Shown piece by piece: positions 1-64,000 of a stretch of DNA of 64,000 nt. The translations under genes were made by a program, and so were the position numbers. The first letter of the stretch is position 1. The number at the start of each line of letters is the position of its first letter. A model generated the notes under the pieces. That model saw only the letters and a list, made by a program, of their open reading frames with translations, ran no database searches and was not told where the DNA came from. The DNA is from Arthrobacter sp. H35-D1 (GTDB lineage Bacteria > Actinomycetota > Actinomycetes > Actinomycetales > Micrococcaceae): positions 1 to 64,000 of the forward strand of contig NZ_JASISP010000021.1 of NCBI RefSeq assembly GCF_030063185.1, in the 5' to 3' direction.

Positions 1-1
1 C

Positions 2-121
2 CTTGCTGTAGAGAACGAGATCTTAGACAATCTGATTCTCTACCAAGGCCCTCACCTCTACCCAATCAACGCTGCACCCGGAATCATCACAGAGCAACCC
101 CGACTACACTCTGCATTCTGA
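2..121 (+). CDS. 3' end of an unidentified protein (partial)
   Basis: Frame 2 is open from the window edge to a TGA at 119-121 and gives about 39 residues beginning LAVENEILDNL and ending RLHSAF. The composition is ordinary for a protein C-terminus, so I read it as the tail of a gene that starts outside the window. No family is recognisable. The adjacent downstream frame is open across this stop, so the two could be a tightly spaced pair or one broken gene. Confidence 0.35.
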   Translation, partial: LAVENEILDNLILYQGPHLYPINAAPGIITEQPRLHSAF

Positions 122-158
122 AGAGCCGGAAAAGGACGGGCTCATAGAATCAGTCTAT

Positions 159-413
159 TTGCAGCTCCGACTGGATTCCGCGCCGCCGGATCCCGAGGCA
201 ACTCAATGCTTCGACGCCATTCTCTGTCAACTGACGAACCACTACGGCGAGCCCGCCATTCCATGGCACGGGCAAAGAGGCCTACGGAAGATGTGGAACG
301 TCAACGGCATCGATATTGATTTGACCTACAACGACAGTCGCAACTCGCTCAACATAGGGATTCAGAACGAACGGTTCTTCGCAGAAGTTGAAGCTTACGC
401 CCGCGACAACTGA
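159..413 (+). CDS. Small hypothetical protein
   Basis: A TTG-initiated frame of 84 residues. The same frame is open upstream to position 36, but with no ATG or GTG, so the start is unsure; the nearest purine-rich stretch (AAAGGA near 131-136) is too far away for a good ribosome binding site. The product is soluble with mixed charge (WNVNGIDIDLTYND and so on) and has no signal peptide or membrane segment. I do not recognise the family. Its position just after another partial gene and before a truncated acetyltransferase and a dead transposase suggests accessory DNA. Confidence 0.35.
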   Translation: MQLRLDSAPPDPEATQCFDAILCQLTNHYGEPAIPWHGQRGLRKMWNVNGIDIDLTYNDSRNSLNIGIQNERFFAEVEAYARDN

Positions 414-510
414 GCAGGGCAGTACTCCCCGCATCCCTCAATATCTCTCGCGCCTGGGCGCTTAATTCCGCCTACCGACCCGCAAGCCGCAAAGAGCAGA
501 ACCAAGTGCC

Positions 511-912
511 TTACTCGTGCAGGGCAATTTGATACAGGCTGTGGCCTTGCCATTTCCCAGCGATTTGTAGGCATCGAGGCGCCATACCAATCTGTAGAAA
601 ACCGGCCTTCAGCAGAACTCGCTGCGATCCAACATTGTGCAGCAAAGCAGTTGCCTCAATACAGTGCAACTCGACTTCCTCGCGCGCTCTTCCGACAACC
701 ACCCGTGCCGCAGCTGAGACAAGCCCGCGACCTGCGTATTTGCTGTCCAACCAGTAACTCAGAACTCCACTTTGGAAAGGGTCGCGCACAACCGCGGCCA
801 CGTTGAATCGACCAACAACGGTTTCGCCAGCAAACAACCCAAAGGAAAACCCATCGTCAGCTTGCACGGCAACAAAGCGACGAGACATATCGGAAGCTTG
901 CCATGCCTCGGT
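511..912 (-). pseudogene. GNAT N-acetyltransferase, 5'-truncated (RimJ/RimL type)
   Basis: The reading frame encodes the C-terminal two thirds of a RimJ/RimL-like GNAT acetyltransferase: a beta-strand VVGRFNV, the strand SYWLDSKYAGRGL leading into the acetyl-CoA binding turn, then LHNVGSQRVLLKAGF, which matches the usual NxxSxRVxxKxGF motif. The first ATG (888) leaves only 125 residues, while the family normally has 170-200. The frame is open upstream only to a stop at 913-915, where TEAWQ looks like remaining N-terminal sequence. The missing 5' end abuts the transposase remnant, so truncation by a mobile element is the simplest reading. Probably non-functional. Confidence 0.6.
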
Positions 913-961
913 CTAGTACTCCTCGGGGTGAACCTGGTTCCGGAAAGATAAGTGCCCAGGT

Positions 962-1602
962 TTGCGCGAATACGCGGGGCAAGCTCTGACGCATCTCTCA
1001 GGCGCAATCCACGCAAGCCCCGGTGTCCCCGTGTTTGTGGTCATGGCCGAACCCGGGGCGTCCCTGGCCGCCGAGCTGCACCTGCTCCTGCCCGAACTAC
1101 GTAAGACGGTCGGGGATGAACGACAGGTGTTGGTGGGCTTCGACCGCAGCGGCTGTTCACCGAGGTCTCCCACCCCGTTGACCATGGTGAACTGAAGACG
1201 TGGTCCGTGGCGGCGACCGGTGGTGGAGGCAGGAGAATCAGTTCCGTTGCGCCCGCATGCACGTCGAGCTGGACTCCCACAACTCCTACGCCAGCACCGA
1301 TGACGACGCCGACCGAATGGCGCCGAATCCGGCCAAAGCCAAGTCGGACCACAAAGTCGAAGCAGCCAAGCCCCGGGCAGGAAGAGATGGACTCCTGGAT
1401 CAAGCTGACCCACACCGGCATCCGCATGGTCGCCTGCAACACCGCGATGGACATCGCCCTTGACCCGCTGCACACCAACGCCAAAACCGCAGCCGTTGCC
1501 GGACTCTGCCGACGCCTCACAACCACCGAAACCCGTCATCCAGGCATCCTGGCATCCAGGCATCCTGGCGCCGACCTACGCCTCAAATACGCCATCAAAT
1601 AA
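962..1602 (+). pseudogene. Decayed transposase, multiple frameshifts and deletions
   Basis: Transposase-like segments occur in order but in different frames: VPVFVVMAEPGASLAAEL and VLVGFDRSG in the first, FTEVSHPVDHGELKTW in the next, WRQENQFRCARMHVELDSH with PNPAKAKSDHK in a third, then IKLTHTGIRMVACNTAMD and LRLKYAIK at the end. Such pieces belong to a transposase type common in actinobacteria with a C-terminal IKLxHxxIRMxxxNTA segment; I recall the pattern but cannot assign an IS family. Several segments of the expected length are absent, so internal deletions accompany the frameshifts. No terminal inverted repeats were identified. It cannot encode an active enzyme. Confidence 0.6.
1537..1568 (+). 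repeat. Two tandem copies of a 16-bp unit in the transposase remnant
   Basis: The unit CATCCAGGCATCCTGG occurs at 1537-1552 and again at 1553-1568. It adds residues of the form RHPGILAS before the conserved end of the remnant, consistent with slipped-strand duplication after the gene lost function. Confidence 0.8.
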
Positions 1603-2043
1603 CTGGGCTCCTCATTACAAGGAATAAATCGTCATACCCAGAGGGCAGGTGCCCCAAATCATGCAAGGGTCAATCCATCAGTCAATAACAAAATACTTAT
1701 CATTCTGGCGGAATTCTATTTCGAGGGACATTCGAGTGGAGAGTAAAACCTGTTCGCGATTCATAAACCGGCGGCGTCAAGCCTTCTTGAACTCCTATCT
1801 GTGGAGCAGCTATGGGACCGACGCTGAGCACCATGACATGTCATGCATGAACCTGTAAACAATGATCGCAACAATATTTGTCGGAAAGGACAGGTCACGA
1901 GCCCTCACCTCAGCAGGACCTATCCGAAGGGACAAGTTTAGGCAATCTACTTGACTTGCACACATACCCACGAGCAGTGTTGGGTTTACTTGGGGATATC
2001 AAGAAAGCTATCCAAATACTACTATCCCTTCGAATCGACAGTG
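1603..2043. other. Intergenic, AT-richer, no convincing gene
   Basis: A short ATG frame at 1649-1858 has no family signature and a composition unlike its neighbours, so it is not called. The stretch is visibly less GC-rich than most of the window and should hold the promoter of the secreted-protein pair. I could not define a good -35/-10 pair. Confidence 0.5.
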
Positions 2044-2634
2044 GTGAATAAATTGCGAAAATCAACTGGTCGGCTTGTTGCAGGAGTCGGCACTTTGGGA
2101 ATGGCAATTTTGTTCTTGGCCCCATCGGCTCAGGCCACAGAAACACCCGCTCCGCAGCCGGCAAACTCCTCTCAGGCCATCACTGATGGGGCGGTGACAC
2201 CGTATGGCGCGTGCAATTCATCGCTTCGGTACCGGGAAGTGACCTCTAAGAGCAACTACTACGAAACGCTTGGGCCCCAGTACCACTCAATCAATAACTC
2301 CACGGCCCCTATCCAGAAATCGTTCCAAAACACGACCAGTGGTACAGTCTCAGCGAGCGTTAGCGGAACCATCGAAGGTGGAGTCAACGGTGCCATCATT
2401 TCGGCGAAAGCATCAGTCAGCACCAGTATCAGTGCCAGCGTTTCGTATTCAAATTCGCTGACTGTCTCTGCGACAGTGCCTGCCAAGAAGACTACATACG
2501 CTCAGATTGGCACCAGCAAGTGGAAGACGGGGATTCGCACCTATTTTTCCAACAACAACTGCGTCAAGGTGGTTACCAGCACAGGATTCCTTGACGCGCC
2601 AACGTCTGTGGGATGGAAGGTCTGGAATGGCTAG
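2044..2634 (+). CDS. Secreted beta-rich Ser/Thr-rich protein (possible ETX/MTX2-like fold)
   Basis: The frame stays open from a TTG at 1951, but a start at GTG 2044 gives a classic Sec signal peptide: VNKLRKS, a hydrophobic core LVAGVGTLGMAILFLAP and an AQA cleavage site near residue 33. The mature part of about 160 residues alternates Ser/Thr with small or hydrophobic residues (SGTVSASVSGTIEGGVNGAII, then SASVSYSNSLTVSATV), followed by a Trp/Tyr-rich tail with one Cys. Long amphipathic Ser/Thr beta strands resemble the membrane-inserting region of aerolysin/ETX-type proteins, but this is only a resemblance. The stop overlaps the start of the following lipoprotein gene, so the two are translationally coupled. 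Confidence 0.65.
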   Translation: MNKLRKSTGRLVAGVGTLGMAILFLAPSAQATETPAPQPANSSQAITDGAVTPYGACNSSLRYREVTSKSNYYETLGPQYHSINNSTAPIQKSFQNTTSGTVSASVSGTIEGGVNGAIISAKASVSTSISASVSYSNSLTVSATVPAKKTTYAQIGTSKWKTGIRTYFSNNNCVKVVTSTGFLDAPTSVGWKVWNG

Positions 2635-3085
2635 AACAGCAACGTCGGTTGCTGCGGGAGCCATCTTGGTGGCGGTCCTGACTAGTTGTACCCCCGCAGA
2701 CTCTCAACCCGCACCGGCGCCGACGCCAACTGCGCACACCTCTTTGCCCTCCAGCCCATCAGCACCTTCAGATGTGACCCATTACTCTCCATCTGGAGAA
2801 AAGATCGTCGCATCGATGGATAACCAATCGACTTCCAACACGGTGGGATCTTTTCCTACCCGCTCCAAGTTTATCAACGTCTATCTGACATGTGCTGGAC
2901 CCGGGACCATTTTGATCAAGATCTCCGGCGTAGGGGAATATGAACTGCCATGCCTGGAAGGTGACGTAGTGCCTTCCAGCAACCAGTTTGAGGTGAGCAC
3001 AGTGGAGTCCTATGTGCTGAGCATTGATTCAAGTGTCAACCAGACATGGGCGGTTTCGATGACAGAAACCGAAACCATTTTGTGA
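2627..3085 (+). CDS. Small secreted lipoprotein
   Basis: An ATG at 2627 overlaps the upstream stop by 8 nt. The first 20 residues form a lipoprotein signal peptide (VAAGAILVAVLTSC) with the lipidated Cys at about residue 21. A Pro/Ser/Thr-rich spacer of about 30 residues follows, then a compact domain of about 100 residues with many beta-type segments and two Cys (VYLTCAGPG, YELPCLEG) that could form a disulfide. I recognise no family. The coupling to a secreted beta-rich protein suggests a shared job, for example binding or restraining it at the membrane; that is inference. Confidence 0.7.
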   Translation: MARTATSVAAGAILVAVLTSCTPADSQPAPAPTPTAHTSLPSSPSAPSDVTHYSPSGEKIVASMDNQSTSNTVGSFPTRSKFINVYLTCAGPGTILIKISGVGEYELPCLEGDVVPSSNQFEVSTVESYVLSIDSSVNQTWAVSMTETETIL

Positions 3086-3108
3086 ACTAGCATGGGATTC
3101 ATAGGCCC

Positions 3109-3152
3109 CAGGAGTCTAGTGTGGGACATTTTTGTCTGGCACTAGACTCCTG
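3109..3152. terminator. Perfect 13-bp inverted repeat, candidate terminator
   Basis: CAGGAGTCTAGTG at 3109-3121 is followed after 18 bases by its exact reverse complement at 3140-3152. It lies 24 bp past the lipoprotein stop, so a terminator is the first guess, but no T-run follows. The flanks continue an imperfect match, so it may instead be a mobile-element end remnant. Confidence 0.45.
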
Positions 3153-4024
3153 TAGCCATAATTGTCTCCCATTACCAATCAAGAGCTAACGTCGTTGACG
3201 GCTTAGAATAGTCCTCTAAAAAGATCGACAGTCCTGCACGCAGTGGGTATTTTGACAAAGGTTTACAAATTTCAAGTTGCAGAAGATGACTTTCTGTTGG
3301 GCGTGGGTTAGACATCCGTCCATGGCATAAGGAACGCCTCTTACGATCGGTTACCTCATGCAATTACGAACCGTCTAAAGCCCCCATCGGGGCTTGTCCC
3401 GATTCAGTTCCCCGCTGCGTCTATAAGAGTTGCCTATTCGTCTTCCTTCCGCGAACGGACTTGAATAATCCGAGAATCCATGGTTTTCATCTTATTTGTC
3501 CTTTTGAGACTCGGGCCGAGAGCAGTAGATTCCATAATTTTCCCGCTCGCGGGGCTGCATGACTTTGAAAAGAATGTGAACTTGCCATCCGCCGCACAAC
3601 TGACAACGGTGGAGCTTAGCCGCCAGCTCCCGTGGCAGCTTGGCATCGGGTGACGATGGTCTCGGCTTACCCAGCCGCTGGAACCAGAAACTGGGCTCCA
3701 TGAGCAGCAACTCAGGGTTGCCTGCTACCGTCCATCGACTCGTGCACCTCGGCGATTCCATGGACGCAGCTATGGGATCCCCCCATCTGCACACGTGCCT
3801 GTGGGGCGGGCCCTTGCCGCAGAAACTACAATGACGGGTTCCGGAGGCAAGGATCAGTCTCCAGTTTTACCTCTCGCGAAGAAGCATCCGCCGATCAATT
3901 CAATGTCCCAAGCCGTGCACATCTGCACAGCGAAACTCACTGCAAGATGGATCACCGGCGCTAAACGAGAATCTCCTGGCCAATCCATCTCAGTCGCAGC
4001 ATCCCAGCCACTACTTTCACTCTA
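3153..4024. other. Intergenic, no gene supported
   Basis: About 870 bases without a convincing gene. Several frames of 60-100 codons occur on both strands, but they overlap each other, lack good ribosome binding sites and show no family motif. It separates the low-GC accessory block from the tryptophan catabolic genes and may be eroded mobile DNA. Confidence 0.45.
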
Positions 4025-4052
4025 TTGACGTCCGTCTGTATATTGATATAGT
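4025..4052 (+). promoter_or_regulatory. Sigma-A-type promoter of kynA, probably leaderless
   Basis: TTGACG (4025-4030), a 16-bp spacer and TATAGT (4047-4052) make a good housekeeping promoter. Six bases separate the -10 box from the ATG at 4059, so the transcript should begin at or very near the A of the start codon. No Shine-Dalgarno sequence precedes that ATG, which agrees with a leaderless mRNA. Confidence 0.6.
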
Positions 4053-4058
4053 CGGTGC

Positions 4059-4928
4059 ATGAGCTGTCCCCATGCAGAGCCCCCCGAAGGTGTCCGCGAA
4101 ATCGAAGGCACGATGCACACGGACTTCCGCAACACCATGTCCTACGGAAGCTACCTGAATCTGGATCGCCTGCTCTCATCACAGCACCCTGCGAGCTCCC
4201 CCGAGCATCACGATGAAATGCTCTTCATCATCCAGCACCAAACCAGCGAGCTCTGGCTCAAGCTTGTCCTCCACGAGCTCAACGAATGCCGCCGCTTGAT
4301 GGAGAAGGACGAAATTGGCAAAGCCCTGAAGTGCCTTGCCCGGGTCAAGCACATCCAGAAGACCCTCACCGAGCAGTGGTCGGTACTGGCCACACTCACC
4401 CCACGTGAGTACGCTCAATTCCGTGGAGTCCTGGGATCGTCTTCCGGATTCCAGTCCTTCCAATACAGGGCTGTTGAGTTCATCTTGGGCAACAAGCACC
4501 GCGGCATGCTCAAGGTCTTTGAATCTGACCCCGAGGCCCATAAACTGCTCTCCACACTCTTGGAGGAGCCCACCGTCTACGACGCATTCCTGCACGCACT
4601 GGCCCGGGCCGGCTATGCAATTCCAGTCAGCATTCTTCAGCGGGACGTCAGCGAAGCGTGGGTTTGCCACGAATCGCTGATCCCTGTGTTCATGGAAATC
4701 TATGAGTCGGACACGACCCAGTGGAGCTTCTACCAAGCTTGTGAGGATCTGGTGGACCTTGAAGACAACTTCCAAGCCTGGCGGTTCCGCCACATGAGCG
4801 TGGTCAAGCGGATCATCGGTTTCAAGACCGGCACCGGAGGCTCCTCGGGCGTGGATTTCCTCAAGCGAGCCCTGGACCTCACGTTTTTCCCCGAACTTTT
4901 CGCGGTCCGCACCGAAATCGGCAAATAG
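4059..4928 (+). CDS. kynA: Tryptophan 2,3-dioxygenase
   Basis: A heme enzyme that opens the indole ring of L-tryptophan with O2 to give N-formylkynurenine, the first step of the kynurenine route. At 289 residues it has full family length. Signatures are FIIQHQTSELW near residues 57-67, which contains the distal His (H60), GSSSGFQSFQYR near 126-137, the proximal heme-ligand region RFRH (H about 245), and GFKTGTGGSSG close to the end with the terminal FPELF..RT. It is cytoplasmic. The ATG at 4059 is preferred because the promoter places the transcript start there; an internal ATG at 4113 is possible. Kynureninase follows after 36 nt, so the two form an operon. Confidence 0.95.
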   Translation: MSCPHAEPPEGVREIEGTMHTDFRNTMSYGSYLNLDRLLSSQHPASSPEHHDEMLFIIQHQTSELWLKLVLHELNECRRLMEKDEIGKALKCLARVKHIQKTLTEQWSVLATLTPREYAQFRGVLGSSSGFQSFQYRAVEFILGNKHRGMLKVFESDPEAHKLLSTLLEEPTVYDAFLHALARAGYAIPVSILQRDVSEAWVCHESLIPVFMEIYESDTTQWSFYQACEDLVDLEDNFQAWRFRHMSVVKRIIGFKTGTGGSSGVDFLKRALDLTFFPELFAVRTEIGK

Positions 4929-4964
4929 CCCCACCCCTTGCCCCGTCTCACGAAGGACACCCCG

Positions 4965-6203
4965 ATGACCAGGAACACAGACGTTTCCCTTCCCACCAGC
5001 GCACAGCTTGATGCCAATGACAGGCTGGCCCCCTACCGCGAGCGCTTTGTGGAACCCGAGGCCGGCTCCGTCGTCGCCTATCTTGACGGCAACTCACTCG
5101 GGCGGCCGCTGCGTGTAACAGCCGGCAATCTCGCTGCTTTTGTCCAGGGAGATTGGGGCACCGGCCTGATCAGGTCCTGGGACGAGAAGTGGATGGACGA
5201 GCCCACCACGCTCGGCGACCGGCTCGGCGAAGTTGTTCTGGGTGCAGCACCGGGACAAACCTTTATTGGGGATTCGACGTCGGTGCTGCTTTACAAGTTG
5301 CTGCGCGCGGGACTGGAAGGACAGCCGGGTCGCAACCAGATCGTCATTGACCGGGACAACTTCCCCACCGACCGCTTCATCGTTGAGGGCATCGCCGCCG
5401 AGCGCGACGCGGAGATCGTCTGGATAGATCCGGATCCCACAACAGGTGTCACACCAGCGGATGTTGCAGCCGCCGTCGGGCCCCGCACTGCAGTGGTCCT
5501 GCTCAGCCATGTTGCCTACCGCTCGGGGTTTCTTTCCGATGCACCGGCGATCACCCGTCTGGTCAAGGACGCCGGGGGATTGATCGTGTGGGATCTTAGC
5601 CATTCCATCGGTTCCGTCCCCATGGAGCTGGACGCCTGGGGCGTGGACCTTGCCGTGGGCTGCACCTACAAGTACCTCAACGGAGGTCCCGGCGCCCCCG
5701 CGCTGGCCTACATCAACAGCTCGTTGGTATCCCGACTGCGGCAGCCGATCTGGGGCTGGATGGGCGCGGCGGATCCTTTCGGGATGTCCGCCAACTTTGA
5801 GCCGGCTGACAACGTCCGGCGGTTCATTACCGGCACTCCCCCCATCCTGGCCATGCAGCCGCTCAAGGACATGGCCGAGCTGATTGCCGACGTCGGCATG
5901 GTTGCCATACGGGAGAAATCCATCGCACTCACCGAGCATGCCCTTGCCCTGGCAGAGGAGCTCCTGGTGCCGCTCGGCGTGGAAATCGCCAGCCCCCGGG
6001 ATCCTTCGCAACGCGGATCCCATGTGAGCGTGAACCACCCGCTTTTCGCCGATGTCACAGCTCGGCTGTGGGAGCAGGGAGTGATCCCGGACTTCCGTCC
6101 GCCATATGGGCTGCGCATTGGCCTTTCGCCGCTGAGCACCAGCTTTGCGGAGGTACAGGTGGGCATCGAGGCAATCCGGGATGTCTTGGTATCCCTGCAG
6201 TGA
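4965..6203 (+). CDS. kynU: Kynureninase
   Basis: A PLP-dependent hydrolase that cleaves L-kynurenine to anthranilate and L-alanine. The protein is 412 residues from ATG 4965, chosen over an in-frame TTG at 4938 because AAGGA lies 8 nt upstream. Family marks are YLDGNSLGRP near 39-48, RSWDEKWMDEP near 70-80, the PLP-phosphate/ring region VWDLSHS with D210, and the Schiff-base lysine in CTYKYLNGGPG (K236). Also present is a C-terminal RPPYGLRIGLSPL segment. It sits between the dioxygenase and a PaaX-type regulator whose GTG start overlaps its stop, so all three should be made together. Confidence 0.95.
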   Translation: MTRNTDVSLPTSAQLDANDRLAPYRERFVEPEAGSVVAYLDGNSLGRPLRVTAGNLAAFVQGDWGTGLIRSWDEKWMDEPTTLGDRLGEVVLGAAPGQTFIGDSTSVLLYKLLRAGLEGQPGRNQIVIDRDNFPTDRFIVEGIAAERDAEIVWIDPDPTTGVTPADVAAAVGPRTAVVLLSHVAYRSGFLSDAPAITRLVKDAGGLIVWDLSHSIGSVPMELDAWGVDLAVGCTYKYLNGGPGAPALAYINSSLVSRLRQPIWGWMGAADPFGMSANFEPADNVRRFITGTPPILAMQPLKDMAELIADVGMVAIREKSIALTEHALALAEELLVPLGVEIASPRDPSQRGSHVSVNHPLFADVTARLWEQGVIPDFRPPYGLRIGLSPLSTSFAEVQVGIEAIRDVLVSLQ

Positions 6204-7033
6204 CGGCGGTTCTTGATGACATGGACTCCAGGCCCGGAAGCACCACTTCCTTGTTGCGCACAGTCATAGGTTTGTACCTAAGGGAGACAGGGGGCTGGAT
6301 GGCCTCCAGCGCCCTGGTTGAGCTGATGCAGGCCATGGATATCCCAGCAACCCTGACACGTACTGCCTTGACGCGGCTGCGAAAAAAGGCCGTGGTGGTT
6401 TCAGCGGCACGTGATGGGATGGCTGGGTATGAGCTGGATTCCCGTGCGGCACGGATGCTGGAGCGTGGAGACAGACGCATCCATGCTCCTCGGTCCATGG
6501 ACGCCCACGATCCATGGTGCCTCATCTCCTTTTCGCTGCCAGAGTCCGAACGCGAACGCCGGCATCAGTTGCGCCGGCAGTTGCATTGGATCGGGTGCGG
6601 GATGGTCTCCCCCGGCCTGTGGGTTGCCCCGGACTATCTGCGCAAGGAAGTTGCGGAGATCCTGGAGTCTTTGGGCTTAGGCGAGCGGGCGGTGTTGTTC
6701 ACCACCTCGCGCCCCCATGTTATTGGGGAGCTGCGCGATGTGGTCGCCGGTTGGTGGGACCTTGATGCCATCGCGACCCTGTACCTGGACTTCATCAAGT
6801 TCACCGAACAACTCCCCCAGGGTGGGGTGGACGCCGCCCCGCAGGCGTTTGCCACCTATGTGAACTTGATTGATCGTTGGCGCATGATCCCCTACCTCGA
6901 CCCGGGATTGCCCACCGACTGCCTGCCCTCCGATTGGCCGGGCGGAGCGGGCGTTGCCATATTCCAGCGGATCAGCAAATCCCATGCACCGGCCAGCAAG
7001 GCGTTCGTGGCCTCCGTCACCGCGCCGCGCTAG
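6200..7033 (+). CDS. PaaX-family transcriptional regulator
   Basis: A GTG at 6200 overlaps the kynU TGA as GTGA, giving a 277-residue protein; an in-frame ATG at 6221 is the alternative. The N-terminus is a winged-helix domain (LLRTVIGLYLRETGGWMASSALVELM, then LTRTALTRLRKKAVV), and the middle has the PaaX-type WCLISFSLPESERERRHQLRRQLHWIGCG segment followed by the usual C-terminal region. Known PaaX proteins repress phenylacetate catabolism by sensing an aryl-CoA. Here the coupling to kynA-kynU suggests control of tryptophan or anthranilate breakdown, which is inference. No operator was recognised. Confidence 0.85.
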   Translation: MTAVLDDMDSRPGSTTSLLRTVIGLYLRETGGWMASSALVELMQAMDIPATLTRTALTRLRKKAVVVSAARDGMAGYELDSRAARMLERGDRRIHAPRSMDAHDPWCLISFSLPESERERRHQLRRQLHWIGCGMVSPGLWVAPDYLRKEVAEILESLGLGERAVLFTTSRPHVIGELRDVVAGWWDLDAIATLYLDFIKFTEQLPQGGVDAAPQAFATYVNLIDRWRMIPYLDPGLPTDCLPSDWPGGAGVAIFQRISKSHAPASKAFVASVTAPR

Positions 7034-7075
7034 AACTGCACATGTGCCATCGTCAAGGACGCCGCTCCGGGCAGC

Positions 7076-7831
7076 TCAGCGCTGCTCCATCCAAAGACGC
7101 CGCTCCATCCAAGGAACTGCGTTGTCCCAATGCGGCGCGGCCGGGTCTATCGCCTCCATGTGGAACAAGTCCGGGGTCTGCCGGAAATCCACGACGTCGC
7201 CCGCGGCCACTGCCGCTGCCACAAAGTCCTCCGAGTGGACTTCCGGGACATGTTCATCAACAGTGCCGTGGATGACGAGCAGCGGCTTTTCAATGGGGAC
7301 CCGGCAGATCGGTGAGGCAAGGTTGTAGGCGTCCTGCATATCAGCAAAGTGTCCGCCCATGAATCCGAGCGCGGCGTTGTCATCCAGTTCTTCAGCGTCG
7401 ACGCGCCGCACGTCGGTCACCGGTGCAAGAGCCACGACGGCGTCGGCAAGGTGAGCGGCCAAAAGCGCCAGCTGACCACCCACGGAATGGCCCACGGTTA
7501 CCACTGCCCCCGCGGAGCACCACTGCGGGCGCGCGTCCTTGGCGCACCGGATGCCAGCCAGGACGTCGTCGAGCGTGATGGGCCAGCCGCCGCCATTGCC
7601 CACGCTTCGGTATTCGATGTTCGCCACGGCCCAACCGCGCGCCAACAGATCATGGGCCAGGGAATGCATGAGCGTGGCGTCCCACATTGCCCGCCAATAC
7701 CCGCCGTGGATGAGGATGGCGTACCCTTTCGGGGTTTCAACGTGTGGCGTCCAGAGCTCCACGAACTGCGGGTCGGCTGCCCCGTAGCGCACGATCTCCG
7801 GCTCATCAATCGCCGGGATGGGAACGGTCAT
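7076..7831 (-). CDS. Alpha/beta hydrolase, kynurenine formamidase-like
   Basis: A serine hydrolase of 251 residues with the oxyanion-hole motif HGGYW near residue 42, the nucleophile elbow GHSVGG, and acid/base residues in the C-terminal half (VIHGTVDEHVP and LFHMEAID). The HGGYW form and the length are typical of the hydrolase-fold kynurenine formamidases that convert N-formylkynurenine to kynurenine. Lying convergent to kynA-kynU, it supplies the missing middle step, so that role is likely though inferred. The ATG at 7831 is used because AAAGGTGA lies 8 nt upstream; a TTG at 7837 is too close to it. An esterase of other specificity is the main alternative. Confidence 0.75.
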   Translation of the reverse strand: MTVPIPAIDEPEIVRYGAADPQFVELWTPHVETPKGYAILIHGGYWRAMWDATLMHSLAHDLLARGWAVANIEYRSVGNGGGWPITLDDVLAGIRCAKDARPQWCSAGAVVTVGHSVGGQLALLAAHLADAVVALAPVTDVRRVDAEELDDNAALGFMGGHFADMQDAYNLASPICRVPIEKPLLVIHGTVDEHVPEVHSEDFVAAAVAAGDVVDFRQTPDLFHMEAIDPAAPHWDNAVPWMERRLWMEQR

Positions 7832-8227
7832 GGGCAATTCACCTTTCTGTCAGCTGTGGTGGCCACTGCACCGCCGAAGCCATGCAAGTGGGGGTTCTCC
7901 GGCGCCTACCGTGTGCCGCCTGCACCCACATTACCGACTGGCTCCCCATGACAAGCTCAACAGCATGGGCCTGCGGGTGGCATCGAAGACCACGTGCAAC
8001 GCTTGCCAGTTTGACGGTGACGCAACCGCCGTCGTTCTTCCCACTTCCCAGCAGTCTGTGTGGGAGCACAGCCGGCCTCGATGGCGGTACTGGGCCACCT
8101 TGGCGAACGGGGGTCGTTTACGGACATGTAGTCACGGCCGGAGTTGCGCGGACAACTCCCTGCAGTAACGTGGTTCACAATGCGTGGTGGAAAACCTGCC
8201 GCGCGCAGACTCATGGAAGGTGAGACG
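7832..8227. other. Divergent intergenic region between formamidase and Hen1
   Basis: About 400 bases that must carry the promoters of both divergent units. Small frames on both strands overlap each other and have no family signature. I could not pick a confident -35/-10 pair for Hen1; GGAAGGTGA at 8215-8223 serves as its ribosome binding site. Confidence 0.5.
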
Positions 8228-9658
8228 TTGCTGATCAGCATCACCCTCGAGCCGGGGGCTGATTCCCCCATCGATGCCACGGCTTTGTCCCATCTACTGC
8301 GCAAGCACCCCGGGCGCTTGCAAACTTTTGAGTTGCCGGTGGGCAATGCCCACGTGTTTTACCCGGAGTATTCCCCGCAACGAACCACGGCGGTCCTGCT
8401 GTTGGAGGTTGATGCCATCGGTTTGGTCCGCAACAAGCGCTTCCGTGGCGACAACGGTGTGCTGGACTACTACATCAATGACAGACCGTACACGGCCTCC
8501 AGCCTGTTGGCCGTGGCCCTGGGCAGGGTGCTGCGAAACGCCATGACGCCCACCAGCGAGGCCTACCCGGAGTTGGCCGACACCCCGCTGCCGCTGCGAC
8601 TTGTTGTGCCGGTGATCTCCACCCGCGGCCGTGACGGGCACGATCTGGCCGAGCGCTTGTTCGCCCCCTTGGGCTGGACCATCGAGCAGCGGCCCATCGC
8701 CCTGGACGAGATGTACCCCTTGTGGGAGGACTCGCGCTACAGCAGTCTGGTGCTCACCGGGTCGGCGCCCTTGCATGTGGCCCTGCGTCAGCTTTATGTT
8801 CTGCTGCCGGTACTGGACGACAGCAAGCACTATTGGGTCAGTGATGACGAGGCCGAGAAATTGGTGCGTCAAGGCGAGGGCTGGCTGCCCGGGCATCCCG
8901 AACGCGCCTTGATCTCCCACCGGTATCTGGCCCACCAAAAAGATTTGGTGGCTGCGGCCGATACACGCATTGCCGGAGAATCAACTGCGTCCGTTGAAAG
9001 CACGACGCCGCTGCCCCCTTCCCCTGGTGCGTCGGCTGGTGCGTCAGTACAGCCGTTGCGCGTGCAACGTGCGGAGGCGGTCCTGACGGCGCTGAAGGAT
9101 TGCGGTGCCCGGCAGGTGGTGGATGTGGGCTCGGGGTCGGGTGCTTTGCTGCGCCGGATGCGAAAGGATGGCTTCTTCACACGAATCCTCGGCACGGATG
9201 TATCAGCCCGGTCGCTGGAACAAGCCGCCCGCGTCATGAACGTGGATGAGCTCGCTGACACCGACAGGGCTCGGATCACGTTGCTGCACAGCTCCGTGCT
9301 GTACCGCGACGAACGGATCGCGGGCTTTGATGCGGCCGTGTTGATGGAGGTCATTGAACATATCGAACCAAGCAGGCTTTCCGCGCTGGAGGATTCGATA
9401 TTTGCCGGGGCCGCGCCGGCCAACGTGATCGTGACCACCCCGAACTCCGAGTACAACCACTTGTATCCGGCGCTGGCCCATGGAGGCATGCGGCATGATG
9501 ACCACCGATTCGAATGGACGCGGGCCGAGTTCACCCAATGGGCGGAAGGGGTGGCAGAACGCCATGGCTACGGCGTCGAGTACCGCCCCGTGGGTGAAAC
9601 TTCCCTGAGCTCCGGCGCCCCCACCCAGATGGCAATCTTCCGAAAGGCAGGAGCATGA
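8228..9658 (+). CDS. hen1: 3'-terminal RNA ribose 2'-O-methyltransferase Hen1
   Basis: Bacterial Hen1 methylates the 2'-OH at the 3' end of a cleaved RNA before Pnkp reseals it, which protects the repaired site. The N-terminal domain (about 1-240; LLRKHPGRLQTFELPVGNAHVFYPE, LLLEVDAIGLVR) is the part known to support the Pnkp ligase. The C-terminal methyltransferase has VDVGSGSGALLRRM near 297, the Mn-binding EVIEHIEPSRL near 374-384 and HDDHRFEW near 424. A TTG at 8228 is preferred because GGAAGGTGA precedes it; the frame extends to 8144 and an ATG lies at 8213. The stop overlaps the Pnkp start as ATGA. Confidence 0.93.
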   Translation: MLISITLEPGADSPIDATALSHLLRKHPGRLQTFELPVGNAHVFYPEYSPQRTTAVLLLEVDAIGLVRNKRFRGDNGVLDYYINDRPYTASSLLAVALGRVLRNAMTPTSEAYPELADTPLPLRLVVPVISTRGRDGHDLAERLFAPLGWTIEQRPIALDEMYPLWEDSRYSSLVLTGSAPLHVALRQLYVLLPVLDDSKHYWVSDDEAEKLVRQGEGWLPGHPERALISHRYLAHQKDLVAAADTRIAGESTASVESTTPLPPSPGASAGASVQPLRVQRAEAVLTALKDCGARQVVDVGSGSGALLRRMRKDGFFTRILGTDVSARSLEQAARVMNVDELADTDRARITLLHSSVLYRDERIAGFDAAVLMEVIEHIEPSRLSALEDSIFAGAAPANVIVTTPNSEYNHLYPALAHGGMRHDDHRFEWTRAEFTQWAEGVAERHGYGVEYRPVGETSLSSGAPTQMAIFRKAGA

Positions 9659-12177
9659 GCGAGATTCAGATCCCGGAGGTCGGGCTGGTGCTGCTGGTCG
9701 GTGTTTCCGGTTCGGGCAAGTCCAGCTTCGCGGCGAGGCACTTTGGTGACTTCGAGGTGCTCTCCAGCGATTACTTCCGGGGGCTGGTGGGCAACGATGT
9801 GACGGACCAATCCGTGACCCCGGCGGCTTTCGAGGCCTTGAACTTCGTGGCCACCAAGCGCTTGGAAGCCGGCCTGCTGACAGTGGTGGATGCCACCAAT
9901 GTCCAGCCCTCCGCCCGGCAGAAATTAGTGGACGTGGCCCGGGCGCAGGACGTGTTGGTTTCGGCGATTGTGCTGGATGTGCCGCTGAAGCTGTGCCTGG
10001 AACGCAATGAGGGCCGTGGCGCCCGGACGGTCGCACCCACGGTGATTGACCGCCAACACCGGCAGCTGGTCAAGTCCCTGCGTGGAATGCGCCGGGAGGG
10101 TTTCCTCCGTGTACATGTGTTGTCCTCGCAGGAAGAAGTCGACGGCGTGGAGATCCACCGACACAAGCTGCTCAATGACTTCCGCGACGAGCATGGGCCG
10201 TTCGACGTGATCGGGGATGTCCACGGCTGCCTGGATGAGCTGTTGCTGCTGCTTGAGGAACTCGGTTACACAGTGGGCCATGATGAAGCCGGCCGTGCCA
10301 CGGATGCCGCACATCCCCAAGAGCGCCGGGTGATTTTCGTGGGAGACCTGGTGGACCGCGGTCCTGACTCGGCCGGTGTATTGCGGCTCGCCATGGGCAT
10401 GGTGGGCAATGGCCACGCCCTGTGTGTGCCGGGCAACCATGAGGACAAGCTGGTGCGCGCGTTGCGCGGGCGCAAGGTTGCCCTGACCCACGGGCTGGAC
10501 GCAACACTGGCCCAGCTGGCCGAGCAGGAGGAAGGATTTGGCCGCAAGGTAGCCGACTTCTGCGACCGGTTGGTTTCCCACATGGTGCTGGATGACGGCA
10601 AGCTGGTGATCGCCCACGCAGGGCTGATTCAGCAGTACCATGGCCGGGCCTCCAAACGGGTGCGTGCCTTTGCCCTGTTTGGGCAGGTGACCGGAGAAAT
10701 CGACGATTACGGCCTGCCGGTGCGCCACCCTTGGGCCAACGAGTACCGCGGGGACGCGATGGTGCTCTACGGACACACGCCCGTCACCGAGGTGGCCTGG
10801 ATCAATAACACCGCTTGCTTGGATACCGGCTGCGTATTCGGCGGTGCACTGAGTGCCATGCGGTATCCCGAACGCGAGGTGGTCCAAGTCCGGGCCCCAA
10901 AGCAGTACTGCGAACCTGGAAGGCCGCTTGAATCCCCGCGCGGTCCGGAACGCGAGCCCGGTGTTCTCTCCATCGAGGACGTCTCAGGCTCGCTGCACTT
11001 GAGGTCCGAGGGTCTGGGGACGGTAAGGATCAACGAGGCCCAGGCTGCCGGTGCATTGGAAACCATGAGCCGATTTGCCATAGACCCGCGGTGGCTGTGC
11101 TATCTGCCGCCCACCATGTCCCCGTCCGAGTCCTCATCCCAGCCCGGTTATTTGGAGCACCCGGACGAAGCGTTTGCCTACTTCCGGCGCCAAGGCGTGA
11201 CGCAGCTGGTCTGCGAGGAGAAGCACATGGGCTCACGCGCGGTGATGCTGCTGTCTCGAAACCCCGGACGATTCGACGCGCCCGAAGACTGGCTGGGTGT
11301 GCTGCATACCCGCACCGGGCGTCAGTTTCTGGAAGCTGAGCATGAACGCCGGGTCCTGTTGCAGGCCCACGAAGCCGCGGAACGCGCCGGGCTGTGGGAC
11401 GAGCTGGGCAGCGATTGGCTGATTCTCGATGGCGAGTTGATGCCGTGGTCGCTGAAGGCAGAGCCATTGATCAAAGAAACTTACGCCTCCGTGGGCGCCG
11501 CAGCCATTGCAGCAACCGATGCCGCCGTGGCGGTGTTGGATTGTACGGCCAACACTGGCATTGACGTCCAGGACCTGCTCGCGCGTACCCGTACTCGTCA
11601 GTCGAACGCCAAGGCCTTCCGGGACTCCTACAGGCGTTATGTAGGTTCCGCCGACGAGCTGCGTTTCGCCGCTTTTCAAGTACTGGCTGCCGAAGGCCGG
11701 AGCTTTGAGACCCGGGACCACGGGTGGCACTTGGAAATCAGCGACAGGCTCGCTGCGGTGGGACCCAACCTCTTTGCCCCAACCCGGTACCTCCGTGTGG
11801 ATCTGAGCCAGGACAAGGATTTGGAGACCGCGGTGCGCTGGTGGGAAGAGGCAACAGCTGCTGGTTCCGAAGGCATGGTGGTCAAGCCGTGGCAGAACCT
11901 GACCAAGGCGAAGCGCGGCTGGGTGCAACCGGGTATCAAGGTTCGCGGCAAGGAATATTTGCGGTTGATCTATGGCCCGGACTACTTGGAGGAAGTCAAT
12001 CTGGAACGCCTGCGTCAGCGTGCCACGGACAAGAAGCGCAATCGTGCCCTGCATGAGTACATTCTGGGGCTTGAAGCCTTGCGGCTGACGTCTGCGGGAG
12101 CACCACTGTGGAAGATCCATCAAATGGTCTTTGGAGTCCTTGCGCTGGAATCCGAGCCCCTGGACCCCCGGTTGTAG
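9655..12177 (+). CDS. pnkp: Polynucleotide kinase-phosphatase-ligase Pnkp
   Basis: A three-domain RNA repair enzyme of 840 residues. The N-terminal kinase has the P-loop GVSGSGKS (16-23) and phosphorylates 5'-OH ends. The central metallophosphatase has DVIGDVHGCLDE near 183-194, GDLVDRGPDS and PGNHEDK near 258-264, and removes 2',3'-cyclic or 3' phosphates. The C-terminal adenylyltransferase-ligase has its nucleotidyl lysine in EEKHMGSR (K about 523), DGELMPW and EGMVVKP. With Hen1 directly upstream and overlapping by 4 nt, the operon should heal, methylate and seal RNAs cut by ribotoxins. All three active-site sets look intact. Confidence 0.95.
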   Translation: MSEIQIPEVGLVLLVGVSGSGKSSFAARHFGDFEVLSSDYFRGLVGNDVTDQSVTPAAFEALNFVATKRLEAGLLTVVDATNVQPSARQKLVDVARAQDVLVSAIVLDVPLKLCLERNEGRGARTVAPTVIDRQHRQLVKSLRGMRREGFLRVHVLSSQEEVDGVEIHRHKLLNDFRDEHGPFDVIGDVHGCLDELLLLLEELGYTVGHDEAGRATDAAHPQERRVIFVGDLVDRGPDSAGVLRLAMGMVGNGHALCVPGNHEDKLVRALRGRKVALTHGLDATLAQLAEQEEGFGRKVADFCDRLVSHMVLDDGKLVIAHAGLIQQYHGRASKRVRAFALFGQVTGEIDDYGLPVRHPWANEYRGDAMVLYGHTPVTEVAWINNTACLDTGCVFGGALSAMRYPEREVVQVRAPKQYCEPGRPLESPRGPEREPGVLSIEDVSGSLHLRSEGLGTVRINEAQAAGALETMSRFAIDPRWLCYLPPTMSPSESSSQPGYLEHPDEAFAYFRRQGVTQLVCEEKHMGSRAVMLLSRNPGRFDAPEDWLGVLHTRTGRQFLEAEHERRVLLQAHEAAERAGLWDELGSDWLILDGELMPWSLKAEPLIKETYASVGAAAIAATDAAVAVLDCTANTGIDVQDLLARTRTRQSNAKAFRDSYRRYVGSADELRFAAFQVLAAEGRSFETRDHGWHLEISDRLAAVGPNLFAPTRYLRVDLSQDKDLETAVRWWEEATAAGSEGMVVKPWQNLTKAKRGWVQPGIKVRGKEYLRLIYGPDYLEEVNLERLRQRATDKKRNRALHEYILGLEALRLTSAGAPLWKIHQMVFGVLALESEPLDPRL

Positions 12178-12259
12178 TTGGGACAGGGGTACCCTCACGG
12201 GGCGGTGTGCACACGGCGTATTTCATTCAGGTGCCTGTGCAGTTGAGGTTCTTGTTGGG

Positions 12260-12724
12260 CTATCGAGCGCTGAGGGCATGGGTGCCTGCCTGATGCCGGG
12301 CCTTGAATCCGATGGCTACCGCACTCAAGCAGGCTGTTGCCTCCACGATGACTGCCACGACTCCGAGGGGTTCAAGCCAGTTGCCAATGTCGTCGCCTAT
12401 TTGCGGCAGCCCAATGGTGCGGGAGATGACGTAGCCAAGGATGGCCAGCCCCATTACGGCGGCGGTGCCGAAGTAGGCCGCTGGGACGTCGTGGAGGGCA
12501 AGCACAGTTGCGAGGACAAAGCTGGCAGCAGTGAGGACTATGAACAAGACCCCGATGTACGGCGCTTCATGGAGATGGGTTGGAATGACGGGAATATGTG
12601 CTGCACCTGCCACTGCCAAAGCGATCACAGGAAGTACCCGCAGCGGGTGCTTGACTGGGCTGCCAAACAGTGGGTTGCGGTTCATGCTGGAGCGGTAATT
12701 TGTGGGTTTGGTTTCCGTTGCCAT
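12260..12724 (-). CDS. Small polytopic membrane protein
   Basis: Read from ATG 12724 (154 residues; the frame is open further upstream, but that stretch is highly charged and unlikely to be coding). About four membrane segments are visible: RVLPVIALAVAGAAHIPV, GVLFIVLTAASFVLATVLAL, AAYFGTAAVMGLAILGYVI and LGVVAVIVEATACLSAVAIGF, with a His-rich first loop (HIPVIPTHLHEAP). No family name is evident, though the pattern recurs in actinobacterial hypothetical proteins. It is convergent with the Hen1-Pnkp operon and stands alone. Confidence 0.65.
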   Translation of the reverse strand: MATETKPTNYRSSMNRNPLFGSPVKHPLRVLPVIALAVAGAAHIPVIPTHLHEAPYIGVLFIVLTAASFVLATVLALHDVPAAYFGTAAVMGLAILGYVISRTIGLPQIGDDIGNWLEPLGVVAVIVEATACLSAVAIGFKARHQAGTHALSAR

Positions 12725-12948
12725 GGCTTTGCCGATCGAGATCGTGGCGCCCCGGGACTGGTGCACCTGAAATTTCCGTGTCCGCCGACGGGTTTCGGGG
12801 ACATGAGTTATTCGTTGCCGCGGGCGGTTCGGTTTGTCCTCGCAGGCAAATATTTCGTTGAGCTGCTCGCTGCGCTGCGGTAGGGTCACTCATCCACTCT
12901 TCGGTTGAATTCGCCCACGGGACCCGAAGGCTGATTCCTATTTCTATC

Positions 12949-13281
12949 TCACAGGATCGGCCAAGAGCCAGACTCGTTCCCTTGTGACATCCAGTAGTCG
13001 TTGATGGCCTGCACAGCCTGCGCCTTTGTCATCGCGGCAACGATGTGTTCATCAATGCCAGCGGTATGGGTGAGCTGCCAGACCAGTGCAAGGGGAAGCG
13101 TCGCAGCAGACACTGGCACAGCACCGCGTGCAGGTATGACTCCGTCCTCAACGCAAGCCCAAAACTCATCATCTCCAACCATGAGCTGGTCCTGGAGAAT
13201 ATGGTTCCAGACTAATTCCCACTGTTCTCTCACACAGAACTTCTCGTGGTCATCCCGTCCACCGAGGAGGCGTACGCTCAC
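12949..13281 (-). pseudogene. Toxin-like partner gene, probably internally deleted
   Basis: A GTG at 13281 overlaps the upstream antitoxin stop (13278-13280) as GTGA. The frame gives 110 residues including REKF-like text (HEKFCVREQWELV), WNHILQDQLMVGDDEFWACVEDGV and VAAMTKAQAVQAINDYW. That pattern is common in an actinobacterial family often labelled cytotoxic translational repressor of a toxin-antitoxin system. In the relatives I recall, some 35-40 residues separate the ELV and WNHIL segments; here they are fused, so a central deletion is likely. The label rests on memory of the family, and the assignment as a toxin is uncertain. A functional short variant cannot be excluded. Confidence 0.5.
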
Positions 13282-13578
13282 GCCACGGAACCGGTGAGCC
13301 AAGTGGTCAACTGCCCATCCGTGGAGAGACCAACAAGCTGGACCAATGCCCAATTCATCCGATGGTTGGGCGCGGCATGTAAATGGTCTTCCCAATCTTG
13401 GGCATACTCCCGCAATGCGTCCACATAGTCCGCCAGGGCCTCCCCCCAGTTCCGTGGCCTCCGCAGCAAACGACTGCCCGGGCATAAAGACAGCCCACGC
13501 CCCATCCTCGTTCACGACCTGAATATTCGGCACTACCGTCAACGCGAGATAGCGGCGCAGGCTCTCACCATGGACCAC
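13278..13578 (-). pseudogene. Antitoxin-like gene with a +1 frameshift in a G6/C6 run
   Basis: The first part reads LTVVPNIQVVNEDGAWAVF and QSFAAEATELG in one frame; the continuation EALADYVDALREYAQDWEDHL, HRMNWALVQLVGL and TTWLTG is in the next frame. Together they match a short antitoxin commonly annotated in actinobacteria as prevent-host-death-like. The join falls in six C residues at 13442-13447 (+ strand); five would restore one frame. Either a real disabling indel or a sequence error explains it. The stop overlaps the start of the toxin-like partner, so the pair was an operon. Confidence 0.55.
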
Positions 13579-13938
13579 GGCCGCCGGCGCCCGGTCCGGG
13601 CGGCTGATTGTGGACAGTCCGCCCCGTTCGCTGGAATTCAGGATCGCTTTGAGCGACTCCCGTTGTCATTTTCAGAAGTCGAGTGCACAAAATGCACAGC
13701 CTGCTACCTTCGATCATTTAAGAAGGTGATGACTCGTGGACCCGCTGGCCGGGACCAATCTAGTGCCATGAATTATCACCCCAAACTGCCACCACTTAAT
13801 CCTTTTCCCACAGAGGGTTCCCCAGTGGGCATGACGCGACTGGCCTCTACACCTAGAAGTTTGACTGCTAGAACATACTGGAGGTGGGCCGGGAGCAAGT
13901 GAATGTTTGAATCAAGAGGCGTTGGGTAGTCTTGATTG
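13579..13938. other. Intergenic between TA remnant and DUF1016 gene
   Basis: No gene is supported. A short perfect inverted repeat, GTGCA-CAAAA-TGCAC, lies at 13683-13697 about 105 bp upstream of the antitoxin-like gene and could be its operator. The + strand frame at 13570-13902 looks like a shadow. Confidence 0.35.
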
Positions 13939-14970
13939 ATGAGATCCGGCGACCTTTCCCCTCTTCCCGAAGACTATGCCCAGGTGCTGGCATCGCTGAA
14001 GGATCGGGTCCGTGAAGCAAGGATTACCGCCCAGCGCAGAGTCAATTCGGAACTCATTAGCCTGTACTGGGGCGTTGGGCAGCAAATACTTGCGCATCAA
14101 GACAACCAAGGATGGGGTGCCGGCGTCATCCGCCGTTTGGCTGAGGACCTGCGCACCGAGTTTCCTCTGATGAAGGGTTTTTCCCAACGCAACCTGCAGT
14201 ACATGCGGACCATGGCCAGCGCTTGGGGACCTGAGTCAAATGTGCCACAGCTTGTGGCGCAATTGCCGTGGGGACACATCCGCACCATTCTGGACAAGGC
14301 AGAAACCCCTCAAGCGCGTGATTGGTATGCAGCCGCCGCCGTGGAATTCGGCTGGTCCCGCAATGTCCTGCTGAACATGATGATGAATCGTTCCATGGAA
14401 CGCACGGGGACCGCGCCGTCTAACTTCACGCAACATTTGGCTGCCGTGGACTCGGAACTGGCACAACAAGTGGCCAAGGACCCTTATGCCTTTGAGTTTC
14501 TGGGGCTCTCCGGCGAGGTGGCAGAAAGAGACTTGGAACAGGCGCTCATGGACCGCATCGTGGAGACACTGCGGGAATTGGGCCCAGGATTCGCCTTCGT
14601 CGGCCGCCAAGTTCATATGGAAGTGGACGGAGATGACTTTTACATCGATCTCTTGTTCTTCCATGTCGAGCAGCTGCGCTACTTCGTCATCGAACTAAAA
14701 ACAGGGAAGTTCCAACCCGAATTCGCCGGGAAACTGAATTTCTATGTCGCGTTGGTCGATGACAAACTACGACGCCAAGCTCACGAGCCGACAGTCGGAA
14801 TTCTCATCTGCGGCAGCAAGAACGATCACACCGTTCGATACGCTCTGGGACGTTCCACCTCACCCATGGCTGTGGCCGCTTACACCTATGATCAGCTCAC
14901 CAGCGAGGATCGTGCGATACTCCCACCAGAGGAACAGCTCACCGCAGCCCTCGATACCCTCCCGGAATGA
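13939..14970 (+). CDS. PDDEXK nuclease domain protein, DUF1016/YhcG family
   Basis: A 343-residue protein. The N-terminal half is the DUF1016-N helical domain (ITAQRRVNSELISLYWGVGQQIL, then LAEDLRTEFPLMKGFSQRNLQYM and QLPWGHIRTILDK). The C-terminal half is a PD-(D/E)XK fold (DDFYIDLLFFH with the Asp, VIELKTGKFQPEFAGKL with the E-x-K). YhcG-type proteins are found beside restriction and defence genes; their exact function is unsettled. Here it stands alone in a stretch of toxin-antitoxin genes, with no restriction partner. ATG 13939 is adjacent to a TTG at 13936, and either may start it. All expected catalytic residues are present. Confidence 0.85.
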   Translation: MRSGDLSPLPEDYAQVLASLKDRVREARITAQRRVNSELISLYWGVGQQILAHQDNQGWGAGVIRRLAEDLRTEFPLMKGFSQRNLQYMRTMASAWGPESNVPQLVAQLPWGHIRTILDKAETPQARDWYAAAAVEFGWSRNVLLNMMMNRSMERTGTAPSNFTQHLAAVDSELAQQVAKDPYAFEFLGLSGEVAERDLEQALMDRIVETLRELGPGFAFVGRQVHMEVDGDDFYIDLLFFHVEQLRYFVIELKTGKFQPEFAGKLNFYVALVDDKLRRQAHEPTVGILICGSKNDHTVRYALGRSTSPMAVAAYTYDQLTSEDRAILPPEEQLTAALDTLPE

Positions 14971-15129
14971 GCAATCCTGAGCGCGGGGACAAAGCACCCG
15001 GCTAGAAACCCTGCTGCTACATGACCAGCAATGAAGAGCGAAGCCTCGACCGTCCCACTCAGCGTTCCCCTATGACGCGTTGCTTATGGCCAGCCGGACA
15101 CGAGTTGGTATACTCGCCAACTGTTGCCG

Positions 15130-15369
15130 TCAGTCGAGCATCGATAGGTACTGCGGCCGGCACTTCATCGCATGGATGAGTTCGTCGGTCCCGTCATCCC
15201 AGACCAGCACCACGAGTTCCAACAGCCTGCTTCGGGTATCAAATCCCAGACGAAGGAAACGCCGCGGATCTTCATCATCCAGCGGCACCTCCCGGAGCGG
15301 CCAAGAGGCTGCCTCTATCCCGTCCTCATCGCCGATTCCGTGCTTGTGCGCGGAGCCGCGAACGATCAT
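15130..15369 (-). CDS. Small toxin-like protein of a TA pair
   Basis: 79 residues. The pattern GSAHKHGIGDEDG..AA, PRRFLRLGFDTRSRLLELVVLVWDDG and LIHAMKCRPQYLSML belongs to a small actinobacterial family that is always found after a ribbon-helix-helix antitoxin and resembles BrnT-like or RelE-fold toxins in size and in its DxxGRLLELVVLV strand. No biochemical role is certain. The ATG at 15369 overlaps the antitoxin TGA as ATGA. The upstream antitoxin appears frameshifted near its start; loss of an antitoxin beside an intact toxin would normally be harmful, so either the toxin is weak or the frameshift is an error. Confidence 0.65.
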   Translation of the reverse strand: MIVRGSAHKHGIGDEDGIEAASWPLREVPLDDEDPRRFLRLGFDTRSRLLELVVLVWDDGTDELIHAMKCRPQYLSMLD

Positions 15370-15643
15370 GAGCTGGTAAGCGTGTTGTCTGTGTGCGCCC
15401 AGCTCGACAGCGCAGCGCGGAACGCCTCGGAGCGGTTCAGGTGCTCGCGCTCAGCGCGTTCCATGACTGCAGCAAGCTCCTCGGTGGTCAAGCGCACGGG
15501 CACGACCTGCGAAGCGGTTGCACCCCTGGCGGGGCGCCCCATGCGGGCCTTGAGGTCTTCGACGTCGTAGCCTGCCTCGGCTTCCTCGACCCACTGGTCG
15601 ATCTCGGCCTCCGAGACTGGCTGCCGTGTAGTTTTCGTTCCAT
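15366..15643 (-). pseudogene. Ribbon-helix-helix (CopG-type) antitoxin, apparent -1 frameshift at codon 4
   Basis: One frame reads TTRQPVSEAEIDQWVEEAE, DVEDLKARMGRPARG and VVPVRLTTEELAAVMERAE..NRSEAFRAAL, a typical RHH antitoxin of about 90 residues ending at 15366. That frame has no ATG, GTG or TTG. The natural start ATG at 15643 lies one frame off, and four T residues at 15632-15635 (+ strand; A4 in the gene) would need to be five to join MERK to TTRQP. A TACGAT -10-like box lies 7 nt before the ATG, so the original transcript was probably leaderless. Real decay or a homopolymer sequencing error are both possible. Confidence 0.6.
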
Positions 15644-16468
15644 GAGTACTATCGTAATACGAATCCCCTGGCGGAGCCAGAGTATCCAGCGAGCCGGTAC
15701 GCCAGAGTCAGCCCGTGACATAACATCTGGAATCCCTCATTGAAAAACTTGCCCATGCACCAGAGCAGCTTTGACCCTGAGCCGTCTTCCGTGAAGCCGT
15801 TTGCATGGGCGCGAGGTCTTCGACGTCGTCGCAAACCGCTGACCTGTAACCGCTGACACGAGAGTCCCAACACTAAGACTGCCCCAGCATCACGAGGCAA
15901 CAACGACTAGCTCCCTCGTGCCGTTAAAGGTTCCGCATTCGATCACGACGAACGGGCGATGCCGCCACCCGTGCCACGGCGTAGGCTGATGCCATGAACT
16001 ATGGGGCTGTGGGTGCCAAATCGCGCCAAGGTCTACCTACGAGACTGTCCCTACAATATGTCGGTCTATTCCAACCGAATCGACGAACCCTGTTCGTCCG
16101 CCAATTTACGTTGGTGGCTGTGAGGATCTGGTCCAGTATTTCGGTTATGAGGTCACGAGATTTCGCGTACCAATGGAGATCTCCTTCTTGCCGCCCACAA
16201 CTGGCGGCTTTACCAGCGGCACAGGAACTCGCCGGAGCCTTCTCCATCGGAGCTTCAAGGTGATCAGCCAGCGTAGGTTCGAGCTCGACGTCCCTAACGG
16301 GTCTGGGAAATTAACAAAACTCAGCTACGCCACTGAACACGACCACAAGGACGCCAATAGCCCTGCAAAGAATCCCGCGGATAGCTACACCTGCGATTCG
16401 TACCGATTTCAATATTTGAGGAGCAAGTGTCCCGCAGACCGTTCCGCACGCGGGACTGCCGCTATGTA
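15644..16468. other. Intergenic, remnants only
   Basis: No intact gene is supported. The minus strand at about 15812-15828 repeats a 17-base piece of the neighbouring antitoxin gene (also at 15552-15568) and encodes DDVEDLAPM, so part of that gene may have been duplicated and lost. Several overlapping frames from 15994 to 16472 have no family signature. Confidence 0.4.
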
Positions 16469-16729
16469 TTAGTGACCGTAGTGATATCGGCATCCGGCAA
16501 TGCGAATTTCATCAATGTCAATTTTGTACACGAGCCGATGTTCGTCGGTGATTCGTCGTGACCAGTAGCCATGAAAACCGTGCTTCAACGGTTCCGGCTT
16601 TCCGATGCCTTCGTTTCCGTTTCGTGCGATATCCCGCAGCAGGATGTTGATGCGTTTGAGGACCTTACGATCCTGTGTCTGCCACCACTCATAGTCGTCC
16701 CATGCGTCCTCGTCCCAGACCAACTTCAT
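16469..16729 (-). CDS. yoeB: YoeB/Txe-family mRNA interferase toxin
   Basis: 86 residues, the usual length. The family pattern is clear: MKLVWDEDAWDDYEWWQTQDRKVLKRINILL, IGKPEPLKHGFHGYWSRRITDEHRLVYK and the C-terminal CRYHYGH. YoeB toxins cut mRNA at the ribosomal A site when the labile antitoxin YefM is degraded; residues matching the catalytic Glu, Arg and His/Tyr cluster (KPEPL, SRRI, YHYG) are present. The ATG overlaps the yefM stop as ATGA. Confidence 0.93.
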   Translation of the reverse strand: MKLVWDEDAWDDYEWWQTQDRKVLKRINILLRDIARNGNEGIGKPEPLKHGFHGYWSRRITDEHRLVYKIDIDEIRIAGCRYHYGH

Positions 16730-16977
16730 TCTGTGATGTCGTGCTCGACGCCCTCACCAGATTCGAGCCGTTCTATTGCACCGAGGAGTCGCCTGGCATT
16801 CGTAGGGGATTTCAACAGATACGCGGTTTCTTTCAATGACTCATAATCATCTAGCGAGACGATGACCACTGGTTCGTGACCCGCGCGAGTGATGATGACT
16901 TCCTCGCGGTCATCGACCACAGCGGACAGCGTCGCAGCGTAGTTTGCTCGGGACTCTGAGTAAGTCATTGTGCGCAT
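16726..16977 (-). CDS. yefM: YefM/Phd-family antitoxin
   Basis: 83 residues starting MRTMTYSESRANYA, continuing VVDDREEVIITRAGHEPVVIVSLDDYESLKETAYLL, with an acidic C-terminal tail that would wrap the toxin. YefM neutralises YoeB and, with it, represses the operon through its N-terminal DNA-binding fold. GAAGGGAAC provides the ribosome binding site, and a perfect palindrome with GTACAA arms lies 17 bp upstream of the start. The order and ATGA overlap with yoeB are canonical. Confidence 0.93.
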   Translation of the reverse strand: MRTMTYSESRANYAATLSAVVDDREEVIITRAGHEPVVIVSLDDYESLKETAYLLKSPTNARRLLGAIERLESGEGVEHDITE

Positions 16978-16993
16978 GATGTTCCCTTCTTGA

Positions 16994-17011
16994 CGTACAA
17001 CTTATTGTACG
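16994..17011. promoter_or_regulatory. Palindromic operator of yefM-yoeB
   Basis: CGTACAA-CTTA-TTGTACG is a perfect inverted repeat just upstream of yefM. YefM-YoeB complexes elsewhere bind palindromes with a TGTACA core, so this is the likely autoregulatory site. The role is inferred from position and resemblance. Confidence 0.6.
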
Positions 17012-17219
17012 ACGTTGATTGATGTCCCGCAAGAGGTACATGACTGCTCCACAGGCCACTGCAGTCGGATCACGCCGTCGGACTTGGGTCTTCCCTTCGA
17101 AGCACGAGCCCGCCGGCGGCCTTGGCGAAACCACGATCGCAAGGGAATTACGGCAGTTGGAATATTTCGGTAGGGGGTGGTGTTAACTCGCAGCGAAGAC
17201 CGTACTACGTATTGAAAGA

Positions 17220-19355
17220 GTGTCAGTGCCCCAAAATAACGTGACCACCCTTGTTATGGACGACTCCACTGCGATCGCAGGAGCCGCAGCGGAAGAACAG
17301 CTCATCCTCGACGAGGCCTTCGGCCGTCGCGACAGTATCCTCCAACATCTCGAGGCCGAACTCGCCACCCCGGCGGAGGACGCAGTTGAGCAGGCCAGGA
17401 TGCGCATGCTGATCCGCCGCCGCGCAGAACTGAAACACGCAGAGCAGGGCCTGATCTTCGGACGGCTCGACTCCCTCGATGCCACAGTCCGCCATCTGGG
17501 ACGCGTCGGCATACCCAGCTCCGGAGACGACGACGATCCGCTGGTCATTGACTGGCGCGCACCGGCAGCACGAGCCTTTTACACCGCAACGCCGGTAGAC
17601 CCCCAAGGACAGGCGCGACGTCGTCACATACGTACCCGGGGTCGCGAAGTCATCAGCTTTGACGACGAGCCGCTCGATGGTTCCGGGGCGAGTGAGCTGG
17701 TTGGTGAGGGCGCCCTGCTTTCCGCTCTTGGAGAGCGGCGCACCGGCCACATGAGCACGGCGGCGGCAACCCTGCAACGCGAGCAAGACGACGTGGTTCG
17801 CGCCGACTCCCGGGGCCCGCTGGTGGTGCAAGGCGGCCCGGGCACCGGGAAAACCGTGGTGGCCCTCCACCGTGTGGCGTACCTGCTTTTCACTTATCCC
17901 CAGCTGGCCGCGCAGGGCGTCTTGGTGATCGGCCCGTCACCACGTTTCCTGGACTACATTGCTCAGGTACTGCCGGCGCTTGGGGAGACCGCCATCGTCT
18001 CGGCGACCTGCGACACTTTAGTGCCCGGAATCGAGGTGGAGCGCACCGAGCAGCGCGATGTGGCCGAGATCAAGGGGCGAGCGCTCTGGCAACAGGCACT
18101 CTCCCGGTATTGTGCATCGCTTCTCCCGCAGCCTGCAGACCTCGAACTGGCATGGGAAGGCGATAAGTACACACTTGATGAACGACGGATCGCCAGGGCC
18201 ATCGCGTCGGCAACTTCGGGACGGTCTTACCATGCGGCGCGCGCGGTCTTCACCCAACAGGTTCACGATCTGCTCACCGATGCAATAGTCGCCCGCAGCG
18301 AAGAAACGCTGACCCAGGTGGAGGAGGGCCTGGAGGACCTGCTCAGCAACTTCGATGCCCGATTGACGCACTCCGACAATCGCGCTGCGACCAGCGGCGC
18401 AACCGGCGCCGACGTGGACGGGGTGCTCAGCGATGAAGACATCGAGCTATTGCGCGAGAAGGTCGAAGCCGACACTGACGTGGATGCGGCGATTCAAGGC
18501 TGGTGGCCGACACGCGACACCACGGTCGAACTGCACCGGCTGCTTGGCGACGAGGCACTGTTGCGCCAGTGGACACCGGAGCTCACAGACCTCGAAAGAG
18601 AAGCAATCGTCAACGAACCACTGGCGTGGGCGAGCAGCGATGTGCCCCTCTTCGACGCCTTGGCCGATTTGTTGGGCGATGCACTCCCACACAGGGTGCA
18701 GGGTGAATTTTTGGTCGATCGTGCTGCAACACAACGCGACTGGGTCTACGGGCACGTTGTCATAGACGAAGCGCAGGAGCTATCCGAGATGCAGTGGCAA
18801 ATGGTCATGCGCCGTTGCCCTACCCGATCGATCACCGCTGTGGGCGACATCGATCAGGCCGAAGCGCCACACCTGCACACAACGTGGGGAGAAGCTGTTG
18901 GCGCAGCCTTCGGCGAAAGGTGGACCGAAGCACAGTTGACCATCTGTTACCGCACCCCGCTCGAAGTCATGGCCCTGACAGCGCCGGTTCTCCGCAACGC
19001 CGGAAGCCACAACGAACCACCTCGCGCCGTCCGGGCTTCAGGCATTGAGCCATGGCAACGAGATGTCAAGGAAGGCGACCTTGCCGCCGAGGCGGCACGC
19101 GCCGTCGAGGAGCTCTCAGCACGCTGGAGTGGCGGGATGGTCGGTGTCATTGCTCCCCTTGACCGCGTGTCAGCTTTGCGCACGGCCCTGCCCGGGACAC
19201 CGGTTCTCTCCGCGACCGATGCCAAGGGCCTGGAATGGGATGCCACCCTGCTCGTCGATGCACCCGGCATCGTCGCCCAGCCGCGGGGCTGGAACGGACT
19301 CTATGTGGCGCTCACCCGTTGCACCCAGGAGTTGGGACAACTGCTGGTGAAGTAA
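17220..19355 (+). CDS. HelD/HelR-type UvrD-like helicase, RNA polymerase recycling factor
   Basis: A 711-residue superfamily 1 ATPase. An N-terminal coiled-coil arm (EEQLILDEAFGRRDSILQHLEAEL, ARMRMLIRRRAELKHAEQGLIFGRLD) is typical of the part that reaches into the RNA polymerase secondary channel. Walker A GGPGTGKT is near residue 206, the DEAQE motif near 515, motif IV/VI text (TICYRTPLE, GLEWDATLLVD, YVALTRCTQELGQLL) at the end. An acidic insertion DVDGVLSDEDIELL near 397-415 lies where HelD proteins carry the primary-channel loop. Actinobacterial members recycle stalled polymerase, and HelR members give rifampicin tolerance. GTG 17220 or 17226 may be the start. I saw no rifampicin-associated element upstream. 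Confidence 0.85.
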   Translation: MSVPQNNVTTLVMDDSTAIAGAAAEEQLILDEAFGRRDSILQHLEAELATPAEDAVEQARMRMLIRRRAELKHAEQGLIFGRLDSLDATVRHLGRVGIPSSGDDDDPLVIDWRAPAARAFYTATPVDPQGQARRRHIRTRGREVISFDDEPLDGSGASELVGEGALLSALGERRTGHMSTAAATLQREQDDVVRADSRGPLVVQGGPGTGKTVVALHRVAYLLFTYPQLAAQGVLVIGPSPRFLDYIAQVLPALGETAIVSATCDTLVPGIEVERTEQRDVAEIKGRALWQQALSRYCASLLPQPADLELAWEGDKYTLDERRIARAIASATSGRSYHAARAVFTQQVHDLLTDAIVARSEETLTQVEEGLEDLLSNFDARLTHSDNRAATSGATGADVDGVLSDEDIELLREKVEADTDVDAAIQGWWPTRDTTVELHRLLGDEALLRQWTPELTDLEREAIVNEPLAWASSDVPLFDALADLLGDALPHRVQGEFLVDRAATQRDWVYGHVVIDEAQELSEMQWQMVMRRCPTRSITAVGDIDQAEAPHLHTTWGEAVGAAFGERWTEAQLTICYRTPLEVMALTAPVLRNAGSHNEPPRAVRASGIEPWQRDVKEGDLAAEAARAVEELSARWSGGMVGVIAPLDRVSALRTALPGTPVLSATDAKGLEWDATLLVDAPGIVAQPRGWNGLYVALTRCTQELGQLLVK

Positions 19356-19467
19356 TTTGGCGCACGACGCCGGTCACCCACCGCATGCCCTCTGTCCCAC
19401 CATTCGTCGTGGCTGGCCGGAGGGCGTCATCACTCCAACCTGGCCCAGACGTTCGGGCGGCTACACC

Positions 19468-20292
19468 CTACCGGGGTCGTGCCGCCCATACTTTGTGGCT
19501 CCCGCGCATCACGAGGTCGTTGCGGCGTGCCACCCCGCGCGTCGATTCCGGATCCAGGAGTTGGTCAAGCGTCGCTAGGTCCTCGGCGCGCAACCCGTCG
19601 ATCAAATGGGCGCGCAGCCGGGCAAGGGACATGGCCGTGCTGCGCGCGAGCCGTTTCTGGTCATTGGCCTGGGCATAGTCGAATGTTTGTTGCCCCAATT
19701 CCGTGTAGCCCGCTGCTTCCAAGTCCGCGCTCCAATCGGGGTGGGCGTTGAAGCCTGCCTTGTCCGTCGCCGCATGGCAGCGCTCCTCGAAGCCTGCGAC
19801 TCCGAAACCAAGATCCACCGGCAGGTAGCGAGGCAGTGCCACCATTTCCACCAGAACCAGTACTCCACCAGGAGCGAGCGACTTGCGGATGTTGTCAAAG
19901 ATCTTCGCGGAGTCCTTGAAGTGGTGCATCGAGGTGGCCGCCCACATGAGATCAACTTTGCCCAGCACCGGCCATTGCTCATCAAGGTCGGCCCGGACGG
20001 TGGAGACCCGACTGTTCAGCTGCTGGCCTTCAGCGTGCTCCTGCAACTGGCCGAGCATCTTTTCCGATTGATCGACTGCCACCACAGTGGCCTTCGGGAA
20101 GGTGCGTGCCAAGCCAAAGGTGCCGGCGCCTGTGCCGGCGCCCAGATCCACGATGGTCCGTGGATCCCCGACCAGTTCCTTGGCCCAGCCGAAAATCCGC
20201 TGGAAGTGCTCGTCCAACAGCACCGCATCGAGGTCAAGGACCTCGGCCATGTCGAACCAGTCGTCGTGGCTGTGCCCGTGCCGTTTCGTCAT
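19468..20292 (-). CDS. Class I SAM-dependent methyltransferase
   Basis: 274 residues with the SAM-binding motif I VDLGAGTGAGTFGLA near 49-63, an acidic residue ending strand 2 (VVAVDQSEKML), and motif IV/post-IV segments (VDLMWAATSMHHF, LAPGGVLVLVEM). The N-terminus is His/Asp-rich (KRHGHSHDDWFDMAEVLDLDAVLLDEHF). The C-terminal third is helical and probably holds the substrate site, which cannot be named. It is monocistronic and divergent from the thioesterase gene. The closest general class is the UbiE/Methyltransf_25 type, so a small-molecule substrate is more likely than a nucleic acid. Confidence 0.85.
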   Translation of the reverse strand: MTKRHGHSHDDWFDMAEVLDLDAVLLDEHFQRIFGWAKELVGDPRTIVDLGAGTGAGTFGLARTFPKATVVAVDQSEKMLGQLQEHAEGQQLNSRVSTVRADLDEQWPVLGKVDLMWAATSMHHFKDSAKIFDNIRKSLAPGGVLVLVEMVALPRYLPVDLGFGVAGFEERCHAATDKAGFNAHPDWSADLEAAGYTELGQQTFDYAQANDQKRLARSTAMSLARLRAHLIDGLRAEDLATLDQLLDPESTRGVARRNDLVMRGSHKVWAARPR

Positions 20293-20429
20293 GGTTCAAG
20301 CTTAAGCCGCAGTTTTCATGGCGTGAAGCGTTCGCACCGTCATCAAGCACGAAAAGCCAGCCGCAGACATGGTCCACCATCTGGTATCGCGATTGTGACG
20401 GGTGGAACAGCGTATGAGACCTCCCCCAG

Positions 20430-20457
20430 TTTTGATGGCCAGCCACTTCAATAGAAT
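20430..20457 (+). promoter_or_regulatory. Promoter of the thioesterase gene, probably leaderless
   Basis: TTTTGA (20430-20435), 16 bp, then TAGAAT (20452-20457). Six bases separate this -10 box from the ATG at 20464 and no Shine-Dalgarno sequence intervenes, so transcription should begin at the start codon. The -35 box is weak. Confidence 0.4.
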
Positions 20458-20463
20458 CGTTTC

Positions 20464-21468
20464 ATGTCTGAGACTCCCGCCAGTTCGGTGACCCTTCGTT
20501 TCCTTGCTGCTCCCACCGACGTCGGGCACAGCGGCTCCGTGGATGCCGGCACGGTGCTGGAGTGGGTGGACAAGGCTGCGTACGCGGCCGCCGTCGGCTG
20601 GTCCAAGTCCTATTGCGTGACTGCTTATGTGGGCAACATCCGCTTTGCCGACCCCGTCAATAGCGGGGACATGGTGGAGGTGAAGGCGAGAATCGTCTAC
20701 ACCGGGCGGTCATCAATGCACATCCGCACCGTGGTGTCCTCGGGCGACCCGAAGGGCGGCACCCCCACGATGCGCAGTCAGTGCACCGTGATATTCGTCG
20801 CCGTGGGCGAAGACGGCAAACCCATCCCGGTGGCACCGGTTGAGCCCACCACGCCGGAGGAGATTGAACAGCACGAGGACGCCGTGGCCCGGATCAAGGT
20901 CCGCGAAGAGATCGTAGCCGCCATGAAGGACCAGGAATATACCGACGCCGGAACCGCGGAGCGCGTGGTCCTGAGATTCATGGCCGCGCCCACGGACGTG
21001 AACTGGGGTGGCAAGGTTCACGGCGGGATCGTCATGAAGTGGATCGATGAAGCCGCCTATGTGTGCGCATCACGCTACTGCGGCGGTGACACCGTCGCGG
21101 TGTTCTCCGGCGGCGTGAGGTTCTACCGACCGCTGCTGATCGGCCACGTGGTGGAAGTGGAGGCCCGGCTGGTCTACACGGGAACCAAGGGCATGCACAT
21201 CGCAGTCCACGTACGGTCGGGAGATCCAAAGGGCCGTGAGATGAACCTCACCACGTACTGCCTGACCGTGATGGTGGCGCGCGACGGTGCCGGCAACTCG
21301 GTGCCGGTCCAGCCATGGGTTCCCGTGACCGAGGAGGACAAACGCCTGCGCGCACATGCCCGGGAGCTGCTGGAAATTCGTGCCAAGATGCCCCGCAACA
21401 TGATCGCCAACCATCTTCTGCCGGATAGAACAACGACGACTCCAGGCAACATGGTGGGTTCCGCTTAG
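20464..21468 (+). CDS. Double-hotdog acyl-CoA thioesterase
   Basis: 334 residues made of two hotdog domains in tandem, each starting VTLRFLAAPTDV / VVLRFMAAPTDVNWGG and each containing the helix with G.V..WVDKAAY / G.VMKWIDEAAY. These enzymes hydrolyse acyl-CoA to free acid and CoA. In the second repeat the WGGKVHGGIVMKWIDEA segment fits the active-site consensus with Asp. In the first repeat the corresponding positions are altered (HSGSVDAGTVLEWVDKA), so it may be structural rather than catalytic. The C-terminal 40 residues are basic. No signal peptide; the substrate is unknown. Confidence 0.9.
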   Translation: MSETPASSVTLRFLAAPTDVGHSGSVDAGTVLEWVDKAAYAAAVGWSKSYCVTAYVGNIRFADPVNSGDMVEVKARIVYTGRSSMHIRTVVSSGDPKGGTPTMRSQCTVIFVAVGEDGKPIPVAPVEPTTPEEIEQHEDAVARIKVREEIVAAMKDQEYTDAGTAERVVLRFMAAPTDVNWGGKVHGGIVMKWIDEAAYVCASRYCGGDTVAVFSGGVRFYRPLLIGHVVEVEARLVYTGTKGMHIAVHVRSGDPKGREMNLTTYCLTVMVARDGAGNSVPVQPWVPVTEEDKRLRAHARELLEIRAKMPRNMIANHLLPDRTTTTPGNMVGSA

Positions 21469-21604
21469 CCATAGTGGCCGCCCAAGTCTCCGTCGCACCA
21501 TGTACCGCAGCCTGTCCACGCCCTAGTGTGGGAACAGCACCGACGCCCCGGACCAAAATTGTCCGGGACTTGAGGTGAACACCACCGAAGAAACGGGGAG
21601 CAAC

Positions 21605-22636
21605 ATGCAATACCGCACACTGGGCAACAGCGGCGCCGTGGTTTCCAACTACGCGCTGGGCACCATGACGTTTGGTGCCGAAGCCTCCGAGGAAACCTCC
21701 CATGCCATCCTGGACAGCTACCTTGCCGCGGGCGGGAACTTCATTGACACGGCGGACGTCTACAGCGCCGGGACGTCGGAGGAGATCATCGGCCGCTGGC
21801 TCGCCAAGCACAAGGATGAACGCGACCAGGTGGTGATCGCCACCAAGGGGCGTTTTCCCATGGGCACGTCGCCAAACGACGTCGGAACCTCCCGCCGCCA
21901 CCTGACCCGCGCCTTGGACAACTCCCTCCGGCGCCTGGGCGTCGAGCAGATCGACCTCTACCAAATGCACGCGTGGGACCCCGTCACACCGATCGAGGAG
22001 ACGCTGCGTTTCCTGCACGACGCCGTCGCCAGCGGCAAGATCGGCTACTACGGATTCTCCAATTTCCTGGGCTGGCAGCTGACCAAGGCCGTCCACATTG
22101 CCAAGGCCCACGGCTGGAATGCCCCCGTGACGCTGCAGCCCCAGTACAGCCTGCTGGTGCGCGAAATCGAGTCGGAAATAGTGCCCGCCTCGCTGGATGC
22201 CGGGATCGGCCTGCTGCCGTGGTCGCCGCTGGGCGGCGGATGGCTGAGCGGGAAGTACAAGCGCGACGTCCCGCCAACCGGTGCCACGCGCCTGGGTGAG
22301 AACCCCACGCGCGGCATGGAGGCCTGGCAGGAACGCAATGACAACCCGCACACCTGGGAGGTTATCGGAGCTGTGGAAAGTATTGCTGTGGCCCACGACA
22401 CAGGCGCGGCGCAGGTGGCGCTGGCTTGGCTGGCCGACCGCCCCGCCGTCACCTCGGTGATTATCGGCGCCCGGACCACCGAACAGCTGGCAGACAACCT
22501 TGCGGCCGCGCAGCTCGAACTCTCCGAGGAAGAAACCAGCCGGCTCACGGACGTCAGCCAACCCCGGCTGGGCATCTACCCCTACGGCCCCATGGCACAA
22601 GTCCAACGCAGCCGCAAACTAGAAGGCGGCCGCTAA
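21605..22636 (+). CDS. Aldo/keto reductase
   Basis: A 343-residue NADPH-dependent (beta/alpha)8 oxidoreductase. The catalytic tetrad is visible: Asp and Tyr in FIDTADVYSAG (near 46-56), Lys in VIATKGRF (near 81) and His in DLYQMHAWD (near 122). The C-terminal coenzyme-binding segment SVIIGARTTEQLADNL is present. It belongs to the large group of actinobacterial AKRs with MQYRTLGNSG N-termini, whose substrates are sugars or aldehydes that cannot be told from sequence. The ATG at 21605 is preferred over GTG 21575 because GGGGAG lies just upstream. It stands alone and ends before a strong hairpin. Confidence 0.92.
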   Translation: MQYRTLGNSGAVVSNYALGTMTFGAEASEETSHAILDSYLAAGGNFIDTADVYSAGTSEEIIGRWLAKHKDERDQVVIATKGRFPMGTSPNDVGTSRRHLTRALDNSLRRLGVEQIDLYQMHAWDPVTPIEETLRFLHDAVASGKIGYYGFSNFLGWQLTKAVHIAKAHGWNAPVTLQPQYSLLVREIESEIVPASLDAGIGLLPWSPLGGGWLSGKYKRDVPPTGATRLGENPTRGMEAWQERNDNPHTWEVIGAVESIAVAHDTGAAQVALAWLADRPAVTSVIIGARTTEQLADNLAAAQLELSEEETSRLTDVSQPRLGIYPYGPMAQVQRSRKLEGGR

Positions 22637-22689
22637 CCCCAGTACGACGGCGGCCCTTGGCTTTGGGGATTCACGTCCCTTGGGTGCCG

Positions 22690-22719
22690 CGCAGGTCCGC
22701 GCCGGGTTGCGGACCTGCG
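22690..22719 (+). terminator. 11-bp GC-rich hairpin, likely terminator
   Basis: CGCAGGTCCGC at 22690-22700, an 8-base loop, then its exact complement at 22709-22719. It lies 54 bp after the aldo/keto reductase stop and before the next gene. No T-run follows, which is common for actinobacterial terminators. Confidence 0.5.
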
Positions 22720-22762
22720 GGCGCCCTGGCGGCACTGCACCACGACGGATTAGGGTTGGGCC

Positions 22763-23116
22763 ATGCCACTTGATTGGGAACAGGTCGTCATTGACTCAAG
22801 GGATCCACAAGCCCTCGGCCGCTGGTGGGCCGCAGCCTTGGACTGGGTCGTCACGCTCGACAGCCATGAAGAGTTTGAGATTCGTCCGTCCGTGGCTGCC
22901 ACGCCGGGGATGATCTTCGTCCCGGTGGAGGAAACCAAAACCACGAAGAACAGGGTGCACCCCGACTTTCGACCGCACAACCAGCAGGCCGAGGTCGACA
23001 GGCTGTTGTTGCTGGGCGCCAGCCGTGCCGACCTTGGCCAAGGCGAACAACCTTGGGTGGTCCTGCTTGATCCGGAGGGCAACGAGTTCTGCATCCTCAA
23101 CGCACCCAGCCGGTGA
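22763..23116 (+). CDS. VOC (glyoxalase-like) family protein
   Basis: A single-domain protein of 117 residues of the vicinal oxygen chelate superfamily, Glyoxalase_6 type. The beta-alpha-beta-beta-beta pattern is seen in QVVIDSRDPQALGRWWAAALDW at the start and VHPDFRPHNQQAEVDRLLLLGA plus WVVLLDPEGNEFCIL at the end. Members include dioxygenases, glyoxalases and resistance proteins; no specific role can be given. The FCIL end (where Glu is common in glyoxalases) suggests the metal site may be incomplete. Monocistronic. Confidence 0.85.
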   Translation: MPLDWEQVVIDSRDPQALGRWWAAALDWVVTLDSHEEFEIRPSVAATPGMIFVPVEETKTTKNRVHPDFRPHNQQAEVDRLLLLGASRADLGQGEQPWVVLLDPEGNEFCILNAPSR

Positions 23117-23250
23117 CAGTCGTTCTTTCTCGCCCGCCATGACAGTGCCGGAGCGAGCATAAGCGCGCCCCGGGCAGGAAAAGCGATAACGTGTCAATAT
23201 CTGCAAATATTGATCGTCTGATTGAATCCCCGAGAGAAGAGGAAAACCCC

Positions 23251-23508
23251 ATGAGTATTGGTGCTGGAATTTTGCTGGTCGTCATCGGCGCAGTGCTGCG
23301 ATTCGCGCTCACCATCCAGTTGTCCTGGATAGATGTGGATCTGGTGGGGACCATCCTGATGGTCGCCGGCGTCGTCGTCTTTATTCTGGGAATGATTTTC
23401 ACGTTCCGTCGGCGTCGTTCAACCACAACGCGGCGCACCAGCGTTGGGCCACGAGACGGCGACAACGTTGTTCGCCGCACGGACAGGACCGATGAGACCG
23501 GGTTGTAG
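23251..23508 (+). CDS. Small two-helix membrane protein, DUF6458-like
   Basis: From ATG 23251, which has AGAGGAAAA 6-8 nt upstream, the product is 85 residues: MSIGAGILLVVIGAVLRFAL, a short amphipathic loop with IDVDLVGTI, a second membrane helix ILMVAGVVVFILGMIFTF, then an Arg-rich tail. This two-helix layout is typical of a small actinobacterial family annotated DUF6458. The function is unknown. The upstream frame to 23191 is unlikely to be translated. Confidence 0.75.
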   Translation: MSIGAGILLVVIGAVLRFALTIQLSWIDVDLVGTILMVAGVVVFILGMIFTFRRRRSTTTRRTSVGPRDGDNVVRRTDRTDETGL

Positions 23509-23540
23509 GCGCCTGCCCGTCCAGGTTGGCGGCAGCTGGT

Positions 23541-24725
23541 TCAGGACGTGGACGACGTCGGGGCCTGGCCTTCGAATTGTCTGGCCACCAGGACGTCGGT
23601 TGAGGAGTGCGCCAAAATGGAAAGCACGATGACAAGCGCGACCAAGTGGAAGATCTCATTCGAGTACTCGCCTCCCGATTGCAGAACCAGAATCCCGTAG
23701 ACAACCGAGGCGAACCCCTTGGGGCCGAACCACATGGCGGCAAGTTGTTCCTTCCGCGGCAATTGCGAACCGAGAAAAGACACTAGCAGGGCCAGCGGGC
23801 GGGCAACCACAATGGCCAGCACGGCGAAAACCCATCCGGAGAACGGTATCTGGCCAAAGAGAAATGCCGGGGTGATGAGCGCACCGAACACCAATACAGC
23901 CGCCAGTTTGAGCAGTTCCGACACCAACTCGCCGAACTGCTCGAACTCGGCCCGGATGTGTGGTGCGGCGGTGGCCACGGTAATCCCGGCCGAGAATGCC
24001 GCCAGGAAAAGGTTGGCATCGGTCACCAGGGCGATGGCCAGCACCAGCAAGCCGATGGATACCGCAAGCAGCGGTTGAAGTTCTTTCGTTGCGCTAAAAA
24101 AAGACTGCCGCTCCAGCCAGACCACCGCCAACGGAACAAGCACTCCCACCACCAGGCCCAAGACAATCTCTTCTGCCAGTCCGCCGATTCCGGCGTCCTG
24201 GCCACCGCCCACAGCCAGCAGGACCAGGACCACGGGCAAGGCAAGCCCGTCGTTGAGTCCGGACTCAACGTTGAGCAGGTGGCGCAGGCGCCGCGGGACT
24301 CCCTTGTGGCCCACAAGCGCAGCCGCGAACACCGGATCCGTCGGTGCGAGCACCGCACCAAGCAGGAAACACTCCAGCCACGGCAGGCCCACGATGTAGT
24401 GGGCAAGAACGGCCGTGATGACCAGCGTCATCGGCAGCCCCACCAGGAGCGCCCGGCCGGGCAGCCGCCAGGCGTTTCGAAGCTCGGACAGCCCGACTTT
24501 CATGCCGTCGCTGAAGAGGATCGAAAACAGGGCCAGTTCGGCCAGAATCCCCACCACGGGATCATCGGATTGCATGGGGATGATCCCGAACACCCCATTG
24601 CCCAGAAAGAATCCGCCCACAAGAAACAACACGGCGGTGGACAGCACCGTCCGGCTGGCACGCTCGGAAATCAAGACACCGACAAGCAACAGCCCGGCAA
24701 AGCAAAGCGTCAGCATCGGAACCAA
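23541..24725 (-). CDS. Na+/H+ antiporter, CPA1/NhaP-type
   Basis: A polytopic membrane protein of 394 residues with about 12 hydrophobic segments. FSDGMKVGLSELR, LLGAVLAPTDPVFAAAL (the unwound-helix motif with the TDP signature) and LNVESGLNDGLALPVVL (with the ND ion-binding pair) are family marks. It should exchange Na+ or K+ for protons to hold cytoplasmic pH and salt balance. A TTG start at 24725 is preferred because GGGGAGG lies 5 nt upstream; an ATG at 24716 is the alternative. It lacks the long C-terminal regulatory tail of some relatives. Monocistronic. Confidence 0.9.
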   Translation of the reverse strand: MVPMLTLCFAGLLLVGVLISERASRTVLSTAVLFLVGGFFLGNGVFGIIPMQSDDPVVGILAELALFSILFSDGMKVGLSELRNAWRLPGRALLVGLPMTLVITAVLAHYIVGLPWLECFLLGAVLAPTDPVFAAALVGHKGVPRRLRHLLNVESGLNDGLALPVVLVLLAVGGGQDAGIGGLAEEIVLGLVVGVLVPLAVVWLERQSFFSATKELQPLLAVSIGLLVLAIALVTDANLFLAAFSAGITVATAAPHIRAEFEQFGELVSELLKLAAVLVFGALITPAFLFGQIPFSGWVFAVLAIVVARPLALLVSFLGSQLPRKEQLAAMWFGPKGFASVVYGILVLQSGGEYSNEIFHLVALVIVLSILAHSSTDVLVARQFEGQAPTSSTS

Positions 24726-25056
24726 GACAGCCTCCCCACCGGCCCACCTCGCGCATTCTTCCGGACATCCCGGGGCAACGCCTGACCGTTCGCTTTCCTG
24801 AGTCTATGGGAGGGACCCGGCGAGCAACACCCGCAAATGTCCGGCAGGCGTTGCCACTGTCGACGATCCGAAAACAAGAGGCCCGGAACTGGTCCGGCAG
24901 CTGCAATATGAGACTGAGTCCAAGCCGTGACCACACTACGCCACAAGGGTCGGCCCGGAACTGCCAAACATGCCCTAGTGTTCAACACAGAGTGTTTTCC
25001 CAGACAACGACTTCAACGACGAAGCAGTACCTCAGAACACCAACAAAGGACACCCC

Positions 25057-25959
25057 ATGCGTGCCAAATACGTAATTCCTGCACTGACCGCCGCCGCTGC
25101 CTTGATGCTCACGGGTTGTGTCGACAACAGCACCCCGGCGCCAGGTGGCAGCGCGTCCGCGTCGACGGACAGTGTCGTGGTCAAGAAAAACGATGAGATT
25201 GCTGCATCCCTTCCGGAGAAAATCAAGAGTGCCGGTGTCCTCAACGTGGGCATGGCCAACAACTACCCGCCCAATGAATTCAAGGACGACAACGGAAAGC
25301 CGGCGGGCTGGTCGGTCGACTTGACCAACGCACTGGGCCAGGTGATGGGCCTGAAGGTCAACTTCGACATCGGCACGTTCGACAACATCCTTCCCGCCAT
25401 AAATGGCGGAAAGGACGACATGGGCATGTCCTCGTTCACTGACACCCTTGAGCGCGAAAAGCAGGTCGACTTCGTCAACTACTACATGGCCGGCATCCAG
25501 TGGGCGGCCCCCGTTGACAAAACCGTGGATCCCAACAACGCTTGCGGGTTGAAGGTTGCCGTGCAGGCAACCACGTATGAGGACACCCATGAAGTTCCCG
25601 CAAAGTCCAAGGCGTGCACGGAAGCAGGCAAGCCCGCCATTACCATCTTCAAGTTCGACACCCAGGACCAGGCAACCAACGCCTTGGTGATTGGCCAGGT
25701 CGACGCAATGAGCGCCGATTCTCCCGTCACGCTGTATGCCATCTCGAAGACAGACAAAAAACTGAAAACTGCCGGCGATGCTTTCGAGGTTGCGCCCTAT
25801 GGGATGCCGGTGCCCAAGGACAGTGCTTTCACTCCAGTACTCCAAAAGGCACTTCAAGCCCTGATCGATGACGGGTCCTACGCCAAGATCCTGGGCAAGT
25901 GGGGCGTGGAAAGCGGCGGGGTCAAGACTGCCACCGTCAACATGGCTGCGAAGGGCTAA
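25057..25959 (+). CDS. Amino acid ABC transporter substrate-binding lipoprotein
   Basis: A family 3 solute-binding protein of 300 residues. The lipoprotein signal ends at LMLTGC (Cys 21), followed by a short Ser/Ala linker. The binding core starts IKSAGVLNVGMANNYPPNEFKDDNGKPAGWSVDLTNALG, as in polar amino acid binding proteins, and contains MSSFTDTLEREKQVDFVNYYMAGIQW. GQVDAMSADSPV and the final helix AYAKILGKWG-type text are also typical. The ligand cannot be read off. AAAGGACACCCC gives the ribosome binding site. Permease and ATPase follow directly, so it is the first gene of a three-gene importer. Confidence 0.93.
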   Translation: MRAKYVIPALTAAAALMLTGCVDNSTPAPGGSASASTDSVVVKKNDEIAASLPEKIKSAGVLNVGMANNYPPNEFKDDNGKPAGWSVDLTNALGQVMGLKVNFDIGTFDNILPAINGGKDDMGMSSFTDTLEREKQVDFVNYYMAGIQWAAPVDKTVDPNNACGLKVAVQATTYEDTHEVPAKSKACTEAGKPAITIFKFDTQDQATNALVIGQVDAMSADSPVTLYAISKTDKKLKTAGDAFEVAPYGMPVPKDSAFTPVLQKALQALIDDGSYAKILGKWGVESGGVKTATVNMAAKG

Positions 25960-25965
25960 CAGCCC

Positions 25966-26955
25966 GTGTCCACTCCAAACCGATACCCGATTTCACCGGC
26001 GGACCCCGGGCCACCGGGCCCCGCTGAAGACGGCGAGGTCATCAAGGCGATCCCCCTCCGCCATCCATGGCGTGTCTTGATCGCAGTGGTCCTGGTGGCC
26101 ATGCTGGCTGTCTTCATCATCGATGCCGCCCAACGCAAGGACTTTGGTTGGGCCGAAGTGGGCAAGTACATCTTCGACAAGCGGATCAGCCAGGCGGCAC
26201 TGGTCACCCTGCAGTTGACGGTCTATTCAATGGTCCTCGCCATTGCATTGGGCTTGTTGTTGGCCATCATGCGCCTCTCCCCCAACCCGGTGGTGAAGAG
26301 TGTGGCTTGGCTCTACATCTGGATCTTCCGCGGCACCCCGGTGTACGTGCAGCTTGTCTTCTGGGGAATCGTTGCCCTCATCTACCCGGTGCTCACAGTG
26401 GGAGTGCCATTCATGACCCCCTGGCTTTCCTTTGACAACAGCATCTTCACCAATCTGTTCGTCACCGCCATCATCGGACTGGCACTCAACGAAGCCGCTT
26501 ACATGTCCGAGATTGTCAGGGCCGGGCTCATGTCCGTCGACGAGGGTCAGGAGGAAGCCTCGCGTGCCTTGGCCATGTCATGGGGGCAGACCATGCGCTT
26601 CATCGTTGTGCCGCAGGCCATGCGCATCATCATTCCGCCCACCGGCAACGAGGTGATCTCGATGCTGAAGACCACCTCACTTGTTACCGCCATCCCGTTG
26701 AGCATCGACCTGTACGGCGTGTCCCGCGGCATTTCAGCCGTGACCTTCACTCCCGTGCCGCTGCTGATCGTGGCCTGCATTTGGTACCTGCTGTTCACGT
26801 CCATCCTGATGATCGGCCAACACTTCATCGAAAAGCGATTCTCTCGCGGTTCCGGCCAGCGCAAGGCAGACAAAGGTTCGGTCCCGGACGGTCCACCAAC
26901 AACGGCGGAGCTCACCAACACGGCGATTGGCAATGATATTGGAGGCAAGGGATGA
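25966..26955 (+). CDS. Amino acid ABC transporter permease
   Basis: A HisMQ-type inner membrane permease of 329 residues. The core (about residues 75-290) has the [30 protein letters not shown] entry helix, [11 protein letters not shown] and the EAA loop [33 protein letters not shown]. It has an unusually long N-terminal extension with an extra membrane helix ([19 protein letters not shown]) and a hydrophilic C-terminal tail. A single permease gene implies a homodimer. The GTG at 25966 lies 6 nt after the binding-protein stop; the end overlaps the ATPase start as ATGA. Confidence 0.92.
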
Positions 26956-27719
26956 GCGTAATACCCATGGTGCTCGCGGACCGCGTTTCCAAGAGCTTCG
27001 GATCAAACCGCGTGCTCAGGAGCATCAGCCTGAAGGTCGATCCCGGGGAGGTGTTGTGCATTGTGGGACCCAGCGGATCCGGCAAGTCAACTTTCCTGCG
27101 CTGCATCAACCACTTGGAACGGGTTGATGCCGGCCGCCTCTCCGTCGAGGGCCAACTCGTGGGATACAGGCAGAAGGGCGACAAGCTGTTTGAACTTCGG
27201 CCCAAGGAAGCTGCCTTCCAACGGCGCGAAATTGGCATGGTCTTCCAACGTTTCAATCTCTTCCCGCACCTGACCGCACTGGAAAATATCATTCAGGCAC
27301 CCATGCGCGTCAAGCGTATGTCAAAGTCCAAGGCCACCGCGCGCGCCAAGGAGCTCATGGAGCGGGTTGGGCTCGGCGACAAGACCGACTATTACCCGGC
27401 CCACCTCTCCGGTGGCCAACAGCAGCGAGTTGCCATCGCACGGGCGCTCGCCATGGATCCCAAACTGATGCTGTTTGACGAGCCAACCAGTGCTCTTGAC
27501 CCGGAACTGGTGGGCGAGGTCCTGGACGTGATGAAGGAGCTCGCCAGCAGTGGCATGACCATGATCGTGGTGACCCATGAGATGGGTTTCGCCCGGGAAG
27601 TGGCCGATTCACTGGTGTTCATGGACGACGGCGTCGTGGTCGAGTCGGGCGACCCCCAAAAGATCCTCACCAACCCGCAACACGAACGGACCAAGATGTT
27701 CTTGTCCAAGGTCCTTTAA
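26952..27719 (+). CDS. Amino acid ABC transporter ATP-binding protein
   Basis: 255 residues, GlnQ-like. Walker [10 protein letters not shown] is near 37-45, Q-loop text [18 protein letters not shown] near 94-111, the signature [15 protein letters not shown] near 150-164, Walker [13 protein letters not shown] and the switch His in [19 protein letters not shown]. It energises uptake through the adjacent permease. All ATPase motifs are intact. It is the last gene of the importer and is convergent with the sigma/Asp23 operon 66 bp away. Confidence 0.95.
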
Positions 27720-27785
27720 GGTCGGTGGCGGGCAACGTTTCCGGCAGCGCGTCGTTGGGGACGTGCTCCCTGATCGCTGCGGTGT

Positions 27786-28181
27786 TCACCTTGGGATGGA
27801 GCCGGGACTGGCTTCTATGGTGAGGATGTGGACATGGACTGGGCCGGGGTTCAGTCCCGTGTGGCAAATATTCTCACGGACTCGTTCTTGCACGCTTTCG
27901 GCAACGCTCAGGGCGGTGTAAGCAATGTCAGTGGCTATGTCCAGATGGACAGTTGCCGTGCCGTCGTTGATTCGCGCGACGACCCCGTCATGCCGATAGC
28001 TGCCGTCTTGGCTGCCGGAAATGTGGAAGTTCGCCAAGGCAGCAGGTCCGAGGCTGGCAAGGAAGCCCTTGATGGTGGGTTCGAGCCTGAGGACTCCCGG
28101 GGTTTCCAGCGCAGTGCGGGCAGCCAGGGATGCGATTAGTTCACTGTTGATGAGGGACCCTTGGAGATTTTGCTCAGACAT
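27786..28181 (-). CDS. Asp23/Gls24-like small protein, third gene of the sigma operon
   Basis: From ATG 28181 (131 residues), overlapping the stop of the preceding gene by 8 nt. The core reads AARTALETPGVLRLEP, then GVVARINDGTATVHLDIATDIAYTALSVAESVQERVRENI and VHVHILTIEA. That fits the Asp23 layout: an A..ipGV strand, a beta strand carrying IDI/LDI, a helix with VQ..V and a final VxVxVxxv strand. Asp23-type proteins are cytoplasmic and membrane-tethered by AmaP in Staphylococcus. No transmembrane segment here. It probably forms mixed assemblies with the other Asp23-like proteins of the locus; that is inference. Confidence 0.7.
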   Translation of the reverse strand: MSEQNLQGSLINSELIASLAARTALETPGVLRLEPTIKGFLASLGPAALANFHISGSQDGSYRHDGVVARINDGTATVHLDIATDIAYTALSVAESVQERVRENICHTGLNPGPVHVHILTIEASPGSIPR

Positions 28182-28740
28182 CGTACAGGTCCTCCACTGT
28201 GATGTTGACGGTTCCGGCATCAATTCCGACGCCGGCAGGGATGGCCTTGTTGATCTTTTGCCGCAGTCCCTCAACAGTTGCGGGAATGTCAATGCCTGAA
28301 GCCGTGGCAACCCGGAGATTGATCGTCAGGTGGGTGCTGCCCATTTCAGCGTCGGACTGCACTTCAATCCGGCAACGCCGTGAATGGATTCCAGGTATCG
28401 CAGCCGCGGCCAGCCGGATCAGTGAGCTCAGTGCTTGTTCACTGATCTCGACAGTTCCGTATTCCGTGCCCCGCAGCACGAGTCTCTTGCTGCGGCGGGC
28501 TTCTGCGCGGGCCAGGGCCATGATGGAGTTCGTCCGCTCGGCTGGAAGCGTCATCTCCGGATTGTGCAGGTCGCTTTCGCGCAAGGCGACGGTAGCTTCC
28601 TTGATTTTTTGCATCCGAGCCTTGGCCGCTTGGCATAGCTCGCAGTCTTCTTCGTGCGAGGTGGGTGGCTGGTCCATGCCGGCCCAGATCTGGTCGATAC
28701 TGCGGCCACATCCAAGGCGGCGTGTGTCTTCTAGCGCCAC
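28174..28740 (-). CDS. Zinc anti-sigma-like N-terminus joined to an Asp23/Gls24 domain
   Basis: A GTG at 28740 overlaps the sigma factor stop and has AAGGGA 7 nt upstream, giving 188 residues. The N-terminal 40 residues contain C11, H29, C33 and C36 (LGCGRS..., then HEEDCELC), the HxxxCxxC arrangement of zinc-binding anti-sigma (ZAS/zf-HC2) domains. A helix follows (AAKARMQKIKEATVALRE). The C-terminal part, about 75-188, is Asp23-like: ISEQALSSLIRLAAAAIPGIHSRRCRIE, STHLTINLRVATASGIDIPATVEGLRQKINKAI and VNITVEDL. Coupling to an ECF sigma makes an anti-sigma role likely. No membrane helix is present, so any membrane link would come through partners. The fusion is seen directly; its function is inference. 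Confidence 0.72.
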   Translation of the reverse strand: MALEDTRRLGCGRSIDQIWAGMDQPPTSHEEDCELCQAAKARMQKIKEATVALRESDLHNPEMTLPAERTNSIMALARAEARRSKRLVLRGTEYGTVEISEQALSSLIRLAAAAIPGIHSRRCRIEVQSDAEMGSTHLTINLRVATASGIDIPATVEGLRQKINKAIPAGVGIDAGTVNITVEDLYDV

Positions 28741-29327
28741 TGGCTCATCCCTTCTGCTATCCGGCGCCGAGCGCGGGCAAGTGTCCCGCGGACCGTCGTG
28801 GGGTTGATCTTGAGTGTGACACCGATTTCTGCGTAACTTCGTCCATGGATTTCCCGCAGCAGCCAGCAAGCCCGTTGCACGGCAGGGAGAGTGTTCAGCA
28901 CCGTCGTCAACCCATCCTGTTGAGCCGCCCACTCGGCCGAAGCGACCGGATCAGCCTCCAAGGGTGCCCTGGTGGCGCCGTCGTCAAGTGTGGAGTGGAT
29001 CTCCGCCGGGTCCGTGATGGTTTCGGCTCGAGCTGAGCGTTTCCGCAGTAGATCCAGGCATTTGTTGGTTGCCAGCCGATAGATCCAACCGCCAAAGGCT
29101 TTGACATCGGAGAGCATCGGCAGGGCGCGCCAGCTGGCCGTGAGTGTTTCCTGAACCACGTCTTCGGCATCCGTACGGTCGTTGAGCATCCTGTATGCCA
29201 GGCGAAAGAGCCGGTCTTGGTAGGTGTGCACAAGATGTTCGAATGCTGCCAAGTCGCCGTCCTGGGCCCGAGCAACGATGCTTCCCTCGTCAGTATCCGC
29301 GTCACAGGCCGGGTTGGAATCATTCAT
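28731..29327 (-). CDS. ECF-type RNA polymerase sigma factor
   Basis: 198 residues from ATG 29327 (GGAAGG 6 nt upstream). Region 2 is HLVHTYQDRLFRLAYRMLNDRTDAEDVVQETLTASWRALP followed by FGGWIYRLATNKCLDLLRKR; region 4 is LPAVQRACWLLREIHGRSYAEIGVTLKINPTTVRGTLARARRRI, with the helix-turn-helix for the -35 element. There is no region 1 or 3, as in ECF sigmas. The start of the following anti-sigma-like gene lies inside its last codons. It faces away from the Asp23 operon, which it probably controls together with its own promoter. The recognised promoter sequence could not be identified. Confidence 0.92.
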   Translation of the reverse strand: MNDSNPACDADTDEGSIVARAQDGDLAAFEHLVHTYQDRLFRLAYRMLNDRTDAEDVVQETLTASWRALPMLSDVKAFGGWIYRLATNKCLDLLRKRSARAETITDPAEIHSTLDDGATRAPLEADPVASAEWAAQQDGLTTVLNTLPAVQRACWLLREIHGRSYAEIGVTLKINPTTVRGTLARARRRIAEGMSQWR

Positions 29328-29543
29328 TGATTGCCTTCCCTGTCCCCTACCGGGTGAGCTGCCGGTGCTTGCCCCCAATATGCCACAGACATGGTCAGCA
29401 AGGAACCATTGGTTTCGGACGCAGCCACTCGCACGAAAAATGCCGGGAGAAAATACTTCGAGCCAGGGCGTGACGATTGCGGCCAGCGTCCGTCTTTAAG
29501 GGTGTAAGCGAAATCACATTTTCTTTCGAAGGAGCTGTTTTCC

Positions 29544-30062
29544 ATGGCAGAGTCATCCAAACCCGACACGCAGTCCAGCGGTTTGCCGGCCACCACTGAG
29601 GAGCAGAAGCGCAACGTCCCCCAGCTGCAGGAGCAACCCAAGCGTCACGATGCATTGCACACGGACCGCGGTGACACCATGATCGAGGAAACCGTGGTGC
29701 AGAAGTTGGCGGGGATCGCCACCCGCGAGGTCCCGGGTGTGTACGCGATGGGCAGTTCGGCGCGACGTGCGTTCGGCGCCTTCACGGAACGCATCCCGGG
29801 CTCGCAAATCAATGTCAGTGGAGGTGTCAGCGTCGAAAAGGGCGAACGCCAGACAGCAATTGATGTTTCCATCGTCGTGGAGTACGGCATCTCCATCGTT
29901 GAGATCAGCCAAGGCATCCGACGCAACGTCATCCAGTCCGTTGAGCACAGCACCGGCTTGGAAGTGCTGGAAGTCAACGTCAACGTCACCGACGTCCACC
30001 TGCCCGAGGACGACCGGCAAGACCAACAAAATCAGCAGGAACCCAAGACTGAACTTCAATAA
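29544..30062 (+). CDS. Asp23/Gls24 family envelope stress protein
   Basis: 172 residues with an AAGGAG site 9 nt before the ATG. A Ser/Pro/Gln-rich, charged N-terminus of 45 residues precedes the Asp23 domain: MIEETVVQKLAGIATREVPGVYAMG, VSVEKGERQTAIDVSIVVEYGISIVEISQGIRRNVIQSVEHSTGLEVLEVNVNVTDVHL. The tail is Gln/Asp/Glu-rich. This is the most canonical Asp23 of the locus. In Staphylococcus aureus, Asp23 is abundant, binds AmaP at the membrane and relates to cell wall stress. It is the first gene of the rightward operon, divergent from the sigma factor. Confidence 0.92.
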   Translation: MAESSKPDTQSSGLPATTEEQKRNVPQLQEQPKRHDALHTDRGDTMIEETVVQKLAGIATREVPGVYAMGSSARRAFGAFTERIPGSQINVSGGVSVEKGERQTAIDVSIVVEYGISIVEISQGIRRNVIQSVEHSTGLEVLEVNVNVTDVHLPEDDRQDQQNQQEPKTELQ

Positions 30063-30064
30063 TT

Positions 30065-30102
30065 CAACGGCACCGGGCGGGGTTCCCCGCCCGGTGCCGT
30101 TG
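30065..30102 (+). terminator. Perfect 18-bp-arm hairpin inside the Asp23 operon
   Basis: The arm at 30065-30082 is exactly complementary to 30085-30102, with two bases between, so the loop must open a few pairs. It starts 3 bp after the asp23 stop and 20 bp before the next gene. There is no T-run. It may partly terminate transcription or stabilise the upstream mRNA, making the first Asp23 more abundant than downstream products. Confidence 0.6.
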
Positions 30103-30122
30103 AGTCCCAGGGAGGAAGAAGA

Positions 30123-30308
30123 ATGGCTATGTCTACTACACGTTGGTGCTTGACGATAGGGCTGGTGCTTGGAATAGTTTTGGCTTTCGGCGGCTGGTGG
30201 GCCCTGTTGTCCGCCGTGGTCCTGGGCTTTATCGGCATGATTGTGGGTCGGGTGGCCGAGGGAAAACTCGACATGGCCGCCTTGTTCGGTAAAGCAACAA
30301 GCCGATGA
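30123..30308 (+). CDS. Small two-helix membrane protein, DUF2273-like
   Basis: 61 residues with GGGAGGAAGA right before the ATG. Two hydrophobic helices (LTIGLVLGIVLAFGGWWALLSAVVLGFIGMIVGRV) with a tight turn and a short C-terminal tail (KLDMAALFGKATSR). Small membrane proteins of the DUF2273 type occur beside asp23 and amaP genes and are thought to help anchor the complex. The TGA overlaps the next start as ATGA. Confidence 0.75.
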   Translation: MAMSTTRWCLTIGLVLGIVLAFGGWWALLSAVVLGFIGMIVGRVAEGKLDMAALFGKATSR

Positions 30309-30730
30309 ACCCGCAAGGCGCGCAAGCCCAGTCATTGGACACGCGCAAGGATCCCGTTGCCGGCAGCATTGATGCACGCGGGCACACGGTTCTGGCGAAC
30401 AAGGTTGTCGAGAAGATCGCCAGCCAGGTCGCCGGCGACGAAGCGGTGGCGGGAGGTTCCTCCGGCGGTTTTCTGGGCATCGGCGCCCATGCGGATCTCA
30501 CTTCCCGGCCCAAGGTGTCGGTGGAACTCAGCGGGAACATGGCGACCCTCCGGGTCGACGTCGGCATGCTCTACCCTGCCCCTTTGCGCCAGGCCACAGA
30601 AGACCTGCGTCAACGCATCCGGGACAGGGTCATGGAACTGACAGGTGTTGAAGTTCGCCACGTGGACATCAAAGTTTCGTGGCTCACCACTGCCGATGCC
30701 GACGCCGGCGGGGAAAGGAAATTGCTATGA
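30305..30730 (+). CDS. Second Asp23/Gls24-like protein of the rightward operon
   Basis: 141 residues. After a short hydrophilic start, the domain reads RGHTVLANKVVEKIASQVAGDEAVAG, KVSVELSGNMATLRVDVGMLYPAPLRQATEDLRQRIRDRVMELTGVEVRHVDIKVSWL. It lacks the charged tails of the upstream Asp23 and looks like the diverged paralogue found in actinobacterial asp23 operons before DUF6286. Overlaps both neighbours as ATGA, so the three genes are strictly coupled. Confidence 0.8.
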   Translation: MNPQGAQAQSLDTRKDPVAGSIDARGHTVLANKVVEKIASQVAGDEAVAGGSSGGFLGIGAHADLTSRPKVSVELSGNMATLRVDVGMLYPAPLRQATEDLRQRIRDRVMELTGVEVRHVDIKVSWLTTADADAGGERKLL

Positions 30731-31326
30731 GCCGCAATGACGGACGTTCTTCCCGCCTTCGGCGCCGCCCCAGCCGCACCGTGCCGGCCATCGTCGTCGG
30801 AATTGTGCTTCTGGCCGCAAGTGTCGCCTTGGCATGGGCAAGCATTGCCCGGCTGATCGACGGCACTTGGTCCACCCTCCTGCTGGGTCTCCGGGACTGG
30901 CTGGTTGGCCTGCATTGGGACGATCCATCCCTGTGGATCATTGGAATAGTCGCCGTCGTGGTTGGCGTGGTCCTGTTGCTGTGCGCACTCATTCCCGGCG
31001 CATTCAGCGCCCTGACAGTGCGCAACGCCACCGCCCGAGCAGACGCTGATGCGCAGGAGCACGAACACACTGCGGCGGAACGGGAGACCGTGATGACCCG
31101 CCGTGCCGTGGCCCATCTGGCCAGGGCACAATGCGTAAAACTCGATGGAGTGGGAACGGCATCGGCAACGGCCAGCAACAAACGGGTACATCTGAAGGTC
31201 GATACCTCCTTGCGGGAAACCGACGATCTTCGCATCCGCGTCATTGAAGACGTCCGAGACCGGCTAAACACCACCGGGCTCGACCCGTTGCCGCGCATCA
31301 CCGCCACCATCGAAACCACAGGATGA
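30727..31326 (+). CDS. DUF6286-like membrane protein
   Basis: From ATG 30727 (199 residues), overlapping the previous stop as ATGA. An Arg-rich cytoplasmic start (SSRLRRRPSR) leads to two membrane helices (VPAIVVGIVLLAASVALAWASIARL and WIIGIVAVVVGVVLLLCALIPGAF). A C-terminal soluble domain of about 100 residues follows (VMTRRAVAHLARAQCVKLDGV, HLKVDTSLRETDDLRIRVIEDVRDRLNTTGL). That domain resembles an Asp23-type fold attached to the membrane, consistent with DUF6286 proteins of actinobacterial asp23 loci. It likely tethers soluble Asp23 proteins. Confidence 0.78.
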   Translation: MSRNDGRSSRLRRRPSRTVPAIVVGIVLLAASVALAWASIARLIDGTWSTLLLGLRDWLVGLHWDDPSLWIIGIVAVVVGVVLLLCALIPGAFSALTVRNATARADADAQEHEHTAAERETVMTRRAVAHLARAQCVKLDGVGTASATASNKRVHLKVDTSLRETDDLRIRVIEDVRDRLNTTGLDPLPRITATIETTG

Positions 31327-31366
31327 GATCCAGCTCCACCCACCATCAATCCCGGAAGGAAATCCG

Positions 31367-31984
31367 ATGAGACAAACAGCCGGAACCCTGAATCGCACGT
31401 GGCTGGCGATTCTGGGCATTCTCGTTCTGGTCGCCGGCGTCGCAGTACTTTTGCAGGCCACAGGAATCCTGCAAAACGTGCTGCAAACCCCGCTCCGCGG
31501 CGCAAAGATTGTTACCGGCGGGCTGCACCCGTTCTTCGCACAACAGTGGCTGGTGATTCTCTTTCTTGCCGTCGGCATCATTGTTGGCGTACTGGCCCTG
31601 TTGTGGATCATCGCGCAGATCCCACGGAAGAATCTGGCCGAAACCTACAGGCTGCAGCAGCCAGGCGCACAAGGAAGAACCACCTGCGACCCTTCCGTGC
31701 TCGCCGACGTCGTGGTGCACCAGATCAACACGCTGCCCGGCGTGGTCGCCTCTTCCGCCCTGCTGCGCGGAACCGCCGACGAACCCGATCTGACCTTGAA
31801 GGTCACTGTCAACGATGAAGCCGATGTCCGGGCACTGCTGCGCCACCTTGAAAGCACCACGTTCATGGAGCTGTCCACCGCTTTGGAAACACCTGTGATC
31901 AAGCGCCGAGTACAAATCGATGTCAGTGCACGCAACCAAAACAGCGGAACCGTGACCCAATCCGGCGGTATCGTCCTCCAGTAG
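31367..31984 (+). CDS. amaP: AmaP-like Asp23 membrane anchor
   Basis: 205 residues. Two N-terminal membrane helices (LAILGILVLVAGVAVLLQATGIL, QQWLVILFLAVGIIVGVLALLWIIAQI) enclose a short extracytoplasmic loop. A cytoplasmic domain then reads DVVVHQINTLPGVVASSALLRG, DLTLKVTVNDEADVRALLRHLE and IKRRVQIDVSA, again the Asp23-like strand-helix-strand pattern. AmaP of Staphylococcus anchors Asp23 to the membrane. This actinobacterial version is similar in layout but divergent, so the symbol is by analogy. SD GGAAGGAAATCC precedes the ATG. Last gene of the operon. Confidence 0.75.
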   Translation: MRQTAGTLNRTWLAILGILVLVAGVAVLLQATGILQNVLQTPLRGAKIVTGGLHPFFAQQWLVILFLAVGIIVGVLALLWIIAQIPRKNLAETYRLQQPGAQGRTTCDPSVLADVVVHQINTLPGVVASSALLRGTADEPDLTLKVTVNDEADVRALLRHLESTTFMELSTALETPVIKRRVQIDVSARNQNSGTVTQSGGIVLQ

Positions 31985-32121
31985 CTCCCGCAGGGGAACG
32001 TGGCGAGTGTTACTCTTGCACCATGTTCCGTTTCCGTGATTGATGACCGACCTGCTGTCTCGACGTCGTCAGGTTGTCAATCACTGCGCGCAATATGTGC
32101 GCCCATCAACGGAGCTTTCCC

Positions 32122-33345
32122 TTGCCCATCACCGCGCCCTTGGCCACTTACGCGGCGGTCTTTCGACTGCCGCATGTCCCTTTCGTTTTCGCAACCGCGT
32201 TGGCAGCGCGATTCGCTTATCCACTCGTCACCCTGCCCCTTCTGCTTGCCGTTCAATCCGCAACAGCTTCCTTCTCCGCGGCAGGACTGGCGATGGGATT
32301 CTACGGTGCCACCGCCGGTTTCCTGGCACCTTTGCGGGCGCGCGCTGTCGACCGGCACGGACGCCGTCGGGCCTTGTCCGGCTTTGCCGTCCTCTTTGCG
32401 CTCAGCCTGGCAACACTCGCCCTGGCCACGAGCCTGAACGCACCGGTGATCATGTGCGTGGGTGCTGCCGCCCTGGCAGGAGCCGTTGCACCGCCAATCG
32501 GACCGTCCATGCGGGTGATGTGGGCCTCCATGACACCCACCAATGTCTTGCTCAAAAAGGCGTTGAGCGTTGATTCCGTGCTCGAGGAACTCCTCTACCT
32601 TGCCGGACCGGCGTTGGCTGGATTTGTGCTTCTGGTCATCAGCCCAAGTGCTGCATTGCTGCTGCCCGCCAGCCTGGTGCTCATCGGCACATTGCTGATG
32701 CTTTCATCCCCGGCCGCACGGGAGCGTCGTGAGCCCGGCGCGCACAATGACTCCCCCGTATCCGAACAATCCCTATTGAAGCAGCGAAGGTTCTTGGCCT
32801 TGCTTCTTCCGGTTCTTGCGACGGGGCTTGTGGTCGGCACCATCTACGTCACCGTCCCGGCCGCCATACAGGGCCCGCACTCCGAGGCTGCGATTGGCAT
32901 TGTGCTGGCAGTGTTCGCGGCTGGCAGCGTGGTCGGTGGGTTGCTGTACGGGGCATCGCAGCCAAAGATGTCAGCACACAAGCAGCTCTTGGCGCTCACC
33001 ACCCTCCTCACACTGGCGACGGCGGCCGTCATGGCTGCCCATACGGTGCTCAGCCTGGGACTTGTGCTGCTGGTGGCGGGCGTCTTCCTGTCCCCGACCA
33101 TGATCGTTGCGTACTTCGCGGCGAATGGATTTGGCGGCACAACCCGGCAAAATGCGGCCACGACGTGGGTGAACACCTCCCACAATGTTGGTGCTGCAGC
33201 CGGGAGCGTCTGCGCAGGAATACTGATAGAGAGCGCGGGCACCAATGAGGCGATTCTCGTTGCTCTTTGCGGGTCGGCCGCAATCCTCGCGATCAGCGGG
33301 GCGATTCCCACCTTGCGACGACGCCCGTCACCGTTCCGCAGCTAG
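32122..33345 (+). CDS. MFS transporter
   Basis: About 407 residues with 12 hydrophobic segments. The loop between helices 2 and 3 carries LRARAVDRHGRRRALSGFAV, the MFS motif A region. Helix-rich halves are separated by a central hydrophilic stretch (PAARERREPGAHNDSPVSEQSLLKQRR). The type resembles actinobacterial drug or metabolite exporters of the YbjJ/NNP-like kind, but no substrate is evident. The TTG at 32122 is preferred because GGAG lies 7 nt upstream; the frame extends up to a TTG at 32074. Monocistronic. Confidence 0.85.
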   Translation: MPITAPLATYAAVFRLPHVPFVFATALAARFAYPLVTLPLLLAVQSATASFSAAGLAMGFYGATAGFLAPLRARAVDRHGRRRALSGFAVLFALSLATLALATSLNAPVIMCVGAAALAGAVAPPIGPSMRVMWASMTPTNVLLKKALSVDSVLEELLYLAGPALAGFVLLVISPSAALLLPASLVLIGTLLMLSSPAARERREPGAHNDSPVSEQSLLKQRRFLALLLPVLATGLVVGTIYVTVPAAIQGPHSEAAIGIVLAVFAAGSVVGGLLYGASQPKMSAHKQLLALTTLLTLATAAVMAAHTVLSLGLVLLVAGVFLSPTMIVAYFAANGFGGTTRQNAATTWVNTSHNVGAAAGSVCAGILIESAGTNEAILVALCGSAAILAISGAIPTLRRRPSPFRS

Positions 33346-33422
33346 TCCCCGTCACCGACCTGCATCCAGCCAAGGGCCCGTGGCGATCGGGGCGATGCCG
33401 CCACGGCCGCTCGGACCGCTCC

Positions 33423-33863
33423 CTACTTGTCTGTCTTGTCCACGGAACTTTTGCTGCCTGTTGACGGGGCTTTCGCAGCAGCCTTCGGTTCCGCCCGCTG
33501 GTGGCGGCGTTGGTTTCGCAGTTGCAGGATTCGGACCGCACCGGCAACGGCCACCAGAATCGCACCCCCGACGGCGGCAATGAAAAGTGCCATGCCCAGG
33601 GACAACTCCCCGGAAGCACCAAAGTACTTCACCGTCACCCGGTCTTCGTTTTGCAAGATGAAGATGATGAGCAGCACAAGGACAACGAGCCCTGCACTGA
33701 TGGCAACCCAGATCACCCCGGCCCTTGTGACGTCGGCATTGCCCTCAGGCTGGGGGGCCCGTTTTGCCGGCGGGTGCACCTGTTCTGGCTCGACGGGCCG
33801 CGATTCGGGTTGTTTCGTCGGTTCCGGTTCCTTGGAAGGAGTCGGCGTCGAATTAGTTGTCAT
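33423..33863 (-). CDS. LapA-type membrane protein
   Basis: 146 residues. A Pro/Glu-rich cytoplasmic start of 45 residues precedes two membrane helices (VIWVAISAGLVVLVLLIIFILQN and LGMALFIAAVGGAILVAVAGAVRIL). NEDRVTVKYFG lies between them, the signature of the lipopolysaccharide-assembly A (LapA) domain. The tail is Arg/Lys-rich. In Gram-positive bacteria such proteins have no LPS role, and their function is unknown. Monocistronic, convergent with the MFS gene. Confidence 0.85.
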   Translation of the reverse strand: MTTNSTPTPSKEPEPTKQPESRPVEPEQVHPPAKRAPQPEGNADVTRAGVIWVAISAGLVVLVLLIIFILQNEDRVTVKYFGASGELSLGMALFIAAVGGAILVAVAGAVRILQLRNQRRHQRAEPKAAAKAPSTGSKSSVDKTDK

Positions 33864-33992
33864 TGTGTTCCATGCCCTGACTGTCCATGCGGTGCGTTCG
33901 AACGTTTCGGTCTAGCCCATGCTACTCGGACAGGGCCACGAAAGGTGCCTGCATGGTGGCCTGTTAGCTGAATGTAACTTCCGGAAACAACT

Positions 33993-34250
33993 TCAGTCCG
34001 ACGTCGGACGGATCGGGAATTCGACGCGTGTGAGGAGGTCCGTGGGCTCAGCCGTCCGGGGGTCGTCGAGGTACACCAGGAGCGGGGCACCCATCGGCTC
34101 AATGCCTGCCCGGCCGAGCTCCGCGACAAGCCGTCCAAGCCGTCCAAGCCGTCCAAGCCCAACGCTGATGCCCTCACCAATGTTGCGCAGGGAACTGCGG
34201 AGTCTCGTGGCAGCAACGCGCTGTGACGCCCGGGCCGGCAGCTCGTCAGA
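33993..34250 (-). pseudogene. GyrI-like effector-binding domain fragment
   Basis: Ends at TGA 33993-33995. The frame reads RVAATRLRSSLRNIGEGI, an LGRLGRLGRL repeat, VAELGRAGIEPMGAPLLVYL and TAEPTDLLTRVEFPI, typical of the C-terminal half of GyrI/AraC-type effector-binding domains. Only about 85 residues remain where the domain needs about 150. No ATG, GTG or TTG begins the frame before it runs into the upstream permease. It is therefore a 5'-truncated fragment, or starts at a non-standard codon. Confidence 0.5.
34131..34157. repeat. Three tandem copies of a 9-bp unit
   Basis: CCGTCCAAG occurs at 34131-34139, 34140-34148 and 34149-34157. On the minus strand it encodes repeated LGR triplets within the GyrI-like fragment and looks like a recent slippage expansion of a helix-coding triplet. 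Confidence 0.8.
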
Positions 34251-35009
34251 GCCGCAGGCGATGCCAGGAGTACACGGTTGCCGACGCCGCCCCGGCGGTC
34301 ATCACCAACAGTGCGGCCAGTTGGATTCCAAAAACGCCGCCGCCTGTGACAGTGGCAGCCCACACTCCCGGTGCAGCGAAAGGAAACCAGCCGCCAAGAC
34401 CCAGGAGCACGGCGACTTGGGCGAGCACAGGCATGACGATTGCAGAGCCTATCCCCGCCAGCATGCTGCGGCAGATGCTGGCCACCAGGCCGCCCACAAC
34501 GGCGAGCGCGCCGGTCAGAAATGTGCTCCCAGCGAGCCGGGCGGCGAGCGAGAAGGTGTCCGCCGTCGGCTCGTATCCCAGCACCGCGCCAAGGAGCACA
34601 GCCACCCCCGTCAACACCATTGTCGAGGCGAACACCCAGAGGCAGAGCACAAGGAGCTTGGCTCCGGCGACCATGGTGCGAGTTGTTGGCAGGGCGAAAA
34701 GACCGGTGATGGTCCCCTCGCTGAACTCCCGCCCGAAGCTCCAAGCGTGGACAATGCCGAAGGCCAGCAGCCCGGCGGCCGTGGACACAGCAGTGGCGAC
34801 GGAGAGCAGCCCGTCCCAACCGCCGTCGCCCGCGAAGGCTGCAGCTTTCGCCGCCGCCGGCCCTCCCCGTGGGCGGCGGCCAGGGAGGCGGCAGCGATGG
34901 TGGGGACACCCAAGACGAGCAGAACCGTGGTGATGATTGGCACCGGTGCCGAGCGGAACTTGACCCACTCGACCCCTACGGCGCCGGCGAACAGCGTAGC
35001 GGCACTCAT
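34246..35009 (-). pseudogene. ABC-2 type transporter permease, frameshifted
   Basis: ATG 35009 overlaps the ATPase stop as ATGA and starts MSAATLFAGAVGVEWVKFRSAPV, with a first membrane helix (IITTVLLVLGVPTIAAASLAA). After AAAHGEG the frame must shift. The continuation GPAAAKAAAFAGDGGWDGLLSVATAVSTAAGLLAFGIVHAW, EFSEGTITGLFALPTTR and four more membrane segments, ending SWHRLRL, is in the neighbouring frame. EFSxGTxxxLFxLPxxR is the cytoplasmic-loop hallmark of ABC-2 permeases. The shift falls at the CCC/CCCC runs at 34861-34868 (+ strand). One base would restore a single 255-residue protein, so error or recent mutation is likely. Confidence 0.7.
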
Positions 35010-35755
35010 GGGTTCGCTTGCCTCTGGTTCGCCTCGACGTCGGCATTGACCAGATTGAAGAAGCGGCGTTCCAGGTCGATCCCGTCCGGGGCCAGCGTGC
35101 CGATGATCCGCCCGGAGTTGATCACGGTGATCTGATCGGCGATCCGTGCCACTTCGTCGAGGTGGTGGCTGGACACCAGCACCGACGCACCGGTTTCACG
35201 GACGCGCTCCAGCAGCATCCTGCGCACCAGCACGGTGCCGGCCGGATCCAGCGCGTTGGTGGGTTCATCCAGCACCATGACGTCGGGGTCGGCGACAAGA
35301 GCGGCGGCAATCCCGAGCCGCTGCCGGTTGCCCAACGACAATGTCCGGGCACGGCGCGTCCACCACTTCGTCAAGAGCAATTCCTCGGCCAGCCGGCGCG
35401 CCGCTGCACGTCCTGAACCCAGGCCGAGCCCGGACAATCGCCCGGCGATCTGCAGATTCGCCTGCACCGTCAACTCTGGATAAACCAACGGAGTGTCAAT
35501 GAGATGGCCAACGCCGGCCCATCCGGCCGGCTTCATGCGTGCAACATCGACCCCACGCACCAGCACCCTGCCCGCCGTGGGGGCGGTGATGCCCAGGACC
35601 AGTCTCAGCAGCGTCGTCTTCCCTGTCCCGTTCAACCCGACCAGCGCATGCACCTGCCCTCGCTGCACCACCAGGTTCGTCGGTTGCAGGGCGGCTCCTT
35701 CCCGATATTTCTTGGAAGCAGCAACAAGTTCGACGGCGGCTGCTTCACCGGGCAT
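35006..35755 (-). CDS. ABC transporter ATP-binding protein
   Basis: 249 residues, exporter type. Walker A is GLNGTGKTTLL near 39-49, the signature LSLGNRQRLGIAAAL (a form common in ABC-2 exporters), Walker B VMVLDEPTNALD and the switch His in SSHHLDEVARIADQI. With the following permease it forms an ABC-2 exporter of unknown substrate, possibly an antibiotic or peptide. The ATG overlaps the end of the TetR gene by 11 nt. The ATPase looks intact even though the permease is frameshifted. Confidence 0.92.
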   Translation of the reverse strand: MPGEAAAVELVAASKKYREGAALQPTNLVVQRGQVHALVGLNGTGKTTLLRLVLGITAPTAGRVLVRGVDVARMKPAGWAGVGHLIDTPLVYPELTVQANLQIAGRLSGLGLGSGRAAARRLAEELLLTKWWTRRARTLSLGNRQRLGIAAALVADPDVMVLDEPTNALDPAGTVLVRRMLLERVRETGASVLVSSHHLDEVARIADQITVINSGRIIGTLAPDGIDLERRFFNLVNADVEANQRQANP

Positions 35756-36314
35756 CGGTGCTCACCTCGCGGTCTGGCGCAAGATAGGCCAGTGCGGCAC
35801 GCAGCTGAGCGCCAAGCGTGCCGGTGTGCGTAGCTCCCCCGTGCAGCAGTGCCGCCGTCAACGCACCCAGGCAAGCACCGGTGGCCACTTCCGCTTCCAA
35901 CGCCGAAACGCCCGTGGACACCATCGCCTCCACGATGGCCAATTGCGTCGCTTGGGTGCCCTCCCACGTCTTCGCCCGCAACCCGGGGTGGGCAGCTGCG
36001 ATGCGGATCCGGCGACGCGTCTGCTCATCTTCTTCCGCCCCAAGCTGGGCAAGAGCAATGCTGAACGCTCCGCACACCCGTTCCAAGGCCGGAAGCCCGC
36101 GTGGCTGCGCAGCCACGATCGCGGCAATCATCGGGTCGTAGGGATCCTCCACGACCACCGCATCCTTCGTCGGAAAGTGCCGGAAGAATGTCATGGGAGT
36201 GACGCCGGCCGTCCTGGCGATCTGTTCCACCGTGGTTGGCTCGTATCCCTGCTCCTCGAACAGTTCCAACGCCGTCAACAGCAATCGCGCCCGTGTGCTC
36301 TCTCGCTTGCCCAT
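35745..36314 (-). CDS. TetR-family repressor of the exporter operon
   Basis: 189 residues. The N-terminal helix-turn-helix is STRARLLLTALELFEEQGYEPTTVEQIARTAGVTPMTFFRHFPTKDAVV; the C-terminal part is a helical ligand domain. It is the first gene of the exporter operon. A perfect palindrome lies directly upstream of its start codon. This arrangement strongly suggests it represses its own operon, and possibly the divergent DinB-like gene, until an exported compound binds. Confidence 0.92.
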   Translation of the reverse strand: MGKRESTRARLLLTALELFEEQGYEPTTVEQIARTAGVTPMTFFRHFPTKDAVVVEDPYDPMIAAIVAAQPRGLPALERVCGAFSIALAQLGAEEDEQTRRRIRIAAAHPGLRAKTWEGTQATQLAIVEAMVSTGVSALEAEVATGACLGALTAALLHGGATHTGTLGAQLRAALAYLAPDREVSTDAR

Positions 36315-36316
36315 AG

Positions 36317-36341
36317 AATAATGTTAGTCACTAACATTATT
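36317..36341. promoter_or_regulatory. Perfect 11-bp-arm palindrome, TetR operator
   Basis: AATAATGTTAG at 36317-36327, TCA, then its exact complement at 36331-36341. It starts 3 bp upstream of the TetR gene start and lies 21 bp before the earliest start of the divergent gene. Length, symmetry and position match TetR operators. AT-rich against a GC-rich background, it also probably overlaps the promoter. Confidence 0.75.
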
Positions 36342-36362
36342 TGTGGCAATAATCTTGTCCCC

Positions 36363-36980
36363 ATGGCCATTTCCGAACACCGCAGGTACGCTACCGCCAT
36401 GGAAACCAATCAGCTCTTTCTCGTCTCGGACGCCGCACTGCGCAGCGTCGTCGACAGGCTTTCGCCCAAGGATCTCGCCACCCCTGCCCCCGCCGAGTGG
36501 TCGCAGGTGCCGGAGCCAACCATCCTCGACATCCTGCGAGCGCACGCCTACGACGAAGCATGGGTTCCCGACGTGCTCGCCGGGGCGTCGTCCGCCGAAG
36601 GCGACGACTGGCGCGATCGTGACTTGCTCGGAGACGATCCGATCACTGCCTACGACGCGCTGAACGACCTCGCCACAGCCGCCGTTCGGAATGGCGTGCC
36701 CCGGGACGCGATCTTCCGCTTCCAATACGGCGACTACCCTGCACAGGAGGGTCTTGTGCACTTGTCGCTCTACCGCGGCTTCCAGGCGTGGCTGATCGCC
36801 AAGCACCTCAACATCGACTTCCACCTCTCCGAGGAAATCATTGCCGGCATGAACGAGCACGTGGTGCCCAACGCCGAGGAGTGGCGCGGCTTCGGCGTGT
36901 TCCCGCCCGCAATGGAACCGCCGGCCGGCGCCGACGACGAGACCCGGCTGCTCTGCGCCGTCGGCTATTGGATCCCTTGA
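36363..36980 (+). CDS. DinB/TIGR03086-like protein
   Basis: About 205 residues from ATG 36363; a second in-frame ATG at 36399 may be the true start. The helical pattern LVSDAALRSVVDRLSPKDLATPAPAEWSQ...TILDILRAHAYDEAWVPDVLAG matches the four-helix DinB/maleylpyruvate-isomerase N-terminal fold, with His in RAHAYDEAW and GLVHLSLYRGFQAWLIA as metal-ligand candidates. Such proteins are mycothiol- or metal-dependent, but the function of this one is unknown. It is divergent from the TetR-exporter operon and shares its operator region. Confidence 0.65.
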   Translation: MAISEHRRYATAMETNQLFLVSDAALRSVVDRLSPKDLATPAPAEWSQVPEPTILDILRAHAYDEAWVPDVLAGASSAEGDDWRDRDLLGDDPITAYDALNDLATAAVRNGVPRDAIFRFQYGDYPAQEGLVHLSLYRGFQAWLIAKHLNIDFHLSEEIIAGMNEHVVPNAEEWRGFGVFPPAMEPPAGADDETRLLCAVGYWIP

Positions 36981-37092
36981 CGTGAACCAGGCATGCCCGT
37001 GACGGCGCGGCCTGTTCAGGCCGCGGTGGCGCGCCGGTCGGCATGACCGCCAAGGTTGGCTCCACAGCTTGCCGGCTGTCCCCGCGAGGAGC

Positions 37093-37464
37093 ATGACCGT
37101 CATGATCATGCACATGGGCACCGCCATGCTGTATGTCTCGGACCAATACGCCTCCGTGAAGTTCTACCGCGATGTCATGGGGTTCTCCGTCGTCACGGAC
37201 CAGGACATGGGAGACGGCGCCCGCTGGATCGAGATGGCGCCACCGCAGGGATCCACCACAATTGCGCTCCACGACGCTGCCCACAACGGAAAACAGCCGG
37301 GCGAAGGCGCCTATCTCACGTTCGCCTGCGACGACGTCGAGGCCACGGTCGAGGAACTTCGTGGCAAGGGTGCAGACATTGTGGGCCCTGACGTTCAGCC
37401 GTGGGGCACCTTTGCCTTCATCAACGGCCCTGACGGCCACCGGGTGCAGATTCACCAAAAATAG
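37093..37464 (+). CDS. VOC family protein (glyoxalase/bleomycin resistance type)
   Basis: About 123 residues from ATG 37093 (GAGGA lies only 2 nt away, so ATG 37102 is also possible). The fold is clear: MGTAMLYVSDQYASVKFYRDVMGFSVVTDQDMGDGARWIEMAPP, then YLTFACDDVEATVEELRGKGADIVGP and FAFINGPDGHRVQIHQ. The second-half pattern with D..V, GP...WG and PDGH is typical of the small dimeric VOC proteins. No specific substrate can be given. First of three VOC genes within 1.5 kb. Confidence 0.85.
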   Translation: MTVMIMHMGTAMLYVSDQYASVKFYRDVMGFSVVTDQDMGDGARWIEMAPPQGSTTIALHDAAHNGKQPGEGAYLTFACDDVEATVEELRGKGADIVGPDVQPWGTFAFINGPDGHRVQIHQK

Positions 37465-37566
37465 CCGAATCCAAATAGCTCAGATCCCGGTTGACATCGA
37501 ATCGAATCCCAGCCAACAACCGGCTGTCGATGGGAGGAGACTGCACTGTCAGTCCGAGCCGAACAG

Positions 37567-38055
37567 TCAGTCCGAGCCGAAGTACTCCGCCGCTCGACGG
37601 TCCATCTCATCGGCGCGGACGTGCTCGATCCGTTGGCTCAGCATCCATTGCTGTCCGAACGGGTCGCGAAGCCTGCCGCCCCGCTCTCCGTAAAATTGAT
37701 CGGCCAGCGGGTAAACGACTTCCGCGCCGGCAGCGACGGCACGCTCCCACGCTGCGTCAACGTCTGGCCAATAAGTAGCCATGACAGCAGTCACCACGCC
37801 ATTCTGCGACGGCGGAGCCTGGGCCGGAGCGTTGCCTGGTGTTTCATCGGTGATCATCACCACCGAGTCCCCGATGCGCACCTCGGCGTGGATCACCACC
37901 CCGCTGGGATCGGCAAACCGTTCGCCCACTTCCTCCGCCGCAAATGCGGCCCTGTAGAAGTCGATGGCCCGAGCACCGCCGCGGACCACCAAACGGGCCG
38001 TGACCGTGTGTAGATGTTCCGGAATTGGCGTGACTGCCTGACCTTGCTCGCTCAT
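37567..38055 (-). CDS. VOC family protein (PhnB/bleomycin-resistance-like)
   Basis: 162 residues from ATG 38055 with GGAAGG upstream. TVTARLVVRGGARAIDFYRAAFAAEEVGERFADPSGVVIHAEVRIGDSVVMITDE and WPDVDAAWERAVAAGAEVVYPLADQFYGERGGRLRDPFGQQWMLSQ are typical of the PhnB-like branch (YdeO/YjdN type) of VOC proteins. The DQFYGERGGRLRDPFG signature is strong. Function unknown. Runs antiparallel to the upstream VOC gene. Confidence 0.88.
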   Translation of the reverse strand: MSEQGQAVTPIPEHLHTVTARLVVRGGARAIDFYRAAFAAEEVGERFADPSGVVIHAEVRIGDSVVMITDETPGNAPAQAPPSQNGVVTAVMATYWPDVDAAWERAVAAGAEVVYPLADQFYGERGGRLRDPFGQQWMLSQRIEHVRADEMDRRAAEYFGSD

Positions 38056-38183
38056 GCCGTGCCTTCCTTCAGTGTGGGCCCATTTGTTGCGATGGTATCC
38101 ACAGTCCCGCCTGGAAAACCAGGGCCTTGCTGCAGAACGGCTCACCCTGGTCAGACACATTCTTGCTGTCCTATTCCTGGGGG

Positions 38184-38591
38184 CTATCCCTGTCTGGGAG
38201 TCCTGCCCGGCGCGGACGTTTCGGTTCCGATCGGTTCCGCCCAGCGGGGGCGCTGGATCAGGCAGAACGGATGTCCGGCCGGATCGGCAAATACGCCCTT
38301 CCCGTCGAGCTTGCTCGCACCAAGCGCCAGGAGGTGCGGCGTCGCGTCCGCGATACTCTCGACCATGACGTCGAGGTGCATTTGTTGTGGGACAGCCGGG
38401 CTGGGCCAGGTCGGTGGACGATGATCGGGGGCCAACTGAAATGCCAGCCCCGACGTTCTCCCGTCCTCGGCGACCACCACAAAGTCGTCGCTGTCATAGG
38501 TGATGGGCTGGCCCAACAGCCGCGAATAGAACTTCGCGAGCTCGCGGGGATTGGGACAGTCGAGGATGAGGTGGTGGAGTCGCCCAAGCAT
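38184..38591 (-). CDS. VOC family protein (Glyoxalase_6 type)
   Basis: 135 residues from ATG 38591 (GGGAGGATGAGGAC upstream). MLGRLHHLILDCPNPRELAKFYSRLLGQPITYDSDDFVVV and QQMHLDVMVESIADATPHLLALGASKL, then FADPAGHPFCLIQ show the two half-domains. It resembles the short VOC protein at 22763. It shares orientation with its VOC neighbour at 38055 but is separated by about 130 bp, so it may or may not be co-transcribed. Confidence 0.85.
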   Translation of the reverse strand: MLGRLHHLILDCPNPRELAKFYSRLLGQPITYDSDDFVVVAEDGRTSGLAFQLAPDHRPPTWPSPAVPQQMHLDVMVESIADATPHLLALGASKLDGKGVFADPAGHPFCLIQRPRWAEPIGTETSAPGRTPRQG

Positions 38592-38703
38592 GTCCTCATC
38601 CTCCCGCGCACTGCTCCCTGGCACCAGCATCGCCGCCAGCCCTTTTGCCAACAATTTCGCCGCAGGGAGCCACTTGCGGGGGCAAAAGTCCTAGGCTCGG
38701 TGC

Positions 38704-39036
38704 ATGGCCACCTCATCGTGGAGTCAGCTCACCGCCGATCTTGACCAAGAAGACCTCGCCAAACTCACCGCCTTCCGCGATTACTGCCGCAGTCTTCCGG
38801 ACGTGGAAGAGCGCGTCCACTCCGCCGAAATTGCCTACGCACGGAAGCGGACCTTTGCCTCGGCGTACATAAAGAGCCACTACTTGGAAGTGGGCATTGA
38901 GCTGTTGCGCGCAGTCGCAGATCCCCCGCCGGGGGCGCCACACCCAAGCCCACAGGCGATGGCTGAGGGCACGCAGCCGGCCTCAGGACTACTGCTCCAG
39001 GGCACCGCTGAAGTCCGGGGCGCCCGCACCGGTTAG
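38704..39036 (+). CDS. Hypothetical protein, C-terminus possibly truncated
   Basis: 110 residues. The first 75 (WSQLTADLDQEDLAKLTAFRDYCRSLPDVEERVHSAEIAYARKRTFASAYIKSHYLEVGIELLRAV) are charged and helical with good coding character. The remainder is Pro/Gly/Ala-rich (PPPGAPHPSPQAMAEG) and runs 48 bp into the 3' end of the convergent gene, so I suspect that the original C-terminus was lost. The first part resembles actinobacterial proteins with a domain of unknown function, but I cannot name it. Soluble, monocistronic. Confidence 0.6.
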   Translation: MATSSWSQLTADLDQEDLAKLTAFRDYCRSLPDVEERVHSAEIAYARKRTFASAYIKSHYLEVGIELLRAVADPPPGAPHPSPQAMAEGTQPASGLLLQGTAEVRGARTG

Positions 39037-39633
39037 TTCCGTTGCATCCACGGCTCGCCCCGAGACTGCCATGAGGAGGCTGATGGCCGTCCCACCCACC
39101 TCCGGACCTTCTCCCTGGGCGAAGTCCGCATCGGATGCAACAAGGCGCCAACCTGCCGCGCGTTCCTTCCCTCCTCCCATCGAAACGCCGGTTTTTACTT
39201 GATAGGCCAGCGCGGCGGCCACATGGGCAGCCGGATACACGCCGGGGATGCCCAACGGACGACGAATGTCCTCGCCGTGCACAAAAGCCTCCACCAACCG
39301 GGTGGCCAACGCTGCCGGAGGGGTTCGGGTGTACGTGGACACGGCCAACAACTCACCCAGCGTGACTGAGGGATCCGCAGCCTTTTCCCTGGCAATGCCG
39401 GCGGCGTTGTCGCGGTCAAAGTCAAAGCGGGCAGCCACCAATCGTCGAACAAAACTCCAACGCGTGGTCTTGGCCGAGTCGACAAGATGCGCCACGACGT
39501 CGTGCACATCCCACGTTGGGCACAACGAAGGGGTTTGCCACGCGGATGCTGCAAGCATTTCTAGGTCCGCAACCAGGGCAGCACGCTCGGCATGGACCGC
39601 GGACCAGATCTCGGAGCTGGGAATTCTCGTCAT
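38989..39633 (-). CDS. Maleylpyruvate isomerase family, mycothiol-dependent type
   Basis: From ATG 39633, 214 residues. The N-terminal DinB-like domain reads SEIWSAVHAERAALVADLEMLAASAWQTPSLCPTWDVHDVVAHLVDSAKT, with His in VVAHLVD, and LVEAFVHGEDIRRPLG provides more metal-ligand candidates (EAFVHGEDIR is the family signature). A C-terminal region, DADFAQGEGPEVGGTAISLLMAVSGR, matches the short sterol-carrier-like tail seen in MDMPI proteins. These use mycothiol or a metal for isomerisation or conjugation. The substrate is unknown. Divergent from the HxlR gene 52 bp away. Confidence 0.85.
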   Translation of the reverse strand: MTRIPSSEIWSAVHAERAALVADLEMLAASAWQTPSLCPTWDVHDVVAHLVDSAKTTRWSFVRRLVAARFDFDRDNAAGIAREKAADPSVTLGELLAVSTYTRTPPAALATRLVEAFVHGEDIRRPLGIPGVYPAAHVAAALAYQVKTGVSMGGGKERAAGWRLVASDADFAQGEGPEVGGTAISLLMAVSGRAVDATELTGAGAPDFSGALEQ

Positions 39634-39685
39634 GACGCTATGGAAACAGTAGCGCGCACTTCTTGTCAAGGAGTAGAATAACGCC

Positions 39686-40384
39686 ATGGCAGCACGCAGA
39701 AGCTACGGTTCCTACAACGACGGGTGCGCCTCCGCCCATGCCCTGGACTTGGTTGGCGAGCGCTGGGCGCTCATCGTGGTCCGGGAACTGCTGCTGGGTC
39801 CGAAGAGATTCGTTGACATCCAGCACGACATCCCGGGAATCGGTCCGGGTCCGCTCACGCAACGGCTGCAGGATCTTGAAGAAGCAGGCATTGTGCTGCG
39901 CCGCGCATTGCCCTCCCCGGCCCATGTGAGCGTGTACGACCTCACCGAGTGGGGACGCGACCTTGAAGCGGTCAACACGGCGCTGTCCTTGTGGGCTGTG
40001 CAGTCCCCGCAGCTTCCGCTGGCCGCGGACATGAGCCCCGACACCCTGGTGCTGGCCATGCGTGCCCATGCCCGCCCGCTGGCCCAGGGTGCACAAGGGC
40101 GCAGGGTTGCGCTGACATTGACTGACTCGCGAACTACCGGCCGGGCCCCTGTGCAGTATCTGGCAACATTGACAGCCCAGGGGACGTCCGTCGTCAAGTG
40201 CGCAGCCGTGGATTCCGTGGACGCACAGGCCGGCAGCACCACTCGGGTTTGGAAAGCCCTTGTCATCGGCGGAGCTCCGCTGGAAGGTGCGGACATCGCG
40301 ATCACCGGCAATGCCGAGGCTGTCCAAGACCTGCTCCACGCCACCATGCTGCAAGCACCGTTGTCCGCCGGCCCGGAACGCTGA
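39686..40384 (+). CDS. HxlR-family transcriptional regulator
   Basis: 232 residues. The N-terminal winged helix is CASAHALDLVGERWALIVVRELLLGPKRFVDIQHDIPGIGPGPLTQRLQDLEEAGIVLRR, a clear HxlR pattern but with Cys near residue 14 of the kind used for redox or electrophile sensing in some members. A C-terminal domain of about 110 residues follows, resembling the SCP2-like extension of actinobacterial HxlR proteins (ALTLTDSRTTG...AITGNAEAVQDLL). It is divergent from a mycothiol-isomerase-like gene, which is its most likely target. AAGGAG lies upstream of the ATG. Confidence 0.88.
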   Translation: MAARRSYGSYNDGCASAHALDLVGERWALIVVRELLLGPKRFVDIQHDIPGIGPGPLTQRLQDLEEAGIVLRRALPSPAHVSVYDLTEWGRDLEAVNTALSLWAVQSPQLPLAADMSPDTLVLAMRAHARPLAQGAQGRRVALTLTDSRTTGRAPVQYLATLTAQGTSVVKCAAVDSVDAQAGSTTRVWKALVIGGAPLEGADIAITGNAEAVQDLLHATMLQAPLSAGPER

Positions 40385-40400
40385 TCCGGCCGGCGTGCGG

Positions 40401-41144
40401 CTACCTGCAGCGCCTTGCTCCCTGGCAGGGCACGGCGGCAGAGTCAACGGCAAGCCACCCCGGGGCGGCTGCGCGGAACTGCTCCCCTGTCAGCATGGCT
40501 GCTCCGGCCGGCAGGCACCCGAGCAACGGCGTGCCCAGAGCCTCGAAGTATTCCCGGTTGTCCAGCTCCACTTCGGTGGGTTCCTGCGGCCACGCCCCCA
40601 CCACCAATCCGGCAGCGGCAACTTTCCGGCGCTCCAACGCTTCCAACGTGAGCAGCGTGTGGTTTAGGGTCCCGAGGGAGCTGCGGCACACCACCACCAC
40701 GGCCGCACCCGGAAAGTGCATGGCAAGGTCCGCCATGGTGTTCGCGTCCCCGTCGAGTTCCACCAGCACCCCGCCTGCTCCTTCCACCAGCACGTGGTCG
40801 TGCCCGGCGGCCAGTGCGCGGATGGCAGCCACATGGCTGGCCAACGCAGGCAATTCCAGGTCTTCCCTGGCAGCGGCGGCAACCGGCGCCATCGGCAAGG
40901 CCAGCCGCACACCTTCCACTCCGGCGGCAATTCCGCCCAGCCGGCGCACCTCGGCCATGTCCCCGCCCTCGCCGGCAACCACTCCGGTTTGGGTTGGCTT
41001 GTAAGCTGCCACCGACGCTCCCCCGGCCTGCAGCGCGGCAGCAAGCGCCGCCGTCGCCACTGTCTTTCCCACATCGGTGTCCGTGCCGGTGACAAGCACG
41101 ACGGCGGGCAACTTCAGTGCCGCTGCGCTCAAGGGGTGCTGCAT
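40401..41144 (-). CDS. bioD: Dethiobiotin synthetase
   Basis: ATP-dependent enzyme closing the ureido ring on DAPA with CO2 to make dethiobiotin. From ATG 41144, which overlaps the P450 stop by 16 nt, 247 residues. Walker A is GTDTDVGKT near 20-28; KPTQTG, VEGAGGVLVEL and VCRSSLGTLNHTLLT are family hallmarks. It is cytoplasmic and dimeric in known cases. It is the last gene of the bio operon and ends 16 bp from the convergent HxlR gene. Confidence 0.93.
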   Translation of the reverse strand: MQHPLSAAALKLPAVVLVTGTDTDVGKTVATAALAAALQAGGASVAAYKPTQTGVVAGEGGDMAEVRRLGGIAAGVEGVRLALPMAPVAAAAREDLELPALASHVAAIRALAAGHDHVLVEGAGGVLVELDGDANTMADLAMHFPGAAVVVVCRSSLGTLNHTLLTLEALERRKVAAAGLVVGAWPQEPTEVELDNREYFEALGTPLLGCLPAGAAMLTGEQFRAAAPGWLAVDSAAVPCQGARRCR

Positions 41145-42283
41145 TCCACGAGAACGGACATCGGCGTTTGAAAGGAAAGCAGCCGCAGCCACTCCGGTTC
41201 CGGGCCGGCCAGTGCCAAATAGGGCAGTGCGCGAGCTGTTTCCTGGACGACGAGCGTTGTTTCAAGCTCCGCCAGCTTCGCGCCCAAGCAGCGGTGGAGT
41301 CCGTGGCCAAAGGCCAGCGAATACGCGGTTGGCGGTGCCTGCGGCCCGTGGTTTCCGGAGAGTTGCAGCAGCACCTCGGCGCCGGCCGGCAGCTGAACCC
41401 CGTCCAATACAGTGTCGCGCAGGGCTGCCCGACGCCACGTGTGCACCGAAGATTCGCTGGCCAGCACGCCGCGCACATGCTGCGCGGCCGCCGCTGGATC
41501 GGCAAGCGCCGCCCAGGGGTGCAGCGCCGAGCGCTGTGCAAGCCGGTGCCCTGCCCCCGAGGACCCTGCCTCCGGGGAACCTGCCTCGGGGGATTTTGCC
41601 CCCGAGCCGACGCCGGACCCGATGCCACGGTACAGCGCGGTGTTGATCAGCTGTGAGGTGGTTTCCTGCCCGGCAATGACAAGAAAGTAGCCCAGCGAAC
41701 ACACTTCGGCGCTGCTCAGACCCGCCGTCAGCAACACGCCAAAAAGGGAATCGGAGCCGCGGCTGGCGGCCACTTCCTCGCGCAGCCAGCCATAAAACGC
41801 CGCTGCGCTGTGGGCCAGCTCCAGCTGCCGGGCCTCGTCCGGCCAGCCCCAGAACAGTTCCAGCGAGTCGCGGCTCCAGGTTTTTAGCGCCTCGAGCGGC
41901 GGGTTGGCCTGTCCAGTCAGTTCGGCCATGACGACGGGTGGAACGTGCATGGCCACGGAACGGGCCAGGTCCACCGGGCCCTGCTCCAGGGCGGCGGCGG
42001 TGTGAGCCAAGTGCGTCCTGGCAATTTCCTGCACCCGTGGCGTCACGGCGGCAACCTTGGCCGGGGTGAAGAACCTCGTCACAACAGTGCGCACGGCACG
42101 GTGTTGTTCCCCCGTCGCGGAGGCAAGGACCGGGGGCAGCGCAAATTTGGCCTTGCTGAGGATGCGCAAGGTGGCCGGGGCCAGCGGGACCACGGAGGTC
42201 AAGGCGTTCGTGGGGGCAAAGTCGTCGGTGCGGCGCATGACTTCCCTGGCCAGGGCTGGTGTTTTCACCACGTGGTAATTCAC
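41129..42283 (-). CDS. Cytochrome P450 in the biotin operon, ExxR motif not evident
   Basis: A GTG at 42283 overlaps the bioF stop as GTGA, giving 384 residues. I-helix text IAGQETTSQL near 197-206 and the heme-binding loop FGHGLHRCLG near 336-345 are intact. The usual K-helix ExxR is missing: the expected EEVLR position reads VRGVLAS, and the meander before the heme loop is short (LQLSGNHGPQAPPTAYSLAFG). A Gly/Ser/Pro-rich insertion of about 30 residues follows the I-helix. By position it could make a pimelate precursor, as BioI (CYP107H1) does in Bacillus subtilis. That is inference, and the sequence need not be orthologous. Redox partners are not encoded nearby. Confidence 0.8.
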   Translation of the reverse strand: MNYHVVKTPALAREVMRRTDDFAPTNALTSVVPLAPATLRILSKAKFALPPVLASATGEQHRAVRTVVTRFFTPAKVAAVTPRVQEIARTHLAHTAAALEQGPVDLARSVAMHVPPVVMAELTGQANPPLEALKTWSRDSLELFWGWPDEARQLELAHSAAAFYGWLREEVAASRGSDSLFGVLLTAGLSSAEVCSLGYFLVIAGQETTSQLINTALYRGIGSGVGSGAKSPEAGSPEAGSSGAGHRLAQRSALHPWAALADPAAAAQHVRGVLASESSVHTWRRAALRDTVLDGVQLPAGAEVLLQLSGNHGPQAPPTAYSLAFGHGLHRCLGAKLAELETTLVVQETARALPYLALAGPEPEWLRLLSFQTPMSVLVECSTP

Positions 42284-43566
42284 GATTCGTTCCTCTCGTG
42301 GGCGAATTCGGCGGCGGGCAGCACCTCGCGCAGCAACTGTGCCGCGGCGTGCAGTTGGCCCGGGGTCAGATCGGCCCGGGCGGTCAGGCGCAGGCGGGAG
42401 ACGCCGTCGGGCACGCTCGGCGGGCGGAAGCACCCCACCAGCACTCCGGCAGTGCGCAACTGTTCCGCCATCGTGAGGGCCTGTTCCGCGGAGGCCATCG
42501 GGATAGATTGCACGGCCCCCGGGGAGCGCGTGGTGCCGACCATCGCAGCCAGCCGGGCGGCGTTGGCATGCAACCGAGCCACCAGCAGCGGCTCGTCCAG
42601 AATGATGCGTGCAGCTGCCGCGGCAGCAGCGGCGGGCGCCGGGGCAAGCGCCGTGTCGAAGATAAACGGCCGAGCCGCGTTGACCAGGTGTTCGCGCAAG
42701 GCGCCCGGTCCCAGCACCGCTCCGCCCTGGGCGCCGAGCGCCTTGGACAAGGTGGCGGTGAGCACCACATGCGATGCGGCTGCCAGCCCGGCCGCATGCA
42801 CGGCGCCACGCCCGCCCCCGGCAACTCCGATGCCGTGCGCCTCGTCCACCAGCAGCCACGCATCTTCGGCGGCACAGTCGGCAGCCAGGGCGGCCAGGTC
42901 CGCGGCGTCCCCGAGCACCGAATACAGGGATTCGACCACCACGACGGCGCGCGGGACGGTGCGTTCGGCCAGCGCCGTGCGCACAGCAGCCAAATCGCTG
43001 TGCGGAACCACGGCGACGGGCGAGCGCGAGAGTCGGGCGGCATCGTGCAGCGAGGCGTGCACATGAGCGTCCAGGACCAGCAGCGTGCCCGGTCCGCCCA
43101 GTGCCGTGAGCACTCCCATGTTGGCAAGATAGCCGGAGGAAAAAGTCAGCGCGGACTCGGCTCCCGTCAGTTGGCAAAGCGCTTCTTCAAGGTGTGTGTG
43201 CACGGCCAGCGTGCCGCACACCACCGGCGAAGCGCGCGATCCTGTGCCGTGGCGCCGGATCGCGTCGATGGACGCGGAGGCCAGACGTGGGTCGCGGGAG
43301 AGCCCCAGGTAGTCGTTGGACGCCAAATCCAGAAGGTTACCGGCTGGCAGTGGCACAGCCCTGCGGAGCAGGTTGCGGCTTCCACGCACCCTGGCCCGGC
43401 TGTCCAGCCACTGCTCCATTGCGCCGGGCGCACCGACTCCGGGAGCCTTCGTGTCAACGCCCGGGGCACCGGAGGCCGCGGCCTTCACGGCGGTCGCATT
43501 GGTGCCACCCAGACCGGGGAAATCCATCCCGGGGACACCGGCGTCGTGCGTGCTGGAAACCGACAT
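42280..43566 (-). CDS. bioF: 8-amino-7-oxononanoate synthase
   Basis: PLP enzyme condensing pimeloyl thioester with alanine to give KAPA. 428 residues; the ATG at 43566 overlaps the bioA stop by one base (TAATG). Family text: LDLASNDYLGLSRDPRL near 75-91, GTGSRASPVVCGTLAVHTHLEEAL, LVDEAHGIGVAGG with the PLP-ring Asp, and the Schiff-base lysine in LTATLSKALGAQGG. The first 55 residues are a Gly/Ala/Pro-rich extension without family match. GTGA overlap couples it to the P450. Confidence 0.93.
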   Translation of the reverse strand: MSVSSTHDAGVPGMDFPGLGGTNATAVKAAASGAPGVDTKAPGVGAPGAMEQWLDSRARVRGSRNLLRRAVPLPAGNLLDLASNDYLGLSRDPRLASASIDAIRRHGTGSRASPVVCGTLAVHTHLEEALCQLTGAESALTFSSGYLANMGVLTALGGPGTLLVLDAHVHASLHDAARLSRSPVAVVPHSDLAAVRTALAERTVPRAVVVVESLYSVLGDAADLAALAADCAAEDAWLLVDEAHGIGVAGGGRGAVHAAGLAAASHVVLTATLSKALGAQGGAVLGPGALREHLVNAARPFIFDTALAPAPAAAAAAAARIILDEPLLVARLHANAARLAAMVGTTRSPGAVQSIPMASAEQALTMAEQLRTAGVLVGCFRPPSVPDGVSRLRLTARADLTPGQLHAAAQLLREVLPAAEFAHERNES

Positions 43567-44981
43567 TAACCGTGTACCTGTTCAATGGCGGCGCATAGCC
43601 CGGCGCCGATGGCGGCGACGTCGTCGGCGGTGCTGATGTAGGGCGGCATGGTGTAGACGAGGTCGCGGAAGGGCCGCACCCAGACGCCGCGCTGCACAGC
43701 GGCGCGGGTCAGTGCAGGGACATCCACCGGGTTGTGCAGCGCAATGACTCCCACTCCGCCAAGCACCCGCACGTCGCGGACTTGGGGCAATGTAGCCGCA
43801 GTGGCCAGCGCCTTTGAGAGACCGTGTTCCAGGGCAGCCACCTGCGGCCGCCACGGCGTGCTTTCGAGCAGGTCCAGCGATGCCACCGCCACGGCGCAGG
43901 CCAGCGGATTGGCCATGAACGTGGGCCCGTGCAACAAGGCACGCAACGGCGAGGCAGTGACGACGGCTGCCACCTCGGACGAGCACAGCATGGCGGCCAA
44001 AGTCAGGTACCCCCCGGTCATCGCCTTGCCCACGCACATGATGTCTGGCACCACACCGGCCCATTCGCTGGCAAAGAGCTCGCCCGTGCGGCCAAAGCCG
44101 GTGGCGATCTCGTCCAGGATCAGCAACAGCCCGTGTTCGGTGGCCACGCGACGGGCGGCGGCCAGGCATTCGGGGGCGTAAATGTGCATGCCTCCGGCGC
44201 CCTGCAGCACCGGTTCCATGACAATGGCCGCCAGTTCGCCGCCGTGGGCGACCACGGTTTCCTCCAGCACCTGCACCCAGGCGGCCACGTCCGTCGGATC
44301 CGCGCGCAACTCCCCGTCAACAAGCCGGGCCTGCGGCGGCCGGGGCAGAAACCGCTGCTCCGCCACCAAATTCGGAAATTGTGCGTGCATGCCGTCGACG
44401 GGGTCGCACACGCTCATCGCAGCAAATGTGTCGCCGTGGTAGCCACCACGCAGGGCCAGGAAGGCGCTGCGTCCCGGATATCCGGCCGCTGCTTGGTATT
44501 GCACGGCCAGTTTAAGTGCGACTTCGACCGACACGGAACCCGAATCGGCAAAGAACACATGGTCCAAGTGCTCCGGTGTCATCGCCACGAGTCGCTCGGC
44601 CAGTTCCACGGCCGGCTGGTGCGTCAATCCGCCAAACATGACGTGTGAGAACTTAGCCGCCTGCCCGGTCAATGCGGCATCCAGTGCCGGGTTCCGGTAG
44701 CCGTGGACGGCGGACCACCACGAACTCATGGCGTCCACCACCTCGAAGTGCTCCCCGTCGGCGTCTTCCAGCTGCAGCCTGGTGCCGGATGCACCCAGCA
44801 CTGCGTAAGGAGCCGGTCCGTCAAGCGGGGCGTAGGGGTGCCAGAGCAGGCCCTTGTCCCTGGCCACCAGCGAGTGGGCAGGCTGCGAAGGGGCACCCGT
44901 CGAGGCAGCCGGAAACGCCGGCGCCGAGACCACCCGGTCTGCCAACGAGCCGGCCAGCAGCGAGCGGGCCGCGCTAGGCAT
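43566..44981 (-). CDS. bioA: Adenosylmethionine-8-amino-7-oxononanoate transaminase
   Basis: Transfers the amino group of SAM to KAPA to form DAPA. From ATG 44981 (471 residues), overlapping the bioB stop by 8 nt; the open frame further upstream lies inside bioB. Markers: LLWHPYAPL (the WHPY that binds KAPA), [62 protein letters not shown] and the PLP lysine in [10 protein letters not shown]. The extra 40 N-terminal residues are low in information. Confidence 0.94.
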
Positions 44982-46062
44982 TGGGGGCAAGCTGTGTTCC
45001 GGCACCGCGACGGCGGATGGTCGGCTGGGAGCCGGCGGCAGCTCCGGCGTCGTGCCCGGGGGAAGGGGAGGGCGAGGCGGGTTCCTTCCCCAAGACGGTG
45101 AAGCCGGCGTCGGCAATCATGGCCAGGTCGTCTTGGCCGGGCTGGCCTTCGCTGGTGAGGTAGTCGCCCAGAAAGAGCGAGTTGGCGATGTTCAGGGCCA
45201 ACGGCTGGAGGCTGCGCAAGTGCATTTCACGTCCGGCGGCCATGCGCAGTTCAGCCTCGGGGCAGGCGAAGCGGACAAGGGCCAGGATGCGCACGCACAT
45301 GGCGGGGGTCAGCAGCCACGTGCCTTCCAGCGGGGTTCCGTCAAAGGGCATGAGGAAGTTCACCGGGATGGAGTCGCTGCCAAGGTCCCGGAGGGCAAAG
45401 ACGGCGTCGATGAGTTCCTCGTTGCTTTCGCCCATGCCCACAATCAGCCCCGAACAAGCCGAGAGCCCTGCAGCTTGGGCCTGCTGGACGGTGCGCACTC
45501 GGTCGGAAAATTCATGGGTGGTGCAAATGTCCTTGTACTTGGACTCGCTGGTGTTCAGGTTGTGGTTGTAGGCATCCACGCCGCAGGCCTTCAGGCGCTC
45601 GGCCTGGCCTTCCTTCAAAATGCCCAGGCAGGCGCAGACCTCAACGTTGGGGTGCGTCCCCTTCAGCCCGTCCACCATGTCGGCAACGCGCTCCACGTCC
45701 CTGTCGGCGGGGCCCTTTCCACTAGCCACCAGGCACACGCGCGAGGCGCCGGCGGCGATCCCCGTTTCGGCCTGCTCGAGGACCGCTTCGGGCTTGAGCC
45801 AGGTGTACTTCAGGATCTGCGCGGCCGAGCCCAGTCGCTGGGAACAGTAGGTGCAGTCCTCCGGGCACAGGCCGGATTTGAGGTTGACAAGGTAGTTCAG
45901 CTTGACGGTGTTGGAGAAGTGGGTGCGCCGCAGGCGGGCGGCGGCAGCCACCACATCCAGCAGCTGGTCGTCGGTGGATTCCAGGACGGCAAGGGCGTCC
46001 TGGCGGGTCAAGGTGGCGCCGGACAGCTGTTGGTCGGCCAGGACGGAAAAGTTATTGAACAC
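44974..46062 (-). CDS. bioB: Biotin synthase
   Basis: A radical SAM enzyme that inserts sulfur into dethiobiotin. 362 residues. The [4Fe-4S] motif CPEDCTYC is near 66-73 (CxxxCxxC); [40 protein letters not shown] and the auxiliary-cluster ligand regions (VEVCACLG) are present. The tail (about 330-362) is Ser/Pro/Gly-rich and is not part of the core. The GTG at 46062 is preferred because a good promoter puts the transcript start at that base. It is the first gene of the coupled operon bioB-bioA-bioF-P450-bioD. Confidence 0.95.
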
Positions 46063-46069
46063 TGTTCAA
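46055..46069. promoter_or_regulatory. BioQ-type operator at bioB start
   Basis: TTGAAC-ACT-GTTCAA is a perfect palindrome covering the bioB start codon and touching its -10 box. It closely resembles the TGAAC-N3-GTTAC site reported for the biotin repressor BioQ of Corynebacterium. Bound protein would block transcription initiation directly. A TetR gene lies divergent and near. Confidence 0.75.
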
Positions 46070-46097
46070 GTATCGAAATTCCCGGTTCCGCTGTCAA
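46069..46097 (-). promoter_or_regulatory. Leaderless promoter of the biotin operon
   Basis: Read leftward, TTGACA (46097-46092), a 17-bp spacer and GATACT (46074-46069) form a near-consensus housekeeping promoter. Six bases separate the -10 box from the GTG of bioB at 46062. No Shine-Dalgarno site intervenes, so the mRNA should be leaderless. Confidence 0.7.
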
Positions 46098-46220
46098 ATG
46101 AACGTCCCCGACGGCGGGGGCCCAGGCAGTATTGGGGACGAGCCGGGAGCGGGTTGGCAACCAACTTGCGCGGATGGGGCAAAATGGAGCTGTGCCGTGC
46201 GGGCGTTCTCGAGCCGGCAC

Positions 46221-46270
46221 CGCCCAAGCAAGCCCAAGCAAGCCCAAGCAAGCCCAAGCAAGCCCAAGCA
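46221..46270 (+). repeat. Five tandem copies of a 10-bp unit before the bioQ ribosome binding site
   Basis: Units at 46221, 46231, 46241, 46251 and 46261 have the form AGCCCAAGCA (the first begins CG). The array ends right at GGAGAGGA, the bioQ ribosome binding site. Copy number could vary by slippage and change the leader of bioQ. Confidence 0.85.
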
Positions 46271-46288
46271 AGGAGAGGACTCCAGCAC

Positions 46289-46900
46289 ATGGCGCTGACG
46301 CGCGAGCAGGTTATTGACACCGCCTTCGGAATTTTGCGCGACTACGGCATCGCGGACCTCTCCATGCGCCGGCTGGCCCGCGACCTCAACGTCCAGCCCG
46401 GAGCCCTCTATTGGCATGTGAAAAACAAGCAGGACCTCCTGGGGGTCCTCGCCGTCATGATCCTGAAACCCGTCAAGCAGCCGGCAGTGGACGGGGGTCC
46501 GGCAACGCCCCCCGCAGCGATCGCATCCCTGCGCCTCCACTGCCGGCAGATCCGCCAAGCCCTGCTGGCCGTGCGCGACGGCGCGGAAGTCGTGGCCCTG
46601 ACACACACTTTGGATCCCTTGGCGCTCCCCTCGCTGCAGGGGCTCACCGAGACGTTCGCCGCCGCCGGCGTGACCGGCACCCGTGCCGCATGGGCCGGCC
46701 GCGCCCTGGTGCACTACATTCTTGGCACCGTCACGCAGGAGCAGACCCGCAGCGGGCTGGCACAGGCAGGGCTGCTGGCCGAGGCCCCCGGGCCGCTCGA
46801 CGAAACCGAAGCCTTCAATTTTGGTCTCGAGCTGCTGCTGTCAGGTTCCACGGAGTTGTTGCACAACGACGGCGGCCAGCAGTCCAGGGGCGTGGACTGA
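46289..46900 (+). CDS. bioQ: TetR-family regulator, BioQ candidate
   Basis: 203 residues from ATG 46289 with GGAGAGGA upstream; the longer frame to 45902 lies inside bioB. The N-terminal helix-turn-helix reads REQVIDTAFGILRDYGIADLSMRRLARDLNVQPGALYWHVKNKQDLL, the version (GALYWHVKNK) close to classic TetR. The ligand domain (DGAEVVALTHTLDPLA, FAAAGVTGTRAAWAGRALVHYILGTVTQEQTR) is also TetR_C-like. It is divergent from the biotin operon and a palindrome resembling a BioQ site sits on the bioB start, so it most likely represses biotin synthesis. No BirA-type operator was seen. Confidence 0.78.
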   Translation: MALTREQVIDTAFGILRDYGIADLSMRRLARDLNVQPGALYWHVKNKQDLLGVLAVMILKPVKQPAVDGGPATPPAAIASLRLHCRQIRQALLAVRDGAEVVALTHTLDPLALPSLQGLTETFAAAGVTGTRAAWAGRALVHYILGTVTQEQTRSGLAQAGLLAEAPGPLDETEAFNFGLELLLSGSTELLHNDGGQQSRGVD

Positions 46901-46936
46901 GAACAGCCAGCCCCACCTGGCCATGATTCGTTGGCC

Positions 46937-46996
46937 CAGGACTAACTGGGCAAGGACTGACTGGGGCAGGACTCACTGGCACAGGACTCACTGGCG
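46937..46996 (+). repeat. Four imperfect copies of a 15-bp unit
   Basis: Copies of the form CAGGACTnACTGGnn occupy 46937-46996, with lengths of 14-16 bp, downstream of bioQ. No role is evident; they look like slippage products in non-coding DNA. Confidence 0.75.
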
Positions 46997-47078
46997 CAGG
47001 CGCTGCCAGGCAGCTGTTGCACCGGCCTATGCTGTACGCAAGTGCTTCCGAGCCACCCCTCCCAGCAAAGGACACTCC

Positions 47079-47372
47079 ATGGCAGCCCCCAAGGACCCCC
47101 AACCCCTGGACTTCACGTTCACGGCCCCCATCAGCAAGGACGGCGCCTTCGCCACGTATCTTGTGGTGGAAGGCTCCGATGAGCTGCTGGGTACCCGCCG
47201 CGCCATCAAGGTTGCCGGCCTGCTCGATGGCACCACACCGTTCCAGGCCACGCTCATGCCTTCAGGCACGGGCCCGCACTGGTTGCCGTTGCGGGCAGCC
47301 CTGTGCAAGGCCATTGGAAAGTCCGACGCCGGCGAGCACGTGACGGTGCAGCTGAACCAACGCCTGAGCTGA
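47079..47372 (+). CDS. DUF1905 domain protein
   Basis: 97 residues from ATG 47079 with AAAGGA upstream. LDFTFTAPISKDGAFATYLVVEGSDELLGTRRAIKVAGLLDGTTPFQATLMPSGTGPHWLPLRAALCKAIGKSDAGEHVTVQL matches DUF1905, a small beta-barrel of unknown function often fused to a YdeI-type (OmdA) domain; the latter is absent here. Its last codons lie in a 34-bp tandem repeat, so the present C-terminus (NQRLS) could have arisen from the duplication. Confidence 0.85.
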   Translation: MAAPKDPQPLDFTFTAPISKDGAFATYLVVEGSDELLGTRRAIKVAGLLDGTTPFQATLMPSGTGPHWLPLRAALCKAIGKSDAGEHVTVQLNQRLS

Positions 47373-47452
47373 ACCAGCTTCCCGGCTGAACCAACGCCTG
47401 AGCTGAACCAGCTTCCCGGCTGAACCAACGCCTGAGCTGAACCACCGTCTCG
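47351..47452 (+). repeat. 34-bp tandem repeat, itself built of two 17-bp halves
   Basis: Units start at 47351, 47385 and 47419, the last diverging in its second half. Each unit has halves beginning GCTGAACCAACGCCTGA and GCTGAACCAGCTTCCCG. It spans the DUF1905 stop codon, so extra copies add repeated stops rather than protein. Confidence 0.85.
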
Positions 47453-47544
47453 GCCGGGCGGCTTTTGGGGTTCACCCCGCCACCAGCCATAATTGACGGG
47501 CCCACTTGGGTGAACAGCGACGCCGCTCGCGGTAGTGTTTGGTC

Positions 47545-48744
47545 ATGAACGCGCACAATACGACCCGGGACGCCGTCGACTACACCGCAGTTGACCACGC
47601 TTCCGCTCCAGAGCCGGATGATTCCCGAAAGCCTAAAAAAGTGGCCGGCATCAAAGCGAAATCATGGAAATACGTGGCCAAACGTTCAGTGGCCAAGTTC
47701 ACTGCCGACGCCGCGACGGACATGGCCGCAACCCTGACGTACTTCGCCGTGCTGTCCCTTTTCCCGGCAATTCTGGCGTTGGTTTCCATCCTCGGCCTAG
47801 TGGGCCAGGCCGAGCAAACCACCAAGGTCATGCTTGACCTGGTAAGCCAACTCACGGACGAGAAGATGGTGAAAGCCATCAGCGGTCCCGTGGAGAACCT
47901 GATCAGTTCACCCGCGGCCGGCTGGACGTTTGCCTTCGGGCTGGCGGCCGCCTTGTGGTCGGCCTCCAAATATGTTGGAGGGTTCAGCCGGGCGATGAAC
48001 CGCATCTACGGCACGGACGAGGGGCGTCCGGTATGGAAGCTTCGTCCCGCCCTTCTGCTCGTCACCTTGGTTTCCGTGGTGTTGGTGGCCGCCATGGCGC
48101 TCATGCTTGTGGTCTCCGGCCCCATTGCCCGGGCGATCGGGGAGACCATTGGTTTGGGCGACACGGCCGTGATGGTCTGGAACACGGCCAAATGGCCGGT
48201 GCTGGGGGTTCTGGCCGTGGTGCTGATCGCCCTGCTCTACTACTTCACCCCCAACGTCCGGCAACCGAAATTCCGCTGGATCAGCGTTGGCGCCACAGTG
48301 GCCCTGCTGGGGGCCTTGGTGGCCTCCGCCGGGTTCGGGTTCTACTTGGCGAACTTCAACAAGTATGAGAAGACCTACGGCGCCATCGCCGGGGTGATTA
48401 TTCTGCTGTTGTGGCTGTGGATTTTGAACCTCGCACTGCTCTTCGGCGCCGAAGTGGACGCCGAACTTGAACGCGGCCGGCAGCTGCAGGCCGGCATCGT
48501 GGCTGAAGCCGACCTTCGACTCCCGCCACGAGCGATCACGGCAAGCCTGAAAAAAACCGAGAAGGAAATGGTCCTTGTCGCTGAAGGAAAGCACCTGCGG
48601 GAACAGTTCAACGCGGACTCCCCCGACAGTGCAACCGACAAATCCGGCGAAGCCAAAGCGCTGTGGTGGTTGGCCGCTGCGGGTACAGCAGTGCTCGCCG
48701 TCGTCTCCTGGCGCGAGCGCCGTCAACGCAGTGAGAAAGACTAG
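47545..48744 (+). CDS. YihY/BrkB-family membrane protein
   Basis: 399 residues. After a charged start of 50 residues, ATDMAATLTYFAVLSLFPAILALVSILGLVG is the conserved first segment, followed by five more membrane helices and GGFSRAMNRIYGTDEGRPVWKLRP, FTPNVRQPKFRWISVGA and LNLALLFGAEVDAELERGR. These mark the YihY/BrkB (formerly RNase BN) family. The C-terminal tail is hydrophilic with one further membrane helix (WWLAAAGTAVLAVVSW). Function is unsettled; an efflux or transport role is suggested for relatives. ATG 47545 is used. Mycothione reductase follows after 5 bp. Confidence 0.9.
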   Translation: MNAHNTTRDAVDYTAVDHASAPEPDDSRKPKKVAGIKAKSWKYVAKRSVAKFTADAATDMAATLTYFAVLSLFPAILALVSILGLVGQAEQTTKVMLDLVSQLTDEKMVKAISGPVENLISSPAAGWTFAFGLAAALWSASKYVGGFSRAMNRIYGTDEGRPVWKLRPALLLVTLVSVVLVAAMALMLVVSGPIARAIGETIGLGDTAVMVWNTAKWPVLGVLAVVLIALLYYFTPNVRQPKFRWISVGATVALLGALVASAGFGFYLANFNKYEKTYGAIAGVIILLLWLWILNLALLFGAEVDAELERGRQLQAGIVAEADLRLPPRAITASLKKTEKEMVLVAEGKHLREQFNADSPDSATDKSGEAKALWWLAAAGTAVLAVVSWRERRQRSEKD

Positions 48745-48749
48745 CTCCC

Positions 48750-50171
48750 ATGCAGCATTTTGATCTGGTCATCATCGGCACAGGCTCGGGAAATTCCATC
48801 CCCTCCCCCGAACTTGAGCACCTGAACATCGCCATCGTCGAGGACAATCTCTTCGGCGGGACGTGCCTGAACGTCGGCTGCATCCCCACTAAAATGTTTG
48901 TCCACCCGGCCGAGCTTGCCGATGCCACCCGCCAGGGCAGGGCGTTGGGCGTGGAATCGGAGCTCACGGCCGTTGATTGGCCGGGCATGCGTGAGCGAAT
49001 CTTCTCGCGCATTGACGCAATTGAAGCGGGCGGGCGGGCCTACCGCCAGGGCCCCGAGTGTCCCAACGTGAGCGTTTTCTCCGGCCACGGCCGCTTCACC
49101 GGGCCCCGACAGCTGCGCGTTTCCTTGCACGACGGCGGCACGGAGGTCCTGACGGCAGACCGCTTTGTGCTGGCGGCAGGCTCGCGCGCCGTCGTGCCCC
49201 CCATCGACGGACTGTGCGAGCCCGGGGAGACGTTCCACGCCACCGACACGCTCCACACCTCCGACACCATCATGCGGATCGCGGAGTTGCCGAAGAGCAT
49301 CGCCATCCTGGGCGGCGGATTCGTCGCAGCGGAGTTCGCGCACATCTTCGCCTCCTTTGGCACGCAGGTGACCCAGATTGTCAGGGGACCCGGGCTGCTG
49401 CGCCACCTGGACAGCGACGTTTCCGAACTCTTCACACAGCAGGCGGCCGCACGCTACGAACTGCTGCTGGAGACCCGGCTGACGCACGTCGCGGCGGACG
49501 GGGCCGGCGTCGTGCTTGGTCTTGAAGGGCCCCGGGGAACGGAATCGGTCACTGCGGAGCTGCTGCTGGTGGCGACGGGTCGCCAGCCCAACTCCGACAC
49601 GTTGAACGTCGCGGCGGCCGGGATTGAGGTGGACAGCCAGGGGCGGGTGCTGGTCGATGAGTTCCAGCGCACCACCGCCGAGGGCGTTTTTGCCCTCGGC
49701 GACATCTCCAGCGCCCACCAGCTCAAGCACGTTGCCAACTACGAGGCGCGCGTGGTCCAACACAATCTCATCCATCCTGCTGCCATGATGGGCGCGGACC
49801 GGCGTTTCATTCCGGCGGCCGTCTTCAGCGAGCCGCAGATCGCTTCCGTGGGCCTGACGGAGGATGAAGCCGTCAGCCAAGGTGTCCCCTACGTCGCAAA
49901 AACCCAACTTTATGCCGACATTGCCGCCGGCTGGGCCCGAGAAGATGCCGGTCATTTCCTGAAGGTGCTGGCGGATCCTGCCACGGGCAAGCTGCTGGGC
50001 GCCCACGTGATTGGCCCCGACGCTGCCACCGTCATTCAGCCGCTGATCCACGCCATGTCCTTTGGCCAGCGTGCCCACGACGTGGCCCGGGGGCAGTACT
50101 GGATACACCCGGCGTTGAGCGAACTGGTGGAGAATGCGCTGCTGGGGTTGCCGGCCCCCACGGAACCTTAA
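48750..50171 (+). CDS. mtr: Mycothione reductase
   Basis: A flavoprotein disulfide reductase that keeps mycothiol reduced using NADPH. 473 residues. The FAD motif VIIGTGSGNS is near 7-16 and the redox-active pair is in GGTCLNVGCIPTK (C39, C44). The NADPH motif is AILGGGFVAAEFA; the second FAD motif is VFALGDIS; the interface sequence with the His-Glu pair is YWIHPALSELVENAL. The N-terminal form TGSGN instead of GxGxxG and the ending GQYWIHPALSE separate Mtr from glutathione and dihydrolipoyl reductases. It points to an actinobacterium. Confidence 0.93.
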   Translation: MQHFDLVIIGTGSGNSIPSPELEHLNIAIVEDNLFGGTCLNVGCIPTKMFVHPAELADATRQGRALGVESELTAVDWPGMRERIFSRIDAIEAGGRAYRQGPECPNVSVFSGHGRFTGPRQLRVSLHDGGTEVLTADRFVLAAGSRAVVPPIDGLCEPGETFHATDTLHTSDTIMRIAELPKSIAILGGGFVAAEFAHIFASFGTQVTQIVRGPGLLRHLDSDVSELFTQQAAARYELLLETRLTHVAADGAGVVLGLEGPRGTESVTAELLLVATGRQPNSDTLNVAAAGIEVDSQGRVLVDEFQRTTAEGVFALGDISSAHQLKHVANYEARVVQHNLIHPAAMMGADRRFIPAAVFSEPQIASVGLTEDEAVSQGVPYVAKTQLYADIAAGWAREDAGHFLKVLADPATGKLLGAHVIGPDAATVIQPLIHAMSFGQRAHDVARGQYWIHPALSELVENALLGLPAPTEP

Positions 50172-50273
50172 AAAACTTTTTCCATCCGATCCAATCCGAA
50201 ACGGGCGGTGCTCCGAATCACAGTGCAGACGGACCCAACGACGGGCCGTCCTCACTGTTCAAGGAGAATTCCC

Positions 50274-51089
50274 GTGAATAAGAAATCAGCTCTACTCGTC
50301 GCACCGGTACTTGCACTGGCTGCCATGAGTTTTTCCGGCGGCGCCGCCATGGCGGCCGACACCGGCACCACCAGCTTTGAAGCAAACCTGGGAGCCGTCA
50401 ACGGCAGCAACGCCACAGGGTCCGTCTGGATCAACCTCACCGGCGACCAGGCCACCGTGACGGAGAACGTCAGCGGACTGGCAGCCACGTTCGACGGCAA
50501 GGCCTACCCGCACGTGCAGCACATCCACATTGAAGGTGCCGGCACCTGCCCCGCCCCTTCAGCGGACACCAGCGGCGACGGCGTCATCAGCACCACCGAG
50601 GGCGGACCTGCCTACGGCAAGATCGGCACCACGCTCTCCACCAGCGGCGACACCAGCGACAAGGCTGCACTGGACCTTGCCGTTGGCGGCATGGGAGCAA
50701 GCTACAAGTACGAGCGCACGTTCACCATGAACGCAGCCACCGTCGCCTCCCTGAAGGCAGGCAAGGCCGTAGTGGTTGTGCACGGCCTTGACCCGGCCAC
50801 CCTGCCGGCTGCCGCACAGAAGGAAAAGAGCGAACTGGCTCCCACCCTCCCGCTGGCCGCCACCTCGCCTGCACTGTGTGGAACGCTGCTCGAGTCCCAG
50901 ATGGCCGCCATGCCCGGCGGAGCACCCGGAACCGGCGTGACAACGGCCGTTGCAGCCACCAACGCCTCCACCTCGCCCGGCGTTGCCTGGTTCGTGGGCG
51001 GCGGAGCCATTGTGCTTGCTGCCGGAGGCGCCTTGGCCCTGGGCCGCAAGAAGACCGTGGCCGCGCACAAGTCCACGGTTTCACAGTAG
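50274..51089 (+). CDS. Secreted CHRD-domain protein with C-terminal membrane anchor
   Basis: 271 residues; GTG 50274 has AAGGAG at ideal distance. Signal peptide of about 29 residues (KSALLVAPVLALAAMSFSGGAAMAA). The domain FEANLGAVNGSNATGSVWINLTGDQATVTENVSGLAATFDGKAYPHVQHIHIEGAGTCP is CHRD-like (HxQHIH). A Pro/Ala/Thr-rich stretch, a membrane helix (GVAWFVGGGAIVLAAGGALALG) and RKK end the protein, which resembles a wall-sorting signal, but no LPXTG is seen. A sortase gene follows 16 bp later. Confidence 0.85.
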   Translation: MNKKSALLVAPVLALAAMSFSGGAAMAADTGTTSFEANLGAVNGSNATGSVWINLTGDQATVTENVSGLAATFDGKAYPHVQHIHIEGAGTCPAPSADTSGDGVISTTEGGPAYGKIGTTLSTSGDTSDKAALDLAVGGMGASYKYERTFTMNAATVASLKAGKAVVVVHGLDPATLPAAAQKEKSELAPTLPLAATSPALCGTLLESQMAAMPGGAPGTGVTTAVAATNASTSPGVAWFVGGGAIVLAAGGALALGRKKTVAAHKSTVSQ

Positions 51090-51105
51090 CGGCGGCGCAT
51101 TCACC

Positions 51106-51843
51106 ATGATCGCCACCAGCAGTAGTCGCGGGCGTCGCAAGGCGCCCGCGGCTGCGGCACTGCTTCTGGCAACGCTCACCTTGGGCGTTGCCGGATGCGG
51201 GGCCCAAGCAACCGCCACCCCAGCCGCTCCGAGCCAAGTTTCCGCAGGGTCCAGTTCCGCAGCCCCCGCGAGTCCTTCAGCAACGACGCCGGGCACCGCC
51301 GGCACGCCGAGTGCCTCGGCTGCCCCGTCCCCAGCCCCCATCACCCAACCTCCGCCCGCGCCAGTCAAGGGACCGGTGCTTCCCGCTTCGGCACCCGTAT
51401 CACTGAGCATCCCGGACATCGGCATCACGACGCCCCTCATGAAACTGGGACGCGATGCCAAGGGCGAGGCGGAAGTGCCCCCCGGGGAAGCAGGCTCCCC
51501 CGCCGGCTGGTACAAGTATTCGCCAACTCCCGGAGAACAAGGTCCCTCCGTTATTTTGGGGCACGTGAACACCACCACCATCGCCGAAGGCGTGTTTTAC
51601 CGGCTCCATGAACTGAAACCAGGCGAACAATTCACTGTCGACAGGGCGGACGGAAGCAAACTCGATTTCGCGGTTGACCGCACCGAGATCTTCCAAAAGG
51701 CCGCCTTCCCCACCGTCGCCGTCTACGGCAACACCGACAGGGCCGAGATTCGCCTCATCACCTGTGGCGGCTATGACCCCAGCACCGGGGAATTCGTGGA
51801 GAACACGGTGGTCTACGGACACTTGCTCTCCAGCACCAAGTAG
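51106..51843 (+). CDS. Class F sortase-like protein with lipobox
   Basis: 245 residues from ATG 51106. The N-terminus ends in LGVAGC (Cys 31), a lipoprotein signal, then a Pro/Ser/Ala-rich linker of about 75 residues. The sortase barrel is SLSIPDIGITTPLMKLG..., with the catalytic His in ILGHVNT (near 153) and Cys in IRLITCGGYDPSTGEF (near 219). The Arg that class F enzymes usually carry just after the Cys (DR in the CGGxFDR pattern) is Pro here, so catalysis is uncertain. Neighbouring the CHRD protein, it may attach that or the next lipoprotein to the wall; no LPXTG substrate is visible nearby. Confidence 0.85.
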   Translation: MIATSSSRGRRKAPAAAALLLATLTLGVAGCGAQATATPAAPSQVSAGSSSAAPASPSATTPGTAGTPSASAAPSPAPITQPPPAPVKGPVLPASAPVSLSIPDIGITTPLMKLGRDAKGEAEVPPGEAGSPAGWYKYSPTPGEQGPSVILGHVNTTTIAEGVFYRLHELKPGEQFTVDRADGSKLDFAVDRTEIFQKAAFPTVAVYGNTDRAEIRLITCGGYDPSTGEFVENTVVYGHLLSSTK

Positions 51844-51919
51844 TCGCGCACGAAACCGGCACCATCCGCCCACCCATGGGCACCGGCCACGCATATCTCA
51901 CGCTTCGGATTGGAACATC

Positions 51920-52753
51920 ATGAACTCGAAACTCAGCCTTTCCGCTGCTGTGGCAGTGGCTGCAGCCTTGGCCCTGGGCGGATGTTCCGCCGGAACCGGC
52001 GAGCACGCCGGAATGGACCACGCCGCTCCTGTGGCGCAATCCGAGGCGGGTGGGCACACCGACTCCTCGATGGCCTCAATGATCCACATTCAGGATGGCA
52101 AGTTCATCGACCCCCAGCCGCTGGAGGCCGGTTCAAAGGTGAGCGTCATGAACATGAACGGCACTGCCGCCACCGTGGTCTCGGATGAGCCGGGCAAATT
52201 CTCCGCCACCGTCCAAGCCGGTGGCATTGCGGTGTTTACCGCCCCGTCCACGCCCGGCAGCTACCGCTATCACAGCGCTGCAGGCGACATGCAGGGAGTT
52301 TTGACAGTGCTGGGCGACACCGCTCCCGAAGCGGCGAAAATGGTCTGTGAAGACCAAGCGAAGAACGCGGTCAAGGACATCCTGGCGCTTCCCGCCCTGC
52401 CAAAGCCTGTCTCCGAATGGGACGGCACAACTTATGTGTGCACCTATCCGTTGGCGGCAGGAGACTTCGTCATGAGCGTGACGGTGGCGGACACACCCGA
52501 GCAGGCGAACACAGCAACACAAAAGCTGGCAGCCTCCCTCGATGCGCCTCCCATTGAGGGTTTGGCCAATCTCGGATTGCCCGGTTACCAGTCGAAAGCG
52601 GGAAACGTCATCTTTGCCAAGGACAACATGACATTGCACGTCGACGCCACGGCATTGCCGGCCACTGTGGGGCCACACAACGTGGCACCTGCAAGCTTCG
52701 CCTACGAAATGTCCACCACCATCCTCGGCTGCTGGACAGCACACCATTCATAG
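51920..52753 (+). CDS. Lipoprotein with cupredoxin-like N-terminal domain
   Basis: 277 residues from ATG 51920. Lipoprotein signal to ALALGGC (Cys 22). A His/Met-rich spacer (GEHAGMDHAAP, SEAGGHTDSSMASMIHI) could bind copper. The next 85 residues (VSVMNMNGTAATVVSDEPGKFSATVQAGGIAVFTAPSTPGSYRYHSAAGDMQGVLTVLG) look like a cupredoxin-type beta sandwich. The C-terminal half has two Cys (MVCEDQ, YVCTYP) and is of unknown family. It is the last gene of the CHRD-sortase trio, and a role in cell-surface copper or redox handling is possible but inferred. Confidence 0.8.
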   Translation: MNSKLSLSAAVAVAAALALGGCSAGTGEHAGMDHAAPVAQSEAGGHTDSSMASMIHIQDGKFIDPQPLEAGSKVSVMNMNGTAATVVSDEPGKFSATVQAGGIAVFTAPSTPGSYRYHSAAGDMQGVLTVLGDTAPEAAKMVCEDQAKNAVKDILALPALPKPVSEWDGTTYVCTYPLAAGDFVMSVTVADTPEQANTATQKLAASLDAPPIEGLANLGLPGYQSKAGNVIFAKDNMTLHVDATALPATVGPHNVAPASFAYEMSTTILGCWTAHHS

Positions 52754-52800
52754 GACATGCCGCAACGAGCCGCTGTCGGCTCATTGCTGGCCAGCGGGTC

Positions 52801-53262
52801 TCAGGCGCGACCGCCGGGGGGACCAACAAAGAGCATGGTGGCCATGATGCCGCCAACGAACACCACAAACACCACGCTCAAGAGCACCGGGCGGTTCAGC
52901 ATCCAGCGCAGGGTCTCGTCCACCCAATGCCCGTCGCGGGCGTGGCCGGTGGCCGTGGTGCGCCAACCGCCGTCGAGCCTTTCCTTCCTTTCCAGCCACC
53001 TGTCAAAGGGGATGGTCAGGTATGGCACGAAGGCGGTCGCTGCGGCACCCACGATCAACTTCGTGGGCCAGCGCTGGTTCAAGCCGATGAGGACAGCCGT
53101 TGTGACATAGGCGATGAACACCAGCCCGTGGGCAAAGCCACCCACGCTGACGGGCCAGTCGCCGAGCTTCAGCGCATATTTCATGATCATGCCGGCGATC
53201 AGCAGCGTCCAAGTGACGGCTTCGGCGATGGCTATGGTGCGGTAAAAAGTGCGGGGGGTCAT
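52801..53262 (-). CDS. DUF3817 membrane protein
   Basis: 153 residues from ATG 53262. MTPRTFYRTIAIAEAVTWTLLIAGMIMKYALKLGDWPVSVGGFAHGLVFIAYVTTAVLIGLNQRWPTKLIVGAAATAFVPYLTIPFDRWLERK is the complete DUF3817 core, with His in GGFAHGL and FDRWLE as conserved points. A last helix (LLSVVFVVFVGGIMATMLFVG) ends the protein. Three to four membrane helices; function unknown. Monocistronic. Confidence 0.88.
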   Translation of the reverse strand: MTPRTFYRTIAIAEAVTWTLLIAGMIMKYALKLGDWPVSVGGFAHGLVFIAYVTTAVLIGLNQRWPTKLIVGAAATAFVPYLTIPFDRWLERKERLDGGWRTTATGHARDGHWVDETLRWMLNRPVLLSVVFVVFVGGIMATMLFVGPPGGRA

Positions 53263-53339
53263 GGGCTGACGGCAGTCCTTGCATAGTTGGATGAAGCTGG
53301 TTGACGGAAGCTCTGTTGGCACAAAAGGCCATGCACAGG

Positions 53340-54263
53340 TTAGCTGGCCTTGCTGGGAGCATCCTCCAGACCCAGCCGGATGCGTCTGGTGCGCGCCGAC
53401 GCTTCACTGGGCAGGGGTGTTCCCAAACTCCACCCCACCACGGCCAGCACGGCCTTGGTGGGCAGCACCACCGGCAGCGGGAACGGTCCCAGCCGCGGGG
53501 TGCCCAGCTTTAGCAGCCTGCGGTAGTGCGTCGGCAACGATGCCACTGCGGCGGCAAACAATATGCGGTAGCCAAGCTGCTGCGAGCGCGGCAGCGGCGG
53601 GTTCTTGATGAACGCCACCGCCTCGGCAACTCGTTCGTCATGGCGCAGCTCGCGGGTGAAGGCGGCAAGCTGTTCGTTGAGTTCGGCGATGGTGACAGGC
53701 GGGTTGTCCACCTGCATGAGTGCCCCGGCCACGGCCCAGTCGGCAACGTAGGCGTCCGGCCCGCCGGGGATGGGAGCGCCGTAGGCTTCGTGGGTTGCCA
53801 GGAACGCCTGGGTGAAGGCCAAATGGATCCAGCGCAGCAGATCGGGGTCGTTGGCCGTGTAGGGGCGTTCCTCACCGCTGTTGGTAGTGTAGCTGCCGCG
53901 AATGTGCTCATGGATGCCCAGCACCTTCGCCGAGGCCTGCCGTGCGGCGGCAGTGTCGCCGTAGCTGATGGTGAAGATCCACCGAATGGTTCCTGCCAAC
54001 CTGCCCAACGGGTCGCTTTGGTAGCTTGAGTGGTCGTGAACTCCGGCGAGCGCGCCCGGGTGGAGGGCCTGAATGAGCAGGGACTGGATCCCGGCCACGA
54101 GTGTCGTCATTGACCCGTGCACCGCCCAAGCCGCCGAGTCGGGCCCAAAGTAGCCTCCGTCGTCGCCCTTTTCCAGCTCAAGTTCCCATTGCGGAATGGC
54201 GGGGGCGTTGTTGCTGAATGTGCCACGCAGTTCCCTGCGCCACCGGATGAGAACGTTTTCCAT
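53340..54263 (-). CDS. DUF2236/MpaB-type oxygenase-like protein
   Basis: 307 residues from ATG 54263. The family pattern is YFGPDSAAWAVHGSMTTLVAGIQSLLIQALHPGALAGVHDHSSYQSDPLGRLAGTIRWIFTISYG, HIRGSYTTNSGEERPYTANDPDLLRWIHLAFTQAFLATHEAYG. Residues RH-type (ALHPG, VHDHS) and the WIH segment are those proposed to bind heme b in the latex-clearing/MpaB family. Actinobacterial members are common and have no assigned substrate. No signal peptide. Confidence 0.9.
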   Translation of the reverse strand: MENVLIRWRRELRGTFSNNAPAIPQWELELEKGDDGGYFGPDSAAWAVHGSMTTLVAGIQSLLIQALHPGALAGVHDHSSYQSDPLGRLAGTIRWIFTISYGDTAAARQASAKVLGIHEHIRGSYTTNSGEERPYTANDPDLLRWIHLAFTQAFLATHEAYGAPIPGGPDAYVADWAVAGALMQVDNPPVTIAELNEQLAAFTRELRHDERVAEAVAFIKNPPLPRSQQLGYRILFAAAVASLPTHYRRLLKLGTPRLGPFPLPVVLPTKAVLAVVGWSLGTPLPSEASARTRRIRLGLEDAPSKAS

Positions 54264-54420
54264 GCCTTTAGTCTCTCCCTTTCCCGGCGTGTTTGCATCC
54301 GCTCCTTTCCGTCCTGCCTTGGACCGGGACGGACGCATGACAAAGCAGCGTCGAAGGACCACAATGAAAGTGAGGCCGCGTGGCGCTCGAAAGCTGGGCG
54401 GCAGAAAAGAGAGTCAAGCC

Positions 54421-54591
54421 ATGCCCAACTCATCAGCACCCGGCGAAAAGCACGCAGGCACTTCTGCACACGACGACACCGCCCCTCGCGTGCACAGCGA
54501 AACTCCCGCTGAAGGAAGCGACGGGCAGGACATGTCTGAGATCCGTACACATGCCCAAGACGCCGCCGAGGGACCGGACGACGACAACTGA
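54421..54591 (+). CDS. Small acidic hypothetical protein
   Basis: 56 residues from ATG 54421, rich in Asp, Glu, Ser and Thr (APGEKHAGTSAHDDTAPRVHSETPAEGSDGQDMSEIRTHAQDAAEGPDDDN), probably disordered. The frame is open to an ATG at 54337, but that extension overlaps little-coding text. No family is recognised. Reading direction fits the gap between two convergent minus-strand genes. Moderate doubt that it is translated. Confidence 0.4.
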   Translation: MPNSSAPGEKHAGTSAHDDTAPRVHSETPAEGSDGQDMSEIRTHAQDAAEGPDDDN

Positions 54592-54600
54592 TCCCCCGTT

Positions 54601-55716
54601 CTAGAGTCGGTGTGCGTCCTGTGGACGCAGCCGCTTCCGCTCCCGCTTGGCAATGCTGTGCGCCACCATTGCCGCGTCCCTCCCCACCCCTCCCAGCAGT
54701 GCCGAAGTCAGCCCGTATTGGAAGGGCAGTCCCACAAAATACAGTCCGGGCAGCGTGCAAACTTCTCCGTGGTTGGTGACCGGCCAACCCCTGGCGTCCA
54801 CCGGCAGGCCCTCGATCCACCCATAGCCCGGCTGGTAGCCGGTGGCCCACAGGACAGTTGAGACGGCAAGGGCCGGTTCATGGGGGAAGGTAGGTTCTCC
54901 GGCTTCATCCACGTCCTCAAAACGCGGCAGGCACCTGACTCCAGCTCCCAAGGCGTCCTCAATGGAGACCGAAATCAAGGGTCCTCCTTGCGCGGTGAAA
55001 TCCTTGGCGACTTTCCGGCCCAGGGGCGTGCTGCGGGTGAGCACCTTGTCGATGAACTGCCAGTACGGGCCCCCGGCATACCGCAATACTGCGTCGGGGA
55101 TGTGAAAAGGCACCCGTCCGGCCAGCCACACTTGGCGGTGTTGAGCCAGTTCCACGGCAATTTGAAGGCCCGAAGTGCCCGCACCAACCACCAGGACACC
55201 GCCTACGGGCAGTTGCGCCGCATTCCTGTACCGGCTGCTGTGCAGTTGGAGAATTGACGGGGAAATTTTAGCGGCGAGGTCCGGGACAAAGGGCACCGAC
55301 GTGGCGCCGGTGGCAATGACGACGTTGCTGGCGGCCAAATCGCCCTCAGTGGTTTCGAGCGTCCACCCCTTCCCCTCGGGACCGCGATCAGTCTCGCCAG
55401 CCAAGTGAATACCGGTCACGCAAACTCCGGTTGTGACAGGCAGTTGAGCCGCGTAACTCTCCAAGTAGGAGACCACTTGGTCCTTCGTGGGCAGGCCTCG
55501 CGAGGATCCCGGAAACTCCATGCCTGGAAGCGAACAGCGCAGGCCCGGAGTGAAAAGCCGCAGTGAATCCCAGCGGCCCCGCCAGCTGTTCCCTGGCGAC
55601 TCTCCCGCTTCAAGGACCCGGCAGGGAACATCCTTGTCTTGCAGGCAAAAAGCTGCGGACAGCCCGGCCTGCCCTGCACCAATAATGATGGTCTCACCGA
55701 ACGCCTGTCCAGCCAT
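54601..55716 (-). CDS. FAD-dependent monooxygenase-like oxidoreductase
   Basis: 371 residues. The FAD motif TIIIGAGQAGLSAAFCL is near 9-25, the NADP-binding motif VLVVGAGTSGLQIAVEL near 172-188, and ATG-type text VIATGATSVPF and LWATGYQPGYGWI closes the FAD site. WRGRWDSLRLFTP is typical of the flavin monooxygenases called YpdA/CzcO-like or of Baeyer-Villiger type. No signal peptide. It is divergent from a TetR gene 77 bp away, which is its probable regulator. The substrate is unknown. Confidence 0.9.
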   Translation of the reverse strand: MAGQAFGETIIIGAGQAGLSAAFCLQDKDVPCRVLEAGESPGNSWRGRWDSLRLFTPGLRCSLPGMEFPGSSRGLPTKDQVVSYLESYAAQLPVTTGVCVTGIHLAGETDRGPEGKGWTLETTEGDLAASNVVIATGATSVPFVPDLAAKISPSILQLHSSRYRNAAQLPVGGVLVVGAGTSGLQIAVELAQHRQVWLAGRVPFHIPDAVLRYAGGPYWQFIDKVLTRSTPLGRKVAKDFTAQGGPLISVSIEDALGAGVRCLPRFEDVDEAGEPTFPHEPALAVSTVLWATGYQPGYGWIEGLPVDARGWPVTNHGEVCTLPGLYFVGLPFQYGLTSALLGGVGRDAAMVAHSIAKRERKRLRPQDAHRL

Positions 55717-55793
55717 GATGCGCCTCCAAGAAGCTGCCGTGGAACTATTTCATTAGTATGCGCTTCTAGTCAGTGGAATGCTATTCTTTTCTT

Positions 55794-56429
55794 ATGTTTG
55801 AAACAATGGACAACCCGGTACCACGCGGCCGGCGCCGGATCCAGTCGGTTCAGACCCGCGAGCTGATCGTGGCCACTGCCGGAGAGCTCTTTCTTGCCAA
55901 CGGTTACACGGCCACCTCCATCGAAGCGATAGCGACCCAAGCGGGCGTCGCCATTCAAACGATCTACAACTCCGTGGGGAACAAGCCCGCGCTGCTGTCA
56001 GCCGTACTGGACGCGGCGGTGGCCGGCCCGCACTCACCGTCAACCGTTCTGGAATTCATGAGGGAGCGAGTGGCCCTGGCCACGGACGTCCCGGGGGTAG
56101 TCGGAGTGCTGGCCGACTGGTTTGCCGAAGGAATGCCGCGCAGCCACGCGGTCTTCACCGCCATCAGCCAGGCCGCCGCCGTCGACCCTGCCGTTGCCGC
56201 GTTGCGCGGATCGCGCGCAGTGCAACGGTTAAGCAACTACCGCCAAGCCGCAGCCGCCATTCGCCAACGCGGAGGGCTGGCGAATGGAATGAGCGACGAC
56301 GACGCTGCCGCCGTCATTTTCACGCTGGGACACCCCGACAGCTACGCCACGCTGGTGGCAAATTTCGGCTGGAGCCTCCCCCGCTATCGGGACTGGATTT
56401 ACACCTCGATGCTGAGCGCCTTGTCCTAG
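55794..56429 (+). CDS. TetR-family regulator
   Basis: 211 residues from ATG 55794. The helix-turn-helix reads SVQTRELIVATAGELFLANGYTATSIEAIATQAGVAIQTIYNSVGNKPALL. A C-terminal ligand domain follows (DVPGVVGVLADWFAEGMPRSHAVFTAISQAAAVDP). A TATTCT -10-like box (55782-55787) lies six bases before the ATG, consistent with a leaderless transcript, though no good -35 was seen. The gene faces the flavin monooxygenase and probably controls it. Confidence 0.9.
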   Translation: MFETMDNPVPRGRRRIQSVQTRELIVATAGELFLANGYTATSIEAIATQAGVAIQTIYNSVGNKPALLSAVLDAAVAGPHSPSTVLEFMRERVALATDVPGVVGVLADWFAEGMPRSHAVFTAISQAAAVDPAVAALRGSRAVQRLSNYRQAAAAIRQRGGLANGMSDDDAAAVIFTLGHPDSYATLVANFGWSLPRYRDWIYTSMLSALS

Positions 56430-56549
56430 CCCGACGTTGCCCCAGCCTTGGCATCAGTGGCGCTCAAATGTCGGAGGGATCGGACGACGACAGCTGATCC
56501 CCTTCCCCGCGCCAGCTGTGGCGTACAGGAGCCCGCTCCGCCGTCGGCC

Positions 56550-57050
56550 TCAACCGTGCCGCCACGGGTGGGCGTCGACACGCGGCACCGCCAACACCGG
56601 CAGGTGCTGTGTAGCCAGCAGTTTGCGCACCACGGATCCGGCCAAAACCTCGTTGACGCCGGCCAGCAGGCCCGGATGGCGGGCACCCACCACGATGGCT
56701 GCTGCCGAGACGGCCTGCGCCAGCCGGCCCAGTGCCGACGCAGGATCACCGCCGAGTACTTGGAGACGGCAGCGAAGCCCGCGCCCTTCCGCTGCCGCAA
56801 CGAAAAGCGGACGCAGCTCACGTAGCGCTGAGGCAGCCTCGTCGTCGGGATCCAGCGCATGCTCCATCGACTGGTCCAAGACGTTGCCGCGGGGATCCCA
56901 CTCGATGAGGTAGCTGCCTGGATCAACGTAGGCGCCAACCAGTTCGGCCCCTGTGGCTGCGGCCAGGTCGGCTGCGCACGCCAACACTGCCGGGTCCTGC
57001 CCGGGCTGCAATCCCACCACCACCGCTCCGCCGGAAAATCCATGTTCCAT
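56550..57050 (-). CDS. Universal stress protein
   Basis: 166 residues of a single UspA domain. AVVVGLQPGQDPAVLACAADLAAATGAELVGAYVDPGSYL begins it, and IVVGARHPGLLAGVNEVLAGSVVRKLLATQHLPVLAVP contains the G-2x-G-9x-G(S)-like nucleotide-binding loop, so ATP binding is plausible. USPs help survival under stress or starvation by unclear means. Monocistronic. Confidence 0.9.
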   Translation of the reverse strand: MEHGFSGGAVVVGLQPGQDPAVLACAADLAAATGAELVGAYVDPGSYLIEWDPRGNVLDQSMEHALDPDDEAASALRELRPLFVAAAEGRGLRCRLQVLGGDPASALGRLAQAVSAAAIVVGARHPGLLAGVNEVLAGSVVRKLLATQHLPVLAVPRVDAHPWRHG

Positions 57051-57172
57051 CGTGTGCTCATTCCGTTAGAGTCCATCCCCAACCTGCAGGCCGTTCCACC
57101 ATTTTCCGTCACGAACAGCCAAAGCGAAAGGGCGGCCCACCCCTGTGCCTGCAGCCGATCCCAACGCCCTTG

Positions 57173-57970
57173 TCAACGCCCGTCCCTCGGTTCAAGCCGG
57201 CCGGTGACAACAGTGCTGTCCAATGCGTCGCTGTGCGCGATGGAGGCGGTGAATCCGCGGGCGTTCAGGAGGGCGGCACTGGAGTCTGCTTGGCGGGCAC
57301 TGCTTTCAAAAAGCAGCAGCCCCTCCGAATGCAGCCACAGCGGTGCTTGTGCGGCGATGCTCCGCTGCAGCGCAAGGCCGTCTTCCCCGCCGTCAAGCGC
57401 CGCGGCGGGCTCGTGCACCCTCGCTTCACGCGGCATGAACCTGATGTCGTCGGTGGGAACGTACGGGGCGTTGGCCACAATCACATCAAAGCTGCCGCGC
57501 AACCTCTCGGGGACTGGCTCAAATAAATCCCCGCAATAAACTTCCCCATTGAATGCAGCAATGTTCTTGGTTGCGCATGCCAAGGCCACGGGGTCCACGT
57601 CCGCCGCATGAAGTTCACAGCCGGGCAGCTCGCGGGCCAGTGCGGCACCGACGGCTCCGCTGCCGCAGCACAGGTCCAAGATTTTCAGCGGGCGACCCCG
57701 CTGGATCCTGCCTGCAAGTCCGGCCAGTGCTTGGCCAACAAGGAACTCGCTGCGGCGGCGGGGCACAAAAACCCCTGGCGCCACCACCACGCGCAGTCCG
57801 CAAAATTCGGCCCACCCCACAAGGTGTTCCAGCGGGCATCCGTCCACTCGCAGTGCCAGCATCCTGGCCAGATCCGCCCTTGACCCGGCGGCATCCAGCA
57901 GGATGTGGGCCTCTTCCACGGCGTAGACACACCCTGCCGCACGAAGGGCGGCAACCAGTGCTGCGGCCAT
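57173..57970 (-). CDS. PrmC/HemK-like methyltransferase
   Basis: 265 residues from ATG 57970 (an in-frame ATG at 58024 is possible). The N-terminal helical part (AHILLDAAGSRADLARMLALRVDGCPLEHLVGWAEFCGLRVVVAPGVFVPRRRSEFLV) includes the PRRRSE form of the PRxxTE motif. The SAM motif is LKILDLCCGSGAVGAALA. The catalytic motif is NAPYVP where PrmC has NPPY, so the second residue differs. Actinobacteria carry such a putative protein N5-glutamine methyltransferase beside genuine PrmC. Substrate uncertain. Confidence 0.85.
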   Translation of the reverse strand: MAAALVAALRAAGCVYAVEEAHILLDAAGSRADLARMLALRVDGCPLEHLVGWAEFCGLRVVVAPGVFVPRRRSEFLVGQALAGLAGRIQRGRPLKILDLCCGSGAVGAALARELPGCELHAADVDPVALACATKNIAAFNGEVYCGDLFEPVPERLRGSFDVIVANAPYVPTDDIRFMPREARVHEPAAALDGGEDGLALQRSIAAQAPLWLHSEGLLLFESSARQADSSAALLNARGFTASIAHSDALDSTVVTGRLEPRDGR

Positions 57971-58072
57971 GGGCTCATCGCGGGGCTGCCGCTTGCCGTG
58001 TTTTATGCCAACCACATGCTCCATACCAACCACATGGTAGTCCCCGCCACCCTGCGCAGCTACGCTTTTGCC

Positions 58073-58192
58073 ATGATTGCTGCAAAATCGGCCCCGGGGA
58101 CCGGCTCCCCCAACACGGCTTTCATGGCCGCACTGCGCCCTGCGCTGGCAGAGGCTGCCGCCCCGGACAAGGCCGAGGCCATGGCGGCCTAG
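58073..58192 (+). other. In-frame 5' extension of the alkylation repair gene, ending in an amber codon
   Basis: From ATG 58073 the frame reads IAAKSAPGTGSPNTAFMAALRP and DKAEAMAA, then TAG at 58190-58192, immediately followed by the ATG of the downstream frame. The text resembles the first helix of DNA alkylation repair proteins. It suggests either a nonsense mutation (TAC or TAT to TAG) in one gene or an upstream short frame. Confidence 0.6.
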
Positions 58193-58783
58193 ATGAAGTC
58201 GGCCATGCCGTTCTTGGGTGTGCCCTCGCCCACCGTGCGCAAAACGGTGCGGGCGCTGGCCAAAACCCACCCTTTCAAGGACGTCGACCAACTCCATGCA
58301 ACGGTGACGTTGCTGTGGCAGGGTGCCGGATTCCGCGAAGAGCGGTACGCGGCCATCATGCTCACGGACTCCCGCCTCGCCAGGGGCGAGATGGGGCTCC
58401 TGCCGTTTTACGCCGTCGTGGTTGAAACGGGGCAGTGGTGGGATTTTGTCGACTCGGTGGCCCCGCGCCTGTGGGAGCTGCTGCAAAAACACCGCGAGAG
58501 CGTGGATCCGCTGCTACGCGAATGGAGCATGCGCCCGAATTTTTGGTTCCGCAGGGCAGCCATCATTTCCCAGCTTCCCGCCAAGAACGAGACCGACACG
58601 CAGCTGCTCAGCGACATTCTGGCGGTGAATCTGCCGGACAGGGAATTCTTCATTCGCAAGGCGATTGGCTGGGCGCTGCGTCAATATGCCAGGACGGACC
58701 CCAACTGGGTGCGCAGCTACGTTGCCGGGCATCAGGGACAGCTCAGCTCCCTGTCCCGGCGCGAGGCACTCAAGCATCTCTGA
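58193..58783 (+). CDS. DNA alkylation repair protein (AlkD-like)
   Basis: 196 residues starting at ATG 58193, directly after a TAG in the same frame. MKSAMPFLGVPSPTVRKTVRALAKTH, HATVTLLWQGAGFREERYAAIML, WWDFVDSVAPRL, WSMRPNFWFRRAAIISQL and FFIRKAIGWALRQYARTDPNWVRSYV are HEAT-like repeats of the AlkD/AlkC glycosylase fold; KAIGWALR is a hallmark. AlkD removes bulky or charged alkyl lesions from DNA. About 40 N-terminal residues that relatives have lie upstream of the stop, so the protein made may lack its first helices. Pseudogene or amber readthrough are alternatives. Confidence 0.75.
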   Translation: MKSAMPFLGVPSPTVRKTVRALAKTHPFKDVDQLHATVTLLWQGAGFREERYAAIMLTDSRLARGEMGLLPFYAVVVETGQWWDFVDSVAPRLWELLQKHRESVDPLLREWSMRPNFWFRRAAIISQLPAKNETDTQLLSDILAVNLPDREFFIRKAIGWALRQYARTDPNWVRSYVAGHQGQLSSLSRREALKHL

Positions 58784-58869
58784 GGCGTTGCATGCCCTTG
58801 CCGAGGTACTGCCCCAACACGGCCCACGCCTGCAAAGTTCAGGAGCACAGGGCGGCAGGTTTCAATGGT

Positions 58870-60456
58870 TCAGGGTTTGTGCGCCAAGCCGGCAGCGCGG
58901 CTGGGCATGAACAGTCCCCGTGTTTTTCTATCCCAAAACATGACGTACAGCACGGAGAGCAGCCCTACGGCGATAGCCACCCCACGGATGAGCGCCACGG
59001 GAATCCACGGAAATACGCTGAGTTGGTCCGTCAAGGCGATCAAAATGAAGAAGGCACTCAGGTAGAGAACCAGGCGCTCCTGCGACTCTTCCTCGAGTCC
59101 GGTGACGGTGAAGAAGGCCAGCACCCACAGCATGTACCAAGGCTGGATGACGGGCGCCAGCAGCACAACGGCGGCGAAAGACCAAGCCATGCGGCGCAGC
59201 ACGGCTTGACTGTACCGTTGCGATTCATCGAGCAGGCTGCCCTGTGCCGAAGCCGGAGGCAGGATGATTTTTACGAAGGCCAGAGCCATGACGAGCAAGA
59301 TGGAGACGATCTGGAAGGTGGTTTTGATTCCATCCGTCACAGCAGCACCTGCACCGCCGAAGAACGACACAACTGCTCCAGAAACTACGGAGAACAGCCC
59401 AACGGGTGCGTACCAATGCCACACTGTCCCGGAGGTTTGCAGCGCAGCCAACCACCCGAATCCCAGCCCGTTCACGGCACCCATGGCGCCCAGGAGCGCC
59501 GTCGAAATTCCCAGCGTGGCCGCCCAGATGCCAAATTTTCGTACCCATCCGGCTTGCGAGCCGGCCCACAGCAGGCCCACAAAGGGCAGCGCGATCAAGG
59601 TGATCGGCTTTATCGCGATGGAGGCCGTGACCAGCAGGATCCCCACCACCGGACGCTTGGCCGAGGCGTAGTAGATGCCCGCCACGACGAGGCCAAGCAT
59701 GAGTGAATCGTTGTGGACGCTGGCCACAAAATTGATCAGCACCACGGGGTTCAGCACGGCCAACCACACGGCGCGGTGCGGATTGAAACCGTGGCGGGCC
59801 GCAAGCTTTGGCACATAGATGAACAGCAACACCACGCCGGCCAAGCTGGCCAGGCGGAAGGGAATCAAAGCTATTTCCGGACTGTTGCCCGGCAGCAACA
59901 CAGCGAGGTGTTCAAGCCAGAGCCACAGCGGACCATACGGCGTGGGTGCCTCGGTCCACAGCGTGTCGGGGCCCAGCAGGAAATAGTTGTTGAGGGCGGA
60001 GATGCCGTTGGTGTACGGGTCAAGGCCCTGCTCCATGAGCCGGCCCTGGCCAATGTAGGCGTAGGAGTCGCGGCTGAACACGGGCAAGGCGATCATCATG
60101 GGAGCCACCCACAAAATCAACGCCTTCTTCAACACGGGCGTTGATTCCGGGCCCCAACCAGCCAGGTGCTGGCGAAGCCGTAGCCAGGCCCGCAGCATCA
60201 ACACGGCTCCCACGCACAGCAGCACGGTGGTGATGACAACAGCCACCGGCGTGGTCCTGGCCAGGATGAACAACGGATTGCGGATCAGCACCGAGCTGCC
60301 GGCCAACCAACCGACGCCAAAGGAGCCCAACATGAGCAGCACAGAACCGGCAAAGCCCTGCCAGACGGCTGACGCGGCAGGGCCTGTGCGTAATGCGAGC
60401 TTGGCTAGCACCTTGGTTTTCACCTCCGGTTGGACAACACGCGTGCTGGTCAACAA
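58870..60456 (-). CDS. mptB: Polyprenol-phosphomannose-dependent alpha-1,6-mannosyltransferase, MptB-type
   Basis: A GT-C membrane glycosyltransferase of 528 residues with 12 or more hydrophobic helices. The catalytic loop after helix 2 is PVFSRDSYAYIGQGRLMEQGLDPYTNG, the MptA/MptB signature with the Asp of the DxD-like motif; TPYGPLWLWLEHL and VNFVASVHNDSLMLGL-type text follow. In mycobacteria and corynebacteria these add mannoses to the lipoglycan core using decaprenyl-phosphomannose. TTG 60456 has CAGGAG 5 nt upstream. It is divergent from another polytopic glycosyltransferase. Confidence 0.88.
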   Translation of the reverse strand: MLTSTRVVQPEVKTKVLAKLALRTGPAASAVWQGFAGSVLLMLGSFGVGWLAGSSVLIRNPLFILARTTPVAVVITTVLLCVGAVLMLRAWLRLRQHLAGWGPESTPVLKKALILWVAPMMIALPVFSRDSYAYIGQGRLMEQGLDPYTNGISALNNYFLLGPDTLWTEAPTPYGPLWLWLEHLAVLLPGNSPEIALIPFRLASLAGVVLLFIYVPKLAARHGFNPHRAVWLAVLNPVVLINFVASVHNDSLMLGLVVAGIYYASAKRPVVGILLVTASIAIKPITLIALPFVGLLWAGSQAGWVRKFGIWAATLGISTALLGAMGAVNGLGFGWLAALQTSGTVWHWYAPVGLFSVVSGAVVSFFGGAGAAVTDGIKTTFQIVSILLVMALAFVKIILPPASAQGSLLDESQRYSQAVLRRMAWSFAAVVLLAPVIQPWYMLWVLAFFTVTGLEEESQERLVLYLSAFFILIALTDQLSVFPWIPVALIRGVAIAVGLLSVLYVMFWDRKTRGLFMPSRAAGLAHKP

Positions 60457-60669
60457 CTAACTCCTGTACTTTTAAATCCGGCCGTGGGCGCTGGTGCCTT
60501 CCCGCAACAGGACGCCCCGATATGCGCCTGCCGGGCCAGCCCGGGAAGCGGCAGGGTGCTGCGCTAACATGTAAGCAGTCAGGGACACCGTTCTTGGCAT
60601 TCTACCCACATCGGCCGGGCAGGTTCTGGAAAAAGTCGCCACGCTGCCCAACGCCTCCGCCCCGCGTGC

Positions 60670-62115
60670 GTGTTGCTCCGGGCGCCACCCCATCTGAAGA
60701 AAGACCGGACCATCGCCACGGATACGTTCTTTGCCACCCTTGCCCGCTTCCGGGATGCACTGTTCCCCGCCCGCACCCAGACCTGGCTGACATCGCCGCA
60801 GGGACTGTGGACGGTCTTTGCGCTCATCCACGTTGCGGCTCTTGTGCTCGCGGGCATCCAGTCACTGCGCGGAGAGGGCTACAGCGACACGGGCATCTAC
60901 CGCACCTGGGCCTCGATCGGCTTCGACGAGACCCGCGTCCTGGGCCCAAGCCCGTGGGTCTACCCCATCCTCGCGCTGGTGCCCATGGCAGTTGCCTTCA
61001 TTTTCGGCAATGCCCCGTTCTTCTTCATCTGGGTCCTCATGATTGCCGTGCTGAATGCCTTGGCCGTGGGTAAGCTCACCAGCTGGGGCAAAAAACGCCA
61101 CGCCATCCCCGCCGCCCTGTGGTGGCTTGTCTTCACCGCCTTGATGGCGTGGCTCGGTTTTGCCCGCGTCGACGGCCTTACCGCCCCGGTGGTTCTCATC
61201 GCACTGTCCCTCGGCGTGGCCAGCCCGTTCCTGACCTCATTCATTCTCAGCGTGGCGACATGGACAAAAGTCTGGCCGGCCGCCGTCGTGCTTGCGCTTT
61301 TCACTGTGGTCAGGCAGCGGGTTCAGGTGGTGCTGGCCGGTGTGCTGGTCACGGCGTTTGTGGTGGTGCTGGCGTTGAGCATGAACTCGTTGCCGAAACT
61401 GCTGAACTTCCTGCTGGAACAGGGCGACCGCGGCATGCAGCTCGAAGCCACGTTCACCGCCCCGTGGCTGTGGCTGAGCGTGCTGGGCTTGGGCGGAGCG
61501 CACATGTACATGAACCAGGACATCAACTCCATGCAGGTCGATGGCCCCGGCTCCGAGGTGATGAGCGTGTTGATGCAGCCGCTGCTGATCGTTGCCGCGT
61601 TGCTCGTGGCCGCCCTGATTTTCTGGGCCCTGCACACCGGCAAGCGCAACGGCGGCGCCGACCGCACGGCCCTGCTCCTCTTCGGCTCGCTGGCCCTTGT
61701 CACGGCATTCGTCGTCTTCAACAAGGTGGGGTCCCCGCAGTTCATGGTGTGGCTGGCACCGCCGGTCGCCGTCGGCCTGGCGCACCAATGGGAGGCGTGG
61801 CGGGTCCCGGCCACCATGCTCATTGGCGTGGCCGTGCTGACGTACCTTGTCTACCCGCTTTTCTACGACGCCCTCTCGCACGACAACGCCGTCATGGCCG
61901 CCGTGCTGACACTCCGCAACCTGCTGCTGGTGGTCTTGTTCGTGTGGAGCGTGCGGCAACTGTTCCTGATGGGCCGCAACCCCTCCCGCATTCCCAGGCA
62001 CGACGCCGGAGCCCCCCTCGCCGACAGCGCCACCGCCGTCGTGGAACAGCCGGGCGAGGAACAGCCGGGCGAGGTTCCCGAACATTCCGCACCGGCGGCG
62101 GGACAGAAGCGCTAA
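60670..62115 (+). CDS. Polytopic glycosyltransferase (GT87/DUF2029-like)
   Basis: 481 residues from GTG 60670, with TTG 60673 next and no good ribosome binding site, so the start is uncertain. About ten membrane helices. LRGEGYSDTGIYRTWASIGFDE holds an acidic residue in the first extracellular loop as in GT87-type mannosyltransferases; ATWTKVWPAAVV and VFNKVGSPQFMVWLAPPVAVGL are further family-like points. The tail is Pro/Glu-rich (a repeated EQPGEE). Next to MptB it probably acts in the same lipoglycan or arabinomannan-type assembly; that is inference. Confidence 0.8.
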   Translation: MLLRAPPHLKKDRTIATDTFFATLARFRDALFPARTQTWLTSPQGLWTVFALIHVAALVLAGIQSLRGEGYSDTGIYRTWASIGFDETRVLGPSPWVYPILALVPMAVAFIFGNAPFFFIWVLMIAVLNALAVGKLTSWGKKRHAIPAALWWLVFTALMAWLGFARVDGLTAPVVLIALSLGVASPFLTSFILSVATWTKVWPAAVVLALFTVVRQRVQVVLAGVLVTAFVVVLALSMNSLPKLLNFLLEQGDRGMQLEATFTAPWLWLSVLGLGGAHMYMNQDINSMQVDGPGSEVMSVLMQPLLIVAALLVAALIFWALHTGKRNGGADRTALLLFGSLALVTAFVVFNKVGSPQFMVWLAPPVAVGLAHQWEAWRVPATMLIGVAVLTYLVYPLFYDALSHDNAVMAAVLTLRNLLLVVLFVWSVRQLFLMGRNPSRIPRHDAGAPLADSATAVVEQPGEEQPGEVPEHSAPAAGQKR

Positions 62116-62315
62116 AACTTCAGCTCCGTCAGTGGATCGGCTCTTTGCCCGGCTGCTTGACCACGACGCCCTAATCCGTGCCCGGATCTCCTCCCCCATG
62201 GCCATTCTCTGGCTCCGGGCGCCGGGGCTCTGGGCGCCAGCCAGCGTGTGGCGGGGGTTTTGTCGCCGTCCACAAGTCCTTGCTGGCCAGGAAGATGAGC
62301 TTCGTTGTCCGCGGC

Positions 62316-62363
62316 AACACTTTCAGTAACACTTTTAGTAACACTTTTAGCAAAACTTTCAGC
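62316..62363. repeat. Four tandem copies of a 12-bp unit
   Basis: Units at 62316, 62328, 62340 and 62352 have the form AACACTTTTAGT with small differences. The unit is AT-rich against the GC-rich background and a multiple of three, so it keeps all frames open. Confidence 0.9.
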
Positions 62364-62537
62364 ACCACGGAGCACTGCCTCATGTGTGCCCTGTTGGGGT
62401 ACAGGTACACCCCCGGGCGAGCGGGCAAAGGCCATCAGACTGTGGGTGCAGCCGATGTTAGCGCAGGTTCTGATGCTTTCTTGTCGGTGGCGACCCTGAT
62501 CAAAGTCCGGCTGGCCGCCGTCGTACTCCCGCGTGGT

Positions 62538-62571
62538 TCAGTTGCACTGTCAAGTCAGTTGCACTGTCAAT
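62538..62571. repeat. Two 17-bp direct repeats upstream of the endonuclease
   Basis: TCAGTTGCACTGTCAAG at 62538-62554 and the same sequence with one change at 62555-62571. They lie 80-113 bp before the start of the endonuclease, a typical distance for regulator binding sites, but may be a simple duplication. Confidence 0.75.
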
Positions 62572-62650
62572 GGAGCACGTTGGCTTCTACGCTGGGACCA
62601 TCGGCAAGTGAGTCCATGGAGCAGCACCATCGAGGAAGCAGGGGACGAGA

Positions 62651-63496
62651 ATGCCCGTCAACACCCACGAACTAGAGGATCCCATCCCCCGTTCCGGATA
62701 CGATGCTGACTTCCTGGGCATCCACATCGAGGCCCCAACTCCGGATAAGAGCATCCAAGGCGACGCTGTTCTATGGGACGGAATGGAGATCATTCCGTAC
62801 ACGCATTTTTCTTTGTCGCTGAGTAAATCGAGGCGCTTTGCCCGCTGGGTTGCGTGGAACATCGACGGGGGTTGCACAAAGTTGATCAGCCGCACCGGGC
62901 TTTCCTTCCGCAAAGATCCCCGGTTGCCGGCAGAGTTCCAGGTGGGCAATGAGCTGTACAGCGGCAATCGGCTGGATCGCGGGCATGTCGCACGCCGTGC
63001 CGACCTGCTGTGGGGCGAACTGGATGAAACGCAACAAGCCAACCGTGATTCGTTCTATTTCAGCAACATCACCCCGCAAATGGACGACTTCAACCAGAGC
63101 ACCCAAAACGGTATCTGGGGTCGCTTGGAAAACGCTCTTTACGAGGACGTTGATGTTGAAGATTTGCGCGTCAATGTGTTTGCTGGTCCGGTCTTCCGCA
63201 CTGATGACCGCCTCTATCGTGGCGTGGCATTGCCATCGGAGTATTGGAAGATGCTGGTCTTTCAGGAACAAGGGATCTTGAAGGCGCGCATCTTCTTGTT
63301 AACTCAGGACCTTGACCAGTTGCGGGCCGTGATGGCGCTGGATGAGTTTAGGGTCTACCAAATCACCCGCGGCGAGCTCGAAGAACGCACACAGCTGCGC
63401 TTTCCCCCAGTTCTGGACTTGGCCTGCACAATACCCGCCATGCCTGCTTTCAACGAAAGGGAGCCACTGGCATCGGCTGCGGCGATCATGTGGTGA
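62651..63496 (+). CDS. DNA/RNA non-specific endonuclease (ββα-metal, EndoG type)
   Basis: 281 residues. The active-site motif is LDRGHVARRADLLWG near 108-122, with the DRGH His as general base, followed by DSFYFSNITPQMDDFNQSTQNGIWGRLENAL, where the Asn binds the metal. FARWVAWNIDGG and VFAGPVFRTDD are further family text. Relatives are often secreted nucleases or toxin domains, but this one has no signal peptide and is monocistronic. How the cell avoids damage is unclear; an unlinked inhibitor, low expression or export by another route are possible. Confidence 0.9.
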   Translation: MPVNTHELEDPIPRSGYDADFLGIHIEAPTPDKSIQGDAVLWDGMEIIPYTHFSLSLSKSRRFARWVAWNIDGGCTKLISRTGLSFRKDPRLPAEFQVGNELYSGNRLDRGHVARRADLLWGELDETQQANRDSFYFSNITPQMDDFNQSTQNGIWGRLENALYEDVDVEDLRVNVFAGPVFRTDDRLYRGVALPSEYWKMLVFQEQGILKARIFLLTQDLDQLRAVMALDEFRVYQITRGELEERTQLRFPPVLDLACTIPAMPAFNEREPLASAAAIMW

Positions 63497-63608
63497 CGGC
63501 ACTAGGGATGTTCTGAGCCACTCAGACCGAGCTGCAGTGACCAAACGACATCCTGGCCAGTGGGCGTCTGTCTCGTTGCACCGGCACAGGCCAAAGCGGT
63601 GTTCACGG

Positions 63609-63614
63609 TACATT
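63609..63614 (+). promoter_or_regulatory. -10 box of oligoribonuclease, probably leaderless
   Basis: TACATT lies exactly six bases before the GTG at 63621, with no Shine-Dalgarno sequence between. The distance places the transcript start at the start codon. No matching -35 was recognised. Confidence 0.35.
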
Positions 63615-63620
63615 GGACGG

Positions 63621-64000
63621 GTGGCTATTACTAATGAACGCATTGTTTGGATTGACTGTGAGATGACGGGGCTGGATGCCGTCAACGACGCCCTGATCGA
63701 GGTCGCGGCGCTCGTGACCGATTCCGAGCTCAATATCCTGGGCGAGGGCGTGGACGTGGTGATCAAGCCCAGCGACGAATCCTTGGCGCAAATGGGCGAC
63801 TTTGTCCGCGACATGCACACGTCCTCGAAGCTGCTCGACGAGCTGGCCGGCGGAACCACCATGGAAGACGCCCAGGCCCAAGTGTTGGCCTACATCAAAA
63901 AGCATGTGCCCGTGCCCAACAAGGCACCGTTGGCGGGAAACTCGATCGGCACCGACAAGGTATTCCTCAACCGTGACATGCCCGAGCTGGTGGATCACCT
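63621..64000 (+). CDS. orn: Oligoribonuclease, 5' part
   Basis: A DEDDh 3'-5' exonuclease that degrades RNA dinucleotides. The window holds 126 codons. From GTG 63621 the protein starts VAITNERIVWIDCEMTGLDAVNDALIEVAALVTD, with the DxE of Exo I, and continues DFVRDMHTSSKLLDEL and APLAGNSIGTDKVFLNRDMPELVDHL, with Exo II Asp. Exo III lies beyond the edge. Orn is the housekeeping enzyme for the last step of RNA and cyclic-di-GMP breakdown. Confidence 0.95.
   Translation, partial: MAITNERIVWIDCEMTGLDAVNDALIEVAALVTDSELNILGEGVDVVIKPSDESLAQMGDFVRDMHTSSKLLDELAGGTTMEDAQAQVLAYIKKHVPVPNKAPLAGNSIGTDKVFLNRDMPELVDH

Follow-up and report, generated by a model that had tools for sequence, protein, structure and literature searches.

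A predicted zinc anti-sigma/Asp23 fusion protein encoded with an ECF sigma factor beside an Asp23 operon in Arthrobacter

Introduction

Asp23 proteins are found in many bacteria, and the asp23-amaP operon of Staphylococcus aureus is controlled by SigB. The genes of the anti-sigma factors ChrR, RsrA, and RshA are situated just after the sigma gene; the C-terminal domain is a cupin in ChrR and is missing in RsrA and RshA. In S. aureus, AmaP anchors the filament-forming Asp23 to the membrane, the cell-wall stress response is induced when either protein is lost, and the molecular function of Asp23 is called still unclear in the available portions of the source (PMC6954212). Sigma factors of the groups ECF286 and ECF292 adjoin soluble Asp23-family proteins that were predicted as anti-sigma factors, a prediction for which experimental data are stated to be lacking in the available portions of PMC8999054.

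Here we describe a locus in a 64,000-nt stretch of Arthrobacter sp. H35-D1 (contig NZ_JASISP010000021.1, positions 1 to 64,000), referred to as the window. Compared by gene neighbourhood, it resembles ECF286 and ECF292, as its sigma factor gene also adjoins a gene for a soluble Asp23-family protein.

Gene organization of the locus

Three overlapping genes are located on the minus strand. An ECF sigma factor of 198 aa (28731..29327, minus strand) matches Sigma70_r2 with 66.7 bits, Sigma70_r4_2 with 44.5 bits, and TIGR02937 sigma70-ECF with 93.8 bits (cut-off 42.9). Its gene overlaps by 10 bp with that of the predicted anti-sigma/Asp23 fusion of 188 aa (28174..28740, minus strand; GTG start at 28740, stop 28174-28176), the stop of which is in turn overlapped by the ATG of asp23C (27786..28181, minus strand). 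The third gene encodes a small Asp23-like protein that scores 27.7 bits against Asp23, just under the cut-off of 28.

A divergent operon at 29544-31984 on the plus strand is composed of asp23A (29544..30062; Pfam Asp23 97.9 bits), a gene for a small DUF2273-like protein (30123..30308; 15.8 bits, below the cut-off of 25.4, with a position conserved in relatives), asp23B (30305..30730; Pfam Asp23 30.6 bits, cut-off 28), a DUF6286 gene (30727..31326; 76.0 bits, cut-off 35), and a gene for an AmaP-like membrane anchor (31367..31984; NF033218 anchor_AmaP 51.8 bits, just below the cut-off of 55). In its combination of Asp23 with a putative AmaP-type membrane anchor, the operon resembles the asp23-amaP operon of S. 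aureus. A sequence-only reading of this DNA had placed the sigma and fusion genes at these positions with an overlap, and had described a further Asp23-like gene after the fusion as well as a divergent Asp23-AmaP operon; all of this was recovered on re-reading, the third gene and the anchor with scores slightly under their cut-offs. Neither a tRNA nor an Rfam family at gathering score was found in the window.

The same genome contains a diverged second copy of all eight genes (L029; G000:C21:18000-33000, 6553-10746), which also carries the promoter-like site GTGACG-N15-CGTCTTTA described below. The two fusion proteins are 60% identical, and cross-talk between the two sigma pairs of the genome is possible.

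Domain structure of the fusion protein

Residues 1-85 of the fusion (28486..28740, minus strand) are assigned to a zinc anti-sigma domain on the basis of profile match, ligands, and an AlphaFold model. Cys11, His29, Cys33, and Cys36, which the sequence-only reading had located correctly, form an HxxxCxxC motif plus an upstream Cys. For a profile-profile comparison, 25 fusion N-termini (18 of set A1 and those of L079-L085) were aligned, with L042 omitted from set A1 as the same protein as L041, and L047 and L098 omitted from the 25 rows for want of a zinc domain. The target consisted of 29 zf-HC2/ZAS proteins from related genomes, one of 30 loci (L120) having been dropped as below the cut-off. 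With hhalign a match of 96% and a score of 49 was obtained, compared with 16 for the best of 100 column-shuffled decoys, and the alignment spans the first ligand through helix 4. When the four ligand columns were masked, the score of 21.7 remained above that of the decoys (at most 10.5); thus the match comprises more than the motif alone. Profiles of seven further families encoded at the locus reached 0.51% or less in this comparison.

In the AlphaFold model, which is of moderate confidence (pLDDT 72.6, pTM 0.48), helices are predicted at residues 15-20, 28-32, 34-59, and 67-86, and the Hx3Cx2C motif at residues 29-36 straddles helices 2 and 3. According to the available portions of PMC7406223, class I anti-sigma domains contact sigma region 4 through helices 1-3 and region 2 through helix 4; the N-terminal domain of the fusion agrees with the class I description given there in having four helices with Hx3Cx2C across helices 2 and 3.

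Single-sequence searches of the fusion N-terminus against Pfam and NCBIfam all remained below cut-off. The commonest NCBIfam match was TIGR02451 anti_sig_ChrR, found weakly for 8 of the 18 fusion members (best E 0.0032); those shown to match do not include the window protein. Pfam zf-HC2 matched only three of the 18 members (best E 2.8), again without the window protein. No anti-sigma structure was present among the 10 Foldseek matches of the N-domain model (best E 2.8), a profile search of PDB sequences with the N-terminus yielded DdvA (0.14), human ZBTB17 (0.67), and RsiW (0.97), none of them significant, and the full-length fusion profile retrieved ZBTB17 alone (1.6). The earlier assignment of the N-terminus to ZAS/zf-HC2 domains is supported by the profile-profile comparison; Pfam zf-HC2 misses the window protein itself. 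The conservation of the ligands in orthologues, which had been named as a check, is borne out, since all four are complete in 22 of the 25 aligned fusions including that of the window. Taken at the level of aligned profiles, homology of the N-terminus to zinc anti-sigma domains is supported, and the 188-residue fusion is very probably an anti-sigma factor.

Residues 86-188 (28174..28485, minus strand), in which an Asp23-like domain had been proposed, indeed match Pfam Asp23 with 35.4 bits (cut-off 28) and the Asp23A profile with 97.8% in hhalign, and are predicted to adopt an alpha/beta fold. Foldseek matches of the full model (best 50 of 1300, E up to 10) belong for the most part to small alpha/beta domains found in cation-diffusion transporters, e.g., MamM, with no anti-sigma factor among these best 50. 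The proposed absence of a membrane helix agrees with a highest 19-residue Kyte-Doolittle mean of 1.09 for the window fusion, compared with 3.09 for the AmaP-like neighbour. None of the 25 fusions shows an indication of a membrane helix, the highest mean being 1.69.

Occurrence in related genomes

A scan of the genome contigs with the window fusion protein alone returned nothing. The search covered 58 genomes including that of the window, and 19 of them contain a fusion match; Asp23 is present in 5 of 14 control genomes. In all 18 related loci chosen by a fusion match (L029-L046), the sigma gene is located directly before the fusion gene, Asp23A and DUF2273 genes occur in the same locus, and the sigma and fusion genes overlap by 10 bp, with start codons picked by alignment (two CTG and one TTG among them). 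Judged from these 18 loci, the association of sigma, fusion, and Asp23 genes is more than chance. The divergent layout of the window recurs in L029-L031, and the other 15 loci are co-directional.

In a phylum-wide draw of 396 genomes, 130 match the fusion profile, eight of which (the window's own included) do so over most of its length and above 80 bits. The others, among the matches listed, begin no earlier than profile position 49 and mainly cover the Asp23 part. Sigma, fusion, and Asp23A are all present in loci from the remaining seven of these eight genomes (L079-L085). A sole match among 72,556 records is given by L139 on a Streptomyces anulatus plasmid (NZ_CP109253.1, 175296-185838), which has the divergent layout of the window and carries an annotated sigma factor, Asp23/Gls24 proteins, and a DUF6286 protein. 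L083-L085 group with this named plasmid locus, and we call them Streptomyces-like. The plasmid is typed as mobilizable.

An Arthrobacter-type locus, L135 (NZ_JADHDY010000003.1), is titled Sporosarcina beigongshangi, and this organism name looks misassigned. In a Streptomyces-like family (L086-L090), a divergent Asp23-like gene is situated beside an Asp23 operon; L086-L089 gave no sigma match and L090 gave a weaker one, and these loci possibly represent a separate type of regulator.

Every one of the 23 genomes of the genus contains an Asp23A-type gene. Two or three such genes are present in all 16 genomes with the fusion and exactly one in all seven genomes without it, which indicates that the sigma-fusion pair is gained or lost together with an additional Asp23A-type gene. 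In the loci read, this additional gene stands in the operon beside the pair.

Promoter-like sites upstream of asp23A

A predicted promoter, GTGACG-N15-CGTCTTTA, precedes asp23A at 29470..29498 on the plus strand. The motif was defined from an alignment of the sigma-asp23A intergenic regions of the window, L029, and L030, and was assessed by motif comparison and genome scan. A scan of the 4.46-Mb genome for GTGASG-N15-CGTCTTTA that tolerated at most one mismatch yielded 2 sites, each located before an asp23A gene, versus none for the reversed control. The short form GTGACG-N15-CGTC is not rare, with 9 sites in the genome versus 28 for the reversed control and, with one mismatch, 6 matches in the window versus 7.6 expected. 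On the evidence of these scans, only the longer form ending in CGTCTTTA is specific.

Of 29 sigma-fusion loci, 21 carry a looser motif upstream of asp23A versus 0.72 expected, a count that is partly circular because the -10 variants CGCC, TGTC, and CGAC were let in after the loci had been viewed, and in which both members of the near-identical pairs L041/L042 and L032/L036 were kept. The same motif is present in one of nine Asp23 loci without a sigma-fusion pair (0.22 expected). No site of the counted form precedes asp23A in L031, L046, L081, L084, and L137. L029, L030, and L044 were scored as misses since the reading frame taken for the count extends beyond the start codon, the sites themselves being present, and in L139 the counted site falls inside the sigma coding region. 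Upstream of the sigma gene, the looser motif occurs in five of the 29 loci versus 0.58 expected, most clearly in L081, L082, and L083, in the last of these on both divergent sides; none was found upstream of the window's own sigma gene.

A related form, GTGASG-N16-CGCCTTA, occurs at 15 sites in 13 of the 23 genus genomes (control: 4), and 13 of these sites precede asp23A of a sigma-fusion locus. One lies before another Asp23 operon of the window type (L194 in genome G006), and the remaining one, in G003, appears by eye to fall inside the coding sequence of another gene and was taken as a chance match. Among seven more distant relatives, 9 sites of the longer pattern were counted versus 6 for the control; five of the nine are at the locus, and two of the seven genomes contain no site.

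The operon of L194 (5330-7829 of its sequence) lacks a sigma-fusion pair of its own and has a distant sigma gene beside it. Its promoter form is the one found with the other sigma subtype, which is encoded elsewhere in G006, as if it had been rewired.

A circuit involving the sigma factor and Asp23 had been suggested from the window alone, and the conserved promoter-like site before asp23A ties the sigma factor to the Asp23 operon. Since such sites are joined by the additional Asp23A-type gene that accompanies the fusion, the sigma factor probably drives the Asp23 operon with the fusion as its brake. That the sigma factor drives this operon is highly probable. From these findings together we infer a sigma factor narrowly dedicated to the Asp23 operon.

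Proposed circuit

The following three steps are proposed for the locus. In the first, which is well supported by the comparisons above, the fusion would act as a soluble class I anti-sigma factor whose zinc domain clamps the sigma factor, helices 1-3 presumably contacting sigma region 4 and helix 4 region 2. In the second, likewise well supported, the free sigma factor would transcribe asp23A-DUF2273-asp23B-DUF6286-amaP from GTGACG-N15-CGTC, and in some relatives probably its own gene as well. In the third, the Asp23 domain of the brake would join the Asp23 layer anchored by AmaP. An intact layer would keep the brake engaged; with a depleted or disturbed layer, the Asp23 part of the brake would be left unassembled, the clamp would loosen, and the sigma factor would make more scaffold.

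Considering the three steps together and leaving the sign of the feedback aside, we regard the circuit as slightly better than an even bet, and for the Asp23 domain of the fusion as the sensor the chances are about even. The third step as a whole is favoured here as a negative-feedback homeostat, and negative rather than positive feedback is overall a tentative choice. The simplest role for the Asp23 domain of such a brake would be to report on the Asp23 layer. It is possible, if doubtful, that the system reduces to the polymerising Asp23 membrane layer as sensor, with an anti-sigma factor that co-assembles with it by way of the Asp23 domain of the fusion, a sigma factor that reads the intact layer and refills it, and a zinc finger that is a dispensable structural part.

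Alternative explanations

The zinc ligands could instead form a thiol switch as in RsrA, in which oxidation releases zinc and the sigma factor and the Asp23 domain merely tethers the brake near the membrane. Soluble class I anti-sigma factors are enriched in zinc motifs and often redox-linked according to the available portions of PMC7406223, and the retention of four ligands in 22 of 25 fusions fits such a switch. However, some or all ligands are absent in L046, L079, and L080, and in case of L047 and L098 the gene after the sigma gene encodes an Asp23 protein without a zinc domain. These loci sit in three places on the sigma tree, all of them have kept sigma factor and Asp23 part, and L079 and L080 retain the promoter-like site despite their incomplete ligands. 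On this tree, in which the outgroup sigma of L090 occurs twice and is scored as without zinc ligands, the ligand-bearing state needs four changes, three of them forced by well-supported branches. One of the four is due to the outgroup L090, where such a fusion is lacking, so that three losses follow from the tree as drawn and fewer from its supported branches; the branches of L031, L046, L085, and L098 are long and uncertain in placement. Since the zinc domain was lost while the Asp23 part stayed, the pattern argues, short of proof, that the Asp23 domain rather than zinc redox carries what the system needs for its signal. We consider the thiol switch unlikely.

A partner switch, in which Asp23C as an anti-anti-sigma factor or co-sensor binds the Asp23 domain of the fusion and frees the sigma factor without any reading of the layer, would account for the overlap of asp23C with the fusion gene in the window. 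Relatives of Asp23C were found in L029, L030, and weakly L031 (E 0.0012) as well as in L081 and L082, and a small gene annotated as hypothetical follows the fusion in S. anulatus, though it was not reported by the Asp23C profile. In the co-directional loci L032-L046 and in L083-L085, however, Asp23C was undetected while the sigma, fusion, and Asp23 genes persist, which makes a partner switch rather improbable.

That the fusion is not an anti-sigma factor at all but a paralogue of Asp23 whose zinc knuckle is structural, beside a sigma factor regulated by its own level, is in line with the missing Pfam match of the window protein's N-terminus and with the lack of anti-sigma factors among the Foldseek matches listed, but is very improbable: the ZAS match includes the first ligand, continues through helix 4, and scores clearly higher than the decoys, and in all 18 related loci the gene is coupled to that of the sigma factor by a 10-bp overlap.

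Comparison with known systems

In the literature search no experiment on a pair of ECF sigma factor and Asp23 anti-sigma factor and no paper naming the GTGACG promoter was recognised among the matches listed, and Asp23 is unmentioned in the main text of PMC7406223. The details added here could already stand in the 2021 ECF classification or its supplement.

The S. aureus system differs from the locus in that neither an ECF pair nor an Asp23-bearing anti-sigma factor is mentioned in the available portions of PMC6954212. With ChrR, RsrA, and RshA the fusion shares an anti-sigma domain that has Hx3Cx2C, a Cys upstream of it, and a fourth helix; it differs from them in its C-terminal domain, which is Asp23. 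If layer sensing holds true, the fusion would be, to our knowledge, the first anti-sigma factor to monitor a polymer-forming scaffold of the membrane from the cell interior. Control by the switch seems to extend to the genes of the scaffold itself and could let the cell sense and adjust its Asp23 scaffold. A sigma factor seemingly dedicated to the Asp23 operon, together with an Asp23 domain in its brake, offers a genetic handle on what the layer responds to, and the GTGACG-N15-CGTC promoter is a concrete reporter for such responses.

Closest to the locus are ECF286 and ECF292 of the 2021 ECF classification, for which soluble Asp23-family proteins as anti-sigma factors were already predicted. 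The available portions of PMC8999054 name ZAS domains for ECF270 and ECF271 and none for the Asp23 groups, for which no promoter or target operon is named either. The anti-sigma domain, the promoter, and the loop are added here, and with them a prediction drawn from gene neighbourhood becomes a model at the level of domains, which offers residues for testing and names a target promoter.
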